Positions 1 through 64,000 of a DNA stretch of 64,000 bases are shown piece by piece. Both the position numbers and the translations under genes were made by a program. The first letter of the stretch is position 1. Each line of letters opens with the position of its first letter. A model generated the notes under the pieces. The model saw only the letters and a program-made list of their open reading frames with translations. It did not search any database and was not told where the DNA came from. Source of the DNA: Nocardia sputorum (lineage in GTDB: Bacteria; Actinomycetota; Actinomycetes; Mycobacteriales; Mycobacteriaceae); assembly GCF_027924405.1 (NCBI RefSeq), contig NZ_AP026978.1, forward strand, positions 4,092,001-4,156,000. Direction: 5' to 3'.

Positions 1-1417
<1,417 letters not shown>

Positions 1418-1469
1418 AACAGCTCCCAAGGTCGGGCGGGGTCGGCCAGGCGGTCGACGGGTACCGGCC

Positions 1470-1670
1470 CTCCCCCTCTGTCGTGGCGCCTGAGAGATTC
1501 GGGTGCCGCGACCGGTGGCCGAGACCCTTTCCCCATGGGCGGGCAGCTCGAAGCCACCGCTTTCCAGAGGCGCCGAAGCCCGCACGGTCCTTTTGCCTGA
1601 GAGATTGACGGGGAGGTGCTGCTCCTTCGGCGCTCGGGCTCTTTTCGAGACCGAGACTCTCCCGCACGGC
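1470..1670 (-). promoter_or_regulatory. Tandem glycine riboswitch upstream of gcvP
   Basis: Read on the minus strand, the leader contains two aptamer-like units. Aptamer 1 (about 1670-1575) has the conserved GGGAGAG start, GCCGAAGGAGCA, the core TCTCTCAGGCAAAAGGAC, and a closing strand. Aptamer 2 (about 1572-1475) opens with CTCTGGAAAG, repeats ATCTCTCAGGC and closes with GACAGAG, which can pair with the opening CTCTG. The two copies of CTCTCAGGC, about 100 nt apart, are the hallmark of the tandem glycine sensor. The gcvP GTG lies about 55 nt downstream. In this family glycine binding normally switches on catabolic gcv genes. No clear intrinsic terminator with a U-tract is visible before the start, so control of translation initiation is possible. 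Confidence 0.93.
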
Positions 1671-1767
1671 GGCGACGCACCGTCAGTTTATGCCGACGCC
1701 ACGCCGCAGCGCGCCACGGGACCCCGCCCGCGCCGTGTTGTTCTGGTCACTCGAGCGACCAGCGCCG

Positions 1768-3120
1768 TCAGATCGCCAACCCCGCCCGCAGCCTCGTCGC
1801 GGCCAGCATGATCGACTCCGCTTGAATGCCCACCAGACGAGCCAGCGGCACCGCGACACCTGGTGCGTTCTGCTCCACGTCCGCGCACCATTGCTCGAAG
1901 ATCGCGGCGAACCGGTCCCGTTCGGCTGCCAGCACCGGCGCCGCGCCGCGCGCGTATTCGTCCTCCAGCAGGCGCAGCAGCATGCCGCCCAGCCGCAGAC
2001 GCAGCATCGCGGTCCAGTCGTACTGCCCGACGAAGATCTCGCCCCTGGTCGCGATCCGATCCCGTTCCGGCACAGTCTGTCTGCTCACCGCGAGACCCGG
2101 CAGCCCGGCGACCAGCGCGCGCACCGACCGCTCGAACGGGCTGCGGCCGCTCAACTCGCCCTCGACGCGGGCGAGCACCTCCGAGGCGACCTCGGCCATG
2201 GCTCGATAATCGGCGGCCGTGGCGTCGAGCAGGTCGCCCAGCACGCGGTCGCCCGCCGAACCGTCGCCGATCCGCGCGTCGACCCACAGCGGCAGTTCGC
2301 ACACCAGGATCGCCGTGCCGTAGCGCGCCGCGTAGTCCCGGCAGCCGCCCCCGCCCAGCGCGGTGACCGCGTCCAGGCCCTGGGCCGCGAGCAGATCGGC
2401 CATCGCCTCGAAGCGCGGCAGTTCGAAGACGCCGGGGGCCAGTGTCCTGGCGCCCGGCGCATCGGGTTCGCCCTGGTAGATCGGCACATCGGCGGCGGAG
2501 AGGCGGGCCGTCAGCGCGGACCAGTACCCGGGGTCGCCGCCGGAGGTATAGAAGAAACCACCGCCGAATTCCGCGTTGTGCAGCGAGGCGATCAACGCCG
2601 GCCGGGTCCGATCGATCAGCGACATCATCGCCTCGGTCTCGGGAAGCGGCACCCCGACGCGCCGGCCGTGCCACTCGGTCGGGAAGCACCATTCGGGCTG
2701 TTCGACGGCGGGCGGCCGGTAGAAGCCGCGCGCGACGCGGGTCCTGGTGTGCGGCCCGGGAAACCAGCCCTCGTTCAACCGCGTTCCGTCCGGGTCGACG
2801 CACAGCAGGAAATGCCACGTGGCGCCCACGGTCACCGATTCGTCGGCGGCCATCCGGCCCAGCAGGTGGCGAATGGTGGCCATGCCGATGGGCTCGTTCG
2901 GGTGCGGATTGCCGAAGACCAGGATGTGGCGGTCGCCCGATCCGACGGTCACCTCGCGGATCGGACCGCCGCCACGAGACCGGCCGAGTTCGGTGATCGA
3001 GACCCGGTCGGGATGACCCGCGGCGAGCGCGTCAGCGAACGCGTCGAGTTCGTCGACGGTCGGAAACGCGTCGATCCGGCCGATCGGCCCGACCAATCCG
3101 GTGATGTCGCCTGCCTGCAC
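1768..3120 (-). CDS. M14-family zinc carboxypeptidase-like protein
   Basis: Predicted metallopeptidase of about 450 residues. Zinc ligands are recognisable as HPNE (His73, Glu76) and a second His in SLHNAEFGG (His181). The likely catalytic Glu is in CELPLWVD (about 275). No signal peptide is seen, so it is probably cytoplasmic. I chose the GTG at 3120, which has AAGGGGGG six bases upstream; an in-frame start at 3162 would add 14 residues without a better ribosome site. It lies between the glycine riboswitch/gcvP and the MerR gene. From memory, M. tuberculosis has an unrelated small gene (Rv1831) here, so this may be a lineage-specific insertion. The substrate is unknown. Confidence 0.82.
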   Translation of the reverse strand: MQAGDITGLVGPIGRIDAFPTVDELDAFADALAAGHPDRVSITELGRSRGGGPIREVTVGSGDRHILVFGNPHPNEPIGMATIRHLLGRMAADESVTVGATWHFLLCVDPDGTRLNEGWFPGPHTRTRVARGFYRPPAVEQPEWCFPTEWHGRRVGVPLPETEAMMSLIDRTRPALIASLHNAEFGGGFFYTSGGDPGYWSALTARLSAADVPIYQGEPDAPGARTLAPGVFELPRFEAMADLLAAQGLDAVTALGGGGCRDYAARYGTAILVCELPLWVDARIGDGSAGDRVLGDLLDATAADYRAMAEVASEVLARVEGELSGRSPFERSVRALVAGLPGLAVSRQTVPERDRIATRGEIFVGQYDWTAMLRLRLGGMLLRLLEDEYARGAAPVLAAERDRFAAIFEQWCADVEQNAPGVAVPLARLVGIQAESIMLAATRLRAGLAI

Positions 3121-3256
3121 GGCGCCCCCCTTCTCGCTGCCCGCCCCTCGTCCCGCCGCCAACGGCGCTGTCGCACACCACGGCCGGGGCGGCTGCCCGC
3201 CTCACCCGGCCGTGGAAGCGTTCGTTCCCGGTGTTTCCCGCTGGACTGGGCGAATT

Positions 3257-3814
3257 CTAGCCCGTCTTGCGGTTCATCCGCGCCTTCCGACGGAACGACA
3301 GCTCGTCCTCCGGGCGTTCGGTGATCGCCGACGCGCGCTCCGCGGGGAAATTGGCGATGGCGCCCGTCAGTTCGCGCATGGCGCCGCTGACCGCGATTCC
3401 GAAGACTCCCTGCCCGCCCTGCAGTAAATCGACGACCTCCTCGGCCGAGGTGCACTCGTAGACCGAGGTGCCGTCGGAGAACAGGGTGATGCCCGCGAGA
3501 TCCTGGACGCCGCGGCTGCGCAGATGATCGACCGCGATCCGGATGTTCTGCAGCGAGATGCCCGCGTCGAGCAACCGCTTGACGATCTTCAGGACCAGGA
3601 TGTCCTTGAACGAGTACAGCCGCTGACTCCCCGAACCCGCGGCGCTCCGGATGGAGGGCACCACCAGACCGGTGCGCGCCCAGTAATCGAGCTGCCGGTA
3701 GGTGATTCCGGCCACCTGGCACGCACTGGGAACGCGATAGCCGACCAGATCGTCAGGTACCGAATCGTCGGGGAACAGGCCTGGCTGTACCACATCCTGC
3801 GATTGCTCTGCCAC
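3257..3814 (-). CDS. MerR-family regulator, Rv1830 (ResR)-like
   Basis: DNA-binding regulator of 185 residues with an N-terminal MerR winged helix (YRVPSACQVAGITYRQLDYW, about 26-45) followed by a helical dimerisation region and a charged C-terminus. It sits next to the DUF151 nuclease gene and one gene away from the second MerR gene, as Rv1830 does in M. tuberculosis. That homologue has been named resR and linked to growth and cell-division control after stress; the transfer of function here is inferred. The start is the GTG at 3814, with AAGGGAG eight bases upstream. No cysteine sensor motif of metal-binding MerR proteins is seen. Confidence 0.9.
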   Translation of the reverse strand: MAEQSQDVVQPGLFPDDSVPDDLVGYRVPSACQVAGITYRQLDYWARTGLVVPSIRSAAGSGSQRLYSFKDILVLKIVKRLLDAGISLQNIRIAVDHLRSRGVQDLAGITLFSDGTSVYECTSAEEVVDLLQGGQGVFGIAVSGAMRELTGAIANFPAERASAITERPEDELSFRRKARMNRKTG

Positions 3815-4001
3815 TGACCACTCCCTTGCTTCGCCGACGCATTCCCAGCCTCATCGATGACCCGGCTCCGTCACCGACCGAATCGGTGCGGATTCGGCCG
3901 AAACGGTCGTGGCCCAACTGTCGAGATTACTCCCCACGATTGTCCAGGGAGCGGCGTCATCGAGCCAAACGCGACGCGCGGGGAAAGTCTCGACCTCTAC
4001 T

Positions 4002-4475
4002 TCAGCTATCGGTCGCCTTGAAGTCGTCGGGGGACACCGACTCGAGAAACTCCTTGAACTTCTCCACCTCGTCCTCGCGCTCATCCGGCATCACGAGGCC
4101 GGCTTCCTCGAGCACCGACTCCTCGGCATGGATCGGGCAACCCACCCGCAAGGCAATCGCAACCGAATCCGACGGCCGCGCCGAAATCCGCAGATCGTTC
4201 TCGAAGACGAGATCGGCGTAGAAGGTGCCCTCCTGCAGATCCACGATCCGCACCTCCTTGAGGGTGTGCCCCAGCTCGGTGATCAGGATCTTGATCAAGT
4301 CGTGCGTCAGCGGGCGGATCGGGGTCACCCCCTCCTGTTCCAGCACGATCGCCGTCGCCTCGGCCTGCCCGATCCAGATCGGCAGATACCGGTCACCCGC
4401 CACTTCCCGGAGCAACAGCACGGGCTGGTTCTGTGGCTGCTCGACACGGATGCCGATCACGCGCATTTCGCTCAT
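4002..4475 (-). CDS. Bifunctional nuclease-family (DUF151) protein, Rv1829-like
   Basis: Small conserved protein (157 residues) of the BFN/DUF151 family, to which combined RNase/DNase activity has been attributed in plants. The signature stretches are RVEQPQNQPVLLLRE, YLPIWIGQ.EA, DLQEGTFYADL and ARPSDSVAIALR, with a C-terminal KEFL.SVSPDDF tail typical of actinobacterial members. I moved the start to the ATG at 4475, which has GGGAGG just upstream and matches the usual family N-terminus; a further upstream in-frame start would add 27 unsupported residues. It is flanked by the two MerR genes exactly as in mycobacteria. Its biochemical role in this lineage is unproven. Confidence 0.92.
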   Translation of the reverse strand: MSEMRVIGIRVEQPQNQPVLLLREVAGDRYLPIWIGQAEATAIVLEQEGVTPIRPLTHDLIKILITELGHTLKEVRIVDLQEGTFYADLVFENDLRISARPSDSVAIALRVGCPIHAEESVLEEAGLVMPDEREDEVEKFKEFLESVSPDDFKATDS

Positions 4476-4634
4476 CGCACTGCCTCCCATACTCGCCGCC
4501 GGCCCGGCATGACCGCTGCAGAGCTCGCCGTACCACGAGTCTAGGCGAACCCGCACCGGTCCAGCGATCCGTCTGCACAGCCGAAATCACCGTGTTGGGT
4601 CGCCGAAACCTCCGGACCGGAGGCCCGCCGGGAG

Positions 4635-5471
4635 TCAGCCCCCGAGCGAGCCCCGGACCGAGGACTTCACCAGACAGGTGTGCAAGGTCAGCGACAGCGC
4701 GGCCAGTTCGCGCACCGTCTCCTCGGCACGGGCGCGCGCATCCGCGTCCCGGCTCTTCGCGATCGGAGCGACGATCTGCGCCACGAGCGCGGCCTCCCGG
4801 TCGGCGGCCAGCTTGAACGCACGCAGATGCCGTGCCTCCAAACCGAATTCGGCCATCGCCCGGGCGGTCTTGGCCAGCGTGACCGCGTCCGCGTCGAAGT
4901 ACCCCGCCGGACCGGGCGTGATCAGGCCGGCCCGGATGAGGTCGTTGAGGAACTTCTCCTCGATCCCGGCCTGATCGAGCAGATCGGCCCGGGTGATCCG
5001 GATTTCGTGATCGAACCGCAGATCATCCGGGGAGATCTCGCTCGGCACGACGCCGAGCCGGCGAGGCGCGGCCACCGGGCGCACGCCACGATCGGAATCC
5101 GGTGCGGCCGGTCCGGCCTCCGGCGTGCCGCGCCCGGAATCCGGCGCCCCGGACCGGACGGAATGCGCTCGGGCGCGGGCTTCCCGCACGCCGAGCGTCG
5201 CCGCACCGCTGTCGATTGCCTCGAGCTGTTCCTTGATCACCTTCAACGGCAGGTACTGATCGCGTTGCGCGGTCAGTACGAAGCGCAGCCGTTCCACATC
5301 GGCCACGGAGAACCTGCGGTAGCCCGAAGGCGTCCGCTCCGGCCGGATCAGGCCCTCCGCTTCCAGGAAGCGGATCTTGGAGATGGTGACGTCGGGAAAG
5401 TCGGGGCGCAGCAGGTCGAGCACGGAGCCGATCGACATTCCTCCGCGTGCCCACTGCGCCGCACCGGTCAC
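4635..5471 (-). CDS. MerR-family regulator, Rv1828-like
   Basis: Transcription regulator of 278 residues. The winged-helix segment begins MSIGSVLDLLRPDFPDVTIS and continues with a second helix and SGYRRFSVADVERLRF (about residues 12-70), then QRDQYLPLKVIKEQL. A variable Pro/Gly/Ala-rich linker (about 90-140) leads to a C-terminal helical effector-like region. The linker is longer than in the roughly 247-residue mycobacterial protein. The start is the GTG at 5471 with AAGGA nine bases upstream. It is the gene immediately downstream of garA, in the conserved gcvH-garA-merR order. The effector is not evident from the sequence. Confidence 0.9.
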   Translation of the reverse strand: MTGAAQWARGGMSIGSVLDLLRPDFPDVTISKIRFLEAEGLIRPERTPSGYRRFSVADVERLRFVLTAQRDQYLPLKVIKEQLEAIDSGAATLGVREARARAHSVRSGAPDSGRGTPEAGPAAPDSDRGVRPVAAPRRLGVVPSEISPDDLRFDHEIRITRADLLDQAGIEEKFLNDLIRAGLITPGPAGYFDADAVTLAKTARAMAEFGLEARHLRAFKLAADREAALVAQIVAPIAKSRDADARARAEETVRELAALSLTLHTCLVKSSVRGSLGG

Positions 5472-5533
5472 AGCGCTGGGTCCTTCATGACTCCGAGCCT
5501 TTCATGAGTGGGCGCGACCCGGCGCCGACGCTG

Positions 5534-6019
5534 TCATAGACTCCCCGCGCCCGCCGACGAGTCGGTCACCTGGGCGCGCGGCCCGGTGAGGAACACCAGC
5601 CGGAACTTGCCGATCTGGACCTCGTCACCGTTCTGCAGTTCCGAGGAGTCCACCGGCTCCCGGTTCACATACGTGCCGTTCAGGCTGCCCACATCGACGA
5701 CCTGGAACGAATCGTCGTCCTGACGGAACTCGGCGTGCCGACGGCTGACGGTGACGTCGTCGAGAAAGATGTCACTGTCGGGGTGGCGCCCCGCCGACGT
5801 GGTCGGCTGATCCAGCAGGAACCGCGAGCCCGCGTTCGGGCCGCGCTTGACGACCAGGAGGGCCGCGCCAACGGGCAGACCCTCGACCCCTTGGACCGGC
5901 TGCTCGCCGGTCGGCTCTCCGGAGCGCGACGCGTCGACCTCGTTCAGGAAATCCGCGCGGAAGACCGACGTCGTCTCGGCCGCGGTCTCCCCGTAACCCG
6001 GGTCTTTGTTCTCGCTCAC
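5534..6019 (-). CDS. garA: Glycogen accumulation regulator GarA (FHA-domain protein)
   Basis: Forkhead-associated regulator of 161 residues. In mycobacteria unphosphorylated GarA inhibits 2-oxoglutarate dehydrogenase and NAD-glutamate dehydrogenase and activates glutamate synthase; phosphorylation by PknB/PknG on the N-terminal ETTS motif releases it. That motif is present (Glu15-Thr16-Thr17-Ser18, in ETTSVFRADFLNE). The FHA domain (about 54-140) has SAGRHPDSDIFL, VSRRHAEF and GSLNGTYVNREPV. The start is the GTG at 6019 behind GAGGAGGAG. Its place between gcvH and merR is the mycobacterial arrangement and links glycine/glutamate nitrogen flow to kinase signalling. Confidence 0.97.
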   Translation of the reverse strand: MSENKDPGYGETAAETTSVFRADFLNEVDASRSGEPTGEQPVQGVEGLPVGAALLVVKRGPNAGSRFLLDQPTTSAGRHPDSDIFLDDVTVSRRHAEFRQDDDSFQVVDVGSLNGTYVNREPVDSSELQNGDEVQIGKFRLVFLTGPRAQVTDSSAGAGSL

Positions 6020-6187
6020 CGTTTCTCTCCTCCTCGAACCTGATTATCCCTGCAAGCAGGTGATACCTCTGGTACCACGACCTGCCGTCGAGTCTCTAGA
6101 TTCCCGGCACGACCGCCGGGTGCATCTGTTGGCATTGACCGTACCCTGCCGGGCCGCACCCGTGCAGGTAGAACTGGGAAGGCTGCT

Positions 6188-6586
6188 TCAGCCCCCGATA
6201 ACTCCTTGATAACCTGCGGCATCCAGCAGTTCACCGAGTGTCACGTCGAGACTCGCCGCGTCAGCCACCTCCAACTCGAACAGCCACCCGTCACCGTAGG
6301 GATCGGTGTTCAACGTCTCCGGCTCCGAGTTCAGCAAGTCGTTCACCGCAACGACTTTCGCGCTCAGCGGGGCGTAGATGTCGGACACGCTCTTGGTCGA
6401 CTCGACCTCCGCGATACTGTCCGCGGCGGCCACGTCCGCGTCCGCCTCGGGCAGCTGCACGAACACAACGTCACCGAGTTGAGACTGGGCGTAGTCGGTG
6501 ATGCCCACCCGCACCCGGGTCGGTGCGATCCGGCGTACCCACTCGTGCTCCTCGGTGTAGCGCAGATCGTCGGGGGTCTGGGTCAC
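6188..6586 (-). CDS. gcvH: Glycine cleavage system H protein
   Basis: Lipoyl carrier of the glycine cleavage system, 132 residues, the normal length. It shuttles the aminomethyl group between P- and T-proteins. The lipoylated lysine is Lys65 in EVESTKSVSDIYAPLS. Other family features are the N-terminal YTEEHEWVR and the C-terminal NSEPETLNTDPYGDGWLF. The start is the GTG at 6586 with AAAGGA upstream. It lies upstream of garA on the same strand with a gap of about 170 bp that may hold its own promoter. gcvP is about 5 kb further on; gcvT is not in the window. Confidence 0.97.
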   Translation of the reverse strand: MTQTPDDLRYTEEHEWVRRIAPTRVRVGITDYAQSQLGDVVFVQLPEADADVAAADSIAEVESTKSVSDIYAPLSAKVVAVNDLLNSEPETLNTDPYGDGWLFELEVADAASLDVTLGELLDAAGYQGVIGG

Positions 6587-6628
6587 AGGCCGTCCTTTCG
6601 TTTGAACGTTGCACGCAAACTCTATCGG

Positions 6629-7276
6629 CTACGCCGTCCGGTGCCCCACAGCCGGTATCGCTCTTGCGATCGCGATGGCTCTGCCGGTATAGAGCACGCC
6701 GGTCCAGAGATAGACCGCGGTGCCCCAGATCAGCAGTGCCCCGCCGAAAGCCCGCCCGAAACCGGCGGCCGCCCAATCCATCTGCCCGGCCAGCAGCCAG
6801 GGCAGCGCGGACATCAGCGCGAAAGTGGCCGCCTTGCCCAGATAGATCACCTCCGGCGGGGGCAGTTCGCGGCGTTTGTACACCGAGAGCGTGGCGGTGA
6901 GCACGAGGTCGCGGACGACCAGCAGCGCCGCCACCCACCACGGCATCAGGCCACGGATCACGAAGGCCGCCAGCGTGGTGACCAGATACAGCCGGTCCAC
7001 GAACGGATCCAGCAGCGCCCCCAGCCGCGAGGACTGGTCGAGCAGCCGGGCGAGCTTGCCGTCCAGGAAGTCGGTGACGCCGCTGGCGACCAGTAGGGCG
7101 AACGCCCAGCCATCGGCCCGCTGGATCAGCAGCAACCACAGGAACAGCGGAACGCCGAGCAGCCGCAGCACGCTGAGCACGTTCGGCACGGTCAGGACGC
7201 GGTCGGCGAACACGCCTCGCCCCGCGCCGTCGGCGGCGCTCTCCTCCGGTTGCGCTGTGCCCGAGTCGGTTGTCAC
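6629..7276 (-). CDS. CDP-alcohol phosphatidyltransferase (PgsA2/Rv1822-like)
   Basis: Integral membrane enzyme that transfers a phosphatidyl group from CDP-diacylglycerol to an alcohol acceptor. The complete CDP-alcohol motif D-G-x2-A-R-x8-G-x3-D-x3-D is visible in SGVTDFLDGKLARLLDQSSR and the following GALLDPFVDR (Asp72 to Asp94 in this numbering). Several hydrophobic helices surround it, for example PNVLSVLRLLGVPLFLWLLL. It resembles mycobacterial Rv1822, annotated pgsA2, whose acceptor (glycerol-3-phosphate or another alcohol) cannot be decided here. The start is uncertain: the GTG at 7276 gives 215 residues, close to the family length, but lacks a strong ribosome site. Confidence 0.87.
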   Translation of the reverse strand: MTTDSGTAQPEESAADGAGRGVFADRVLTVPNVLSVLRLLGVPLFLWLLLIQRADGWAFALLVASGVTDFLDGKLARLLDQSSRLGALLDPFVDRLYLVTTLAAFVIRGLMPWWVAALLVVRDLVLTATLSVYKRRELPPPEVIYLGKAATFALMSALPWLLAGQMDWAAAGFGRAFGGALLIWGTAVYLWTGVLYTGRAIAIARAIPAVGHRTA

Positions 7277-7440
7277 GACCCGTGCATACCCCACCGACCC
7301 CGGTTCCCGCCATCTCCACGCGCCGATTTTCCGCACAGCGGCGCGGCGCGCCCATGCGAGGATGGTTTCCGCCACAGCGCGGCGGTGACAGAATGATATG
7401 AAGAATTTCTCACCGTGTGGCCGGTGAGCGAGAGGAAGTC

Positions 7441-9135
7441 ATGTCCGCATTCGACTACGACGTGGTGGTGATCGGTTCCGGCTTCGGCGGCAGCGTCAGC
7501 GCCCTGCGGCTCACCGAGAAGGGTTACCGGGTCGGCGTGCTCGAGGCAGGCCGCCGATGGCGCCCCGAGGACATCCCGCGCACCAATTGGAATGTGCGCA
7601 AATCGATCTGGGCTCCACGCCTCGGCCTGACCGGGCCGCAGCGGATCAGCCTGCTCGGCAAGTGCGCCGTGTTCTCCGGCGCCGGCGTCGGCGGCGGCTC
7701 GCTGATCTACGGGAACACGCTCTACGAACCGCTGCCGAACTTCTACACCGATCGGCAGTGGGCCCACATCACCGACTGGCGCGCGGAGCTGGCGCCGTAC
7801 TACGACCAGGCCAAGCGGATGCTCGGTGTCGCGCCGAATCCGCGCACGACCCCGGCCGACGAGGTGATCCGGGAGATCGCCGAGGACCTGGGCGTGGCCG
7901 ACACCTACCACCCGACCGAGGTCGGCGTGTTCTTCAACGAGAGTGATCCCGGCACGGAAGTCGACGACCCGTACTTCGGCGGCGCGGGCCCGCGCCGCAC
8001 CGGCTGCGTGCACTGCGCGCGCTGCTTCACCGGCTGCCCGCACAACGCCAAGAACACCACCACCACGAACTATCTCCACCTGGCCGAGCAGGCGGGTGCG
8101 CAGGTGCACCCGCTGACCACCGCCACCGCCGTGCGGCCGCTGCCCGGCGGCGGGTACGCCGTGGACACCCAGCGGCCGGATCGCTGGATCCGCAAGCAGA
8201 GCAGAACCTTCACCGCCGAGCAGGTGGTGTTCGCCGGGGCCGCGCTGGGCACCCAGAAGCTGCTGCACAAGATGCGGGACGACGGTGCGCTGCCGCACTT
8301 GTCGCCCCGGCTCGGCGAACTGACCCGGAGCAACTCCGAGGCCATCTTGAACGTGGTCAGCCGCGCCCGCCGTGATTTCGCCGAGGGCATCGCGATCACC
8401 TCCTCGATCCACCCGGAGCCGGACACCCACGTCGAGGTGTGTCACTACGGCAAGGGCCAGAACGCCCTGTTCCCGATGTCGGTGCCCATCGTGGACGGCG
8501 GCGCGTTCCGCTTCCTGCGGTTCCTGCTGGCGATCGTGCTGCACCCCCTGGTGTTCCTGCGCAGTCTCGACGCGCGGCACGCCTCGGAGAAGTCGGTCAT
8601 CCTGCTGATCATGCAGTCGCTGGACAACTCGCTGACTTCGTACCGCCGGCGCGGGCGGCTGCGCACCAGGCAGGGCACCGGCGAGCCGAACCCGACCTGG
8701 ATCCCGCTGGCCCACGACATCGGCCGGCGCTTCGGCGCGAAGGTCGACGGCGACACCCACGGGCTGATCATGGACGTGTTCGACATTCCAGCCACCGCCC
8801 ACTACATCGGCGGCTGCGTGATCGGCGACAGCCCGCAGACCGGCGTGGTCGACCCGTACCAGCGGGTCTACGGCCATCCCGGCCTGCATGTGGCGGACGG
8901 CTCGGCGGTGACCGCCAATCTCGGCGTGAACCCGTCGCTGACGATCACCGCGCAGGCCGAGCGCGCGATGGCGTTCTGGCCCAACCGCGGCGAACCCGAT
9001 CCCAGGCCGGAACCGGGGTCGCCCTACCGGCGCATCGCTCCGGTGGCCCCGGCGCATCCCACGGTGCCCGCGGCGGCGCCGGGCGCGCTGCGCCTGCCGA
9101 TCGAGCCGGCGCCGCCCCGCATTCCCGCGCAGTGA
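7441..9135 (+). CDS. GMC-family FAD oxidoreductase, cholesterol-oxidase (ChoD/Rv3409c)-like
   Basis: FAD-dependent oxidoreductase of 564 residues. The dinucleotide-binding fold is at the N-terminus (VVVIGSGFGGSVSALRLTEK, about 8-27), with SGAGVGGGSLIYGN at 79-92 and a C-terminal GMC lobe ending NLGVNPSLTITAQAERAM. The closest remembered relative is M. tuberculosis Rv3409c, annotated choD; whether that branch oxidises 3-beta-hydroxysterols is debated, so the substrate is open. Residues 189-199 form CVHCARCFTGC, a CX2CX2CX3C cluster absent from classical secreted cholesterol oxidases. There is no signal peptide. The start ATG at 7441 follows GAGAGGAAG. Confidence 0.88.
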   Translation: MSAFDYDVVVIGSGFGGSVSALRLTEKGYRVGVLEAGRRWRPEDIPRTNWNVRKSIWAPRLGLTGPQRISLLGKCAVFSGAGVGGGSLIYGNTLYEPLPNFYTDRQWAHITDWRAELAPYYDQAKRMLGVAPNPRTTPADEVIREIAEDLGVADTYHPTEVGVFFNESDPGTEVDDPYFGGAGPRRTGCVHCARCFTGCPHNAKNTTTTNYLHLAEQAGAQVHPLTTATAVRPLPGGGYAVDTQRPDRWIRKQSRTFTAEQVVFAGAALGTQKLLHKMRDDGALPHLSPRLGELTRSNSEAILNVVSRARRDFAEGIAITSSIHPEPDTHVEVCHYGKGQNALFPMSVPIVDGGAFRFLRFLLAIVLHPLVFLRSLDARHASEKSVILLIMQSLDNSLTSYRRRGRLRTRQGTGEPNPTWIPLAHDIGRRFGAKVDGDTHGLIMDVFDIPATAHYIGGCVIGDSPQTGVVDPYQRVYGHPGLHVADGSAVTANLGVNPSLTITAQAERAMAFWPNRGEPDPRPEPGSPYRRIAPVAPAHPTVPAAAPGALRLPIEPAPPRIPAQ

Positions 9136-9185
9136 GTGCGAGACCACACCGCGAGACGGGACCGCACCGGCTAGCCTGAGCCGTT

Positions 9186-10583
9186 GTGTCAGACAGTGGT
9201 ATCGACCTGCGCTCCTACGTGCCGGCGGAGGAGATCCTGGCCCGCGGACGGGCCTTGCGTCAGCGGGTTCCGGTCATCGTCAGGGACCGGGAGGCCACGA
9301 GCGTGCGGCGCCCCGGGGTGCTCGACTTCGTCGCGGCGAGCAACGCAGGCCGGCTACCGCACCTGATCCCGCTGCGGATCGGGCGGATGATCGCCTCGCC
9401 GTTCACCTTCTACCGGGGCGCGGCGGGTCTCATGGCGGCCGATCTGGCCGGTGGCCCGGACAGTGGGCTCACCGCCCAGCTGTGTGGTGACGCGCACGCG
9501 GCGAACTTCGGCCTGTACGGCACCGCACGCGGCGAGATCATCATGGACATCAACGATTTCGACGAGACCGTGCCCGGCCCGTGGGAGTGGGATCTGGAGC
9601 GCCTCGCGGCCGGCCTGGTGCTGGCCGGGCGCGAGGCGGGCGCCGACGAGGACGAATGCCGCACCGCGGCGCGCGACGCCGCCCGCTCCTACCGCCTCGC
9701 CGTGGACGAACTGGCCGCGATGCCGTTCATGGCGTCCTGGTGCGCGCTGCCCGACGAGTCGGTGATCGCCCGCGCCAAGGCCGACGCCCTGCTCGACGAC
9801 TTCAAGAAGGCCGCCAAGAAGGCGCGCAAGAACACCAGCGCCAAAGTGGTCGCCAAGTGGACCGAGCACCTCGAGGATCACCAGACCGGAATCCGCAAGC
9901 ACCGCTTCGTCAGCGATCCCCCGATTCTCACCGCGGTGGACGAGCACGTCGCGGAAGCGGTGATCGGCGGGCTCGAGCGCTACGCGGGCACCCTGCCCGA
10001 GTCGCGGCGCACCCTGCTGACTCGATTCGCGGTGTCCGACGTCGCCTTCCGGATCGTCGGGACCGGCAGCGTCGGCCTGCACAGCTACCTCGCGCTGCTG
10101 CACGGCAACGACGGCGAGGCACTGGTCCTGCAGGTGAAGCAGGCCGCCCCGGCGGCGCTCGCCCCGTTCCTGCCCGCCCCCACCGTGCGGCACGAGGGTG
10201 AGCGAATCGTGCAGGGCGCCAGGCTGGTCCAGGCCGAGTCGGACATCCTGCTGGGCTGGACCTCCCTCGATCCGACCGGCGACGGCACCGAACTGCCGTT
10301 CATCGTCCGGCAATTCCGCAATATGAAGGGCAGCATCGATCCCGCCGAACTACCCGCCGACGATCTCGACGACTACGGACGGCTGGCCGGCGCACTGCTG
10401 GCCCGGGCCCACTCCCGTTCGCTGGATCCGCGGCTGCTCTCGGGATACCTGGGCGGCGACGAGCGCTTCGACGCCGCGGTGGCCGCGTTCGCGGTGCGCT
10501 ACGCCGACCGCACCGAGGCCGACCATGCCGAACTGGTCGAGGCGGTGCGGGCGGGCCGGATCGAAGCCGCGGACTCGGAGTAG
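9186..10583 (+). CDS. DUF2252 family protein (kinase-like fold)
   Basis: Uncharacterised protein of 465 residues. It carries phosphotransferase-like motifs: GDAHAANFG (101-109), resembling the Brenner motif of aminoglycoside/choline kinases, and DINDFDET (121-128), then WDLERLAAGLVLAGREAG. The C-terminal half has LQVKQAAP and IVRQFRNMKG. These are typical of DUF2252, which is common in actinomycetes and has no established substrate. The start is the GTG at 9186; no good ribosome site is seen, so translation may begin near the 5' end of the mRNA or be coupled to the GMC gene 50 bp upstream. Confidence 0.82.
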   Translation: MSDSGIDLRSYVPAEEILARGRALRQRVPVIVRDREATSVRRPGVLDFVAASNAGRLPHLIPLRIGRMIASPFTFYRGAAGLMAADLAGGPDSGLTAQLCGDAHAANFGLYGTARGEIIMDINDFDETVPGPWEWDLERLAAGLVLAGREAGADEDECRTAARDAARSYRLAVDELAAMPFMASWCALPDESVIARAKADALLDDFKKAAKKARKNTSAKVVAKWTEHLEDHQTGIRKHRFVSDPPILTAVDEHVAEAVIGGLERYAGTLPESRRTLLTRFAVSDVAFRIVGTGSVGLHSYLALLHGNDGEALVLQVKQAAPAALAPFLPAPTVRHEGERIVQGARLVQAESDILLGWTSLDPTGDGTELPFIVRQFRNMKGSIDPAELPADDLDDYGRLAGALLARAHSRSLDPRLLSGYLGGDERFDAAVAAFAVRYADRTEADHAELVEAVRAGRIEAADSE

Positions 10584-10696
10584 CGCGTCCGCCGGGCCGC
10601 GTCCGACACGCCGCCGCTCGGCACGGGCGCGGCGAATCCGTTGCGGCACCTCGTATCCTGTCCACTGTCGAGTGTCGACGTGAAGGGTGGCCGCCA

Positions 10697-11593
10697 ATGC
10701 TCGTGCGAGTCCAGAACGCCGCGGGAACGAATGCCGAGCGCACGCTGATCGATTGGCTGCGCACCTGGAAGGACTCCTCGAGTCCGCACGGTGTCGCGAC
10801 GATCACCTGCGGCCTGTTCCACAAGGATCGGCTGCACCAGTTCGACGCGGTGATCTGGACGCCGACCAGCTGCGTGGTGATCGAAGCCGACGCGCTGGTC
10901 GCCCGCCAGGACGGGGTCCTCGAGGTCCCCTTGAACGGCGAGTGGACCATCAACGGCGAGCCGGTCGCGACCGAGAGCCGTGATCGCCGCACACCGCTGG
11001 ACAAGTCGCGCGAGCACACCTTCGCGTTGCAGGAATGGCTGGCCGCCCGTGGTCTGGGGCAGCGCGTCGTGCACGGCGTCGCGCTGCTCGTCCCGTTGCC
11101 GGGCGCCCAGCTGCAGCTCGAGCAGCGGTGGGCCGATCCGAGTTTCGACGTCATCATCGGCGACGATCCGGGTCGGCTGCGGCACTACTTCGACGCGCTC
11201 GCCACCGAGGAGAAGTTTCTCTGGACGGCCAACGACGTCGCCGTCGCGTTCCGCGGCCTGGGTATCCTGCCCTATCTGCCCGCGCCGCAGGAACTGCTCA
11301 ACGAGGGCTTCCTCGGCCCGATCGACATCACGCTCTGGCACGGCGGCCCCAACCAGGCCCAAGCGGAGGCCTACGCGGAGGAACTCGCGCAGGCCGAGCG
11401 CGAGGCGCAGGCGTCCCGCTTCGTCGTCCGCGCGCCGTGGTACAGCCCGTGGAAGCTGTATCCGCGGGAGTCCGGCGACCTCGACTTGGGCCGCGCGGTG
11501 ATGCGCACCGTCCTGGCCATCGGCATGGTTATCGCCTTCGTGTGGGTGCTGTGGTTCCTGGTCACCGCGCTCGGGGCGTACGGACCGGGCTGA
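10697..11593 (+). CDS. NERD-domain membrane-anchored protein
   Basis: Protein of 298 residues with an N-terminal nuclease-related (NERD) domain. GTNAERTLIDWL (about 10-21) and HQFDAVIWTPTSCVVIEADA (about 47-66) give the Glu, Asp and Glu-x-Asp positions expected of a restriction-endonuclease-like core. The C-terminus has one strong membrane segment (TVLAIGMVIAFVWVLWFLVT, about 272-291). NERD proteins are thought to process nucleic acids, but this actinobacterial branch is uncharacterised. The ATG at 10697 has AAGGGTGG upstream. It stands alone, convergent with the acyl-CoA oxidase gene, whose 3' end is 31 bp away. Confidence 0.85.
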   Translation: MLVRVQNAAGTNAERTLIDWLRTWKDSSSPHGVATITCGLFHKDRLHQFDAVIWTPTSCVVIEADALVARQDGVLEVPLNGEWTINGEPVATESRDRRTPLDKSREHTFALQEWLAARGLGQRVVHGVALLVPLPGAQLQLEQRWADPSFDVIIGDDPGRLRHYFDALATEEKFLWTANDVAVAFRGLGILPYLPAPQELLNEGFLGPIDITLWHGGPNQAQAEAYAEELAQAEREAQASRFVVRAPWYSPWKLYPRESGDLDLGRAVMRTVLAIGMVIAFVWVLWFLVTALGAYGPG

Positions 11594-11624
11594 TCGGCCG
11601 CGAACGCGTGCGACGGCCCGGCCG

Positions 11625-13577
11625 CTACGACGAGGCCGGGATGGGCTGGGCCCGCTGGAAGACGCTCGCGTCATCGAGCATGGCCGCGCGCAGCATCGGC
11701 TCCGGCACGCCCATGGCCTCTACCAGCGTCAGCGCGTGCGGGCGCAGCCGGTCGACCAGCTCGTTCACGCCGCGGCGCACTGCCTTCGCCCGATCCACCG
11801 ACATGAACCGGTGCATGATGTACCAGGCCTGGTTCTCCTCGATGGTGGTGTAGACGAACAAGTCGCACATCCAGTCGGCGAGTTCGCGCGCGTCCGGATC
11901 CTCGATGTCGGCGATGCCCTCGATGAACGCCTCGAGCACCAGCCGGTCGATGTGCGCGGAGCCGGCGGCCAGGATGTGGTCCTGGGCGTTGTTGAAGGCC
12001 TCGAACGGACCGGTCTCCTCCGCCCTGGCGCGCAGCCGGTGCGCCGCGGTGCGGACCAGGTAATCCTCGCGGTCGGCGAACAACTGCAGCTGGACCGCCC
12101 GGCGCGACAGGTCGCCCTCGTCGATGGAGTCGTCGCCGCGGTCGCGCAGGGTCTGGATCAGCTGGCGCACGCCGGACCGCTTGCGCACGACGTCTCCGGC
12201 CATGGTCGCGGCGAAACGCACCCAGCCCAGTGCGTCCAGGTCACGCACCTCGTCGGCGTAGGACGTGAGCAGTTCCTTGGCGACCAACTGGGTGAGCACG
12301 ACGTTGTCGCCCTCGAAGGTGGTGAACACGTCGGTGTCCGCCTTCAACGTGACCAGCCGGTTCTCGGTCAGATAACCCGCGCCGCCGCACGCCTCGCGGC
12401 ATTCCTGTATCGCGCGGGTGGCGTGGGCGGTCTGCGCGACCTTCAGACCCGCGGCGCGCTTCTCCAGCGCGCGTTGCGCGCCCGCCTCGAGGTTCTGACC
12501 GGTCTGCACCAGATGCATCCGGCGCACCAGGTCGTTCTGCGCGAACGCGAGCGCGTAGGACTTCGCGACCAGCGGCAGCAGACGGCGCTGATGGCTGCGG
12601 TAATCCAGCAGCACGGTCTCCACACCGGTGTCCGGGTCGGAGAACTGGCGGCGCTGCAGCGCGTAGCGCACCGCGATGCTCAGGGCGACTCGCGCCCCCG
12701 CGGCCGCGGCGCCGCCGACGCTGACCCGCCCGCGCACCAGGGTGCCCAGCGTGGTGAAGAACCGGCGGCTGGGGTTCTCGATCTCGGAGCTGTAGGTGCC
12801 GTCCGGTGCGACGTCGGCGTAGCGGTTGAGCAGGTTCTCCCGCGGCACCCGCACGTGATCGAACACGATGCGCCCGTTGTCCACTCCGGGCAGGCCGCCC
12901 TTGAGGCCGTCGTCATAGGTGGTGACGCCGGGCAGGTCGGCGCCGTTCTCGTCGCGGATCGGCACCAGCAGGCAGTGCACGCCCTTGTTCTCGCCGCGCG
13001 TGATCAGCTGCGCGAACACCGCGGCCATCCGGGCGTGCTCGGCCGCGCCACCGATGTAGTCCTTGCGCGCCGACGGCGTCGGCGAGTGCACCACGAACTC
13101 CTGGGTGTCCGGGTCGTAGGTCGCCGTGGTCTCCAGGTTCGCGACGTCGCTGCCGTGGCCCGACTCGGTCATGGCGAAGCAGCCGAGCAGATCCAGCGAG
13201 ATCAAGCGCTCGATGTACTCCCGGTGCCGTTCGGTGCCGAGGTTCTCCACGGCGCCACCGAACAGCCCCCACTGCACCCCGGATTTCACCCACAGCGACA
13301 GGTCGGCGTACGCCAGCATCTCCAAACCGACCACCGCGGCGCCAGGCTCACTGGTACCGCCGTTCTCCCGGCGGAAGCCACGCTCGGCGAACCCCATCGT
13401 GGAGATCGCCTTCATCTGCTCGAGCACCCGCGCCCGAGCGGCCTTGTAGTCCTGATAGGGATCGGCGGTGAACTCGTCCCCGGCCAGCAGCGTCCGGGCT
13501 TCCTCCCGGACGGCCGCCCAGGGTCCGTCGAGTGCTGCGCGCAGATGGTCCGCCGTCGTTGCCGTGCCGCTAGTCAT
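11625..13577 (-). CDS. Acyl-CoA oxidase/dehydrogenase family flavoprotein
   Basis: FAD enzyme of 650 residues, the length of acyl-CoA oxidases rather than the usual 380-400-residue acyl-CoA dehydrogenases. It introduces the alpha-beta double bond in acyl-CoA. Visible features are CFAMTESGHGSDVANLETTA (the flavin/substrate loop), YALQRRQFS, CREACGGAGYLTENR, and FTTFEGDNVVL, whose Glu (about residue 422) is in the position of the catalytic base. The C-terminal region is the extra helical domain of the oxidase class. Its chain-length preference is unknown. The nearby TetR gene is divergent and probably controls the efflux genes instead. Confidence 0.88.
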   Translation of the reverse strand: MTSGTATTADHLRAALDGPWAAVREEARTLLAGDEFTADPYQDYKAARARVLEQMKAISTMGFAERGFRRENGGTSEPGAAVVGLEMLAYADLSLWVKSGVQWGLFGGAVENLGTERHREYIERLISLDLLGCFAMTESGHGSDVANLETTATYDPDTQEFVVHSPTPSARKDYIGGAAEHARMAAVFAQLITRGENKGVHCLLVPIRDENGADLPGVTTYDDGLKGGLPGVDNGRIVFDHVRVPRENLLNRYADVAPDGTYSSEIENPSRRFFTTLGTLVRGRVSVGGAAAAGARVALSIAVRYALQRRQFSDPDTGVETVLLDYRSHQRRLLPLVAKSYALAFAQNDLVRRMHLVQTGQNLEAGAQRALEKRAAGLKVAQTAHATRAIQECREACGGAGYLTENRLVTLKADTDVFTTFEGDNVVLTQLVAKELLTSYADEVRDLDALGWVRFAATMAGDVVRKRSGVRQLIQTLRDRGDDSIDEGDLSRRAVQLQLFADREDYLVRTAAHRLRARAEETGPFEAFNNAQDHILAAGSAHIDRLVLEAFIEGIADIEDPDARELADWMCDLFVYTTIEENQAWYIMHRFMSVDRAKAVRRGVNELVDRLRPHALTLVEAMGVPEPMLRAAMLDDASVFQRAQPIPASS

Positions 13578-13652
13578 GTCTCGACGATAGCCCCGTACAC
13601 GCGCGGCAAACCGTGACGCAGGACAAGTCGGCGTGCGGGTCTTGCTCGACCG

Positions 13653-13690
13653 CTGAACGAGTGTTTAATATACTGAACATGTGTTTAACC
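13653..13690 (+). promoter_or_regulatory. Leaderless promoter with two direct-repeat operator half-elements for the TetR/ABC operon
   Basis: Two direct repeats with a 20-bp period, CTGAACGAGTGTTTAA (13653) and CTGAACATGTGTTTAA (13673), flank a -10 hexamer TATACT (13669-13674). Each unit is also a degenerate dyad (TGAACA..TGTTTA). The -10 is six bases before the GTG at 13681, so transcription would start at the first codon and the second operator would cover the start codon itself. Autoregulation by the TetR protein is inferred from position and symmetry. Confidence 0.72.
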
Positions 13691-14334
13691 AACAGCCCGT
13701 TCCGCAAGGATCCGCCGAGGATCTGACCACCGCGGCGCGCATTCGCGATACCGCGATCGAGGTGTTCGGCGAACACGGATTCCAGGTCGGAGTCCGCAAG
13801 ATCGCCGCCGCCGCCGGCGTCTCCCCCGGGCTGGTCAACCATCACTTCGGTTCCAAGGACGGCCTGCGCGCCGCCTGCGACGACCGAGTGTTGCAGTTGA
13901 TCCGCGACGAGAAGGTCAAGGCGATCACCGCGTCGTCGGTGAAGGCGGGCATGCTCGACGCCCTGGCCGAAGTGGAGGCGTACGGGCCACTGGTCGCCTA
14001 TATGGTGCGCAGCCTGCAGGCGGGCGGACCGATGGCGGAATCATTGTTCGAGCACCTGGTCGCCGATGCCGAGGGTTATCTCGAGAAGGCGGTCGAGGCG
14101 GGCAGAATCAAGCCGAGCCGCGATCCGGCGGCACGCGCCCGCTATCTGATGATGCTGAACGTCGGCGCGACCATGCTGTACATGCAGATGCGCCAGCACC
14201 GCGACGAGACGATCGACTATCGCAAGGCGATCCGCGAGCTCACCGAAGAACTCACCCCACCGGCCCTGGAGTTCTACACCCAAGGGCTGTTCACCGATCC
14301 CACGATCTTGGACACATTCACCAAGGAGAAGTGA
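13681..14334 (+). CDS. TetR-family regulator of an ABC efflux operon (Rv1219c-like)
   Basis: Repressor-type protein of 217 residues. The N-terminal helix-turn-helix spans about residues 16-62 ([20 protein letters not shown] and [15 protein letters not shown]), and the rest is a helical ligand pocket. Its stop overlaps the ATG of the ABC ATPase gene, so the three genes form one operon, the arrangement of M. tuberculosis Rv1219c-Rv1218c-Rv1217c, where the TetR protein represses a multidrug exporter. The start is the GTG at 13681, probably on a leaderless transcript. The ligand is unknown. Confidence 0.9.
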
Positions 14335-15266
14335 TGTCCGACATCATCGAAGTCCGCGATCTTCGCAAGACTTTCGGTCACGTCAACGCTCTGGACGGCC
14401 TCGACCTCACCGTCGCCGAGGGCGAGATCCACGGCTTCCTCGGCCCCAACGGAGCGGGCAAGTCCACCACCATCCGGGTCCTGCTGGGGATTCTGCGCGC
14501 CACCGGCGGGCAGGCCCGGCTGTTCGGCCGTGACCCGTGGGCGGACGCGGTCGCCCTGCACCGCGAATTGGCCTATGTGCCAGGCGATGTCACGCTGTGG
14601 CCGTCGCTGTCGGGTGGCGAGACCATCGATCTGCTGTCCCGGATGCGAGGTGGTCTCGACGAGCAACGGCGCGACGAGCTGATCGAGCGCTTCGACCTCG
14701 ACCCGCGCAAGAAGGCGCGCACCTATTCCAAGGGCAACCGCCAGAAGGTCGCGCTGGTCGCGGCGCTGGCCTCCGACGCCCGGCTGCTGCTGCTCGACGA
14801 GCCGACCTCGGGCCTGGATCCGTTGATGGAGCAGGTCTTCCGGGAGTGCGTGCAAGAGGCGCAAGAGCGCGGCGCGACCGTCCTGCTGTCGAGCCACATC
14901 CTGTCGGAGGTCGAGGTGCTCTGCGATCGGGTGACCATCATCCGCGCCGGGCGGACGGTGGAGAGCGGGTCGCTGGCCGACCTGCGCCACCTGTCGCGCA
15001 CCTCGATCACGGCCGAATTGACCGGCGACGCGGGCGATCTGAGCCGCATCCCGGGCGTGGAGGACATCGAGCTCGACGACCACACGCTGCGCTGCCAGGT
15101 CGACAACGAACACTTGGGCGAGCTGATCCGGGTACTCGGCGACGCCGGCGTGCGCAGCCTGACCAGCACGCCGCCGACGCTCGAGGAACTGTTCCTGCGG
15201 CACTACCACGTCGACGGTCACGGCGCCGAGTCCGCCGCGGACACCGGGGAGAAGGTGCGAGCATGA
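14334..15266 (+). CDS. ABC exporter ATP-binding protein
   Basis: ATPase of 310 residues of the drug-exporter class. Walker A is GPNGAGKST (38-46) and Walker B is [13 protein letters not shown]. The signature loop reads [15 protein letters not shown] in place of LSGGQ, a variant common in DrrA-like and Rv1218c-like exporters. The C-terminal extension (about 220-310) is typical of ABC-2 drug exporters. The ATG at 14334 overlaps the tetR stop and is preceded by AAGGAG. Its own stop overlaps the permease start (ATGA), so translation is coupled. It energises the membrane partner encoded next. Confidence 0.93.
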
Positions 15267-16897
15267 CCACCGCCATCGCCGGCCGCGCCGCGGCGGCGCC
15301 GGCGTTCGCCGTATCCGGCGACTTCGCGGGCACCGGGCAATTGCTCCGGCTGTACCTGCGGCGCGACCGGATCGTGCTGCCGCTGTGGACGCTGCTCATC
15401 GGCCTCATGCCCGCGTTCCAAGTCGTCAGCATCAAAGATCTCTACGACAACCAAGCGTCCCTGGACAGCTTCGCGCGCACGACGGCCGACAGCCCCGCGC
15501 TCATCGCCATGTACGGCCCGGTGTTCAGTTCGGCTCTGGGTTCGATCGGCACCTGGAAAGCCGGCGCCATGTACACCATGATCGCCATCGCCACGGTGCT
15601 CACGGTGATCCGGCACACCCGGGTCGAGGAGGAGACCGGGCGCGCGGAACTGGTGGGCGCCACCAGCATCGGGCGTTTCGCCGGTCTCACCGCCACCCTG
15701 ATCATGACCTATGCGGGGGCGTTGCTCGCCGGCGTCGTGTGCGCCTTGTCGCTCTATGGCACCGATCTTCCGCTCGCGGGATCGATCGCCTTCGGCTCCG
15801 CGCTCGCCGCGTCGGGCCTCGTCTGGGCGGCCGTCGCGGCGGTCGCCGCGCAAGTCAGCGCCGGTGCGCGGGTGGCGCGCGGCGTGGCGTTCGGCGCCCT
15901 CGGGGCGGCCTTCGCCCTGCGTGCGGTCGGCGACGCCGGAAACAGCGTGCTGTCCTGGTTCTCGCCGATCGGATGGTCGCTACAGATCCGCCCGTACGCC
16001 GAGGAACGCTGGTGGGTGCTGCTGCCCTTCGCCGCGCTCGCGGTGGGAGGCACCGTGCTGGCGTACGCGTTGCTCGGTAACCGCGACGTCGGTTCCGGAC
16101 TCATCGCGGAGCGTCCCGGGCCGCCCACGGCGGCGGGCTTCCTGTCCGGCCCGGTCGGGTTGGCCTGGCGATTGCAGCGCGGCACCCTGCTGGCGTGGAC
16201 GGTCGGCTTCGCCCTGTACGGCCTGCTGATCGGCGGCGCGGTGAACAGCGTCGGCGACATGCTCGACGGCAGCGCGTCCATCCGGGACATGGTCACCCGG
16301 ATGGGCGGCTCCGAGCAGTTGCAGCAGTCGTTCATCACCTACGCGATCACGATGCTGGCCGCGGCCGCGTCGGCCTACTCGATCTCCGCCGCCCTGCGGC
16401 TGCACGACGAGGAGACCAGCGCCCGGGTCGAGGCCACGCTGTCCGGCGCTGTCGGCCGCGTCCGCTACGCGCTCAGCCACATCGGCTTCGCGCTGCTCGG
16501 CCCCGCCGCGGCACTGCTGATCTCCGGTGTGGCGATCGGCATCGTGTACGGCGCCACCGGCGGCGACGTCGGCACGAGACTCGGCCAGTCGATCGGCGCC
16601 GCCGCCGTCCAGGTGCCCGCGATCTGGGTCGTCACGGGCATCGCGGTCGCCCTCTACGGTGTCGCACCGCGGTTCGCCCCGGTCGCGTGGGGCGTGCTCA
16701 GCGCCATGGTGGTGATCTTCTTCGTAGGTTCCCTGGACGGGCTGCCGCAGGGGGTGGTCGATCTGGTGCCGTTCGTGCACCCGCCGAAGGTGCCCGGCGC
16801 CGAATTCCAGGCACAGCCCCTGCTGTGGCTGCTCGCGATCGCCGCACTGCTGCTCGCCATCGGCGTCACCGCCTTCCGCAGACGCGACCTGCGCTGA
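15263..16897 (+). CDS. ABC exporter membrane protein (polyketide-antibiotic exporter family)
   Basis: Integral membrane protein of 544 residues with about 12 hydrophobic segments in two similar halves, each opening with an [19 protein letters not shown] or [23 protein letters not shown] helix. This two-unit layout matches the TnrB3/Rv1217c group of putative polyketide exporters. It starts at the ATG at 15263, overlapping the ATPase stop by four bases, and is the last gene before the hairpin at 16909. With the ATPase it should export a hydrophobic drug or secondary metabolite; the substrate is not predictable from the sequence. Confidence 0.9.
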
Positions 16898-16908
16898 CAC
16901 CGCCCTCC

Positions 16909-16937
16909 GGCCCGCGCGAATCCGCTTCGCGCGGGCC
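16909..16937 (+). terminator. Intrinsic terminator of the TetR/ABC operon
   Basis: A perfect 12-bp inverted repeat (GGCCCGCGCGAA and TTCGCGCGGGCC) with a 5-nt loop sits 11 bp after the permease stop and is followed by a pyrimidine-rich GCTTCTCGTTC. There is no long U-tract, as is usual in high-GC actinomycetes. Confidence 0.85.
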
Positions 16938-17038
16938 GCTTCTCGTTCGGAGGGCAGCTCGGCCCGGTCGTAGCAGGCATGCTCGCGCGTCCGCTGGTCA
17001 CCCGATTCGTCGCCGCACCCGATGGCGCGCCGAACGGG

Positions 17039-17908
17039 TCAGCCGCTGTGCTCGATCCCGAGCTTCCCGGCCAATCGCGCGAGGTAGGCCCGCACGTCCT
17101 CGGTGGGACGATCGGGCAATCCGAAGACCGCCTCGGTGACACCGGCTTCGGCCCAGCGCGCCAGCTGTGCCGCGTCGTGCCGACCGGCGAGGGCGACGAC
17201 CTCGGGACTGTCCGCGCGCCCGTGCTCGCGCCAGATCCGGCGCAGCAGCGCGAGCTTCTCGTCGAGGCCGTCCTCGGTCGGCGTGGTGATCCATCCGTCG
17301 GCGTGCTTCGCCAGCCAGATGAAATTCTTCTCGGTGCCCGCCGCGCCGAGCAGCACCGGAATGCGTTTCTGCACCGGCTTCGGCCACGACCAGCTGGCGC
17401 CGAAGGTGACGAACTCGCCGTCGAAACCGGCTTCCTCTTCGGTCCACAGCACCCGCATGGCCTCCAGATGCTCGCGCAGCACCGTCCTGCGCTTTCCCGC
17501 GGGCACGCCGTGGTGGGCCAGTTCGTCGGTGTTCCAGCCGAATCCGACACCGAGACTCACCCGGCCGCCGGACAGGTGGTCCAGCGAGGCGATGGTCTTG
17601 GCCAAGGTGATCGGATGGTGTTCGGCGGGCAGTGCCACCGCGGTGGACAACCCGATGCGCTCGGTCACGGACGCCGCGGTCCCGAGCGCGACCCACGGGT
17701 CGAGCGTCCGCAGGTACCGGTCGTCGGGCAGGCTCGCATCGCCGGTGCGCGGGTGCGCCGCGGCCCGCACCACCGGGATGTGAGTGTGCTCTGGCACGTA
17801 GAACGTGTCGAATCCGGCACGTTCGGCGGCCAGCGCCGCATCCGCGGGGGTGATGCCCCGATCGCTGGTGAACAACACGATTCCGTACCGCACCGCACGC
17901 GCTCCCAT
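17039..17908 (-). CDS. LLM-class F420-dependent oxidoreductase
   Basis: Luciferase-like TIM-barrel oxidoreductase of 289 residues, probably using reduced coenzyme F420. The characteristic elements are FDTFYVPEHTHIP near the N-terminus, LGVGFGWNTDELAHHGVP (about 140-157), KRIPVLLGAAG and HADGWITTP. I start it at the ATG at 17908; an in-frame codon at 17974 would run back through the palindrome at 17918-17931, which is better read as an operator. KstR-regulated F420 enzymes of this class (for example Rv3520c) are known in mycobacterial sterol catabolism, and the perfect KstR-type box suggests a role of that kind. The substrate is unknown. Confidence 0.87.
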   Translation of the reverse strand: MGARAVRYGIVLFTSDRGITPADAALAAERAGFDTFYVPEHTHIPVVRAAAHPRTGDASLPDDRYLRTLDPWVALGTAASVTERIGLSTAVALPAEHHPITLAKTIASLDHLSGGRVSLGVGFGWNTDELAHHGVPAGKRRTVLREHLEAMRVLWTEEEAGFDGEFVTFGASWSWPKPVQKRIPVLLGAAGTEKNFIWLAKHADGWITTPTEDGLDEKLALLRRIWREHGRADSPEVVALAGRHDAAQLARWAEAGVTEAVFGLPDRPTEDVRAYLARLAGKLGIEHSG

Positions 17909-17917
17909 CGCCAAAAT

Positions 17918-17931
17918 TAGAACAAGTTCTA
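17918..17931 (-). promoter_or_regulatory. Perfect KstR-type operator upstream of the F420-dependent oxidoreductase
   Basis: TAGAACTTGTTCTA (minus strand) is a perfect inverted repeat with a 2-bp centre and fits the published KstR consensus TNNAACNNGTTNNA at every fixed position. It ends 10 bp before the ATG at 17908 and partly overlaps a TAATTT -10-like hexamer, an ideal place for repression. KstR is the TetR-family repressor of cholesterol catabolism and is de-repressed by 3-oxo-cholestenoyl-CoA. Confidence 0.82.
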
Positions 17932-18030
17932 TCACGATTCCTTCGCGCCACCAAGGGCGCGGCGCAGCCGGCACGCCCGTCGCGACCCGCGCGGATGCCG
18001 AGCAGTCATCGGATGACTAGGTTCGCGTCC

Positions 18031-19551
18031 ATGAGTCCTGACGCAACTTCCGTTCGAGATGTCACCACCGCACGGGTGGACCACCTCGGCTGGCGTCGCG
18101 GGCTTCGCCTGCGGCGCGCCCGGCCCATTCCCGTCGTCACCCAGGCCGTCGGCCTGCTGGTGGCCGACCGGCAGGCGACCGCGGACACCATCGTCACCGC
18201 GCCGACGCCGTTGCAGCCGATCGACCTCACCGACGACGCCAGGGTCGCCGAAGTCCTCGAGCTCGCGGTGCGCGTCGGCGAGGTGGTGCTCGCCTCCGGC
18301 ACCGGCGTGGTGGACACCACCACGACGGTGCGCTTCATCGCCGCCACCTACGGACTGTCCCGCTGCAGCATCGACGTCACCTACGACGCCATTCGCATCT
18401 GGGCCGACCGCGGACCCGCGCTGCCGCCCGCCAGCACCATGCGGATCGTGCACTACCGCGCCCTGGACTTCACCCGGCTCGCCGCCGTGGACCGGCTGAC
18501 CCGCCGGATCCGCAACGAGGTGGTCCCGCCGGACCAGGCCCGCGCCGCACTGGACGCGATCACCTCGGCGCCGCACCCGTATCACCGGTGGACCGCCACC
18601 GCCGCGTGGTCACTGATGGCGGCGGCGATCGCCGCGCTGCTCGGCGCGGGCGCTCTGGTGGCCGCGGTCAGTTTCGCGACCACCGCGGCGATCGACCGCA
18701 CCAATCGCATCCTCAATCGCTACGGGCTGCCGTTCTTCTTCCAGCACATGGTGGGCGGCGCCATCGCGGCGATCCCGGCCATCGTGCTGGCGAGCCTGGC
18801 CGCGCGCCTGGGGATCGACGCCGACCCCACGCTGATCATCGCGGCCGGAATCACCGTCCTGCTCAGCGGCTTGCAACTGGTCGGCTCGGTGCAGGACGCG
18901 ATCACCGGCGCCCCCATCACCGCCACGGCCCGCATGCTCGAGGTGATGATGATGACCGGCGGCATCATCGCGGGCATCGCGCTCACCCTGCGCATCGCCG
19001 ACCTCCTCGACGCCACGGTGCCGCCGGTCTATCTGACCTCCGCCCGCGACATCACCGACCTGCCGGTGCAGATCCTGGCCGGTGCGGTGGCGGCCCTGGC
19101 GTTCGCGCTCGCCTGCTACGCCGAACGCCGGGCGCTGGCCGCCGCCGCGGGCAGCGGCGCCGCGGGCATCATCTGCTTCCTCCTGGTCCAGGAGGCGGGT
19201 TTCGGCCCGGTGATCTCCTCCGGCGCCGCCGCGACGCTGGTCGGCCTGGCCGGTGGCCTCATGGCTCGCCGCGCGCTGACTCCCCCGCTGGTCGTCGCCG
19301 TCGCGGGCATCACCCCGCTGCTGCCGGGGCTCAAGGTCTATCGCGGGCTGTACGCCTTGCTCAACGACGAACTGCTGATCGGAGGCAACCAGTTGCTGTC
19401 GGCGTTCGGCATCGGCTGCGCGCTGGCGGCCGGAGTGACCCTCGGCGAGTGGTGCGACCGCACCGTGCGCAGGCCGCGGATCCTGCGCCGGTTCGGATCC
19501 CTGCGCCGCCCGATCGTCCGGCGTCGCCGCCGATCGTCGCCCGCCCACTGA
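18031..19551 (+). CDS. Threonine/serine exporter family protein (ThrE, Rv3737-like)
   Basis: Integral membrane exporter of about 506 residues. The N-terminal cytosolic ThrE domain (about 30-190) includes VGEVVLASGTGVVDTTTTVR. It is followed by about ten hydrophobic helices, with conserved pieces LPFFFQHMVGGAIAA, GAPITATARMLEVMMMTGGI and ITPLLPGLKVYRGLY. The C-terminus is Arg-rich. Family members export threonine and serine by proton exchange. The start is ambiguous among in-frame ATGs at 17995, 18013 and 18031; the last keeps the usual length and follows a TAGGTT -10-like element compatible with a leaderless transcript. Confidence 0.88.
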   Translation: MSPDATSVRDVTTARVDHLGWRRGLRLRRARPIPVVTQAVGLLVADRQATADTIVTAPTPLQPIDLTDDARVAEVLELAVRVGEVVLASGTGVVDTTTTVRFIAATYGLSRCSIDVTYDAIRIWADRGPALPPASTMRIVHYRALDFTRLAAVDRLTRRIRNEVVPPDQARAALDAITSAPHPYHRWTATAAWSLMAAAIAALLGAGALVAAVSFATTAAIDRTNRILNRYGLPFFFQHMVGGAIAAIPAIVLASLAARLGIDADPTLIIAAGITVLLSGLQLVGSVQDAITGAPITATARMLEVMMMTGGIIAGIALTLRIADLLDATVPPVYLTSARDITDLPVQILAGAVAALAFALACYAERRALAAAAGSGAAGIICFLLVQEAGFGPVISSGAAATLVGLAGGLMARRALTPPLVVAVAGITPLLPGLKVYRGLYALLNDELLIGGNQLLSAFGIGCALAAGVTLGEWCDRTVRRPRILRRFGSLRRPIVRRRRRSSPAH

Positions 19552-19657
19552 GCCGCGAGGCGCATGCGCGCCGCACGGCCGCCCGGTAACCTCTTATCGG
19601 ACTGGTCAGGGCGCCGCGCTCGGTGGCGGCCCCGGTGTGAGGTGAGGTGGTTCGGAC

Positions 19658-20314
19658 ATGTCGGAAGCAGTGCCGTTCTCGACGCAGATCCGCAGCGCCA
19701 CCGCGCAACAGCATGCGGAGGCGGAGAACTCCCGCTTCATGAGTGAGATGCTCGGCGGGTCCCTCGGCGTCGACTCGTATCACCGCTACACCGGTCAGCT
19801 GTGGTTCATCTACCGCGCTCTCGAACAGCGCTGGGAAACGTTGTCCGACGACCCGGTCGCCGGGCCGTTCATCCGGCCCGAACTCGCCCGCACCGCCGAA
19901 CTCGAGCGCGATCTCGCGCATCTGCTCGGTCCGGACTGGCGCGCCGGACTGGAACCGCTGCCAGCCACCGCGGCCTACGCCGACCGCATCGACGAGTGCG
20001 CGCGCGACTGGCCGGCCGGGTACATCGCCCACCACTACACCCGCTACCTCGGAGACCTCTCCGGCGGGCAGGTCATCCGCGGCACCGCCGAGAAGCTGTG
20101 GAACCTGCCGCATCGCGGCGACGGCGTCCGCTTCTACGTCTTCGACGGCGTCGGCAACCCCGCGGCTTTCAAGCGGGAATACCGCGGCCTGCTCGATCGG
20201 CTGCCGCTCGACGATCTGGAGCGCCGCCGCGTGCTCGACGAAGGCAAGCGCGCCTTCACGATGAACACCGCGGTCTTCGAGGAACTGGCCGAGGAATTCC
20301 CCGCCGCGCAATAG
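19658..20314 (+). CDS. hmuO: Biliverdin-producing heme oxygenase (HmuO type)
   Basis: All-helical heme oxygenase of 218 residues, the usual length, which opens heme to biliverdin, CO and iron. The proximal heme ligand is His19 in TAQQHAEAENS, and the distal-helix signature is RYLGDLSGGQVIRGTA (about 129-144). No signal peptide is present, as expected for a cytosolic enzyme. The ATG at 19658 follows GAGGTG. No heme transporter genes are adjacent and no DtxR/IdeR box was recognised in the 106-bp upstream gap, so regulation is unclear. Confidence 0.93.
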   Translation: MSEAVPFSTQIRSATAQQHAEAENSRFMSEMLGGSLGVDSYHRYTGQLWFIYRALEQRWETLSDDPVAGPFIRPELARTAELERDLAHLLGPDWRAGLEPLPATAAYADRIDECARDWPAGYIAHHYTRYLGDLSGGQVIRGTAEKLWNLPHRGDGVRFYVFDGVGNPAAFKREYRGLLDRLPLDDLERRRVLDEGKRAFTMNTAVFEELAEEFPAAQ

Positions 20315-20398
20315 CCGGATCGAACACCACGCATCGCCTGCCGCACGCGGCATTTCGGCCGTCGTGCGCGAGCGCCGCGGACATGGGACAGTCATGGT

Positions 20399-22105
20399 AT
20401 GAGAGCGCGCCGTCGCATCGCCGTGGTTCTTGCCGGTCTCGTCGGTGCCGGGCTGGTGGGAGGTTGCGGCACGACGTCCGATCCCGGCACCGGACCCGGC
20501 TCATCGACCGCGGCCCGGATCGTGCCCTTGATCTCGACGAACGACCTGCGTCCGGCGCAACCGGACGAAGTGCACCTGTTCGGCTTCAACGATCTGCACG
20601 GAAACCTGCAGCCGCCGAGCGGGTCCAACGGCAAGATCGCCAATTACGACGCGGGCGGAGCCGCGTATCTCGCCACTCATCTGGCACGACTGAAGGCCGC
20701 CTATCCCGCCAGCGCCGTGCTCGCGGCGGGGGACAACATCGGGGCCAGCCCGTTGATCTCCAGCCTGTTCCACGACGAGCCGACGATCACCTTTCTCGAT
20801 AATGTCGGAGTCGCCGCATCCGCGGTCGGCAATCACGAATTCGACGACGGCGTAGTGGAATTGGCACGCCTGCAACAAGGCGGATGCGCGGTCGACGGAT
20901 GTTCGCCCGGCGCCCCGTTCGCCGGCGCGAAATTCCCCTATCTGGCGGCCAACGTCACCGACGCGCAGGGCAACTTGCCGCCCGCGCTGCGCCCGTGGAC
21001 GATGCTGGAAGTGGGCGGGCACCGGATCGGCGTGGTCGGCACGGTCACGCCCGACACCGCGAATATCGTGCTGCCCGAAGGCATCCGGGGCTATCTCTTC
21101 GGTGACCAAGCCGCCGCGATCAATCGCCATGTGCCGGAATTGAAGGCGGCCGGCGCGGAAGCGATCGTGGCACTGGTGCACGACGGCGGCTCCCAGCGGC
21201 CCGAGCGGGGCGCGCCGGTGGACTACAACGGATGCGCGAACGTCACGCCGAACGTGACGGGGCTGGCCGAGCGGATCGACCCCGCCGTCCGGGCGGTGTT
21301 CACCGCGCACAGCCATCAGCCCTATGTGTGCACCGTCGCGGGCAAGGTGATCACCCAGGCATCCTCGTATGGACGGCTCATCACCGACGTCACGCTGCGT
21401 TTCGGTGGCGACGGCGTGCAGGCGTCGGCGGTCAATCGCGTCGTGACCCGCGAGGTGACGCCGGACGCCCCGACGACCGCGCTGATCGACTTCTACACCG
21501 AGCAATCGCGGCCGCGCGCGGGCCGCGTCGTCGGCGCGACCGCGAACGCCCTGCCGCACGATCCCGGCCCGGCGGGCACCTCACCGCTGGGAGACGTGAT
21601 CGCCGATTCCATGCTGTCGGTCACCGCGGGCCCGGCCGCCGCCGTCGCCGCCTTCATGAACCCCGGCGGCGTGCGCGCCGATCTGAAACAGGGGCCGATC
21701 ACCTACGGCGACCTGTTCACCGTTCAACCGTTCGGCAACCAGGTCGTCACGCTCACCCTGACCGGCAGCCAGATCCTGCGCCTGCTGGAACAGCAGTGGA
21801 CCATCGCCGCGGGCAAACCGACGATCCTGTCTCTCGCGGGCATCAGCTACGCCTACTCCGACACCGCCCCCACGGGCGCGAAGGTGATCGCCGACAGCGT
21901 CCGCATCGCAGGTCAGCCGCTGAATCCGGTCGCCACGTATCGCGTGACGACCAACAACTTCCTGGCTTCGGGCGGCGACGGATTCACCGTGTTCACCGAG
22001 GGCGCCGATACTGCGGTGGGCCCGACCGACCTGGACGCCTTCGAGGCGTTCTTGCGCGACAAGCCCCCGCTGCAGGCGCCGCCCGCCCGGGTCGAGAAGA
22101 AGTAG
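20399..22105 (+). CDS. Lipoprotein 5'-nucleotidase / UDP-sugar hydrolase
   Basis: Cell-surface metallophosphoesterase of 568 residues. The N-terminus is a lipoprotein signal with lipobox LVGGC (acylated Cys23). The calcineurin-like domain carries FNDLHGN, AAGDNIGASP, VGNHEFDDG, ALVHDGG and TAHSHQPY, the full set of metal ligands. The C-terminal 5'-nucleotidase domain follows (NPGGVRADL, TYGDLFTVQPFGNQV, TNNFLASGGDGF). It probably dephosphorylates extracellular nucleotides to release phosphate and nucleosides. The ATG at 20399 lies 84 bp after the heme oxygenase stop; no PhoP box was identified. Confidence 0.92.
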   Translation: MRARRRIAVVLAGLVGAGLVGGCGTTSDPGTGPGSSTAARIVPLISTNDLRPAQPDEVHLFGFNDLHGNLQPPSGSNGKIANYDAGGAAYLATHLARLKAAYPASAVLAAGDNIGASPLISSLFHDEPTITFLDNVGVAASAVGNHEFDDGVVELARLQQGGCAVDGCSPGAPFAGAKFPYLAANVTDAQGNLPPALRPWTMLEVGGHRIGVVGTVTPDTANIVLPEGIRGYLFGDQAAAINRHVPELKAAGAEAIVALVHDGGSQRPERGAPVDYNGCANVTPNVTGLAERIDPAVRAVFTAHSHQPYVCTVAGKVITQASSYGRLITDVTLRFGGDGVQASAVNRVVTREVTPDAPTTALIDFYTEQSRPRAGRVVGATANALPHDPGPAGTSPLGDVIADSMLSVTAGPAAAVAAFMNPGGVRADLKQGPITYGDLFTVQPFGNQVVTLTLTGSQILRLLEQQWTIAAGKPTILSLAGISYAYSDTAPTGAKVIADSVRIAGQPLNPVATYRVTTNNFLASGGDGFTVFTEGADTAVGPTDLDAFEAFLRDKPPLQAPPARVEKK

Positions 22106-22256
22106 CGAGACCGGACGCTGCCAAGTTGCTGGACACCCGACCAGAACGCGGGTAACTGGAAATCTTTGTAACACATACCGTTTGACCTGCACAGACGGTG
22201 ACCAGCCCCACAGCCCGAACGGGTCATGATCGCTTGCCGGGCCCACGCACGGTCGG

Positions 22257-22270
22257 TTACTGTTCAGTAA
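22257..22270. promoter_or_regulatory. Palindromic operator candidate upstream of the AcrA1-like gene
   Basis: TTACTGTTCAGTAA is a perfect 6-2-6 inverted repeat in the 299-bp gap before the reductase gene. It is AT-rich relative to its surroundings and lies about 135 bp upstream of the ATG, overlapping promoter-like TAATAA. A TetR-type repressor site is the likeliest reading; the cognate protein is unknown. Nothing else was recognised in the gap. Confidence 0.55.
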
Positions 22271-22404
22271 TAAGTCAGGACGAAGGTGTTCCTACTTTCG
22301 GCCCGACGTCTGTCGCTGGGGGCCGAATCACGCTGTCCGCATCCATTGCCGCATGCCGGATGACTTGTGCGACAACAGGTTCGAGTGAACAGCAGGAGTA
22401 TGCG

Positions 22405-24432
22405 ATGGCCACTTACATCGTGACGGGCGGAACCGGATTCTTGGGCAGGCGGGTCGTGCAGGACCTGCTGGATCGCGACGCGGACGCGATCGTCCATGTG
22501 CTGGTGCGCGAGACGTCGCTGGCGAAATTCACCGACATCGCGGCGGGCTGGCGCGGCGCCGAACGGGTCTTCGCGCTGATCGGCGATCTCACCGCCGAGG
22601 GCCTCGGGCTGGCGTGCGAGCCGCCGCAGGCCGACCACATCGTCCATCTGGGCGCCGTCTACGACATGACGGCCGACGAGGACACCGCGCACGCGGCGAA
22701 CGTCAGCGGCACCCGCTCGGTGCTGGCCCTGGCCCGCGAGGTCGGCGCGGTGCTGCACCACGTCTCCTCCGTGGCGGTGGCGGGCGACCACAAAGGCAAG
22801 TTCTTCGAGGAGGACTTCGACCTCGGGCAGCGGCTGACCTCGCCGTATCACCGCACCAAGTTCGCCGCCGAGAAGCTCGTCCGCGAGTCGCGCGGCGTGC
22901 GCTGGCGGGTGTACCGGCCCGCGATCATCGTGGGCGATTCCCGCACCGGCGAGATGGACAAGGTCGACGGGCCGTACTACTTCTTCGGTGCGATCGCGAA
23001 GCTCGCCGCGCTGCCGTCGGATCTGCCCTTGCCGCTGCCCGATCTCGGCGCCACGAATATCGTTCCCGTCGACTATGTTTCGGCCGCCATGGTGGAACTC
23101 ATCCGCCGACCCGGCCTGAACGGACGCACTTTCCACCTGGTCAACCCGGAGCCACAGCCGTTCGGCGAGGTGTACCGCGCGCTCGCCGCCGCGGCGGGCG
23201 CGCCGACCGGCGTGGGCACGGTGCCCGGCAGCGGGCTCGCGCTCAGCGGCCTCGCGCACCTGCCTGGGGTGACCTCCGTGCGCGATTTCCTGCTCGAACA
23301 GGTGGGCATCCCGGCCGAGGTCGCTCCGCACACCTCGTTCTCCGCAGAGTTCATCAGCGACTCCACCCGCGCCCAGCTGCGCGGCACCGGGCTGACCGTG
23401 CCGTCGTTCGACAGCTACGCCGAGCGGCTGTGGCAGTACTGGCGCGACCACCTCGACCCGCAGCGCGGACGAGTGTCCGTCACCGGCGACCCGCTCGCCG
23501 GCCGGGTCGTGCTGATCACCGGAGCGTCCTCCGGCATCGGGCTGGCCACCGCGCACGCCGTCGCCCGGCGCGGCGCCACCGTTCTGATGGTGGCCCGCGG
23601 TCACGACGACCTGGCGGCCGCCGCCGAGGCCGTGCGCGCGGAAGGCGGTGTCGCGCATACCTATCCGTGCGACATCACCGACTCCGAAGCGGTCGAGAAG
23701 CTCGTGCAGTGCGTCCTCGACGACCACGGTCGCGTCGACTACCTGGTGAACAACGCCGGCCGTTCGATCCGTCGCTCCGTGCTCAACTCGACCGACCGCA
23801 TGCACGATTTCGAGCGCACCATGGCGGTCAACTACTTCGGCGCCGTGCGGCTCATCCTCGGATTGCTGCCGTCGATGCGGGCGAACCGATTCGGCCACGT
23901 GGTCAACATCTCCTCGATCGCGGTGCAGACGAAGGTGCCCCGGTTCGCGGCGTATGTGGCCAGCAAGTCGGCGCTGGACAACTTCAGCGAGATCGCGGCG
24001 GTGGAGAACCGGGATGCCGGAATCACCTTCACCTCGGTGCGGATGCCGCTGGTGCGGACCCCGATGATCGCCCCGACCGACCTGTACCGCTCGCTTCCGG
24101 TGCCCGATCCGGAGCAGGCCGCCGCGATCGTGGTGCGCGCGCTCGAAGACCGGCCGCATCGCATCGACACGCCGGTCGGCACCTTCGCCCAGGCGGTGGA
24201 ACTGCTGATGCCGTCGGTGAAGCGTCAGATCATGCACCAGGGCTTCCGGCTGTTCGGGGAGTCGCACGCGGCGCGCGCCGATTCGGAGCGTCGTCCGGCC
24301 GATTCGTCGCCCGCCCCGGCTCCGGCGCCGGGCGGCCCGTTGTCCGTTCTGGCCCCGGTGATCATGCCGCTCATGGCGCTGCCCACGCCCGCAGCGCGCA
24401 TCGCCCGCGTCGTCCCGGGCTTGCAGTGGTAG
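22405..24432 (+). CDS. Two-domain fatty acyl reductase / SDR fusion (AcrA1, Rv3391-like)
   Basis: Protein of 675 residues with two Rossmann domains. The first (about 1-350) is an extended SDR/fatty acyl-CoA reductase type with VTGGTGFLG (6-14) and YHRTK near residue 148. The second (about 365-600) is a classical SDR with ITGASSGIGLATA, LVNNAG, NISSIAV and YVASK near 515. This matches mycobacterial AcrA1, thought to reduce acyl-CoA to aldehyde and alcohol for wax-ester or related lipids; the division of the two steps between domains is inferred. The true start is the ATG at 22405 behind CAGGAG. The tail is Pro/Ala-rich. Confidence 0.9.
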   Translation: MATYIVTGGTGFLGRRVVQDLLDRDADAIVHVLVRETSLAKFTDIAAGWRGAERVFALIGDLTAEGLGLACEPPQADHIVHLGAVYDMTADEDTAHAANVSGTRSVLALAREVGAVLHHVSSVAVAGDHKGKFFEEDFDLGQRLTSPYHRTKFAAEKLVRESRGVRWRVYRPAIIVGDSRTGEMDKVDGPYYFFGAIAKLAALPSDLPLPLPDLGATNIVPVDYVSAAMVELIRRPGLNGRTFHLVNPEPQPFGEVYRALAAAAGAPTGVGTVPGSGLALSGLAHLPGVTSVRDFLLEQVGIPAEVAPHTSFSAEFISDSTRAQLRGTGLTVPSFDSYAERLWQYWRDHLDPQRGRVSVTGDPLAGRVVLITGASSGIGLATAHAVARRGATVLMVARGHDDLAAAAEAVRAEGGVAHTYPCDITDSEAVEKLVQCVLDDHGRVDYLVNNAGRSIRRSVLNSTDRMHDFERTMAVNYFGAVRLILGLLPSMRANRFGHVVNISSIAVQTKVPRFAAYVASKSALDNFSEIAAVENRDAGITFTSVRMPLVRTPMIAPTDLYRSLPVPDPEQAAAIVVRALEDRPHRIDTPVGTFAQAVELLMPSVKRQIMHQGFRLFGESHAARADSERRPADSSPAPAPAPGGPLSVLAPVIMPLMALPTPAARIARVVPGLQW

Positions 24433-24442
24433 CTGCGCACGA

Positions 24443-24476
24443 CCAGGGGTGGGCCGAACTGTCGGCCCACCCCTGG
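24443..24476. terminator. Bidirectional terminator between the reductase and cutinase genes
   Basis: A perfect 15-bp inverted repeat (CCAGGGGTGGGCCGA, loop ACTG, TCGGCCCACCCCTGG) lies 10 bp after the reductase stop and 20 bp before the end of the convergent cutinase gene, followed by GTTT. It can serve both transcripts. Confidence 0.88.
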
Positions 24477-24495
24477 GTTTCCCGGTCTCGCGACC

Positions 24496-25152
24496 TCACA
24501 CCCGGTTCACCGTGAACTCCACCGCGGGCCACATGGCCCACCGGTAGTCCGTGTGCGCGGCCGGTCGGATGCCGCCTTCGCAGACGGGATCGCCGCTCGC
24601 GCAGTAGTTTCCGGTTCGCCAGGCGTAATGGTCCGGCACATTCCAGCCGATCAGCCGGATCGGGTCACCGAACAACAGCACCGCGGCCACCCGGGAGGAC
24701 AGATCGGCGGGCAAGGTGTACATGCCACCGAGCGCGGTGACGATGCCGGTGCCGAGCACCCCGTGCGTCACGATGGCTCCCTGCGAAAAGCCGACCAGGA
24801 TGAACCGCTGGTCCGGGCACCTCGCCGCTTGCCACAGCACATGAGCGGTCATGTCCTGGGTGCCGCGGCTGATCGAGGACGGATCGAGCAGATCGGCCGG
24901 ATAGTCCACCCGGTAGGCCTGCGAATCGACCGGAAGCGCCTGCCACAGCGCGTCGTACAGCGGATCGCCCACCACCGAACCCAGGTACCCGGGTTCATGG
25001 GTGCCTCTGGCGACGACGACGTCGACTGCCGCACAGGACGTCGCCCATGCGTTCAACCCCGTCGCCGCCCCGAATCCCGCGACGAGCAGTAGCACGGCGA
25101 ATGCCCTTACTACACGCCACTTTTCGAAGTGAATTACCTTCCGGTTGGCCAT
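24496..25152 (-). CDS. Secreted cutinase / cutinase-like esterase
   Basis: Exported alpha/beta-hydrolase of 218 residues. An N-terminal signal peptide (about 1-37, ending AWA) precedes a mature domain with the nucleophile in GFSQG (Ser123) and the probable catalytic Asp188 and His200 in CASGDPVCEGGIRPAAH. The disulfide cysteines Cys40, Cys112, Cys184 and Cys191 are visible. Mycobacterial relatives (Culp proteins) hydrolyse lipid esters rather than plant cutin. The ATG at 25152 is chosen because AGGTGAG lies just upstream. It is convergent with the acyl reductase gene and follows the alcohol dehydrogenase gene on the same strand. Confidence 0.92.
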   Translation of the reverse strand: MANRKVIHFEKWRVVRAFAVLLLVAGFGAATGLNAWATSCAAVDVVVARGTHEPGYLGSVVGDPLYDALWQALPVDSQAYRVDYPADLLDPSSISRGTQDMTAHVLWQAARCPDQRFILVGFSQGAIVTHGVLGTGIVTALGGMYTLPADLSSRVAAVLLFGDPIRLIGWNVPDHYAWRTGNYCASGDPVCEGGIRPAAHTDYRWAMWPAVEFTVNRV

Positions 25153-25183
25153 CGTACTCACCTACTCACGCCGTTGTGAGACA

Positions 25184-25217
25184 GCCGAGCGACACTTGTC
25201 AGTGACAATTCTCGGCT
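25184..25217 (-). terminator. Nested dyad between the alcohol dehydrogenase and cutinase genes
   Basis: An outer repeat AGCCGAG / CTCGGCT encloses a perfect 6-1-6 repeat TTGTCA-G-TGACAA (25196-25208). It lies about 80 bp after the dehydrogenase stop (same strand) and about 30 bp upstream of the cutinase start. It could be a terminator of the former or an operator of the latter; the sequence does not decide. Confidence 0.5.
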
Positions 25218-25298
25218 ATATCCGCGAAGGTAAGAACGGCTCCGAGGGCCGTCAAGGAACTCCATCCGACCGATACGGAGTCAGCGCCGAATCGTGTT

Positions 25299-26333
25299 CT
25301 ACGGCAGGAGAACCGCCGCGCCGGCAAATCGTCCGTGCGCGAGATCGGCCAGCGCACGATCGGCCATGTCCAGGGAATACCCGTGCGTGGTCAGATGTAT
25401 TCGGTGCTCCCCGGCGAAAGCCAGGAATTCGCGGGCGTCCGCGCGGGTATTGGCGGTCACCGAGCGAATCTCCCGCTCCTGGAACAGGTGCCGCTGGTAG
25501 TTCAGCGCGGGAATGTCGCTGAGATGAATACCGGCGACGGCCAGGATTCCGCCGCGATCGAGGGCCGCCAGGGCGGGCGGCACGAGGTCACCGACCGGTG
25601 CGAACAGGATCGCCGAATCCAGCAGTACCGGAGGCGGATCCACCGCGCCCTGCACCGAGGCGGCACCGAGCGCGGTCGCGAGTTCGCGCGCCGCCGGATC
25701 CCGGGTCATCACGTGGACTTCCGCTCCGCGGGCTGCGGCTACCTGGGCGGCGATGTGGGCGCTGCCGCCGAAGCCGTAGATCCCCAGCCGCCCGCCCGGC
25801 GGCACGGAAGCCCGCAGCAGCGCCCGGTACCCGATGATGCCCGCGCACAGCAGCGGAGCGGTGTCGGCATCGGCGTAACCGGTGGGCAGGCGTAGCGCGT
25901 ACGCCGCTGGCACACAGGCGAATTCGGCGTAGCCGCCGTCGGCGTCCCAACCGGTGTAGGCCGAGTACGGGCAGAGGTTCTCCGCTCCGCGCAGGCAGAA
26001 CTTGCACTGCCCGCACGTGTGCCGGAGCCAGGCGATGCCCACCCGGTCCCCTACCCCGAAACCCGCCCCCTCCGCACCCTGGCCGATCGCGACGACCGCA
26101 CCGACGACCTCGTGTCCCGGCACCACCCCGGCGCGATGCACCGGAAGATCGCCTTCGGCCACGTGCAAGTCGGTCCGGCACACGCCGCAGGCGAGGACAC
26201 GCACGGTCAACTCGCCGGGGCCGGGTTCCGGGACCGGTGCGCGCTCCGCGTCCAGCGGCCCGCCGTCGATCGGGCCCGGCCTGCGCACCCGCCAGCACCG
26301 CATCGAATTACCACCGCCGCGGATCTCGCTCAT
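25299..26333 (-). CDS. Zinc-binding alcohol dehydrogenase (AdhA-like)
   Basis: Medium-chain dehydrogenase of 344 residues. Catalytic zinc ligands are Cys52 (ACGVCRTD) and His74-Glu75 (VPGHE). The structural zinc site is the four-Cys loop [17 protein letters not shown] (Cys107, 110, 113, 121). The cofactor motif reads [21 protein letters not shown]. It oxidises alcohols or reduces aldehydes with NAD(P); the substrate is unknown. I use the ATG at 26333 behind AGGTGAT, though the ATG at 26303 is also possible. It is divergent from the tetR gene at 26513, so the double operator at 26446-26479 may control both sides. Confidence 0.92.
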
Positions 26334-26445
26334 CGTCGGATCACCTCGCACCGGTCGGATCGACACGCACCGGGCATCCCGATCGCGTCGTGTGTGCCGG
26401 GATCACCCTACTCGGTCATTTCGGCCACGCCGCGCACCGCGTTCT

Positions 26446-26479
26446 GATACGTTTCTGTATCCAGTACATTTCTGTATCC
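26446..26479. promoter_or_regulatory. Double TetR-type operator between the dehydrogenase and tetR genes
   Basis: GATACGTTTCTGTATC (26446-26461) is an inverted repeat with a 6-bp centre. A second, partly matching unit GTACATTTCTGTATC starts 19 bp after the first. The 11-mer TTTCTGTATCC occurs at 26452 and 26469, a 17-bp period, so the two sites lie on nearly the same face-spacing as tandem TetR dimers. This is the most AT-rich spot in the local sequence. Autoregulation is inferred. Confidence 0.72.
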
Positions 26480-26512
26480 GGAAATGATCGAGGCGAACCG
26501 AGGAGGCGCCCC

Positions 26513-27151
26513 TTGGCACACGATGCCGCGCAGGCCGCGCCCGCCCGGGTCACCCGCCGTCGTGCCGAGACCAGGAACCGGCTGCTGACCGCCGCCTACG
26601 AGGCGTTCGCCGAAGAAGGCTTCGGGCGCGCCACCGTGGAGCGGGTGTGCGAGCGCGCCGGATTCACCCGCGGGGCGTTCTACTCGAACTTCAGCTCGCT
26701 GGACGAGCTGTTCCTGGCCATGTGGGAGCAGCGTTCGACGGCGATGCTCACCCAGGCGAGCGCCATCCTCGACGACATCGCGGCCGACGGCGCCGAGGAC
26801 GTCCGCAGCGCGGTCCGGCGACTGGAACGGGCGGTCCCGGTCGACGAGGGCTGGTACCGGATCACCGCCGAATTCACCGCCCACGCGCTGCGCACCCCCG
26901 CGCTGCGCCGGGTGATGGCCGCCCGCGAGGAGGCCATCGTCGCGGCGCTCATGCCCACCATCGTCGCGGCGCTCGCGCGCGGCGGCCGCACCGTGCCGGA
27001 CCCGGAGGCGTTCGGCCAAGCGCTCATCGCCGTCCACGACGGCACCAGCGTGCAGGTCCTCATGGAGCCGGACAGCCCCGCCGTGCGCGAGCGCCGCACC
27101 GAACTCTTCCACCACGTCGTGCTGGCCTACAGCACCGCAACCGAAGGATGA
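26513..27151 (+). CDS. TetR-family regulator paired with a KstD-like flavoprotein
   Basis: Regulator of 212 residues. The helix-turn-helix covers about residues 22-66 (NRLLTAAYEAFAEEGFGRAT, then AGFTRGAFYSNFSSLDELF). No in-frame ATG or GTG gives a sensible N-terminus, but the TTG at 26513 lies six bases after GAGGAGG, so a TTG start is chosen. Its stop overlaps an ATG of the next gene, with which it is surely co-transcribed. It probably binds the double operator just upstream and senses the substrate or product of the flavoprotein. Confidence 0.9.
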   Translation: MAHDAAQAAPARVTRRRAETRNRLLTAAYEAFAEEGFGRATVERVCERAGFTRGAFYSNFSSLDELFLAMWEQRSTAMLTQASAILDDIAADGAEDVRSAVRRLERAVPVDEGWYRITAEFTAHALRTPALRRVMAAREEAIVAALMPTIVAALARGGRTVPDPEAFGQALIAVHDGTSVQVLMEPDSPAVRERRTELFHHVVLAYSTATEG

Positions 27152-27153
27152 AC

Positions 27154-28827
27154 ATGTCCCACAGCAGCCCCGAGGCGGACGTCCTCGTCGTCGGCGCCGG
27201 GCTGGCCGGCCTGGTCGCCACGCACGAACTGGTCAAGGCCGGCCGCACCGTGCACGTACTGGACCAGGAGAACCGCAACAATCTGGGCGGCCAGGCGTTC
27301 TGGTCGCTGGGCGGCCTCTTCTTCGTCGACAGCCCGGAGCAGCGGCGCCTGGGCATCAAGGACTCCTACGAACTGGCCCTGCAGGACTGGCTCGGCTCGG
27401 CCGGGTTCGACCGCGACGACGAGGACAAGTGGGCCCGGCAGTGGGCGCAGGCATATGTGCGGTTCGCGGCCACCGAGAAGCGCGAGTACCTGCGCGAGCT
27501 CGGCTTGCGGGTGACGCCGCTGGTCGGTTGGGCCGAACGCGGCGGCGACCGCGCCGACGGACACGGCAACTCGGTGCCGCGTTTCCACCTCACCTGGGGC
27601 ACCGGACCCGAAGTGGTCCGGGTCTTCGCCGAGCCGGTTCTGGAAGGTGAACGGCGCGGACTGGTCCATTTCGGGTTCCGCCACCGGGTGGACGAACTGA
27701 TCGTGGAAGACGACGCGGTGGTCGGCGTGCGCGGCGTCGTGCTCGAGGACACCGACCTCGACCGTGGACGCGCGTCGTCCCGGACCGTCGTCGGCGAGTT
27801 CGAATACCGTGCCCAGGCCGTCATCGTGGCCTCCGGCGGCATCGGCCACAACCACGAGCTGATCCGCCGCAACTGGCCCACCGAACGGCTCGGTCCGTGC
27901 CCGCAGACCATGATCTCCGGCGTGCCCGCGCACGTCGACGGCCGGATGCTCGCCATCACCGAGGCCGCGGGCGGCGCCATCGTCAACCGGGACCGCATGT
28001 GGCACTACACCGAGGGCATCGTCAACTGGGATCCGATCTGGCCCGACCATGCCATCCGGATCATCCCCGGGCCGTCCTCGATGTGGTTCGACGCGAACGG
28101 AAAGCGCCTTCCCGCACCGTGTTTCCCCGGATTCGACACCAACACGACGATGAAGGAGATCCTGAAGACCGGCTACGACTACTCCTGGTTCGTGCTCACG
28201 CAGTCGATCATCGAGAAGGAATTCGCGCTGTCGGGCTCCGAGCAGAACCCGGACATCACCGGCAAGGACCTCAAGCTCACCCTGAAAAGCCGCGTCGCCA
28301 AGGGCGCGCCGGGGCCGGTCGAAGCGTTCAAACAGCACGGCGTCGATTTCGTGGTGGCGGACACGCTGCGGGAGCTCGTCGCGGGCATGAACAAGATCGC
28401 GCGCGGGCCGGAGCTGGACTACGACGACCTGGAACGCCAGATCGTCGCGCGCGACCGGGAACTCGCGAACAAGTACAGCAAGGACAGCCAGCTGATGGCG
28501 ATCGACAACGCGCGCCGGTATTTCGGCGACAAGGCGGGCCGGGTCGCCAAACCGCACCGGATCCTCGATCCGGACGCGGGCCCGCTCATCGCCGTGCGAC
28601 TCAACATCCTCACCCGCAAGACGCTGGGCGGCTTGCAGACCGACCTGAACTCCCAAGTCATCCGGCCGGACGGCACGCCGTTCCCCGGCCTGTACGCCGC
28701 GGGCGAGGTCGCCGGATTCGGTGGCGGCGGCGTGCACGGGTACAACGCGCTGGAGGGCACCTTCCTCGGCGGGTGTATCTTCTCCGGCCGGGCGGCCGGG
28801 CGTGCGCTGGCCGCGAAACGGAGCTGA
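27154..28827 (+). CDS. FAD-binding dehydrogenase, 3-ketosteroid-dehydrogenase-like (Rv0785-like)
   Basis: Flavoprotein of 557 residues. The N-terminal FAD fold is VLVVGAGLAGLVATHELVKA (10-29), followed by NNLGGQAFWSLGGLFFVDS and the C-terminal FAD clamp AAGEVAGFGGGGVHGYNALE with LGGCIFSGRAAG. The overall layout matches the fumarate-reductase/KstD superfamily and the mycobacterial Rv0785 group. KstD introduces the steroid 1,2 double bond, but the substrate of this branch is not known. I start it at the ATG at 27154 because GAAGG is six bases upstream; the ATG at 27148 overlaps that site. Confidence 0.88.
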   Translation: MSHSSPEADVLVVGAGLAGLVATHELVKAGRTVHVLDQENRNNLGGQAFWSLGGLFFVDSPEQRRLGIKDSYELALQDWLGSAGFDRDDEDKWARQWAQAYVRFAATEKREYLRELGLRVTPLVGWAERGGDRADGHGNSVPRFHLTWGTGPEVVRVFAEPVLEGERRGLVHFGFRHRVDELIVEDDAVVGVRGVVLEDTDLDRGRASSRTVVGEFEYRAQAVIVASGGIGHNHELIRRNWPTERLGPCPQTMISGVPAHVDGRMLAITEAAGGAIVNRDRMWHYTEGIVNWDPIWPDHAIRIIPGPSSMWFDANGKRLPAPCFPGFDTNTTMKEILKTGYDYSWFVLTQSIIEKEFALSGSEQNPDITGKDLKLTLKSRVAKGAPGPVEAFKQHGVDFVVADTLRELVAGMNKIARGPELDYDDLERQIVARDRELANKYSKDSQLMAIDNARRYFGDKAGRVAKPHRILDPDAGPLIAVRLNILTRKTLGGLQTDLNSQVIRPDGTPFPGLYAAGEVAGFGGGGVHGYNALEGTFLGGCIFSGRAAGRALAAKRS

Positions 28828-28830
28828 TCG

Positions 28831-29730
28831 CTACCGCCTGCACCCCGACGCGACGGTGGCGGGCTCCGTCGCCGTGACGAGCGACGGCGACGACGTGAAC
28901 GACGGAGCGCCGGAGTAGAGCCGGGTACCCGCCGCGTACCGGCCCGGCTCGACCTGCACCCCGGTGATCTCGGCCTCGTTGCCGAAGACATCCGTCACCC
29001 GCGCGGTGAACGGGCCCCGCCCGACGCCGGAGAGGGTCCAGTAGTTGTCGGCCCGTCGGGCGAGCGGTCGCCATGGCCCACCCCCCGCGGGGCGGACAGC
29101 CGCCTCGCGCAACGGATTGCCCGTGCCGCCGAACAGGATGCCGAACCAGGACGCGGACGAATCCGGCTGCACCTCGTAAGTCAGCTCCTGCGCCGGCTGC
29201 GGATCGCGGACCAGGCGGTAACCGACCCGCGCCACCCCGTCGTGCGGTTCGGCGATCCGCTCGAACGCCGCCGCGCTCAGAGCCAGTTGTCCCGAAGCGC
29301 AGGCCGGGCAGTGTTCGACCACCAGCGCCCGGACCGTCCCGCGCGGACCCGTGATGTCCAGATACGCGCCGCAGAGGTCGGCGCGGCCGTAGTCGGGAGT
29401 CGACAGCCCCGCGTAGTAGCCATCCGCCGCCAGCTCGCGGAAGGAACACGACACCTGGGCGCCGAACACGAAATAACGTGCCTCGGCCGACGTGTCCGGC
29501 CCGAGAGGCGCGAAAGTCACGACGGAAACCGGTAATCGGGACGGCGCGGGCGCCTGGGGAAGCGGGTTGGCCGCACCGCAGGTAGGCGCGGACGGCCGCA
29601 CCAGCCAGACGACCACCGCGACGGTGGCCAGCACGCCTGCCGCAAACCATAGCCATTCGGAACGGAATGGCCGCTCTCGGATCGGTACCCGGTGCATCGC
29701 TTCCCCGACTCCGGCTCGCCGACTGTCCAT
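28831..29730 (-). CDS. Membrane-anchored expansin-like protein
   Basis: Protein of 299 residues with one N-terminal membrane segment (WLWFAAGVLATVAVVVWLV, about 26-44), so it is exported and anchored or cleaved. The outer part resembles bacterial expansins (EXLX1): a double-psi barrel with GYYAGLSTPDYGRADLCGAY, HCPACASGQLALS and YRLVRDP, then a beta-rich CBM63-like domain with SSASWFGILFGGTGNPL and WTLSGVGRGPFTARVTDVFG. Expansins loosen polysaccharide walls without hydrolysis. The conserved Asp of the DLS motif reads Ala here (QLALS), which casts doubt on classical activity. Its 3' end faces that of the flavoprotein gene. Confidence 0.8.
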   Translation of the reverse strand: MDSRRAGVGEAMHRVPIRERPFRSEWLWFAAGVLATVAVVVWLVRPSAPTCGAANPLPQAPAPSRLPVSVVTFAPLGPDTSAEARYFVFGAQVSCSFRELAADGYYAGLSTPDYGRADLCGAYLDITGPRGTVRALVVEHCPACASGQLALSAAAFERIAEPHDGVARVGYRLVRDPQPAQELTYEVQPDSSASWFGILFGGTGNPLREAAVRPAGGGPWRPLARRADNYWTLSGVGRGPFTARVTDVFGNEAEITGVQVEPGRYAAGTRLYSGAPSFTSSPSLVTATEPATVASGCRR

Positions 29731-29792
29731 CCTGACCTCATCAGGAAAGCAGCCCAGCCGCTCGCGCGCAGCGCGAACGGAAATTCTTCACG

Positions 29793-30632
29793 TCAACGTC
29801 GGCGCGCCTGCCGAGGGAAGAGGTTTCGTCCCGCCTCCTGAGCGACCTCGGCCAGCGCGCGGGCCAGCCGCGCGGTGTCCGGCACCACACGATCGGCACC
29901 GGCCCGGCCCGACAGCGACACCGCGGCGACCGCCACGCCACGTCCGCGGATCGGCACGGCCACGCACGCGAGACCGGGCACGGACTCCTCGTTGTCGACG
30001 GCGACGCCTTGGCGGTTACGGATGCGGCCGAGTTCGCGATGCAGTTCGGCCCGGTCGGCGAGCGTGCGCGCGGTCAGCTGCGGCAGGCGATCCCGGAAGG
30101 ACGCCTCCACGACGCTCGGGTCCAACGTGGCCAGCAGCGCTTTGCCGAGCGCCGTGCTGTGCGCGGGCATCCGGCCGCCGAGCCGCGTGGGCACGCTCGC
30201 GGCGACCCGGCCGCCCACCTTGTCCAGATACAGCACGTCGCGCCCATCCAGCACGCCGAGATGGCCGACCATTCCGGTCTGCTGGCACACGTCGTGCAGG
30301 AGCGGGCTCACCGCGTCCCGGATCTCGTTGTGGTCGGCGGCGAGCCCACCCAGCTCCAGCGTGCGCAGGCCGAGCCGGTAGCCGCCGGGGGCGTGCGCCA
30401 GCCAGCGCAGCCGGATCAGCTGGTCGAGGATGCGGTGCACGGTGGAGCGCGGCAGCCCGGTGCGCTCGGACAGTTCGATGAGGGTGAGCGCAGGCGTCGC
30501 GCCGTCGAACGCCTCCAGGATCAGCGTCATCCGCTCGATCATCGACGCCGGGGGCCGGCCCGGCCGTGTTGCCTGTCCGGATCCGGTGGATAACTCCCCC
30601 GGCTCGGGATCGGTCATCACCTCGACCGTCAA
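29793..30632 (-). CDS. IclR-family transcriptional regulator
   Basis: Regulator of about 279 residues. The winged helix (about 30-90) contains LIELSERTGLPRSTVHRIL and YRLGLRTLELG, and the effector domain includes HLGVLDGRDVLYLDKVGG, MPAHSTALGKALLA and VPGLACVAVPIRGRG. The start is debatable: a TTG at 30632 has GGAGG six bases upstream, while the ATG at 30617 has GAGG only three bases away; I prefer the TTG. The adjacent genes do not reveal a target pathway. IclR proteins often control aromatic or acid catabolism. Confidence 0.88.
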   Translation of the reverse strand: MTVEVMTDPEPGELSTGSGQATRPGRPPASMIERMTLILEAFDGATPALTLIELSERTGLPRSTVHRILDQLIRLRWLAHAPGGYRLGLRTLELGGLAADHNEIRDAVSPLLHDVCQQTGMVGHLGVLDGRDVLYLDKVGGRVAASVPTRLGGRMPAHSTALGKALLATLDPSVVEASFRDRLPQLTARTLADRAELHRELGRIRNRQGVAVDNEESVPGLACVAVPIRGRGVAVAAVSLSGRAGADRVVPDTARLARALAEVAQEAGRNLFPRQARRR

Positions 30633-30672
30633 TTCCAACCTCCACGCGTGCTCGCGTAGAGCTTAGAGGTCG

Positions 30673-30933
30673 CTACGCGGACCCGTGCGCGGAATCCGCG
30701 AGGCCGGCCAGCCACTCGCGGGTGTACCGCTCGGCCAGCAGCGGCAAGAAGTTCGCGATGGTGGCGTTGTCGGCGACATGGTCGTACGACGACTGCAGAT
30801 GGTCCTCGATCGCGGCTTCGCTTGCCACGCCGTCGAATTCGTTCTCCAAGCGCTGCGCCGCCGCTTTCAAGGCGAGTTCCTGGTCGAGTGCTGTTTCCTG
30901 ATTCGGCTCGTGGGTGGCGGGACGGTCGGTCAT
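30673..30933 (-). CDS. Small three-helix-bundle dimerization-domain protein
   Basis: Acidic protein of 86 residues, almost entirely helical. The core LENEFDGVASEAAIEDHLQ followed by SSYDHVADNATIANFLPLLA and ERYTREWL resembles the small three-helix bundle found alone, or at the N-terminus of ArsC-like phosphatases, in mycobacteria. The real start is the ATG at 30933, with AGGGGA eight bases upstream; the longer open frame to 31110 is not supported. Its function is unknown. It is divergent from the NTF2-like gene, and a KstR-like box lies in the 216-bp gap between them. Confidence 0.72.
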   Translation of the reverse strand: MTDRPATHEPNQETALDQELALKAAAQRLENEFDGVASEAAIEDHLQSSYDHVADNATIANFLPLLAERYTREWLAGLADSAHGSA

Positions 30934-31102
30934 CGCAGATTCCCCTGGTCGTGACGAGATCGGTACCCGGGCGCCGTCGTGGCCGCACGTCGGCGCCCGT
31001 CCTCCGGGTACCCGGTCGAGCCGGTTCGACACCCACCGAGGGCTCCGGTCGGACAGCCGCGCCTGCCCGCCACCCGCTCGGATCACCGGGCCAGGCCGAA
31101 AG

Positions 31103-31116
31103 TAGAACACGTTCTT
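31103..31116. promoter_or_regulatory. Near-perfect KstR-type operator
   Basis: TAGAACACGTTCTT matches the KstR consensus TNNAACNNGTTNNA at all fixed positions but the last, and its core AGAACACGTTCT is fully palindromic. It lies 34 bp before the ATG at 31150 and 170 bp upstream of the small gene starting at 30933, so the NTF2-like gene is the likelier target. Confidence 0.72.
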
Positions 31117-31149
31117 GTATGTCGCCGCCGGGCGTGCCAGGCTCTATCA

Positions 31150-31626
31150 ATGGATCTCGACGCCATCGAAGCCGTCCGCCAGCTCAAGTACCGGTACTTC
31201 CGGACACTCGACCTCAAAGCGTGGGACGAGTTCGCCGACACCCTCGCCGTCGACGCTCGGGGACGCTACGGCACCCACGCCATGGGCGAGCCGCTGCACC
31301 TGGACGGGCGCGACGCCATCACCGCGTTCATGCGGGAGAATCTCGGTCCCACACTCGTCACGGTCCACATCGCCAACCACCCGGAGATACGCGTCGAGGG
31401 CGACACGGCCACGGGGTCGTGGGCCTTCGAGGACACCGTGCTCGCGACCGAATACGGGGTGCTGATTCGTGGGGCCGGATACTACACCGACACCTACCGC
31501 CGTGACGCCGACGGCGATTGGCGTATCGCGTCCACCGGGTACCGCCGCATCTACGAGTCCATGCAGTCGCTGGCGGACACCCCCAGCTTCAAATTGCTGT
31601 CGAACATGTGGACGCCGGAGACGTGA
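31150..31626 (+). CDS. NTF2/SnoaL-like protein, putative KstR target
   Basis: Small cone-shaped-fold protein of 158 residues. The pattern AIEAVRQLKYRYFRTLDLKA, then FADTLAVDARGRYG, GRDAITAFMRENLG, TVHIANHPEIRVEGDTATG and DTYRRDADGDWRIASTGYRR, is typical of SnoaL_4-type cyclases, dehydratases or ketosteroid-isomerase-like proteins. Conserved polar residues (Tyr16, Asp21, Asp28) line the expected pocket. The KstR-like box upstream suggests a step in sterol side-chain or ring degradation. It begins at the ATG at 31150; the ribosome site (CCAGG) is modest. Confidence 0.83.
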   Translation: MDLDAIEAVRQLKYRYFRTLDLKAWDEFADTLAVDARGRYGTHAMGEPLHLDGRDAITAFMRENLGPTLVTVHIANHPEIRVEGDTATGSWAFEDTVLATEYGVLIRGAGYYTDTYRRDADGDWRIASTGYRRIYESMQSLADTPSFKLLSNMWTPET

Positions 31627-31710
31627 TCGCGGGGCGCCGGGTCCGAAATCGGTCCACTATCGGCCCGGTGGCGCTGGACGATCCGGCGCGGCCCGGCGGA
31701 TGCTGCGACC

Positions 31711-32763
31711 ATGCCCTCCCTAGCGCCTGACGAATTCACGCCCGAGACCACCTACCTGAACACCGCTTCCTTCGGCCTGCCATCCGCCCGGGCCCTGGCC
31801 GCGGTGCGCGACGCGAGTGCGAGCTGGGCGTCCGGCCGCGGCGCGCCGACATCCGAGGTGGATCGACTGGCACCGACCCTCCGCGCCGGATTCGCCCGCC
31901 TGCTCGATGGCGCGACCGCCGACGACATCGCGCTCGGAAGCGGTGTGGCGGGCCTGATCGCCCCCGTGGCCAACGCATTGCCGTCCGGCGCGGAGGTCCT
32001 GTTGCCGGAAGGCGAATTCGCCTCGGTCTCCATGCCTTTCGTCTACCGGGACGACCTCGTCGTGCGCTTCGTTCCGTTGGCGGAACTGGCCGCGCAGGTG
32101 CGCCCGGAGACGGCGCTGGTAGCGGTGAGCGTGGTCCAATCCGCGGACGGCCGCGTCACCGATCTGGCCGAACTACGCGCGGTCACCCGGGCCAACGGCG
32201 CGCGCCTGCTCGTGGACGCCACCCAGGCCGCGGGCTGGCTGCCCCTGCGCTTCGCCGACGCGGACTATTGGGTCTGCGCCACCTTCAAATGGCTCATCGG
32301 CGCGCGCAGTGTCGCGTTCCTCGCCACGCCGCGCGAGTTCGTTCCACTGCTGCGTCCGATCGGGTCCAGCTGGTACGCCGCCGAGGACCGCTGGGCCGAG
32401 CTGTACCGCCCCACCGCGTTGCCCACCACAGCCCGCCGCTTCGACACCACACCCGATTGGCTCGGCGTCGTGGCGGCGCTGCGAGGACTGTCGCTGATCG
32501 AGGAACTGACGGTCGACAAGATCGGCGCGCACGACCTCGAACTCGCCGACCGATTCCGCGACGGACTGCGCGAATTGGGTTTCGAACCCGTCTCGGCGCG
32601 CTCCCCGATCGTCTCCGTCCCGGGCGCGGCGGACCTGGCGCCCCGCCTCGAGCAAGCCGAGGTGATCGCCTCGGCGCGCGGCGGCGGTCTGCGCTTCGCC
32701 TTCCACCTCTACAACAGCGCCGAGGACGTCGAACGGGCGTTGTCGGCGCTGCGGTCCGGATAG
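31711..32763 (+). CDS. Class V aminotransferase-fold PLP enzyme
   Basis: PLP enzyme of 350 residues of the cysteine desulfurase/kynureninase fold. The PLP-pocket Asp169 and Gln172 (LLVDATQAAG) and the Schiff-base Lys193 (CATFKWLIGARS) are visible. It is shorter than IscS-type desulfurases and lacks their conserved C-terminal cysteine loop, so it more resembles EgtE-like or uncharacterised aminotransferases. No other ergothioneine genes are present, so that role is not supported. It is convergent with the reductase gene across a roughly 200-bp gap with only a weak hairpin (CGTGT-ACCC-ACACG near 32893). Confidence 0.82.
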   Translation: MPSLAPDEFTPETTYLNTASFGLPSARALAAVRDASASWASGRGAPTSEVDRLAPTLRAGFARLLDGATADDIALGSGVAGLIAPVANALPSGAEVLLPEGEFASVSMPFVYRDDLVVRFVPLAELAAQVRPETALVAVSVVQSADGRVTDLAELRAVTRANGARLLVDATQAAGWLPLRFADADYWVCATFKWLIGARSVAFLATPREFVPLLRPIGSSWYAAEDRWAELYRPTALPTTARRFDTTPDWLGVVAALRGLSLIEELTVDKIGAHDLELADRFRDGLRELGFEPVSARSPIVSVPGAADLAPRLEQAEVIASARGGGLRFAFHLYNSAEDVERALSALRSG

Positions 32764-32961
32764 TCCGTCGCGGCCGCACGCCCGGCCAGAACAGGGCGGG
32801 GGCGTGACGACCACCGGAACGCCGAGCACGCACTGTCAGCACACCGAGCCGACTCCCTTCCGGCCCCCGCACGGGCAGCGGATCGTTCGGAACGTGTACC
32901 CACACGAATCGGTCGCTGATGAGCGCCGATCTGGTACCCACGCCATCGAGGCGCGGTCGGT

Positions 32962-34035
32962 TCACCGACCGGGCCGTTGCGCGGGTGCGGTGATCAGCGG
33001 CAGATCGAGCGCGGTGAGAATTCCGGCGGGAGCGGAGACCACCGCGGGAACCGCGTTGACGATGCGCATACCGGTCGCCAGCAGGGTCGCGTGGTTGTGG
33101 TCTCCGTTGCGGCTCGAGGTCACCAGGTCCATCGCGTAGCTGGGCTCGCCGGTGATCTCGACCCGGTAGGACCCCTCGGGGTGCGCGGGCTGCGGCCACT
33201 CCGGGCACAGGTCCTGGCGCAACCGCGTCACGTGCTCGAGCACCGTGACGGGCACATCGCCGACCATGCCCCGCACTTCGAAACGCAATGCCGCCGCGGT
33301 TCCCTCGGCGATGTGCCCGGTCGCGATGTCGAACGACTCCGGCGCCGGGACCCGCTCGTAGGTCTCGGTGACCGCATCCAGGGTGACCCCGATCCCCGCC
33401 GCGAGCTGGCGGACCGTGCCGCCCCAGGCGAGGGAGAGCACCCCGGGCTGCAACAACATGGGGATCTCGTCGAGGGGCTTGCCGAAGCCCATGATGTCGA
33501 ACATGACCTCCCGGTTGTCGTAGCTGGCGTAGTCCACGATCTCCAGGCAGCGCACTTCGTCGATGCGCAGACACGTCCCCGCGAGTGCGAGCGGCAGCAG
33601 GTCGTTGGCGAAACCCGGGTCGATGCCGTTCACCCACAGCGACGAATTCCCTTGCGCGGCCGCCTCCTGCACCGGCTTCAGCAGGTCGTCGGGCAGCACG
33701 CCGTAGGGGTACTGGAAGAACACCGGCGCGCAGGCGACGACATTGATTCCGGCGGCCAGGATGCGCTGGAGGTCCTGCACGGCCTCGAAGAGCCGGTTGT
33801 CGGTCATCGAGCAATAGACGACGCAGTCCGGGCGCGCCGCGAGCAACGCGTCGGCGTCGGTCGTCGCGGTGACCCCGACCGGATCGAGTCCTGCGAGGGT
33901 TCCCGCGTCCTTTCCGTCTTTGGCTGGGCCCGAGACCCACACGCCGGTCAGCTCCAATTCGGGATGGGCGATGACGCCGGCCAGGGCATGCCTGCCCACA
34001 TTGCCGGTGCCCCAGTGCACTACGCGATATGTCAT
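32962..34035 (-). CDS. Dihydrodipicolinate-reductase-like / amine dehydrogenase family protein
   Basis: NAD(P)-dependent reductase of 357 residues. The N-terminal Rossmann motif is RVVHWGTGNVGRHALAGV (4-21), with DCVVYCSMTDNR and INVVACAPVFFQYPYG. The C-terminal domain resembles 2,4-diaminopentanoate dehydrogenase (Ord) relatives that are abundant in mycobacteria and Nocardia and mostly uncharacterised. The ATG at 34035 is one base after the stop of the SDR gene, so the two are translationally coupled and probably catalyse linked redox steps. Confidence 0.85.
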   Translation of the reverse strand: MTYRVVHWGTGNVGRHALAGVIAHPELELTGVWVSGPAKDGKDAGTLAGLDPVGVTATTDADALLAARPDCVVYCSMTDNRLFEAVQDLQRILAAGINVVACAPVFFQYPYGVLPDDLLKPVQEAAAQGNSSLWVNGIDPGFANDLLPLALAGTCLRIDEVRCLEIVDYASYDNREVMFDIMGFGKPLDEIPMLLQPGVLSLAWGGTVRQLAAGIGVTLDAVTETYERVPAPESFDIATGHIAEGTAAALRFEVRGMVGDVPVTVLEHVTRLRQDLCPEWPQPAHPEGSYRVEITGEPSYAMDLVTSSRNGDHNHATLLATGMRIVNAVPAVVSAPAGILTALDLPLITAPAQRPGR

Positions 34036-34036
34036 G

Positions 34037-34828
34037 TCACAGATCCGGGATCGGGAGGTCGAGATTCGGGATGATCAAGCCGCCGTCGGGCTCGAGAATC
34101 TTGCCGGTGAGGTATTTGCCCGCGGGCGACACCAGGTAGAGCGCGGCCGCGGCGATGTCCTCGGGTTCTCCGATGTGGTGCAGCGGCGTCTTCGACTCCA
34201 ATTCGGCACGCATGGCGTCGTTTCCGGCGACGATCTCCAGAGCGGAGGTCAGGATGGAGCCGGGCGCGATCGCGTTCACCCGGATACGCGGATTCAGGTC
34301 GAGAGCGGCGAGTTTGGTGTAGTGGGCCAGCGCAGCCTTGGCGGTGCCGTATGCCGCGAACGCGCGCCCCGGCAGCCGCCCCATCGTGGACGTGATGTTC
34401 AGAATCGAACCGCCACCGGCGGTCTCGAGCATGCGCGGCACCGCGGCCCGGACGAGGGCGTGCGCGTTGGTGACATTGAAGTCGAACGCGTCCCGCAGCG
34501 CCTGCGGCGTCGTGTCCAGCAACGGGCACGGCAGCGCTCCGCCTACGTTGTTGACCACGATGTCGAGTCGCCCGAAGCGGTCGACCGCCGCCGCGGCCAG
34601 CGCCGCCGTCGCCTCGGCGTCGCTCAGGTCGGCAGGCACCACGTGCGCCTGGCGTCCGGCGGCGGCGACGCGCTCGGCGACCTCGTCGAGCTGACTCTTG
34701 GTCCGTGCGGCGATCACGACGTCCGCGCCCGCCTCCGCGAACGCGACGGCGATGGCCGCGCCGAGGCCGCGCCCTGCGCCGGTGACTATCGCGACCTGAT
34801 CGTCTATCCGGAACCGATCCAGAATCAT
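34037..34828 (-). CDS. SDR-family oxidoreductase
   Basis: Classical short-chain dehydrogenase of 263 residues. The cofactor motif is TGAGRGLG (16-23), with NNVG (93-96), catalytic Ser147 (NITSTMG) and the Tyr160/Lys164 pair (YGTAK). The C-terminus [17 protein letters not shown] is slightly extended. It resembles 3-oxoacyl-ACP or hydroxysteroid dehydrogenases; the sequence alone cannot choose. The ATG at 34828 has GGGAG upstream. The first gene of a two-gene unit, it is divergent from an IclR regulator, with a perfect palindrome between them. Confidence 0.9.
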
Positions 34829-34850
34829 TCGGGCTCCCTACCCGTCGACC

Positions 34851-34864
34851 GTCGAATATTCGAC
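34851..34864. promoter_or_regulatory. Palindromic operator between the SDR operon and the IclR gene
   Basis: GTCGAATATTCGAC is a perfect 14-bp palindrome located 23 bp upstream of the SDR ATG and about 65 bp upstream of the iclR ATG. A TAATAT -10-like element for the iclR gene follows at 34876. Binding by the adjacent IclR protein is the natural inference. Confidence 0.7.
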
Positions 34865-34928
34865 AGTGTCTGATGTAATATTCGTCATCGTAAGTCGCTC
34901 ACCCGAGCCGGGACAAGGGGTTGCCGCC

Positions 34929-35810
34929 ATGCCGGACCGATCCGCGTCGCCGCCCACGCGGCGCGTCGTCGACATCGTGTCGCTGCTGGCGACGTCAGGG
35001 GAGCCGATCAGCGTCGCCGGCATCGCCGAGCGGCTCGGCATCGCCCGCGCGACCGCGACCGCCATCCTCGCCGAACTGGACGGGGCGGGGTGGGTCGTCC
35101 GTGATTCGGCTCGTGGCTACGGCATCGGGCCTGCGCTCGCCGGACTGCACGGCGCCGCGCTTCCCCAAGGGGTGGGCGAGCTCCTCGTCGGCCTGGCCGC
35201 GCGGACCGGGTACGGCGCCACCTTCAGCCGCATCGAGCCGGACCGGCTCACCGTGCTCGACGTCCGGCACGGCGTCGACCGGGTCGTGCCCGGAATCCCG
35301 GTGGGGCATCGCATTCCGCTGCAGTTCCCCGCCGGTGCGAGCGTGATGCCGTGGCGGTCCGCGCAGGAGCAGAACACTTGGCTGGCTACCGCGACCGACG
35401 CCGACCAGCGCATCGCCGGTGCGCTGCTGGCGCTGGTGCGGGAGCGGGGGGTCGCGGTTTTCCGTCCACGGGCCGACGACGCGGGCATGGTCGATCTGCT
35501 CGCCGATCTGCTCGGCGCGGTCGGATCCGAACTGCTGCGACCGCATCTGCGTACGCGCGCGCTTCGCCAGCTCGCCGCGCTCACGTCCCGGCCTTTCACC
35601 CGGGCGGAGCTGGATTCGGACGAGATATTGCCGCTGAGTTATCTGGCGGCGCCGGTTTTCGACGCGAGCGGCACCGCGGCCTACGAAATTCAGCTGGGAC
35701 CGTTGCGCGCCGCGACGACGCGCGTGGAACGCGAGGAATTCGTAGATGCGACGCGTAGCGCGGCGCGTGAATTGACGACCGCGCTCACCGCGGGCCGGCA
35801 CGGCAAATAA
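34929..35810 (+). CDS. IclR-like transcriptional regulator
   Basis: Regulator of 293 residues. The N-terminal winged helix contains ISVAGIAERLGIARATATAI (about 27-46), followed by an atypical effector domain with GYGATFSRIEPDRLTVLDVR and LPLSYLAAPVFDASGTAAYE. It belongs to the IclR-type family but is more divergent than the copy at 29793. The ATG at 34929 has AAGGGG upstream; a longer frame to 34866 is not needed. It is divergent from the SDR/reductase operon and probably regulates it through the palindrome at 34851. Confidence 0.86.
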   Translation: MPDRSASPPTRRVVDIVSLLATSGEPISVAGIAERLGIARATATAILAELDGAGWVVRDSARGYGIGPALAGLHGAALPQGVGELLVGLAARTGYGATFSRIEPDRLTVLDVRHGVDRVVPGIPVGHRIPLQFPAGASVMPWRSAQEQNTWLATATDADQRIAGALLALVRERGVAVFRPRADDAGMVDLLADLLGAVGSELLRPHLRTRALRQLAALTSRPFTRAELDSDEILPLSYLAAPVFDASGTAAYEIQLGPLRAATTRVEREEFVDATRSAARELTTALTAGRHGK

Positions 35811-35867
35811 TTGTCCGAATGAATGGCGTCAGCCATCGACGATGATTGTCGAGCAGGTGCTCAAATG

Positions 35868-35902
35868 CCGATAGGGGACCCAGTAACTGGGTCCCCTATC
35901 GG
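35868..35902 (-). terminator. Terminator of the rRNA operon
   Basis: A perfect 16-bp inverted repeat (CCGATAGGGGACCCAG and its complement) with a 3-nt loop lies eight bases after the 5S rRNA. It is one of the strongest hairpins in the window and lacks a U-tract. Confidence 0.92.
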
Positions 35903-35910
35903 AAAGGATG

Positions 35911-36028
35911 TTCCGGCGGTGTCCTACTCTCCCACACCCTGTCGAGTGCAGTACCATCGGCGCTGGCAGGCTTAGCTTCCGGGTTCGGAATGGGACCGGG
36001 CGTTTCCCCACCGCTATGGCCGCCGTAA
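35911..36028 (-). rRNA. rrf: 5S ribosomal RNA
   Basis: The minus strand begins TTACGGCGGCCATAGCGG and contains CCCGGTCCCATTCCGAACC and GGAAGCTAAGCC, and ends near GGTGTCCTAC read on the plus strand. The length is about 118 nt. It is the last gene of the rRNA operon. Ends are approximate by a few bases. Confidence 0.96.
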
Positions 36029-36156
36029 CTCTATGAAACTATCCACACCACCAACTCCCGACCACACCACCCCGAACACGGGATCATGCCGTCGATCATC
36101 AGCAGTCTCTGTGTGTTGTTTCAGATACCGCACAGTGGACGCGTAGCAACCTTTGT
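36029..36156 (-). other. 23S-5S spacer with the 3' arm of the pre-23S processing stem
   Basis: The spacer carries two segments complementary to the 16S-23S spacer: 36111-36121 (GTGTGTTGTTT) pairs with 39301-39311, and 36131-36143 (CACAGTGGACGCG) pairs with 39280-39292. Together they form the long stem expected to be cut by RNase III during 23S maturation. No tRNA gene is present. Confidence 0.85.
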
Positions 36157-41112
<4,956 letters not shown>

Positions 41113-41519
41113 ACTCACGAAACACCCCCGAAGAGGTGAATCAGAAATATCTAAACTAGAGTCCGAAAACCTAGCAAAACAATCGCCAGCCGGAAAATTA
41201 GCTGACAAAAAATGCCCGACCCTCCACACGGGGAGCGGAAGAGCCGGAACCAAAAAAATTTGGCACTGACATTCATCGACACACTATTGAGTTCTCAAAG
41301 AACACACGCACACACCATCGCCCCGGATTCTCCGGAACTTCAGTGAGGCAACTTTTCCAGCCTAGCCCATTCGTTCACCCGATCAAAACCGGGCTCCCGA
41401 TCGAGCCAGTGTGATCGTCAGGCGCTCCTCGTCCTACCTCGTTTCCCGGTCCTTCCGCTCAGCGTCTCCGCCTTGCTTCTCGGCTCCGGGTCGGTGTCCG
41501 TGTCGCTCTGACCTGGAAT
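41113..41519 (-). promoter_or_regulatory. rRNA operon leader with boxA-like antitermination element
   Basis: Untranslated leader of about 400 nt. GTTCTTTGAGAACTCAATAG (minus strand; its first 13 bases at 41291-41303) is the boxA-like element that recurs in the 16S-23S spacer and is typical of actinobacterial rrn leaders. An AT-rich tract (41115-41270) adjoins the 16S 5' end. No protein gene is supported here. Confidence 0.8.
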
Positions 41520-41548
41520 AAGTTACGCGGCGTCGAACGCTTCGTCAA
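41520..41548 (-). promoter_or_regulatory. rrnP: rRNA operon promoter
   Basis: On the minus strand, TTGACG (-35) and TAACTT (-10) are separated by exactly 17 bp. Transcription would start near 41512. This is the best sigma-A-type promoter in the gap between the WYL gene and the 16S gene. Confidence 0.78.
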
Positions 41549-41654
41549 ATCGCCTGCCCAGCGCGCGAATTCGCAGGTCAAAGGCGTGCGATCCGCGTGA
41601 TCACGACCCGAATGACACAAGTGTGATTCAGACCACGACAAGATCGATTCGGGC

Positions 41655-42623
41655 CTAGCCGGCGTTCCCCGATGCCCGGAGCAATTTGGCGCCGAGTCTT
41701 GCGAGGAGGTCTTTCATTTCGGTGGGTTCGACGACCTCGAAGTCCAGGTTCAGGTGCGCGATGCGAAGGGCGGTCCACTCCAGTGAATCCGCGGAGGTGC
41801 GCAGGAGACAGGTCCGCTCGTCCAGCGGTTCGATCTCCTCCGAGCGCACACGGAACGCCTCCACCAAGACCTCCGCGGAGGCATGGACCCGCAGGACCAC
41901 GTGGCGAACCGGCCTGGAGCGCGCCAACTGGCTGGTCACGAAACTCGCCGCGTCTTCGGCGGGCAGGGGCCGGGGCGCGCAGCGTATGCCGGTCGGCTGC
42001 GGTGAGGTCAACCGGTCCACGCGGAAAGTGCGCCAATCGGCGCGGTCGACGTCCCAGGCCACCAGATACCAGCGGCGGCCCGCGGAGACGAGACTGTGCG
42101 GTTCGGCCAGACGGCTGCTGTCCGCGTCGGTCTTGTCGCGGTATCGGAATCGGATTCGTTCGCTGTCGCGCGCGGCGGCGGCCAGGGTGACGAGCACCTC
42201 GGGATCGATCATCGGGCCGGCGGCCGGTCCGCCGAGGGACACGGTGGTGGCGTCTATCGCGTCGACCCTGCGGCGCAACCGGGACGGCAGGACTTGCTGC
42301 AACTTCACCAGGGCGCGGGCGGCCGATTCCTCGATCCCGATGACCGCACCCTGGGCCGCGCCGCGCAGTCCGAGTGTGATCGCGACCGCCTCCTCGTCGT
42401 CGAGCAGCAGCGGTGGCAGCGCCGCACCCGCTTCGAGGCGGTATCCGCCGAGGGCACCGAGGCCGGCCACCACCGGATATTCCAGCTCGCGCAGGCGCTC
42501 GACATCCCGCCGCACCGTTCGCACCGTGACCCCGAGCCGCGCCGCCAGTTCGGGGCCGCTCCACTCGCGGCGGGTCTGCAAGAGCGAGAGCAGTTGCAGC
42601 AGGCGCGCGGCGGTCTGGGTCAC
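41655..42623 (-). CDS. WYL-domain transcriptional regulator
   Basis: DeoR/YafY-type regulator of 322 residues. An N-terminal winged helix (about 5-65, WSGPELAARLGVTVRTVRRD) is followed by a WYL domain with RIRFRYRDK, EPHSLVSAGRRWYLVAWDVD and a WCX-type C-terminus. WYL proteins sense nucleic-acid or nucleotide ligands and often govern DNA-damage or drug-stress genes. The start is the GTG at 42623, six bases after a CATACT -10-like hexamer, so the mRNA is probably leaderless. It is divergent from the UvrA-like gene, its likely target. Confidence 0.9.
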   Translation of the reverse strand: MTQTAARLLQLLSLLQTRREWSGPELAARLGVTVRTVRRDVERLRELEYPVVAGLGALGGYRLEAGAALPPLLLDDEEAVAITLGLRGAAQGAVIGIEESAARALVKLQQVLPSRLRRRVDAIDATTVSLGGPAAGPMIDPEVLVTLAAAARDSERIRFRYRDKTDADSSRLAEPHSLVSAGRRWYLVAWDVDRADWRTFRVDRLTSPQPTGIRCAPRPLPAEDAASFVTSQLARSRPVRHVVLRVHASAEVLVEAFRVRSEEIEPLDERTCLLRTSADSLEWTALRIAHLNLDFEVVEPTEMKDLLARLGAKLLRASGNAG

Positions 42624-42685
42624 GGTCCCAGTATGGCCGCGAAGGAGGACAGATCCCGACCTCATCGGCCCCTAGCGTGACGGTC

Positions 42686-44977
42686 GTGCAAGCTCATCGA
42701 GACTCCATCACGATCGTCGGCGCGCGCGAGAACAACCTCCGCGACGTGTCACTGACGATCCCCAAAGGCAAGATCGTGGTCTTCACCGGCGTCTCCGGAT
42801 CGGGTAAGTCGTCGCTCGTCTTCGGCACCGTCGCGGTGGAGTCGCAGCGGCAGCTCAATGAGACCTTCACCTGGTTCATCCGCAACCGGCTGCCCAAATA
42901 CGAGCGGCCGGAGGCCGATGCGATCGACAATCTGGCGCCCGCCGTGGTCGTCGACCAGAAGCCCATCGGCGGCAACTCCCGGTCGACGGTGGGAACCATG
43001 ACCGATATCCAGTCGATCATCCGGGTGCTGTTCTCCCGGCACAGCGTGCCGAGCGCGGGTGAGGCGACTCGCTACTCGTTCAACGATCCGCTGGGCATGT
43101 GCCCCGCGTGCGGCGGCCTGGGCCAGGTGGTGCGCCCGGATCTGGACAAACTCCTCGATACCGGCAAGTCGCTCAACGAGGGCGCGATCACCTTCGGGCC
43201 CTTCGCGGTCGGAACATTCCAGTGGCAGCTCTACGCCGAGTCGGGGCTATTCGATCCCGACAAGCCACTGCGGGACTTCGATCCGGAAGAGTGGCAGTTG
43301 TTCCTGCACGGCAAGGGATTCCGGGTGCCGCGCAAGAACCGGAACGGCTCGGCGGGGAACAACGCCTACGAAGGTCTGCTGGAGCGGTTCGATCGCCTGT
43401 ATATCAAGCGCGACCTCGCCGCGTTGTCGGACAAGAATCGGGCAGCCGCCCGCGCGGTGGTCACCGAGGAGGTCTGCCCGGACTGCGGGGGCGCCCGGCT
43501 CAACGCCGCCGCGCTGGCGAGCCGGATCGATGGACTCGGCATCGCCGACTACGGCAGGCTGGAGGTCACCGACCTCATCGAGGTGCTCGCCGGCCTGGAT
43601 GATCCGGTGGCTCGACCGATCGCACAGGCGGCCATCGCCCGGCTGCGCCGGATCGAGGAGGTGGGGCTCGGCTATCTGTCGCTCGATCGGGAGACCGCGA
43701 CCCTGTCCGGCGGCGAGGCGCAGCGGCTGAAAGTCGTCCGGCATCTGGGCTCCAGCCTCACCGGCATGACCTACATCTTCGACGAGCCGAGCGTCGGCAT
43801 GCACCCCCGCGATGTGGGACGCCTCAACACACTGTTGCGGCGGCTCCGGGACAAGGGGAACACCGTGCTGGTGGTGGAGCACTCCCCCGATGTGATCGCC
43901 GTCGCCGACCACGTGGTCGACATGGGGCCTGGCGCTGGTTCGCACGGCGGACAGGTCGTGTTCCAAGGCACGGTCGATCAGCTGCGGGTCGCACGGACAC
44001 CCACCGGTGCGGGATTGCGCCGCGTGCGGCGGGTGAAGGAAGACGTCCGTGAGCCGACCGGTTGGCTCACCGTCACCGATGCCGACGCCTACAACCTCAA
44101 GAGTCTGACCGCACGGTTCCCGACCGGCGTGCTCACGGCGGTGACCGGCGTGGCCGGGTCCGGCAAGAGCACGCTGGTCTCGGGCGCGTTCGTCACCGCG
44201 CACCCACAGGTCATCGCGGTGAACCAGTCCGCGATCGCCGCCTCGCGACGTTCCAGCCCCGCCACCTATCTCGGCATCATGGACCCGCTGCGTCAGCTCT
44301 TCGCCAAGCGACACGGCGTCCGGCCGGGCTTGTTCAGTTTCAACTCGGACGGCGCCTGCGGGGAATGCGACGGCGCGGGAGCGATCTTCACCGACTTGGC
44401 ATACATGGACCCGGTCACCACGGTCTGTCAGGCCTGTCACGGGCGCAGGTACCGGCCGGAAGCGCTCGCCTACGAGATCCGCGGAGCGTCGATCGCCGAC
44501 GTCCTGGAGATGTCCGCCGAGGACGCGCTGGATTTCTGGGCGGAAGACGGGGACCGGCGCATTCGCACACCGTTGCGGGCGCTGCTCGACGTCGGTCTCG
44601 GCTACCTCACCCTCGGTCGCGCGCTCTCCTCGCTGTCCGGCGGCGAACGCCAGCGCGTCAAGCTGGCCGATCATCTCCAGCGGCGCGACGGCGCCGGGGT
44701 ATACGTGCTGGACGAGCCGACCACCGGGCTGCACATGGCCGACGTCGACACGCTGGTGGGGCTGCTGGATCGGCTGGTCGACGCGGGCAACACGGTGATC
44801 GTCATCGAGCACGACCTGGACGTCGTCGCGCGCGCGGATTGGGTGATCGATCTCGGCCCCGACGGTGGAAAGCACGGCGGCGAGATAGTTTTCGCCGGGA
44901 CCCCGGCGGCCTTGCTGGCAGATCACCGGTCGCTGACCGCGGAGTACCTGCGGCGCAGTGTCGCCGCCCGAGTATGA
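42686..44977 (+). CDS. UvrA-like ABC ATPase (DrrC/UvrA2 class), drug-resistance type
   Basis: UvrA paralogue of about 763 residues, much shorter than the roughly 950-residue UvrA. It has two ATPase units: Walker A motifs GVSGSGKSS (near residue 36) and GVAGSGKST (near 490), signatures LSGGEAQRLK and LSGGERQRVK, and zinc-finger pairs CPACGG, CPDCGG, CGECDGAG and CQACHG. The size and layout match DrrC of the daunorubicin producer, which is thought to remove intercalated drug from DNA; the UvrB-interaction region appears reduced. A TAGCGT -10-like hexamer at 42673 favours a leaderless start at the GTG at 42686; the GTG at 42677 is the alternative. Confidence 0.9.
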   Translation: MQAHRDSITIVGARENNLRDVSLTIPKGKIVVFTGVSGSGKSSLVFGTVAVESQRQLNETFTWFIRNRLPKYERPEADAIDNLAPAVVVDQKPIGGNSRSTVGTMTDIQSIIRVLFSRHSVPSAGEATRYSFNDPLGMCPACGGLGQVVRPDLDKLLDTGKSLNEGAITFGPFAVGTFQWQLYAESGLFDPDKPLRDFDPEEWQLFLHGKGFRVPRKNRNGSAGNNAYEGLLERFDRLYIKRDLAALSDKNRAAARAVVTEEVCPDCGGARLNAAALASRIDGLGIADYGRLEVTDLIEVLAGLDDPVARPIAQAAIARLRRIEEVGLGYLSLDRETATLSGGEAQRLKVVRHLGSSLTGMTYIFDEPSVGMHPRDVGRLNTLLRRLRDKGNTVLVVEHSPDVIAVADHVVDMGPGAGSHGGQVVFQGTVDQLRVARTPTGAGLRRVRRVKEDVREPTGWLTVTDADAYNLKSLTARFPTGVLTAVTGVAGSGKSTLVSGAFVTAHPQVIAVNQSAIAASRRSSPATYLGIMDPLRQLFAKRHGVRPGLFSFNSDGACGECDGAGAIFTDLAYMDPVTTVCQACHGRRYRPEALAYEIRGASIADVLEMSAEDALDFWAEDGDRRIRTPLRALLDVGLGYLTLGRALSSLSGGERQRVKLADHLQRRDGAGVYVLDEPTTGLHMADVDTLVGLLDRLVDAGNTVIVIEHDLDVVARADWVIDLGPDGGKHGGEIVFAGTPAALLADHRSLTAEYLRRSVAARV

Positions 44978-45087
44978 CCGCCCGCAAGCAGCTATCTCGC
45001 CGTTTCCGGCGGACGATGTCCAATGCCGAGATCCACTGATGTCCGCAGGACGGCACAGGGGCGCATGCCGCGGCGCATGATGAACCT

Positions 45088-45966
45088 ATGACGACACGGG
45101 AGGTGGTTCGGGCGGGAGCTTTCGCACGGATCTACGACCCGAGCGCCGGTGAAACGGAACAGTGGTACATCAACGACCACACGATTCTTCGCGACGACGC
45201 CGGACGGTGGCATCTTTTCGGAATCACCCATCCGGAACCCGCGGACCCGTTCGACGAGACCGAGTTCGCCCACGCCGTCGCGGACCGGCTGCACGGGCCG
45301 TGGACCAAGCACGATTGCGCCCTGCGAGTGGACCGGGACTACGGCGAAACGCATCTGTGGGCGCCTTACGTGGTCGGCGCCCGTGGGCAGTACTACATGT
45401 TCTACGCGGCGGGCGGCGCCGACCGCACCGGCGCGGCGATGAACCTGGCGACCTCGCCGGACCTGTTCCGCTGGACCAGATCGCCGGCGGGCCCCCTGTT
45501 CCACGACGGCTACGACGCGCGCGACCCCATGGTGGTGCGCGTGGGCGACCAGTGGGTGCTGTACTACTGCGCGACCAGCGCCCCGGCGGGGGGTCATCAC
45601 GTCGTCGCCTACCGCACCAGCACCGACCTCGTACACTGGGGCGAGCGGCACATCGCCTACACGGACCCGGCCAAAGGCACCGAAGCGGGCAATACCGAAT
45701 CTCCTTACGTCGTCCGGCATGACGGATGGTGGTACCTGTTCATCGGCCCTCGCCCGGGTTATGTCGGCACCGATGTCTTTCGCAGCGACAGCCCTTTTCG
45801 CTTCCGCATCGGAGACAAGGTCGGCCACATCGCCGCGCACGCCGCCGAAGTGATCCACGACGACGGCCGGTGGTGGATCACCAGCGCGGGCTGGGGTCAG
45901 GGCGGGGTCCATCTGGCGCCGCTGCGCTTTCCGCAGTCGCGCGTCGTCAAAACGGTTCCGCGCTAG
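45088..45966 (+). CDS. GH43-like five-bladed propeller glycosidase
   Basis: Cytosolic protein of 292 residues with the repeated W/Y-rich blades of the GH43/GH32 five-bladed propeller (GRWHLFGITH, GQYYMFYAAGG, DQWVLYYCATS, GWWYLFIGP, GRWWITSAG). The expected acidic triad can be placed at WYINDHTI, ARDPMVV and GNTESPYV, in the right order for a furanosidase-type enzyme. No signal peptide is present. It is the first gene of a probable pentoside locus. Whether it hydrolyses arabinofuranosides, fructosides or another sugar cannot be read from the sequence. Confidence 0.78.
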   Translation: MTTREVVRAGAFARIYDPSAGETEQWYINDHTILRDDAGRWHLFGITHPEPADPFDETEFAHAVADRLHGPWTKHDCALRVDRDYGETHLWAPYVVGARGQYYMFYAAGGADRTGAAMNLATSPDLFRWTRSPAGPLFHDGYDARDPMVVRVGDQWVLYYCATSAPAGGHHVVAYRTSTDLVHWGERHIAYTDPAKGTEAGNTESPYVVRHDGWWYLFIGPRPGYVGTDVFRSDSPFRFRIGDKVGHIAAHAAEVIHDDGRWWITSAGWGQGGVHLAPLRFPQSRVVKTVPR

Positions 45967-46075
45967 GCGGACCGGCGAGCGCGATTTCGGCGAAACGCGT
46001 CTCCGGTCCGGCCGCGGCTGGTATCTGTTGATCGAGTCGAACTCTCCGATCACCCCACCTACGGGAGGGACCGGC

Positions 46076-47488
46076 ATGGCCCGTATCGGCGTTATCAGCA
46101 TTTCCGATGGCCGCGACTATGTGCATGCGGGCATCGCCGATTTCATCGCCTCCAGCGAGGACCGGCTGGTGGCCGCGCTGGAGCAGGCGGGCCACGACGT
46201 GGTCCGCGGCGCGGCGCCGGTCAGCGACAACGCGCTGGCGAGTTCGGTGGCGCGCACGGTCGCGGCGGCGGGCGTCGATCTGACCGTCCTGCACTACGCG
46301 GTGTGGGCGTTCCCGCACTTCACCATGCTCGCTGCGGGCGCGATACCCGGGCCGCTGCTGTTGCTGTCGAATATCGACCCGGTGCAACCGGGCATGGTGG
46401 GCATGCTCGCCGCGGGTGGCGCGTTGGATCAGATCGGACGCAAGCACAGCAGACTGTGGGGTGACCCGTCCGATCCCGAGCTCATCGAGGCCATCGGCGT
46501 GCGCGCGCGAGCCGCGGCGGCCGTATCCGGCTTGCGCGGTTCGACGTTCGGGCGCTTCGGTGGGCGGCCGATGGGCATGAACACCGCGGTCGCCAATACC
46601 GATCAGTGGCAGCGGCAGTTCGGCATCGACGTCGAGGAAATCGATCAGTGGGAGATCGTGCGGCGCGCCGAGCTGGCCGACGCCGGCGAGGCGAGGGCCG
46701 CGCGGGAGTGGCTGGAGCGGCACACCGCGGGCGTGCACTACGACGGCGTGAAACTCACTCCGCAGCTGCTGGAACGCCAGATCCGCTCCTATCTAGCGGT
46801 CCGTGAACTGATCGCCGAATGGCGGCTGGATTTCTCGGGGATCAAGGGGCAGCCCGAACTCACCCAGTATTTCGCCACCATGGACGTCACCGAGGCGTTC
46901 CTCAACGATCCCTACGACTGGAACGGCCCGAAGGAACCGCACGTCTGCGCCACCGAAGCGGACATGGACGGCGCGCTGACCATGCAACTGCTCAAGCGGA
47001 TCGCGGGCACCCCGGTGCTGTTCGCCGACGTCCGGCACTACCACGCCGATCGCGACATCTGGGATCTGTGCAATTCCGGCCAGCACGCCACCTGGTTCGC
47101 CGCGCGCAGCGCCGATCCCGCGGAGAACCTCGCGAAGGTGCACCTTTATCCGGAGGTGTTCTTCTTCCCCGCGGGCGGAGCCTCGGTGCACCATCTGGCC
47201 GCGCCGGGACAGATGACCCTGGCGCGGCTCACCCGTCTGGACGGCGCCTACCGCATGCAGCTGATGCTCGGCGAGTTCGAGCACTACGACCAGCAGACCA
47301 ACGACGCGCTGATGAAGCAGTCGACCTGGGAGTGGCCGCACGCGTTCGCCCGGCTGGACGCGCGCGCCGAGGACTTCCTGAACCGCTTCGGCGCCAACCA
47401 CATCCACGCGGTGCCCGGTGACCACCGGGCCGTCCTGCGCGCGACGTGCGAGCTGCTCGACGTCACGCTGGACGAGTTCACGCGGTGA
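46076..47488 (+). CDS. L-fucose/L-arabinose isomerase-family protein
   Basis: Ketol isomerase-fold protein of 470 residues. It starts MARIGVISISDGRDYVHAGI at the ATG at 46076, which follows GGGAGGG. Probable metal ligands are the Glu and Asp in CATEADMDGALTMQLL (near 294) and His in LCNSGQHATWF (near 336). The L-fucose and D-arabinose stereochemistries match, and many FucI-type enzymes act on D-arabinose to give D-ribulose. The actual substrate here is not known. Its stop overlaps the start of a sugar kinase gene, which strongly implies sequential isomerase and kinase steps. Confidence 0.83.
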   Translation: MARIGVISISDGRDYVHAGIADFIASSEDRLVAALEQAGHDVVRGAAPVSDNALASSVARTVAAAGVDLTVLHYAVWAFPHFTMLAAGAIPGPLLLLSNIDPVQPGMVGMLAAGGALDQIGRKHSRLWGDPSDPELIEAIGVRARAAAAVSGLRGSTFGRFGGRPMGMNTAVANTDQWQRQFGIDVEEIDQWEIVRRAELADAGEARAAREWLERHTAGVHYDGVKLTPQLLERQIRSYLAVRELIAEWRLDFSGIKGQPELTQYFATMDVTEAFLNDPYDWNGPKEPHVCATEADMDGALTMQLLKRIAGTPVLFADVRHYHADRDIWDLCNSGQHATWFAARSADPAENLAKVHLYPEVFFFPAGGASVHHLAAPGQMTLARLTRLDGAYRMQLMLGEFEHYDQQTNDALMKQSTWEWPHAFARLDARAEDFLNRFGANHIHAVPGDHRAVLRATCELLDVTLDEFTR

Positions 47489-48972
47489 CGATGTTCCTCG
47501 GCATCGACATCGGGACTTCGAGTTCCAAGGGCGTGCTCACCGATGCCCGCGGCAGCATCGTCGCCAGGGCCGAGCGGGCGCACGAGGTGTCCATGCCGCA
47601 TCCCGGCTGGGTGGAGCACGACGCGGAGACGGTCTGGTGGGCCGACTTCGTCGCGCTCGCCCGCGAGTTGACGACGGCTACCGGCGGCGTCGCGCTGGAG
47701 GGTCTCGCGGTGTCCGGGATCGGCCCGTGCCTGCTGCCCGCCGATGCGCAGGGCAGGCCGTTGCGCCCGGCCATCCTCTACGGCGTCGACACCAGGGCCG
47801 GCGCCGAGATCGGTGAACTGAACGCCGAATTCGGCGCACGGGCCGTGCTCGACCGCGCCGGGTCACCACTGACCAGCCAGGCGGTCGGCCCGAAGGCCCG
47901 CTGGCTGGCCCGGCACGAGCCGGACGTCGCCGCACGCACCGCGATGCTGCTGATGGCGAGCTCTTTCCTGGTGTACCGGCTCACCGGTCGCTACGTTCTC
48001 GACCACCAATCGGCCAGTCAGTGCGTACCCCTGTACGACCTGCGCGCACGTGCGTGGGCGGCGGACTGGGCAGAGCGGATCGTGCCGGGCTGGGCATTGC
48101 CGGAGCTGGCGTGGCCCACCGAGATCGTCGGCCGGGTGAGCGCCGACGCGGCGGCCGCCACGGGGCTTCCGGCGGGGCTGCCGGTCACCACCGGGACCAT
48201 CGATGCCTGGGCCGAGGCGGCCAGCGTGGGCGTCCGCGCTCCGGGCGACGCCATGATCATGTACGGCACCACGATGTTCCTGGTGCAGGTGCTCACCGAC
48301 CCGCGCCCGCATCCCGGTCTCTGGGGCACCTGCGGCACCTGGCCGGATACGTACACACTCGCCGCGGGTATGGCCACCTCCGGCGCGGTGACCGACTGGC
48401 TGCGCAAGCTCGTGGGCGGGGAGTTCACCGACCTGGTCGCGGCGGCGGCGGACGTGCCCGCGGGCAGCCGAGGGCTGCTCGCACTGCCGTATTTCGCCGG
48501 GGAGCGCACTCCGTTGTTCGACCCGGACGCGCGCGGCGTCGTCGCGGGACTCACCCTGGGGCACGGACGGGCCGAGCTCTACCGGGCGGTTCTGGAGGGC
48601 ATCGCGTACGGGGTACGGCACAACCTGGAGGCCATGACCGAAGCCGGCGGGCGGGCGGGGCGTCTGGTGGCGGTGGGCGGCGGCACCAAAGGCGGGCTGT
48701 GGACCCGGATCGTCTCCGATGTCACCGGGCTGCCGCAGCAATTGCCCGCCGACACCGTCGGCGCGAGCCTGGGCGACGCTCTGCTCGCGGCCGAGGCGGC
48801 CGGGGTCGACACCTCGGGGTGGAATCCCGTCGTCGATACCGTGCGGCCGCACCCGGAACACGTCGCGAAATATGAGGAGTACTACCGGCACTACCGAGAT
48901 CTGTACGATCGCACGACGGATATCGCGCATTTCCTTGCGGCCGAACAGCACCGTGCCGGCGCGTCTTCCTGA
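47485..48972 (+). CDS. FGGY-family carbohydrate kinase (ketopentose kinase candidate)
   Basis: Sugar kinase of 495 residues. The ATP-binding start is GIDIGTSSSKGVLTD. The catalytic base is Asp near residue 239 in GTIDAWAEAASVG, and the C-terminal adenosine loop is VAVGGGTKGGLW. The GTG at 47485 overlaps the isomerase stop (GTGA); the ATG at 47491 is an alternative. Coupled to the isomerase, it probably phosphorylates the ketose product, for example D-ribulose or L-ribulose/fuculose. It differs clearly from the xylulokinase-like kinase at 50937, so the locus encodes two ketose kinases. Confidence 0.88.
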   Translation: MTMFLGIDIGTSSSKGVLTDARGSIVARAERAHEVSMPHPGWVEHDAETVWWADFVALARELTTATGGVALEGLAVSGIGPCLLPADAQGRPLRPAILYGVDTRAGAEIGELNAEFGARAVLDRAGSPLTSQAVGPKARWLARHEPDVAARTAMLLMASSFLVYRLTGRYVLDHQSASQCVPLYDLRARAWAADWAERIVPGWALPELAWPTEIVGRVSADAAAATGLPAGLPVTTGTIDAWAEAASVGVRAPGDAMIMYGTTMFLVQVLTDPRPHPGLWGTCGTWPDTYTLAAGMATSGAVTDWLRKLVGGEFTDLVAAAADVPAGSRGLLALPYFAGERTPLFDPDARGVVAGLTLGHGRAELYRAVLEGIAYGVRHNLEAMTEAGGRAGRLVAVGGGTKGGLWTRIVSDVTGLPQQLPADTVGASLGDALLAAEAAGVDTSGWNPVVDTVRPHPEHVAKYEEYYRHYRDLYDRTTDIAHFLAAEQHRAGASS

Positions 48973-49028
48973 TCGCGGATGCCCGTGCGACGATGCAGAG
49001 TCGGTTCGCGGAACGATACGAGGATTGC

Positions 49029-49121
49029 ATGCCCACGATCACTCTGACCCAGGACAATTTCGACTCCGTCGTCGCCTCTCATCCGATCGTGCTCGGTGAT
49101 TGGTGGGCCGGCTGGTGTGGG
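49029..49121 (+). pseudogene. Thioredoxin gene relic (N-terminal third only)
   Basis: An ATG behind GAGGAT opens MPTITLTQDNFDSVVASHPI and then VLGDWWAGWCG, unmistakably the start of a thioredoxin up to the first active-site Cys. It then reads RLAAAGG instead of PC and loses all similarity; the frame stops at 49208. Family enzymes need CGPC and about 110 residues, so it cannot be functional. The missing two thirds appear deleted, with the GH172 gene joined directly downstream. Confidence 0.82.
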
Positions 49122-49192
49122 CGACTGGCCGCGGCGGGCGGGACGGAGACCGCGCGGCGAGTCGGGCTCGCGCCGACCGCGCCCCGATACGG

Positions 49193-50215
49193 GTGGCCGG
49201 GATTGTGACCGCGCCGGGCGGTGAGCTGTGGCGGCTGGACGGCACGCGAACCCGGTCGGTCAGCGCCGAGAATCCGACGGGCGCGCCGGGCGCGGGCGCG
49301 CGGGCGACCGACGGCACCGGAGCGCATGCGGCGCGGCTGTTGGGCCCGGGCTGGAAGGTCTCGCCCTCCATCGCGCTCGCGCACGGCGAGACCGCCACAC
49401 TGGCCGACGTTTCCGGCCCCGGAGTGTTCCGGCATTTCTGGTTGACCACCGAGCGTTCCGTCCTCCGCGGGCTGACGCTGCGCATGACCTGGGACGACGC
49501 ACCAGCGCCCGCGATCGAGTCGCCACTCGGCGACTTCTTCTGCAACGGCTGGGGCGAGACGGCCCTGCTCGGTTCGGAGATGGTGGTCGTCGCGCCCGCC
49601 GGTGGCTTGAACAGCTATTGGCCCATGCCGTTTCGGCACCGTGCGCGCATCACGCTGGAGAATCGTTGCGGGCGCGAAGTTCCCGTGTACTACCAGGCGA
49701 CCTACACCGAAGAGGACGTGCCGGACGACGCGGGGTATCTGCACACACGATGGACGCATACGACCGGCGTGGGGACTCCGGCGGTTCACACGATTCTCGA
49801 CACGGTGCCAGGACCGGGCCGTTACGTCGGCACCTACCTCGCCATCCGCCCGTGCGCCCCGGGATGGTGGGGCGAAGGCGAAGTGAAGTTCTTTCTCGAC
49901 GGGGACACCGACCATCCCACGATTTGCGGCACGGGTACCGAGGACTATTTCGGCGGGGCCTGGAATTTCGACCTCGACGGGACATACCGCACGTATTCCA
50001 CGCCCTATCTCGGGCTGCACCAGGTACTGCCGCCGGAGCAGATCTATCGTCCGGAGCAGCGGTTCGGCATGTACCGCTGGCATGTGCGCGACCCCATCTG
50101 TTACGAGCGCGAGCTGCGCGTCACCGTGCAGGCTCTCGGATGGCAGGACGCGGCGACCTATCTCCCGCTGGCGGACGCGGAGGTGGCGACCACCGCCTGG
50201 TGGTATCAGGGCTGA
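49193..50215 (+). CDS. GH172 (DUF2961) glycoside hydrolase-like protein
   Basis: Protein of about 340 residues of DUF2961, now glycoside hydrolase family 172, whose known members include fructofuranosidases and exo-acting D-arabinofuranosidases that attack mycobacterial arabinan. Family stretches include GPGVFRHFWLTTE, LGDFFCNGWGE, NSYWPMPFRHRARITLENR and CGTGTEDYFGGAWNFD; the Glu in GTEDYFGG is in the conserved active-site region. No signal peptide is seen. The start is uncertain: GTG at 49193 or 49205, neither with a good ribosome site. The 3' end overlaps the convergent hypothetical gene by 10 bp. Confidence 0.85.
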   Translation: MAGIVTAPGGELWRLDGTRTRSVSAENPTGAPGAGARATDGTGAHAARLLGPGWKVSPSIALAHGETATLADVSGPGVFRHFWLTTERSVLRGLTLRMTWDDAPAPAIESPLGDFFCNGWGETALLGSEMVVVAPAGGLNSYWPMPFRHRARITLENRCGREVPVYYQATYTEEDVPDDAGYLHTRWTHTTGVGTPAVHTILDTVPGPGRYVGTYLAIRPCAPGWWGEGEVKFFLDGDTDHPTICGTGTEDYFGGAWNFDLDGTYRTYSTPYLGLHQVLPPEQIYRPEQRFGMYRWHVRDPICYERELRVTVQALGWQDAATYLPLADAEVATTAWWYQG

Positions 50216-50697
50216 TCGAGGTCGTCCGCATCCGGCGGCAAGTCCGATGCGAGCAGTTCGTCGGCGCGCGCCAGTACGGCGTCCATGCCGGCGGTGAGAT
50301 CATCCATCACGGTGAGGCCGTCCAGCAGTCCGGTGAGCTCGTCCTGCACGGCGCGCAGTTCCGCGATCGCCGGGTCGACCGGAAACCACGCGACCGCGTC
50401 GCGCCACCACGGATCCTCGGAGAGCCAAGCCCACAGCACGTCGCGCACCAGCACCGGGTCGGAGGTGTACATCTGGAAGGACTCCGTCGCCGAACCGGCC
50501 TGGTGCTCCAGCTCGTAGACGCCGTCGGGCAGCAACCGGGCCCGGATCTCGTGCAGGTCGGCGCGGCTGAGCTCGAGCACGGCGTGTCCAGGCGCGGCCG
50601 GTTCGTCGAGCAGGTCGCCGAGCGCTTCCTCGGTGAGTTCCGGAAGCTGCGTCCCGTCTCCCGTGCGGATGCGCACGTCGGTGGGGTCGATGCTCAT
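50206..50697 (-). CDS. Hypothetical acidic protein
   Basis: Protein of 163 residues, strongly acidic, with no recognised domain. The middle reads VYELEHQAGSATESFQMYTS and ends in a helical stretch (AELRAVQDELTGLLDGLTVM) and a DLPPDADDLDQ tail. The ATG at 50697 is preferred over the in-frame codon at 50715; the spacing to CAGACT suggests a leaderless transcript. It is embedded between the GH172 and xylulokinase genes on the opposite strand, and is probably unrelated to sugar use. Confidence 0.72.
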   Translation of the reverse strand: MSIDPTDVRIRTGDGTQLPELTEEALGDLLDEPAAPGHAVLELSRADLHEIRARLLPDGVYELEHQAGSATESFQMYTSDPVLVRDVLWAWLSEDPWWRDAVAWFPVDPAIAELRAVQDELTGLLDGLTVMDDLTAGMDAVLARADELLASDLPPDADDLDQP

Positions 50698-50936
50698 CGC
50701 GCCAGTCTGCCCCATGCGGCGGACGCATACGCGATATGCGCCGGTGCGGGGCGGTCCGGGTGCAAGGTGGTCGGTATGGGTGTGCTCGGAAGGATCGGAC
50801 GGTTCGCCGCATCACACGGCGGGTCCGTCTTCGGCAAGCGGCAGGCTTCGTGCGAGGCCGCCTTCATCGGCCCGCGTCCACCGCGCCATGGCTGCCGTGG
50901 CGGCGATATCGGCCGGATCCGCCGGGGGTGGGCGGG

Positions 50937-52343
50937 ATGACGACGGTCGCGGGAATCGACAGCTCCACCCAGTCGTGCAAGGTGGTGGTCTGCGACGCCG
51001 ACAGCGGTGCGGTTCTCGGACGCGCGCAGGCCCCGCACCCGGAGGGGACCGAGGTGGACCCGGCCGCCTGGTGGGACGCGCTGCGGATGGCCGGTGCGGG
51101 ATGGCTCGACGACGTCGACGCGATCGCCGTCGCGGGGCAGCAGCACGGCTTGGTCGCGTTGGACGCCGCGGGTGTGCCGGTGCGAAAGGCTCTGTTGTGG
51201 AACGATATTCGCTCCGCAGGCGCGGCGGAGGATCTGATCGATGAATTCGGCGGGCGGCAAGCCTGCGCCGATGCGGTGGGCAGCGTGCCGGTAGCGGCCT
51301 TCACCGTCACCAAACTGCGCTGGCTGGCCGACCACGAGCCGGAACTCGCCGACCGCACCGCGCACGTCGTGTTGCCGCACGACTATCTGACCTGGCGGCT
51401 ATGCGGCGGTGGACCGGGACGCATGCTCGAGCCGACCACCGACCGGGGCGACGCCTCCGGCACCGGCTATTGGTCGCCCGCCGACGGCGGCTATCGCGAA
51501 GACTTGCTCGCCCTGGCCTTTCGTGGACGTCGCCCCGCCCTGCCCCAGGTACTCGGACCGGCCCAGCCCGCCGGGCGCACCCCGTCGGGCGCACTGGTCG
51601 CCGCCGGAACCGGGGACAATGCCGGGGCCGCGCTGGGCTTGGGCATCACGGAGGGCGACGTGGTGGTCTCGCTCGGCACCAGCGGGACGGTCTTCGCTCG
51701 TGCCGACCGGCCCGCCGCCGACGCGACCGGCGCGGTCGCCGGGTTCGCGGACGCCACCGGCGCGTTCCTGCCGCTGGTCTGCACGCTGAACGCCGCCCGC
51801 GTCCTGACCTCGGCCGCCGATCTGCTCGGCGTGGATCTGCCGACGCTCGAATCGCTGGCCGCGCAGGAGCCTCCGGGCGCGGACGGCGTGGTCCTGCTGC
51901 CCTATCTCGCCGGTGAACGCACGCCCAACCTGCCGCACGCCGCGGGCAGCTTGCACGGATTGCGGCCGGGGGCGATGCGCCCGGGCACGGTGGCGCGCGC
52001 CGCCTTCGAGGGTCTGCTGTGCCATCTCGCCGACGCGCTCGACCACCTCACCGCGAGTGGGGTGACACCGCGGCGCGTGCTGCTCATCGGCGGCGCCGCG
52101 CGCTCACTGTTGGTCGCGGAGACCGCCGCGCAGGTGTTCGGCGTCACGGTGACGATCCCGGAACCCGACGAGCACGTCGCGCTCGGCGCTGCCCGCCAAG
52201 CGGCCTGGGCTCTGGCGGGCGCGCCCCGGCCACCCTCCTGGCCGGGGCGCTCAGTGGCGGAGATTCCGGCCCCGGCCGATGCCGCGCTCGGGCGAGAGAT
52301 CCGTGACCGATACCGGAGCACGCGCCAGGCACTGTATGGCTGA
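50937..52343 (+). CDS. xylB: Xylulokinase-like FGGY kinase
   Basis: FGGY kinase of 468 residues that best fits xylulokinase: AGIDSSTQSCKVVVCDADSG at the N-terminus, VAGQQHGLVALD, KALLWNDIR, PHDYLTWRL, catalytic Asp near 227 in GTGDNAGAALGLG, and GTSGTVFA. It would make D-xylulose 5-phosphate for the pentose phosphate pathway. The start is the ATG at 50937 after GGGTGGGCGGG. It closes the sugar locus on the plus strand. No xylose isomerase or sugar transporter is adjacent. Confidence 0.87.
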   Translation: MTTVAGIDSSTQSCKVVVCDADSGAVLGRAQAPHPEGTEVDPAAWWDALRMAGAGWLDDVDAIAVAGQQHGLVALDAAGVPVRKALLWNDIRSAGAAEDLIDEFGGRQACADAVGSVPVAAFTVTKLRWLADHEPELADRTAHVVLPHDYLTWRLCGGGPGRMLEPTTDRGDASGTGYWSPADGGYREDLLALAFRGRRPALPQVLGPAQPAGRTPSGALVAAGTGDNAGAALGLGITEGDVVVSLGTSGTVFARADRPAADATGAVAGFADATGAFLPLVCTLNAARVLTSAADLLGVDLPTLESLAAQEPPGADGVVLLPYLAGERTPNLPHAAGSLHGLRPGAMRPGTVARAAFEGLLCHLADALDHLTASGVTPRRVLLIGGAARSLLVAETAAQVFGVTVTIPEPDEHVALGAARQAAWALAGAPRPPSWPGRSVAEIPAPADAALGREIRDRYRSTRQALYG

Positions 52344-52488
52344 CCACGGACTTCGGGCCCGGCGGCGCGCCCCGCGCGCCGGGACCGGGATCCTCGTCGG
52401 CCACTTCCCGGGCCGCTGATTTTCGTCGCCGGGTGGCGCCTCGACGGCGTGCGGGGTTGGATCACCCTCGTCGAAGAGAGGTGGACGA

Positions 52489-53118
52489 ATGACCGATACC
52501 CAGGTGCGAAGGGCGGTGGCGGCGGAACGGACGGAACTCGCCGAACTCTTGGCCGGGCTGGATGCCGCGGGCTGGGACGCGCCGACGCTGTGCGCGGGCT
52601 GGCGAGTACGCGAAGTGGTCGCGCACATCACCATGCCGTATCGCCTGTCGAGTGCACGCTTCACGCTGGGGATGCTCGCGGCGTTCGGGAATTTCAACCG
52701 CATGGCCGACCGCACCGCCCGCATGGACGCCGCCACGCTCAGCACCTCGGATCTGCTGAAATCGCTGTGGGACAACGTCGATCACCCGTGGCGGCCACCG
52801 GGCGGCGGACTGTCCAACGCGTTGAGCCACGACGTCATCCACGGGCTGGACATCACCGTGGCGCTGGGGCTGGATCGCCGCGTGCCCGAGGACCGGATGC
52901 GTCTGGTGCTGGACACGATCGAACCCAGGACCGTCAAGCTGTTCGGCGCCAAACTCGGCGGCGTCGAATTGCGCGCCGACGACCTGGACTTTCGCTACGG
53001 CTCCGGCACGGTGCTCTCCGGCAGCGCCCAAGACCTGCTGCTGGTCCTATGCGGGCGCAAGCTGCCGCCCGGACACCTGACGGGCGAACCCGCCGAGCGG
53101 TTCACCGTGCCGGGATGA
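52489..53118 (+). CDS. Maleylpyruvate-isomerase-family (MDMPI, DinB-like) protein
   Basis: Four-helix-bundle protein of 209 residues of the mycothiol-dependent maleylpyruvate isomerase family. The N-terminal signature is LCAGWRVREVVAHITMPYRL, with metal ligand His46, and the second pair of ligands is in LSHDVIHGLDITVALG. Family members catalyse mycothiol-dependent conjugation or isomerisation, and many are uncharacterised. The ATG at 52489 follows GAGAGGTG. It is a single gene; mycothiol use is a feature of actinomycetes and agrees with the rest of the window. Confidence 0.83.
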   Translation: MTDTQVRRAVAAERTELAELLAGLDAAGWDAPTLCAGWRVREVVAHITMPYRLSSARFTLGMLAAFGNFNRMADRTARMDAATLSTSDLLKSLWDNVDHPWRPPGGGLSNALSHDVIHGLDITVALGLDRRVPEDRMRLVLDTIEPRTVKLFGAKLGGVELRADDLDFRYGSGTVLSGSAQDLLLVLCGRKLPPGHLTGEPAERFTVPG

Positions 53119-53275
53119 CCTGGGGAAGGAGCGGCACTCACTTGTCTGCCGCTGGCTTGCGCAGGTAGGCGGCCGTTTCGTCCACCTGATGCGGTCGAGG
53201 CACCGGACCCGCCGGCGCCTAGACCGCATCTGTCGTCCCGATCCGAGCCGCCGGACCGGCCGCCTTCGAAGGGCA

Positions 53276-53734
53276 TCAATCCGCGGTGGGCTGATCCCGA
53301 TACTGGTCGACGAGATGCTGGTAGAAGCTGTTCTCCGGCGATTCCAACGAGATGGCCCGCAGACCGACGGTGACCGTCCGGCCGACGACTGTCGAGTATC
53401 CGTCCTCATCGATGCCGAGATCGGCTACGACTGCCGGTACCAGTTCGTCCAGTTCCTCATCGGTCACATAGACGGCGAGACGGCATTCGACCGGGACGCG
53501 CGCCGGGTCGTACGCGTCCCCCCACGCGCGCTGAGCGAACTCATCGACCGCAGTGACCGGTCCGAAGCTGGTAAAGCACGGGATACGGTTCACCCCGCGG
53601 ATCCGATGGGTGCTCTCTTCGAGCGCCAGCGCGACCGGGTGGATTCCCTCACCGTGGAGGGCGCCGGGCCTGGTCGCGTCCGGCAATCCGAGTCCTACCG
53701 CGAACTCCCATACTTCGTGTTCGTCGTCGTCCAC
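53276..53734 (-). CDS. Hypothetical protein
   Basis: Protein of 152 residues not recognised as any family. It starts VDDDEHEVWEFAVGLG and contains IPCFTSFGPVTAVDEFAQRA, RVPVECRLAVYVTDEELDEL and a Gln/Asp-rich end. The GTG at 53734 is chosen because AGGAAGG lies six bases upstream; a longer frame to 53809 lacks this. It may be a small immunity-like or regulatory protein, but nothing in the sequence proves it. It lies downstream of leuA with an 84-bp gap and could share its transcript. Confidence 0.62.
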   Translation of the reverse strand: MDDDEHEVWEFAVGLGLPDATRPGALHGEGIHPVALALEESTHRIRGVNRIPCFTSFGPVTAVDEFAQRAWGDAYDPARVPVECRLAVYVTDEELDELVPAVVADLGIDEDGYSTVVGRTVTVGLRAISLESPENSFYQHLVDQYRDQPTAD

Positions 53735-53818
53735 GTACAACCTTCCTGTTATTTCTTCGACGAGCTCTCGACGCGGCAGTGCTGTCACCGAGGCCGCCGG
53801 ACCGGCCACGTCAGACGT

Positions 53819-55576
53819 TCATCGGTGCGCCGGACGTGCGGCGGCGCGCACGACCGCGGCCAGTGCGGCCGCCACGGCGGAATCCGCTCGGCCGCAGGAC
53901 CAGCCGGTGTGTTCGCCGCTGCGGTACTCCAAGTAGGCGATCTCGGATCTGTCGTCGTCTCGCCCGATCGACTGCGGGGTCAGTCCCAGCACCTCGATCG
54001 GATATCCGGCCTCGGCCAGCGCCTCGGTCAGCACTTCGAGCGGACCGCCCGTGCGCCGCGTGCGGTGGGTGACCCCGTCGACGATCAACGTGAGCTCGGT
54101 GCTCGGCTCGTCGCCGCTGGTGCGCCAGTCCTTCAGGGCCAACCCCGAGGGGTCCTCGAAATAGACCGCCTCGAAAAGATCGCGCAGTTCGGCGGCGGTG
54201 ATCTCGGCTCCGGTGTCGTCGGCGAGCGCCTGCACGTGCCGGGCGAAATCGATCTGCAGGCGCCGCGGCAGGTCCATGCCGTATTCGGTGTGCAGCAGAT
54301 AGGCGATGCCGCCTTTGCCGGACTGGGAATTGACCCGGATCACCGCGTCGTAGCTGCGGCCGAGGTCGGCGGGATCGATGGGCAGATACGGCACGTGCCA
54401 GTCCAGTACGCGCTGCGCCTTGCCCGTCGCGGCCGCCCGAGCCCGGTGCTCGGCCATGCCCTTCTTGATCGCGTCTTGATGGGTACCGGAGAACGCGGTG
54501 TGCACCAGGTCGCCGACGTACGGGTGGCGTTCGTGGATCGGCATGCGGGTGCAGTACTCGACGGTGCGCCGGATCTCGTCGATGTCGGAGAAGTCGATCA
54601 TCGGATCCACACCCTGCGCGTGCAGGTTCAAGGCCAGCGTGGCGATGTCGACGTTGCCGGTGCGCTCGCCGTTGCCGAACACGCAGCCCTCCACGCGTTG
54701 CGCGCCCGCGAGAATTGCCAGCTCGGCGCACGCGATGCCGGTGCCGCGATCGTTGTGCGGGTGCACCGACAGGATGACGCTGTCGCGCCGGGCGAGATTG
54801 CGGTGCATGTACTCGATCTGGTCGGCGTAGACATTCGGGGTGGCGACCTCGACGGTGGCGGGCAGGTTCAGGATGACCGGCCGCTGCGCGGTGGCGTCCC
54901 ACAGGGTCGTCATCCGGTCGCAGATATCGAGCACGTAGTCGGGCTCGGTCAGGTTGAACACCTCGGGCGAGAACTCGAACCGCACGTTAGGCAGGTCCGC
55001 GGCGCAGTCGAGCACGGCGCGGCCGCCGTCGAGGATCAGCTCGCGCAGCGCCGTGCGGTCCTTGCCGAGCACGATGTCACGCCATGCGGGCGCGGTGGCG
55101 GTGTACATGTGGATCACGACGTCGTTGGGGAGGCCGCGGATCGAGGCGACGGTGCGCTCGATGAGATCCCGCCGTGCCGGGGTGAAGACGGCGATCGTCA
55201 CGTCCTCGGGTGCGAGATCGTCCTCGGCGAGGAGCCGGACGAAGTCGAAGTCGGTCTGGGAGGCCGACGGGTAGCCGACCTCGATCTCCTTGTAGCCCAT
55301 AGCGACCAGCAGCTCGAAGAACCGCCGTTTGCGCGCCGGGTCCATCGGTTCGGCGAGCGCCTGGTTGCCGTCGCGCAGGTCGACCGGCACCCACAGGGGC
55401 GCCTGCGTGATCCTGGCTTCGGGCCACTTCCGTTGCGTGAGCGGGACATCTACGCGCTGGTGGATGTCGCGGTAACGATACGAGGGCATCTGCGAGCGCC
55501 GCTGGCGATTCCACGCCGGAGCCTTGTCCGGTATCTCGCCCGCGGGAGTGTCGATGCTGGGAAAAGCGGTGCTCAT
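53819..55576 (-). CDS. leuA: 2-isopropylmalate synthase
   Basis: First committed enzyme of leucine synthesis, joining acetyl-CoA and 2-ketoisovalerate. At 585 residues it has the actinobacterial LeuA length. Catalytic-domain motifs are [12 protein letters not shown] (65-76), [11 protein letters not shown] with the metal-ligand His pair, and [10 protein letters not shown]. The C-terminal regulatory domain (about 440-585) is where leucine binds. No long repeat insert of the M. tuberculosis type is seen. AGGA lies before the ATG at 55576. Expression is probably controlled by the leucine attenuator in the leader. Confidence 0.97.
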
Positions 55577-55598
55577 GGGTCTGCTTCCTGGCCATTGC

Positions 55599-55673
55599 GG
55601 CCGTCACGACGAACGGTGACCGGCCACGACGCAGCCCCACGGCGGGCGGCCGGTCGTTCAGGCCCCGCCGTGG
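55599..55673 (-). promoter_or_regulatory. Leucine attenuator of leuA (mutually exclusive stems)
   Basis: Three competing stems can be drawn on the minus strand: 55664-55673 with 55637-55646 (10 bp, CCCGCCGTGG type); 55648-55655 with 55618-55625 (8 bp, GACCGGCC); and 55616-55625 with 55599-55607 (9 bp with one bulge). The second and third share 55618-55625, so they exclude each other, and the first overlaps the end of the leader peptide. This is the classical 1:2, 2:3, 3:4 layout. The last hairpin has no U-tract and ends just before the leuA ribosome site, so it may block translation instead of stopping transcription. Confidence 0.8.
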
Positions 55674-55699
55674 CGGCTAAGCAGAAGCATGGTGCGCAT
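55658..55699 (-). CDS. leuL: leuA leader peptide
   Basis: A 13-residue open frame, MRTMLLLSRHGGA, with three consecutive Leu codons (CTT CTG CTT) placed just before the attenuator stems, 81 bp upstream of leuA. A TACAGT -10-like element (55709-55714) would start the RNA about three bases before its ATG. A ribosome stalled on the Leu codons in leucine starvation would free the antiterminator. Confidence 0.85.
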   Translation of the reverse strand: MRTMLLLSRHGGA

Positions 55700-55746
55700 G
55701 ATGGCTAGACTGTACACCACTCCTCAGACAAGCAGAGAGGTATCGG

Positions 55747-56418
55747 ATGATCTCGCAGGTACGGCGCCATCCGCTGGCCGCGCAGGCGGCCGAAGTGCTG
55801 CTCGCCCGGATCAAGGCGGGCGAATGGCCGCTGGGTCATCGCCTGCCCGGTGAGACGACGCTGGCCGCACAGCTCGGCGTCGGCCGCTCGACGCTGCGGG
55901 AAGCCATCCGCGAGCTCGCCGGGAAAGGCGTGCTCGACAGCCGCCAAGGCGCGGGCGTCTTCGTGACGGCGCTGGAGGTGACCGAGGAGTGGGACGCGGT
56001 GCTGCGCCGCGCCACCATCGCTTCGGTGATCGAAGCGCGCATCGCGATCGAGGCCGAGGCCGCCGCCCTGGCCGCGCAGCGGCGGACCGCCGCCGACCTG
56101 CGGGCGATTCGCCGGGCACTGGCCGCCCGGGAGGCCCACGGCGAACCGGTGGCCGAGCATGTCGACGCGGACATGGCGTTCCACCGGGCGGTCATCGTGG
56201 CCGCCCACAACGACGTGCTGACCCAGCTTTTCGACACCTTCCTCCCCCGGCTGCGCCTGGCGATGATCGACATGCTGAAGATCCGGCCGGTGCCGTCGGA
56301 ATCCGCCGATCACGCCGCGCACCAGCGGCTGGCCGACGCGATCGCCGCCCGCGACCCCGCCGCCGCGGCGGAGTACAGCCGCGCCCACCTCACCACTCTG
56401 AAAGAGGCTTTCACGTGA
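55747..56418 (+). CDS. GntR/FadR-family (FCD) regulator
   Basis: Transcription regulator of 223 residues. The winged helix (about 8-72) has LPGETTLAAQLGVGRSTLRE and RQGAGVFVTA. The all-helical FCD effector domain includes EARIAIEAEAAALAAQRRT, FHRAVIVAAHNDVL and AEYSRAHL, with metal-ligand-like Asp and His residues. GAGAGG precedes the ATG at 55747. Its stop overlaps the start of an ABC ATPase gene, an unusual regulator-first coupling. It is divergent from leuA, but there is no evidence that it controls leucine synthesis. Confidence 0.9.
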   Translation: MISQVRRHPLAAQAAEVLLARIKAGEWPLGHRLPGETTLAAQLGVGRSTLREAIRELAGKGVLDSRQGAGVFVTALEVTEEWDAVLRRATIASVIEARIAIEAEAAALAAQRRTAADLRAIRRALAAREAHGEPVAEHVDADMAFHRAVIVAAHNDVLTQLFDTFLPRLRLAMIDMLKIRPVPSESADHAAHQRLADAIAARDPAAAAEYSRAHLTTLKEAFT

Positions 56419-57242
56419 CCGATCCGGTCTTGCAACTGACCGACGTGACGTTCCGCCGCGACGGCAAGAAGATCATCGACGGAATCTCGCTGACCGTGCG
56501 CGCGGGCGAACGCTGGGCGCTGCTGGGCCCCAACGGCGCGGGCAAGAGCACGCTGCTCGGCTTCTGCGGCGCGGTCACCTTCCCCACGTCCGGCTCGGTC
56601 CGCGTGCTCGGCGCGGAACTCGGCCGCGTCGAATTGCAGCGCTTGCGCCGGGGCATCGGTCAGGTGAACCCGCGCCACCCGCTGCGCTCTCCGCTGACCA
56701 TTCGCGAGGTCGTGCTGACCGGCCTGACCGCGACGATCGACACCCCCATGCGCTGGACACCGACGCCCGACCAGCTCGACCGGGCCGACGCGATGATCGA
56801 CACCGTCGGCTTGACCGGGAAGGCGAAGGAGGTGTGGCCCACGCTGAGCCAGGGCGAGCGCGGCCGGGCACTCATCGCCCGAGCGCTGATCGCCGAACCG
56901 CGGCTGCTGCTGTTCGACGAGCCGTCCACCGGGCTGGACGTCGCCGCGCGCGAGCAGTTGCTGGACACCCTCGACACCTTGGACCGGACCCACCCCGACG
57001 TCGCCTCCATCCTGGTCACCCACCACTTGGAGGAACTGCCCAGCACGACGACGCACGCGTTGCTGATCGCGGACGGTCACGCCGTCGCGGCGGGCCCCGC
57101 GCCGGAAACGATCACCACCGAGAACGTCACCGCCGCCTTCGCACACCCCGTGGAGGTCCGGCACGACGACGGTCGCTGGACCGCGCGGGCGGCCCGCAAA
57201 CCCTCCGCGTGGCCGTCGATGCCACGACCAGCGTCCTCGTAA
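56415..57242 (+). CDS. Orphan ABC transporter ATPase (Rv3041c-like)
   Basis: ATP-binding protein of 275 residues. Walker A is GPNGAGKST (38-46), the Q-loop region is IGQVNPRHPL, the signature is LSQGERGRALIARAL, and Walker B is LLLFDEPSTGLD, with the H-loop in VTHHLEEL. It is a complete ATPase, but no permease gene lies beside it. The closest remembered group is mycobacterial Rv3041c and the ModF/YlmA-like ATPases, which may not be transporters at all. The GTG at 56415 overlaps the gntR stop. Confidence 0.88.
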   Translation: MTDPVLQLTDVTFRRDGKKIIDGISLTVRAGERWALLGPNGAGKSTLLGFCGAVTFPTSGSVRVLGAELGRVELQRLRRGIGQVNPRHPLRSPLTIREVVLTGLTATIDTPMRWTPTPDQLDRADAMIDTVGLTGKAKEVWPTLSQGERGRALIARALIAEPRLLLFDEPSTGLDVAAREQLLDTLDTLDRTHPDVASILVTHHLEELPSTTTHALLIADGHAVAAGPAPETITTENVTAAFAHPVEVRHDDGRWTARAARKPSAWPSMPRPASS

Positions 57243-57391
57243 CCGACCGCGCCGAGGTAGGACTTCGGCGCACTTCCTTCGCCGGTGACCGGCTGCACCG
57301 CACCACGGTGGTAACGCCGCTGTAATCGCCACACCGCAAACGCGTGTGAGTATGCAGCGAAATCGACTACCACCGAAGGGAATACGGCTAC

Positions 57392-57889
57392 GTGTGGCAG
57401 CTCTACCGAGCGGTACTCCGCACCGACGACCATCGTGTACTCGGCTATGTGGACGTGGGCCCGAGGCTCATGGAACACGCCAGGATCGGCCACCACCTGG
57501 TCCAAGGGATCGAACGACTGCTCACCGAGCCCACTCGGGTCACCTGGGCCAGTCGCGACGCGCCACTGCCCCGCCGCGGCGAGAACCTCTATCGCGCAGC
57601 GGGTTCGGTTGCCGCCTTGGTGCCACCCGAGCACGGCGCGGTCGGCCGCTACGTCCTCAATCACGACCTGCGGCTTTTCGTGGACAAAGCGACCGTGCTC
57701 GAGAACGAGAACCGCCACCGCATCCACCCGCTGCCCATACTCACCGCCGAACCGACGCCCAGACCCGGTCGCACGGCGGGCGACCGGACACTGCTCGGCT
57801 CGTGGGCGCACGCACTGATCTCGGTGCGCGACACCGTGCCGAGGGGATTCGACCAACGCAAGTTCGATCTGGTGGAGCGATGGCCCTGA
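57392..57889 (+). CDS. Hypothetical protein
   Basis: Protein of 165 residues of unknown family. Beginning WQLYRAVLRTDDHRVLGYVD, it has an N-terminal alpha/beta look, a His/Arg-rich middle, and TLLGSWAHALISVRDTVPRG near the C-terminus. The GTG at 57392 is the most likely start, with GAAGGG about 11 bases upstream. Codon usage is like its neighbours, which supports a real gene. The 265 bp beyond it, up to the SRPBCC gene, show nothing convincing. Confidence 0.65.
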   Translation: MWQLYRAVLRTDDHRVLGYVDVGPRLMEHARIGHHLVQGIERLLTEPTRVTWASRDAPLPRRGENLYRAAGSVAALVPPEHGAVGRYVLNHDLRLFVDKATVLENENRHRIHPLPILTAEPTPRPGRTAGDRTLLGSWAHALISVRDTVPRGFDQRKFDLVERWP

Positions 57890-58154
57890 ACGAACCACGC
57901 CACCGGGCGGGCTCCACCTTCGAATACCGACCGGGCGCGCACGAAACTGTCCAACGGCTGGCCTACCGAGCCGCACGCGGAAGACTCAGCATTTCGACGA
58001 GGGCGGCCCCGCGGATCCGCGACTCGAATCTCGCTCCCGGGCAGAGATGACGATCCCACTTCATGCTTCCTTCGGGATGTCGAACATGCTCAGGATCGTT
58101 TTACGATGGCGAGAGAGGCCGCGGGAGTTCGAGATATCGGTTCCGCTCACGAAA

Positions 58155-58667
58155 TCAGCCGACTGAACCTCCCTGCGAACCGGCGTGATGTTCGGCTTCG
58201 GCGAGTTCTTTCAGCGTCAGCAGTTGCTTGCGCATCATGAGCAGGTCGCCGAGAGCGAGCGCCACGGCGACGAGTTTCGGTGCGCTACAGCGGATCCGGG
58301 CCAGGAGCCGGGTTCCGGCGCCTTCGGGACGGACCGCGTAGGTGACGCACACCTTGTTCGCGAGCAGGGTGATGTGCCTGCCCAGAACGAAGGAGACGAG
58401 TTCGAACTGGGACATGAACCGCTGTCCCACCGCGAGTTCGGTGAGCACCGGGTCGCGACGGCGCGGACTGCGCCGGCCGAAGTTGTCCAGCAGGTCGTAG
58501 CTGTAGGGAGCGACGCGCAGTTGGCACAGCCAGGCGTAGACGAGGGCGGGCGGCGCGTCGATGCTGATCGCGCGATCGGCCTGTAGACCGCCGGGCTGCC
58601 GGTCGTCGCACGGCAGGGGCGCTTCGCGCTCGGCCTCGGTGGCGCCCCACACCGTCCCGAGGATCAT
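58155..58667 (-). CDS. SRPBCC-family (polyketide cyclase-like) protein, second of a pair
   Basis: Protein of 170 residues with the START/SRPBCC helix-grip pattern: DRAISIDAPPALVYAWLCQL at the beginning of the fold and RPEGAGTRLLARIRCSAPK before the long C-terminal helix. The fold binds hydrophobic ligands. Its ATG overlaps the stop of the upstream SRPBCC gene, so the two are translationally coupled. A divergent TetR regulator is likely to control both. The ligand is not predictable. Confidence 0.78.
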   Translation of the reverse strand: MILGTVWGATEAEREAPLPCDDRQPGGLQADRAISIDAPPALVYAWLCQLRVAPYSYDLLDNFGRRSPRRRDPVLTELAVGQRFMSQFELVSFVLGRHITLLANKVCVTYAVRPEGAGTRLLARIRCSAPKLVAVALALGDLLMMRKQLLTLKELAEAEHHAGSQGGSVG

Positions 58668-59029
58668 GCCGCCGCCGCGATTCGGCGCAGCATCCGGCGC
58701 ACCACCAAGCGGTGACCGCCTGTCCCCACAACCAGCGCACGGTAGATCCGGCCGTGGAGACCGGGAAAGTCGCCATAACTGCGGGCGCGGACGCGGGTCC
58801 GGCTCGGCCCTTCCTCGTCCAATTCGAAGATCAGCGCGTACTTCGAGAACCAGTGCTGTCCGTGCAGCGCCAGACGCTGCGGTTCGACCACGGAATCGAA
58901 ATCGAAGCCGGTCGGCGCGGTCGGCTCGTGCGGGTCACGGCAGACGACTCTCAGCAGCGCTTTCCACGCCCGGTCGCGGTTCGCGTCGATCGATCTGGCA
59001 TGCTCATCTATATAGGACAAACGCTCCAT
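58664..59029 (-). CDS. Short SRPBCC-like protein, first of a pair
   Basis: Protein of 121 residues. MERLSYIDEHARSIDANRDR followed by AWKALLRVV matches the first strand and helix of SRPBCC proteins, and HWFSKYALIFELDEEGPSRT with ARSYGDFPG provides the later strands. The C-terminus, GHRLVVRRMLRRIAAAA, is basic and helical. It is shorter than usual for the fold. The ATG at 59029 lies inside the dyad, which suggests a near-leaderless transcript. It shares an ATGA overlap with the following gene. Confidence 0.75.
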   Translation of the reverse strand: MERLSYIDEHARSIDANRDRAWKALLRVVCRDPHEPTAPTGFDFDSVVEPQRLALHGQHWFSKYALIFELDEEGPSRTRVRARSYGDFPGLHGRIYRALVVGTGGHRLVVRRMLRRIAAAA

Positions 59030-59050
59030 ATAGAAGGAACGTACTAGTAC
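59007..59050. promoter_or_regulatory. Divergent operator region of the SRPBCC/TetR pair
   Basis: TCTATAT (59007-59013) and ATATAGA (59028-59034) form a perfect 7-bp inverted repeat with 14 bp between. GTACTAGTAC (59041-59050) is a perfect palindrome touching the tetR ATG at 59051. Both lie in the promoter gap of the divergent genes and look like TetR-protein targets; which one is used is not known. Confidence 0.66.
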
Positions 59051-59644
59051 ATGGCGCCACCCCGCAAGCACGACACCGACGTGATCCTCGACGCAGCGCG
59101 CACCCTCGTGCTCGCCGAGGGACCCCGCGCGGCCAGCGTGTCGGCCATCGCCGAGGCCAGCGGAGCCCCCGTCGGCACCCTGTACCACCGCTTCGGCAAC
59201 CGCAACGGCGTGCTCACCGCGGCATGGCTGCGCGCGCTGCGCCGCTTCCAGGACGGCACCCTCGCGGCCGCGGACCAGCCGGACCCGGTGGAGGCGGGCG
59301 TCGGGATGGTCCGAGCGGCCCTGCGGTTCGGGCGCGAACTACCCGACGACGCCAAACTCCTGCTCCAGTTGCGCCCCAGCGACTTGCTCGACGGCGGTCC
59401 GGACGCCGAGTTCCGTGCGACCCTGGCCGCCATGAACGCGCCGCTGATCGACCATCTGCGGCGCATCGCGCACGCTCTGTTCGGCCGGGACGGCGAGCGG
59501 GAGATCGATGCGGTCAGCCGCGCGATCGTCGATCTGCCCTATGCGGCGCTACGCCGCCACGCCAACGCTCCGGAGTTACCCGGCTGGCTCGAGGACGACC
59601 TGACCGGCGCCGCCCGCACCCTGCTGACCTCTTACCACGCCTGA
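59051..59644 (+). CDS. TetR-family regulator
   Basis: Regulator of 197 residues. The helix-turn-helix (about 9-55) contains ILDAARTLVLAEGPRAASVS and ASGAPVGTLYHRFGNRNGVL. The ligand domain has RELPDDAKLLLQLRPSDLLD. The ATG at 59051 follows GAAGGAA with the palindrome in between. It is divergent from the two SRPBCC genes and probably represses them and itself. Confidence 0.88.
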   Translation: MAPPRKHDTDVILDAARTLVLAEGPRAASVSAIAEASGAPVGTLYHRFGNRNGVLTAAWLRALRRFQDGTLAAADQPDPVEAGVGMVRAALRFGRELPDDAKLLLQLRPSDLLDGGPDAEFRATLAAMNAPLIDHLRRIAHALFGRDGEREIDAVSRAIVDLPYAALRRHANAPELPGWLEDDLTGAARTLLTSYHA

Positions 59645-59652
59645 GCCAGGAG

Positions 59653-60303
59653 TCACCCGGTGATCAGCGCAGGAGTGAGTTCGTCCAGTCCGGAGATGAC
59701 TTTGGCGGCCAGGCCCAGCGCATCGGCGGCGGGCGGGTACTCCGGACGCGGCGCCGCGATCACCCGCATCCCCGCCGCGTGGGCCGAGCGCAGGCCGTTG
59801 CTGGAATCCTCCACGGCCACGCAGTCGGACGGCCGTCGACGCAGGAACGTCGCGACCGTCACGTAGACGTCCGGCGCCGGTTTACCGCGATCGACCTCCT
59901 CGGTGGAGAAGGTGACGGAGAAGTACTCGATCAGCCCCGTGCGGCCCAGCACCGTGTCGATGAGTTCGCGTGGCGACGAGCTGGCCAGCCCCAACGGCCA
60001 CTGCTCGCTGATCCGCTGCACGGCCTCGATCGCACCCGGCAGCAGCGGCACACCCGCGTCGTAGCGCTCGGCCATCCGCTCGATCACGTCCCGGGCGACG
60101 GTCTCCGGTGGCTCGCCGACCCCGAGTTCGCCGCTGAGATAGGCCGACCACTCACCGGTGCTCATCCCCATCAGCCGCTGCTGGGTGTCGGGCAGCCACC
60201 GGCCGCCCTTCTCCGCGACGTAGCCGCGCCGCACCGCTTCCCAGACCGGCTCGGAATCGATCAGTACGCCGTCCATGTCGAACACGACCGCGGTGATACC
60301 CAT
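59653..60303 (-). CDS. HAD-family phosphatase/mutase (beta-phosphoglucomutase-like)
   Basis: Haloacid-dehalogenase-type hydrolase of 216 residues. Motif I is VVFDMDGVLIDSEP (catalytic Asp pair), motif II is the Ser in LASSSP, motif III the Lys in DRGKPAPDVY and motif IV VEDSSNG. The small helical cap type places it with phosphoglycolate or sugar-phosphate phosphatases and beta-phosphoglucomutase. The start at the ATG at 60303 is preferred over 60309. The substrate is unknown. It is convergent with the tetR gene across an 8-bp gap. Confidence 0.9.
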   Translation of the reverse strand: MGITAVVFDMDGVLIDSEPVWEAVRRGYVAEKGGRWLPDTQQRLMGMSTGEWSAYLSGELGVGEPPETVARDVIERMAERYDAGVPLLPGAIEAVQRISEQWPLGLASSSPRELIDTVLGRTGLIEYFSVTFSTEEVDRGKPAPDVYVTVATFLRRRPSDCVAVEDSSNGLRSAHAAGMRVIAAPRPEYPPAADALGLAAKVISGLDELTPALITG

Positions 60304-60502
60304 GCGCACAGAGCCTTTCGCCAGCCGAAACGGTCAGAGGTCGCTCAGGGCCGGGTCGCGCGCCCGGCCGCCGGAACCGTGCCGGTACCGCCCGGAAGCA
60401 GGCGATATTCGGTCGCGCCCCAGCCTAGGCGGTGACGGTCCGTGACGACGGACACAGCACCCGCGCGGCGAGCATTCGCCGGGCAACCGATAACTTGTTC
60501 TT

Positions 60503-61180
60503 ATGAACGAACCGCAGGCCGGCGACTCGCTGCCGAGCAAGGAGCACCACGAGGGCGGGTTCCGGCCGATGACCGAGCTGGTCGCCGCCCACGAGGCCGC
60601 CAAGGACGACATCTCCCGCGGCGGGCCGCACTACGGGCAGTTCATCGAGCAGGTGCGCGGCCTGATGGACCGGGTCCGGCTCGCCTCGCCCTCCGACGAG
60701 CTGGCGGTGGAGGCGATCGGCATTCTGAAGGAGCTGAACGACAAGCTCGACGCCGCCCGGGTGGACGAGTGGTCGACGCCCAACTGGACCCGCTTCGACC
60801 TGCCTGCCCGCGGCAACATCACCCTGCCGCCGTTCTTGATCGATCACGTCGACCCGGAGCGGGGCGTCGACGCGCGCCTCACCTTCCGCACGTTCCATCT
60901 CGGCGGCAACAGCGCCGCTCACGGCGGCCAGATCGCCATCGCCTTCGACGACCTGCTCGGCATGGCGGCGGCGGTGCGTTCGGGCTCGGTGACCAGGACG
61001 GCGTCGCTGACCGTGGACTACCGCTCGATCACGCCGCTGAACACCGAGCTGAAGGTGCGGGCGTGGGCCGAACGGCAGGAGGGGCGCAAGGTCTACGTGC
61101 GGGCCACCCTGCACGACGGCGACCGGCTGTGCGCGGAGGCCAACGGCCTGTTCATCGTGCTCAAGCCGGGGCAACCCTGA
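60503..61180 (+). CDS. PaaI-family hotdog thioesterase
   Basis: Predicted acyl-CoA thioesterase of 225 residues. The hotdog core is in the C-terminal half: LGGNSAAHGGQIAIAFDDLL with the conserved HGG and catalytic Asp, then TASLTVDYRSITPLNTELKV. The N-terminal 90 residues are a helical extension. A TAACTT -10-like hexamer ends six bases before the ATG at 60503, so the mRNA is probably leaderless. It lies next to the Rv3529c-3531c-like lipid genes, but whether it belongs to the same pathway is inferred only from proximity. Confidence 0.85.
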   Translation: MNEPQAGDSLPSKEHHEGGFRPMTELVAAHEAAKDDISRGGPHYGQFIEQVRGLMDRVRLASPSDELAVEAIGILKELNDKLDAARVDEWSTPNWTRFDLPARGNITLPPFLIDHVDPERGVDARLTFRTFHLGGNSAAHGGQIAIAFDDLLGMAAAVRSGSVTRTASLTVDYRSITPLNTELKVRAWAERQEGRKVYVRATLHDGDRLCAEANGLFIVLKPGQP

Positions 61181-61374
61181 CCCACGGCGCTCGCCCCCGA
61201 ACGAGGAGCATCGGCCGGTCCGGCGCCCCGGCCGCTGAAGTTCGATTGATGGCGTCGAGTCGGAACGGGCAGGCGTGTGAGCCGAATGGCGGCCGCCTGA
61301 GCGCACGAAATGCCTTCGCCGCCAGGGCAGCCCGGTGCTCGCCGGCGCACTTGCGACCGGCGAGCGCCGACCGA

Positions 61375-62544
61375 TCACCGCCCCGGGAAATGCGCTTCCC
61401 GGTACGCGCCGAACCGGGCGTCCACCTGCTCGGCCGTCAGCCCGAAATCGTCGAGGGTGTAGCGGTGCGCCGGACGCGCGGCGCCCGAGGTGCTCTCCGC
61501 GTGCAACGCGGTCATCGCCGCACTCGCCTCGCCGGTCAGCGGCAGTCCGAAGTGCCGGTAGATCGACTCCACCGTGCCGATCGGGTCGGCGACGAACTCG
61601 TCGTAGTCGACGTCGCAGAACTGCGCCGCGTCGTGGCGCTTGCGATCGACGAGGAACCGCTCCGCGCCGCGCGCCCACAGATCCAGCTGGGCCGCGCCGA
61701 CCACCGGGCCGCGGAACTTCTCCGACCAGCCCGCCGACGCCTGCTCGTTCAAGCTGCACACCGACGCGATGATGGTGCGCGGATCGCGGTGCATCTGGAT
61801 GATCAGCGCGTCCGGATACACCTCGAAAATGGCGTCCAGCGCGAACAAGTGGCTCGGGTTCTTCAGCACCCATCGCTTCTGCGCGTCCGGCAGCCCGATC
61901 AGCTGGAGGTTGCGGCGGTGCCTGCGGTAGGCGGGCGTCCAGTCCCGGTCGCGCAGCCACTCGGAATAGGTGGGCAGGTAGGCCAGGCACTCGTAGGACA
62001 CCGACATGGCCGACTGCCGCAGCAACTGCCAGCACTCCTCGACCTGATCGGCCGAGATATGGTGGACACCCATGAATTCCGGGTGCTCCACGTGGTGCTT
62101 GTCGTAGGCGGCCGCGAGCCGCTGGTAGATCGGGTTGCTCGCCCAGGTCTCGCGCGGCGGGCGCGGTTGCGGCATCTCGGTCAGCCACATCTCCAGCCCC
62201 TGGTGCGCCGGGTCGGCGTTGAGCAGGCGGTGCACCGCCGTCGTGCCCGAGCGCGGCAGGCCGGTCACGAAGATCGGCCGTTCGATCGCCACGTCGGCGT
62301 GCTCCGGAAACTGCCGCCAGGCGGACTCGCTGAGCAACCGGGCGATCAAAGCGCCACGCAGGAAGGCGCGATTCACCTTGTTGCCGAACGGGGTGAGTTC
62401 GGCGTCTTTGGCATAGGACTCCAGCAGCACCCCGAGTCCCTCGCGGTAGTCGTCGGTGCCGAAATCGTCCAGCCCGACCACCTTCGTGGCCGACGCGTGC
62501 AGATCGTCGATGGTTCCGACGTCGTCCCTACCGATCACGGTCAT
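61375..62544 (-). CDS. Sulfotransferase family protein (Rv3529c-like)
   Basis: PAPS-type sulfotransferase-fold protein of 389 residues. The phosphosulfate-binding loop is VTGLPRSGTTAVHRLL (93-108), the 3'-phosphate motif is MHRDPRTIIASVCSL, and KNPSHLFALD follows the family. Order and strand match M. tuberculosis Rv3529c of the cholesterol/KstR region. The acceptor is unknown; a lipid or sterol product is possible. Its ATG is three bases after the SDR stop, so it is the third gene of a tight operon entering from the right edge. Confidence 0.88.
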   Translation of the reverse strand: MTVIGRDDVGTIDDLHASATKVVGLDDFGTDDYREGLGVLLESYAKDAELTPFGNKVNRAFLRGALIARLLSESAWRQFPEHADVAIERPIFVTGLPRSGTTAVHRLLNADPAHQGLEMWLTEMPQPRPPRETWASNPIYQRLAAAYDKHHVEHPEFMGVHHISADQVEECWQLLRQSAMSVSYECLAYLPTYSEWLRDRDWTPAYRRHRRNLQLIGLPDAQKRWVLKNPSHLFALDAIFEVYPDALIIQMHRDPRTIIASVCSLNEQASAGWSEKFRGPVVGAAQLDLWARGAERFLVDRKRHDAAQFCDVDYDEFVADPIGTVESIYRHFGLPLTGEASAAMTALHAESTSGAARPAHRYTLDDFGLTAEQVDARFGAYREAHFPGR

Positions 62545-62547
62545 CTC

Positions 62548-63324
62548 CTAGTGGTGGAATTCGCCGGCGTTGACGTCCAGGCACGCGCCGGTGATCGCGC
62601 GCGCCATGGCGGACGCGAAGAACACGACCGCGTCGGCGATCTCGTCGGGTTCGGGCAGCTTGCGCAGGTCGGTGGTCTTCGCGGTCTCGGCGTAGACCTC
62701 CTCCGGGGTGATCCCGCGTTGCTGCGCCAGGTAGTTGAAGTACCACTTCAGGTTGTCGGCCCAGATATAGCCCGGCGCAACGGAATTCACCCGAATACCC
62801 TGCGGCCCCAGTTCGGTGGCCAGGCTCTGGGCCAGCGCGAGCAGGCTGGCCTTGGCCATCTTGTACGGGCCGAAGGTCCGCCGCGAGTGGTGCAGCACCG
62901 CCGAGTTGATCATCACCACCGACCCCTTGGCCTCGGCGAGGGCGGGCACGAAAAGTCTGGTCAGGCGCAACGCGGCCAGCACGTTCGTCTCGAAGCCGGC
63001 GCGCACCTGGTCCAGGTCGACGTCGGCGAGATCCACGATGGGCGGGATGGCGAAGGCATTGTTCACCAGCGTGTCCACCTTGCCGAACGCGCTGTGCGCC
63101 GTCTCCACCAGGTTGGCGGCCGCGGCCTCGTCGTTGATGTCGGTCGGCACGACCACCGCGCGCCTGCCGAGCTCGGTGATCTCCTTGGCCACCTCGGTCA
63201 GCCGCGACTCGGTCCGGGAGGCGAGCACCACGTCCGCGCCCGCCTTCGCGCTCTGCACGGCGATCGCGCGCCCGAGCCCCGGCCCCACGCCGGAGACGAC
63301 GACTACCCTGTCCTGCAACAACAT
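62548..63324 (-). CDS. SDR-family oxidoreductase (Rv3530c-like)
   Basis: Short-chain dehydrogenase of 258 residues. The cofactor loop reads SGVGPGLGRA (11-20), with LVNNAF in place of NNAG, catalytic Ser in INSAVLHHS, and the YKMAK pair. The C-terminus is DVNAGEFHH. Its ATG overlaps the stop of the upstream gene (ATGA). It corresponds in order to Rv3530c, which belongs to the mycobacterial cholesterol-catabolism region. It probably oxidises or reduces a hydroxyl/keto group of a lipid-derived CoA ester or steroid, which is inference. Confidence 0.88.
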   Translation of the reverse strand: MLLQDRVVVVSGVGPGLGRAIAVQSAKAGADVVLASRTESRLTEVAKEITELGRRAVVVPTDINDEAAAANLVETAHSAFGKVDTLVNNAFAIPPIVDLADVDLDQVRAGFETNVLAALRLTRLFVPALAEAKGSVVMINSAVLHHSRRTFGPYKMAKASLLALAQSLATELGPQGIRVNSVAPGYIWADNLKWYFNYLAQQRGITPEEVYAETAKTTDLRKLPEPDEIADAVVFFASAMARAITGACLDVNAGEFHH

Positions 63325-64000
63325 CAGCCGAGCATCCTCTCCGCGACGGCGATCTGCCGGGCCGCGATCCGGTCGCGCCACTGCTGCGGCGTGACCCTGG
63401 CCTGGTCGTAGAACGGCAGGCGATTCGGCAGGTCCGCGACGGAGACGAGTTCCACGGTCGGCCCGTCGTCGGGCTTCATCTCCCGCGACAGCCGCTGCCA
63501 GCGGAACTGCAGGTAGCCCCTGGCGTGCCCCGTCCGCTCGATCCAGTTCGCCAGCCCCGGGTCGCGCTCGCTGACCACCAGCCGGATCATCCCGTCCGGG
63601 TCCACGTGCGCCTGGTCGGCCGTGAGGCTGGTCTGGTGGTTGATGTAGTCCAGCGACAGGTACCACATGCTGCCGAGCTGGAAGCCCTGGTAAGGCGCGT
63701 CCGACTTGGGCACCGTGATGATCATGGCCTGGTCGTCGTCCAGGTCGTAGTGACCCACCGAGGAGAACTGGGTGCTGAGCCCGCCCGGTGTCTGCCTCGG
63801 CTCGGTCAGCGTGTTCACCGGCAGATTGAGATAGAACCACTCCGGGAAGGCGAGGAAGGTCTGCAACCGCGACACCAGCATCTTGCCCGCCACGCCGTAC
63901 CGCTTGGCCAGCAGGTCCTTGGTCGGCGGCGGCGGCGCGTCGCCGATCCGGTCCACGCGCTGGATGCGGATCGTGCCCGCCTTCTCGGTCGCCCAATCGC
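63324..64000 (-). CDS. Rv3531c-like conserved protein (DUF1214-type), 5' end beyond the window
   Basis: The C-terminal 225 residues of a longer protein (the mycobacterial homologue is about 375 residues). Visible stretches are FSSVGHYDLDDDQAMIITVP, FQLGSMWYLSLDYINHQTSL and GLANWIERTGHARGYLQFRW, a beta-rich pattern like DUF1214 proteins, but its function is not established. Its stop overlaps the SDR start, so it heads the Rv3531c-Rv3530c-Rv3529c-like operon. The promoter and any KstR box lie off the right edge. Confidence 0.8.
   Translation of the reverse strand, partial: DWATEKAGTIRIQRVDRIGDAPPPPTKDLLAKRYGVAGKMLVSRLQTFLAFPEWFYLNLPVNTLTEPRQTPGGLSTQFSSVGHYDLDDDQAMIITVPKSDAPYQGFQLGSMWYLSLDYINHQTSLTADQAHVDPDGMIRLVVSERDPGLANWIERTGHARGYLQFRWQRLSREMKPDDGPTVELVSVADLPNRLPFYDQARVTPQQWRDRIAARQIAVAERMLG

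Follow-up and report, generated by a model that had tools for sequence, protein, structure and literature searches.

A candidate cytoplasmic locus for the salvage of D-arabinan oligosaccharides in Nocardia sputorum

The stretch of DNA analysed here, referred to as the window, comprises 64,000 nucleotides of Nocardia sputorum (contig NZ_AP026978.1, positions 4,092,001 to 4,156,000). Positions 45088 to 52343 of the window hold the following features.

45088..45966, plus strand: GH32/GH43-type propeller hydrolase, 292 aa, no leader seen; candidate exo-beta-D-arabinofuranosidase
46076..47488, plus strand: FucI-type aldose-ketose isomerase, 470 aa; proposed to convert D-arabinose to D-ribulose
47485 (GTG) or 47491 (ATG)..48972, plus strand: FGGY sugar kinase; proposed D-ribulose 5-kinase
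49029..49208, plus strand: remnant of a thioredoxin gene, internally shortened; intact in relatives
49205..50215, plus strand: GH172 (DUF2961) protein, 336 aa; proposed exo-alpha-D-arabinofuranosidase
50206..50697, minus strand: protein without known family, 163 aa, between the GH172 and xylulokinase genes
50937..52343, plus strand: xylulokinase, above the TIGR01312 cut-off

The initial annotation had described five plus-strand genes without signal peptides, a kinase translationally coupled to the isomerase, and no transporter or regulator. These points stand. All five are open frames of the families given (Pfam, NCBIfam), the GTG start of the kinase at 47485 overlaps the isomerase stop (ATG 47491 is the alternative), and inspection of 45088 to 52343 showed no gene for a transporter or a regulator. 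The five N-termini lack a strongly hydrophobic stretch: within their first ~60 residues, Kyte-Doolittle means over 15 residues peak at 0.42–1.45, compared with 2.24 for a long GH172 (locus L034) and 2.23 for an L066 binding protein; the measure is rough, since the long GH172 of L066 scores only 0.57 from a script-chosen start. The minus-strand gene between GH172 and xylulokinase means that the five genes do not form one uninterrupted run.

The neighbourhood was surveyed in the best 80 of 333 isomerase loci, ranked by isomerase similarity, of which 40 are Nocardia-titled and 40 are not. Among the 40 Nocardia loci of this set, the propeller is present in all, a kinase at least 60% identical in 39, the xylulokinase in 39 and GH172 in 38, and the grouping of the five genes exceeds chance. 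Two incomplete loci lie where the available sequence ends close by (L018, without GH172 and xylulokinase; L036, without GH172), L014 has no kinase, and the L024 kinase is matched only in part. Gene order is variable, GH172 and xylulokinase being inverted relative to the remaining genes in several Nocardia loci.

GH172 is the only member of its family in this genome (PF11175, 277.9 bits against a cut-off of 27). Its best PDB match is the exo-alpha-D-arabinofuranosidase 8ic8 (379.6 bits; 112.6 bits for alphaFFase1), with which it shares the motifs holding the glutamates E224 (WWGEGE) and E246 (GTGTED); their catalytic roles are transferred from Glu270 and Glu291 of alphaFFase1 (PMC8605356). N254 aligns with Asn253 of ExoMA1, a residue credited in published work with the preference for D-Araf over D-Fruf, which places the protein in the D-Araf type. 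All 54 short-type GH172s having the motif carry Asn at this position, and all 25 long GH172s of other families with the motif carry Tyr, so the substrate of the latter may differ; the motif was unmatched in 9 of the 88 members of the GH172 cluster. The single GH172 match in an N. brasiliensis genome (G048; E 1e-10 or better) is 78% identical to the window protein, and NocGH172 of that species (O3I_017420) was active on pNP-alpha-D-Araf and arabinogalactan, LAM being digested by all GH172s tested (PMC10115798). The window GH172 is therefore proposed, from its residues and relatives, to be an exo-alpha-D-arabinofuranosidase.

It might be argued that the locus handles alpha- and beta-D-fructofuranosides such as difructose anhydride or inulobiose. 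In the Bifidobacterium dentium alphaFFase1 operon, an intracellular GH172 likewise stands beside a putative GH32 protein for alpha and beta furanosides (PMC8605356), and a GH32 levanase is the top fold match of the window propeller. That operon, however, serves D-fructofuranosides and holds LacI and ABC genes, and the description consulted names neither an isomerase nor a pentulose kinase (PMC8605356). A FucI-type isomerase is unneeded for fructose, and both N254 and the PDB scores point to D-Araf, which leaves the fructofuranoside reading hardly credible.

The isomerase matches the Pfam Fucose_iso N1, N2 and C domains (69.5, 64.2 and 147.1 bits, all above cut-off). E294, D318 and H442, invariant in 35 sequences, align with the metal ligands Glu, Asp and His of 3a9r, and the model is nearest to L-fucose and D-arabinose isomerases (TM 0.83–0.86 by query length). 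E. coli FucI (1fui) and the Bacillus pallidus D-arabinose isomerase (3a9r) share its fold and metal-binding residues, but are about 590 residues long against 470, at 21–22% identity in the Foldseek alignment. FucI-type enzymes accept L-fucose as well as D-arabinose, so the family would also suit a catabolic locus for L-fucose or another aldose, in which the isomerase yields L-fuculose and the kinase L-fuculose 1-phosphate. Against this, the isomerase falls far below the NCBIfam L-fucose isomerase cut-offs (91.4 against 775 and 77.5 against 850 bits), the kinase scores 306.8 bits as a xylulokinase and 100.6 as a fuculokinase, no aldolase was noticed among those conserved neighbours that were selected for annotation, and both hydrolases belong to furanosidase-type families. 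The L-fucose reading is thus very improbable, and the surrounding genes lead us to propose D-arabinose as the substrate of the window isomerase.

The coupled kinase has FGGY_N and FGGY_C domains, and its best NCBIfam score, for xylulokinase (TIGR01312), lies under the cut-off of 380.25 bits. The gene at 50937 does reach that cut-off (397.6 bits). Its placement in one linear route with the other four genes, as first read, could not be upheld: an opposite-strand gene intervenes, and a zinc dehydrogenase is present in 22 of the 40 Nocardia loci, adjoining the xylulokinase where the order was read (L014, L023, L028). It probably belongs to an adjacent branch, which may be one for a pentitol, together with the dehydrogenase in relatives. 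A dehydrogenase remnant was sought upstream of the window xylulokinase, and the best match had an E value of 0.10.

For the propeller, Pfam reports GH43 (49.5 bits, cut-off 32.2) and GH32N (40.1, cut-off 22.1), each over part of the profile. The fold carries Asp, Asp and Glu in presumed roles, and the fold lists contain GH32, GH43, GH117, GH130 and GH159 chains, those of GH32, GH43, GH159 and GH117 lying within about 3 Z units, which points to no single CAZy family. Several of these matches would suit an enzyme that cuts another decoration, be it L-arabinofuranose, galactofuranose or D-Araf in a different linkage, while the D-arabinose part of the route holds. The GH43 matches are mainly L-arabinan and xylan enzymes, the GH159 chain is also close in fold, the best profile match (59 bits) is BT_0996, which we take to be a beta-L-arabinofuranosidase of GH137, and there is a weak NCBIfam match to a model named beta-L-arabinofuranosidase. 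This alternative is a serious possibility, though short of even. On the other side, the propeller adjoins or is fused to GH172 in several lineages, it is present in all 65 Nocardia genomes having the isomerase, and the window genome has no GH116 (DUF608) match at E 0.001 that could cut beta caps. Judged from this context, the propeller most likely cuts the beta-linked caps left by GH172. It comes close to an even bet that it represents a new exo-beta-D-arabinofuranosidase family unrelated to GH116. Its members would work with GH172 in pairs, either cytoplasmic or secreted, or joined to it in one bifunctional protein, and Nocardia and relatives could then fully dismantle beta-capped D-arabinan and return it to D-ribulose 5-phosphate. 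No published account of a D-arabinofuranosidase of GH32/GH43 type was recognised in the open-licence literature searched.

Occurrence was then counted in 148 Nocardia genomes. The isomerase was found in 65 (of 76 matches, 11 were left out as eight second isomerases and three short remnants), GH172 in 86 (of 87, G124 was left out as long-type, 36% identical in a 1023-aa frame) and the propeller in 85; 65 genomes hold all three and 58 none. One in-frame stop each was seen in 16 of the 85 propeller matches, whose alignments reach residues 284–292; the stops are probably natural, since the alignments run to where shorter relatives already end. Occurrence is thus patchy, which the initial annotation had named as a refuting outcome. 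Joint presence or joint absence of the genes, however, far exceeds expectation in tests that ignore phylogeny and so treat related genomes as if they were independent. This co-inheritance argues for a real pathway.

The PF07881 profile detects the 65 isomerase genomes among the 148 and misses a second FucI-related isomerase, for which a separate search was needed. This enzyme occurs in eight genomes, all within the 16 that have both hydrolases and lack the first isomerase, and in none of the remaining 132; the other eight of the 16 carry neither. A 69% identical relative clusters with GH172, propeller, ABC and LacI genes (L155). The two alternative isomerases apparently serve the same hydrolases. 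In seven of the 65 genomes the first isomerase (72–74% identical) is on a different contig from the hydrolases; in G012 and G068, the two inspected, it stands beside LacI and ABC genes (L104, L105) and therefore lies outside this locus there.

In other actinobacteria the isomerase usually shares its locus with the kinase, a long GH172, a LacI regulator and an ABC-type importer for sugars. Among the 40 non-Nocardia loci of the best 80 of 333, LacI was found in 38, the kinase (at least 60% identical) in 37, a permease in 33, a binding protein in 33, an ATPase in 31 and GH172 in 30–31 within the fetched stretch. The propeller was present in only two of these 40, and GH172 was absent from nine of the 20 regions around the propeller that were retrieved in other genera. 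In three genomes of one genus, GH172 and propeller are fused in a single frame of 1616–1650 aa, perhaps by a single event, as the fusion is confined to that genus.

No ABC importer was seen between 45088 and 52343, and a genome-wide comparison with the L066 binding protein gave a best score of only 26.6 bits. For the importer of L066 itself, the one locus examined, the best-scoring models are those for xylose, arabinose and ribose, each under its cut-off. MFS genes adjoin the propeller or thioredoxin gene in some Nocardia (L013, L015–L017, L097; L091–L093, L103). They were considered as importers and are not proposed as such: the best models for the L103 protein are those of drug efflux, at scores below cut-off, and the L017 protein gave no match at 1e-10.

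Most likely the locus serves to salvage D-arabinan oligosaccharides in the cytoplasm, with D-ribulose 5-phosphate as the end product. Its observed base consists of the genes, their families, active-site residues, co-inheritance, shared neighbourhoods and one fusion. Short D-arabinofuranosyl chains would come from outside sources or from extracellular endo-D-arabinanases of the GH183 type, whose genes lie at other sites of the genome; five DUF4185/GH183 genes are present, four with leader-like N-termini by eye. The chains would enter the cell by a presumed importer. GH172 would trim alpha-D-arabinofuranosyl ends, and the propeller would take off ends of another kind, in all likelihood the beta-linked caps. 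Free D-arabinose would be converted to D-ribulose by the FucI-type enzyme, and the coupled FGGY kinase would form D-ribulose 5-phosphate for the pentose phosphate pathway. The substrates of all window proteins are inferred, as are the specificity for beta linkages, the importer and phosphorylation at C5. As for the earlier claim of one route, release of D-arabinose in the cytoplasm and its conversion to D-ribulose are well supported by the GH172 specificity residues, the tested relative, co-inheritance, the fusion and the locus variants elsewhere; its xylulokinase step is not retained.

Whose arabinan is used bears on the role. D-arabinan is present in Nocardia walls, as stated in published work, and DUF4185/GH183 relatives occur in 148 of 148 Nocardia genomes. 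Both would suit a locus that mainly recycles the wall of the cell itself and does not chiefly exploit arabinan of foreign origin. The 65 genomes with the isomerase and 58 with none of the three genes stand against that universal presence. Short matches in G019, G072 and G126 resemble isomerase remnants, and together with the 58 genomes they indicate that the route is dispensable. The isomerase is also found in Stackebrandtia, Streptomonospora and Spinactinospora, whose walls are not known to hold D-arabinan. Wall recycling, which had been considered conceivable, is unlikely as the main role, and the patchy occurrence favours an accessory use over an obligatory one.

D-arabinan is a wall polymer common to mycobacteria, nocardiae and corynebacteria, in which endo-arabinanases are conserved. 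A published route that returns D-arabinose to metabolism in an arabinan-walled organism was not found in the open-licence literature searched, and the locus offers a concrete, testable gene set in such a genus.

The type of pathway is already known. The D-arabinan locus of Microbacterium arabinogalactanolyticum has a GH172 exo-alpha-D-arabinofuranosidase without signal sequence and, likened here by description, a putative isomerase and kinase toward D-ribulose 5-phosphate (PMC10509167). It also holds GH183 genes, an SBP_bac_8 ABC importer and a GH116 exo-beta-D-arabinofuranosidase, none of which is in the window locus, whereas the latter has a GH32/GH43-type propeller (PMC10509167). The best reading of the window route is a variant of this system without GH116 or a local importer. 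In Dysgonomonas gadei, PUL42 likewise has GH172 and GH183 together with a predicted fucose isomerase, which was more abundant on D-arabinan than any other carbohydrate-active protein, but as a Bacteroidetes PUL it has its own architecture (PMC10115798). The N. brasiliensis locus L109, whose GH172 is the one tested, shares the propeller, kinases and thioredoxin but not the isomerase, for which that genome gave no match, and this weighs against the proposed route; the description consulted deals with the GH172 and not with the locus (PMC10115798). The propeller appears to be an arabinan-cutting enzyme of a kind so far uncharacterised; as a candidate new type for beta-linked D-arabinofuranose, it would help mycobacterial glycan analysis.

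Two further features lie within the locus. The 163-aa minus-strand protein gave no match in Pfam, NCBIfam or PADLOC, and its gene is found in 18–20 of the 40 Nocardia loci, depending on which of two ways of counting is used. The 59-aa frame of the thioredoxin remnant reaches 22.1 bits with the Thioredoxin profile, whose cut-off is 23.5; over the first 31 residues it has 90% identity with the L006 gene, and by eye the last residues are shared as well. The intact 155-aa gene in L013 scores 69.1.

The plus-strand genes of the salvage locus, which lies on a Nocardia chromosome assembled as a single contig of 7.43 Mb, encode a GH32/GH43-type propeller, a FucI-type isomerase, an FGGY kinase, a GH172 enzyme and a xylulokinase. 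The initial annotation had described these five genes as one set, and their common strand stands, but it overlooked a broken thioredoxin gene and a gene on the opposite strand. The order is as follows:

45088-45966, plus: propeller
46076-47488, plus: isomerase
47485/47491-48972, plus: FGGY kinase, whose GTG start overlaps the stop of the isomerase gene
49029-49208: thioredoxin gene with a part missing (broken), directly before GH172
49205-50215, plus: GH172
50206-50697, minus (opposite to the salvage genes): conserved 163-aa protein with no family match, between GH172 and xylulokinase
50937-52343, plus: xylulokinase

Among the best 80 of 333 isomerase loci, 40 are from Nocardia. An intact-looking thioredoxin frame was found between kinase and GH172 in 17 of these 40 (cluster count), and the 163-aa protein is present in about half. 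No importer was found at the locus (45088-52343). About 4 kb upstream lies an rRNA operon (16S, 23S, 5S; 35911-41110, minus). The short UvrA-like ATPase at 42677-44977 (766 aa) scores marginally below the UvrA model cut-off; its gene adjoins a gene that looks regulator-like by eye, and close relatives keep this ATPase gene in synteny with the salvage locus. A glycine riboswitch is located at 1575-1674 (minus).

The locus is likely a variant of the known D-arabinan utilisation type, with D-arabinan as the substrate class. The best solved relative of the window GH172 is the exo-alpha-D-arabinofuranosidase 8ic8 (379.6 bits, versus 112.6 bits for the fructofuranosidase alphaFFase1). The glutamate pair is retained, as is the Asn at the specificity position, which PMC10509167 credits with excluding fructofuranose. 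NocGH172 of N. brasiliensis is described as active on pNP-alpha-D-Araf and arabinogalactan in PMC10115798. The single GH172 match of one Nocardia genome (G048) is 78% identical to the window GH172 and 98% identical to an N. brasiliensis GH172, which is itself 78% identical to that of the window; we infer that the G048 enzyme corresponds to the assayed protein, O3I_017420.

The isomerase, whose nearest neighbours are in Nocardia sp. CY41 (98%) and N. arthritidis (97%), contains three Fucose_iso domains, all above cut-offs, and falls far below the cut-offs of the L-fucose isomerase equivalog models. Its AlphaFold2 model (pLDDT 83.2) best matches L-fucose and D-arabinose isomerases, with L-arabinose isomerases weaker. 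The FGGY kinase resembles xylulokinase more than fuculokinase in the NCBIfam models, which is consistent with phosphorylation of the sugar at C5.

By sequence and fold, the propeller belongs among GH32, GH43 and their relatives, none clearly ahead. Its residues D30, E87, D146 and E204 are invariant across 56 sequences. D-fructofuranose differs from D-arabinofuranose by one additional hydroxymethyl group at the anomeric carbon. In B. dentium, according to PMC8605356, a putative GH32 beta-D-fructofuranosidase adjoins a GH172 alpha-D-fructofuranosidase. The likeness of the two sugars and this pairing suggest, by analogy rather than proof, that a GH32-like beta-D-arabinofuranosidase could pair with a GH172 alpha-D-arabinofuranosidase, which makes the propeller a candidate for the former. 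LAM D-arabinan bears beta-linked ends, and the enzyme reported for such D-arabinan ends is GH116 (PMC10509167); GH116 has no match in the window's genome.

Of 397 genomes from the order, 21 carry the propeller. Twenty propeller neighbourhoods outside Nocardia, from 16 of these 21 genomes, were compared: 11 contain GH172 and nine do not, and the D, E, D, E residues are kept in all 19 propellers counted from other genera. In three of the 11, all from one genus, GH172 and propeller are fused in a single frame of 1616-1650 aa with a leader-like N-terminus, beside sugar ABC genes:

L139, 5521-10407: GH172-propeller fusion
L140, 5597-10549: GH172-propeller fusion
L141, 8194-13044: GH172-propeller fusion

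In addition to the main hydrolase pair, one Nocardia genome (G067, stretch L102) has another propeller, which is more distant (60% identical) and adjoins a long GH172.

The 40 non-Nocardia loci among the same best 80 of 333 carry the same kinase (37/40), LacI (38/40), a permease and a binding protein (33/40 each), an ATPase (31/40) and GH172 (30-31/40); the propeller occurs in 2/40. The importer of one of them, L066, is nearest to the xylose, arabinose and ribose types, all below cut-offs, and would agree with digestion outside the cell followed by uptake of free pentose. The N-terminus of the long GH172s is leader-like in some (L034) and not in L066 and L045 with script-chosen starts. Tyr replaces Asn at the specificity position in all 25 long GH172s with the motif, which is absent in nine. 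L040, titled Rhodococcus rhodnii, resembles Kibdelosporangium (L034) in locus and flanks and is possibly a mislabelled strain.

Across 148 Nocardia genomes, the isomerase was found in 65, GH172 in 86 and the propeller in 85. Scored as present were G039 (isomerase split over two contigs), G071 (two frames that overlap) and G025 (one internal stop). The counts leave out G019, G072 and G126, where the isomerase matches are short, and, for GH172, G124, whose match is distant. The conservation considered in the initial annotation holds in part: all three genes co-occur in 65 genomes (Fisher p 1e-23, 2e-24 and 4e-30, not corrected for phylogeny), but the set is patchy, with none of the three in 58, GH172 and propeller without isomerase in 16, GH172 alone in five and propeller alone in four. 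DUF4185/GH183 matches, on the other hand, occur in 148/148. The endo-arabinanase-type gene is therefore core to the genus and the salvage set accessory. Of the earlier proposal of D-arabinan salvage, the substrate class is likely right; recycling of the cell's own wall sugars is not favoured as an obligatory role, given a set complete in 65/148, and accessory use of arabinan pieces is more likely. In seven of the 65 genomes (G012, G022, G036, G067, G068, G081, G135), the isomerase shows 72-74% identity and lies on a different contig from the hydrolases; in G068 (L104) and G012 (L105) it stands apart from them amid LacI and sugar ABC genes, an arrangement like that of Pseudonocardiaceae.

Eight of the 148 genomes hold a further FucI-related isomerase (549 aa, loci L119-L126; about 540-549 aa with L155 included), 23-25% identical to the first and with the same metal residues. 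All eight belong to the 16 that have both hydrolases and lack the first isomerase; the remaining eight have neither, and none of the 65 genomes with the first carries the second. No relatives of the kinase, GH172 or propeller were found near it in the eight fetched Nocardia stretches. In another family, a 69% identical relative (L155, 2793-4412) is clustered with LacI, an ABC importer, GH172 and propeller.

A zinc dehydrogenase, absent from the window, is present in 22 of the 40 Nocardia loci and adjoins the xylulokinase where the order was read (e.g., L014, L023, L028). Some genomes (L099, L111) keep GH172, dehydrogenase and xylulokinase without the isomerase. Our guess is that the xylulokinase serves a pentitol branch, e.g., D-arabinitol to D-xylulose.
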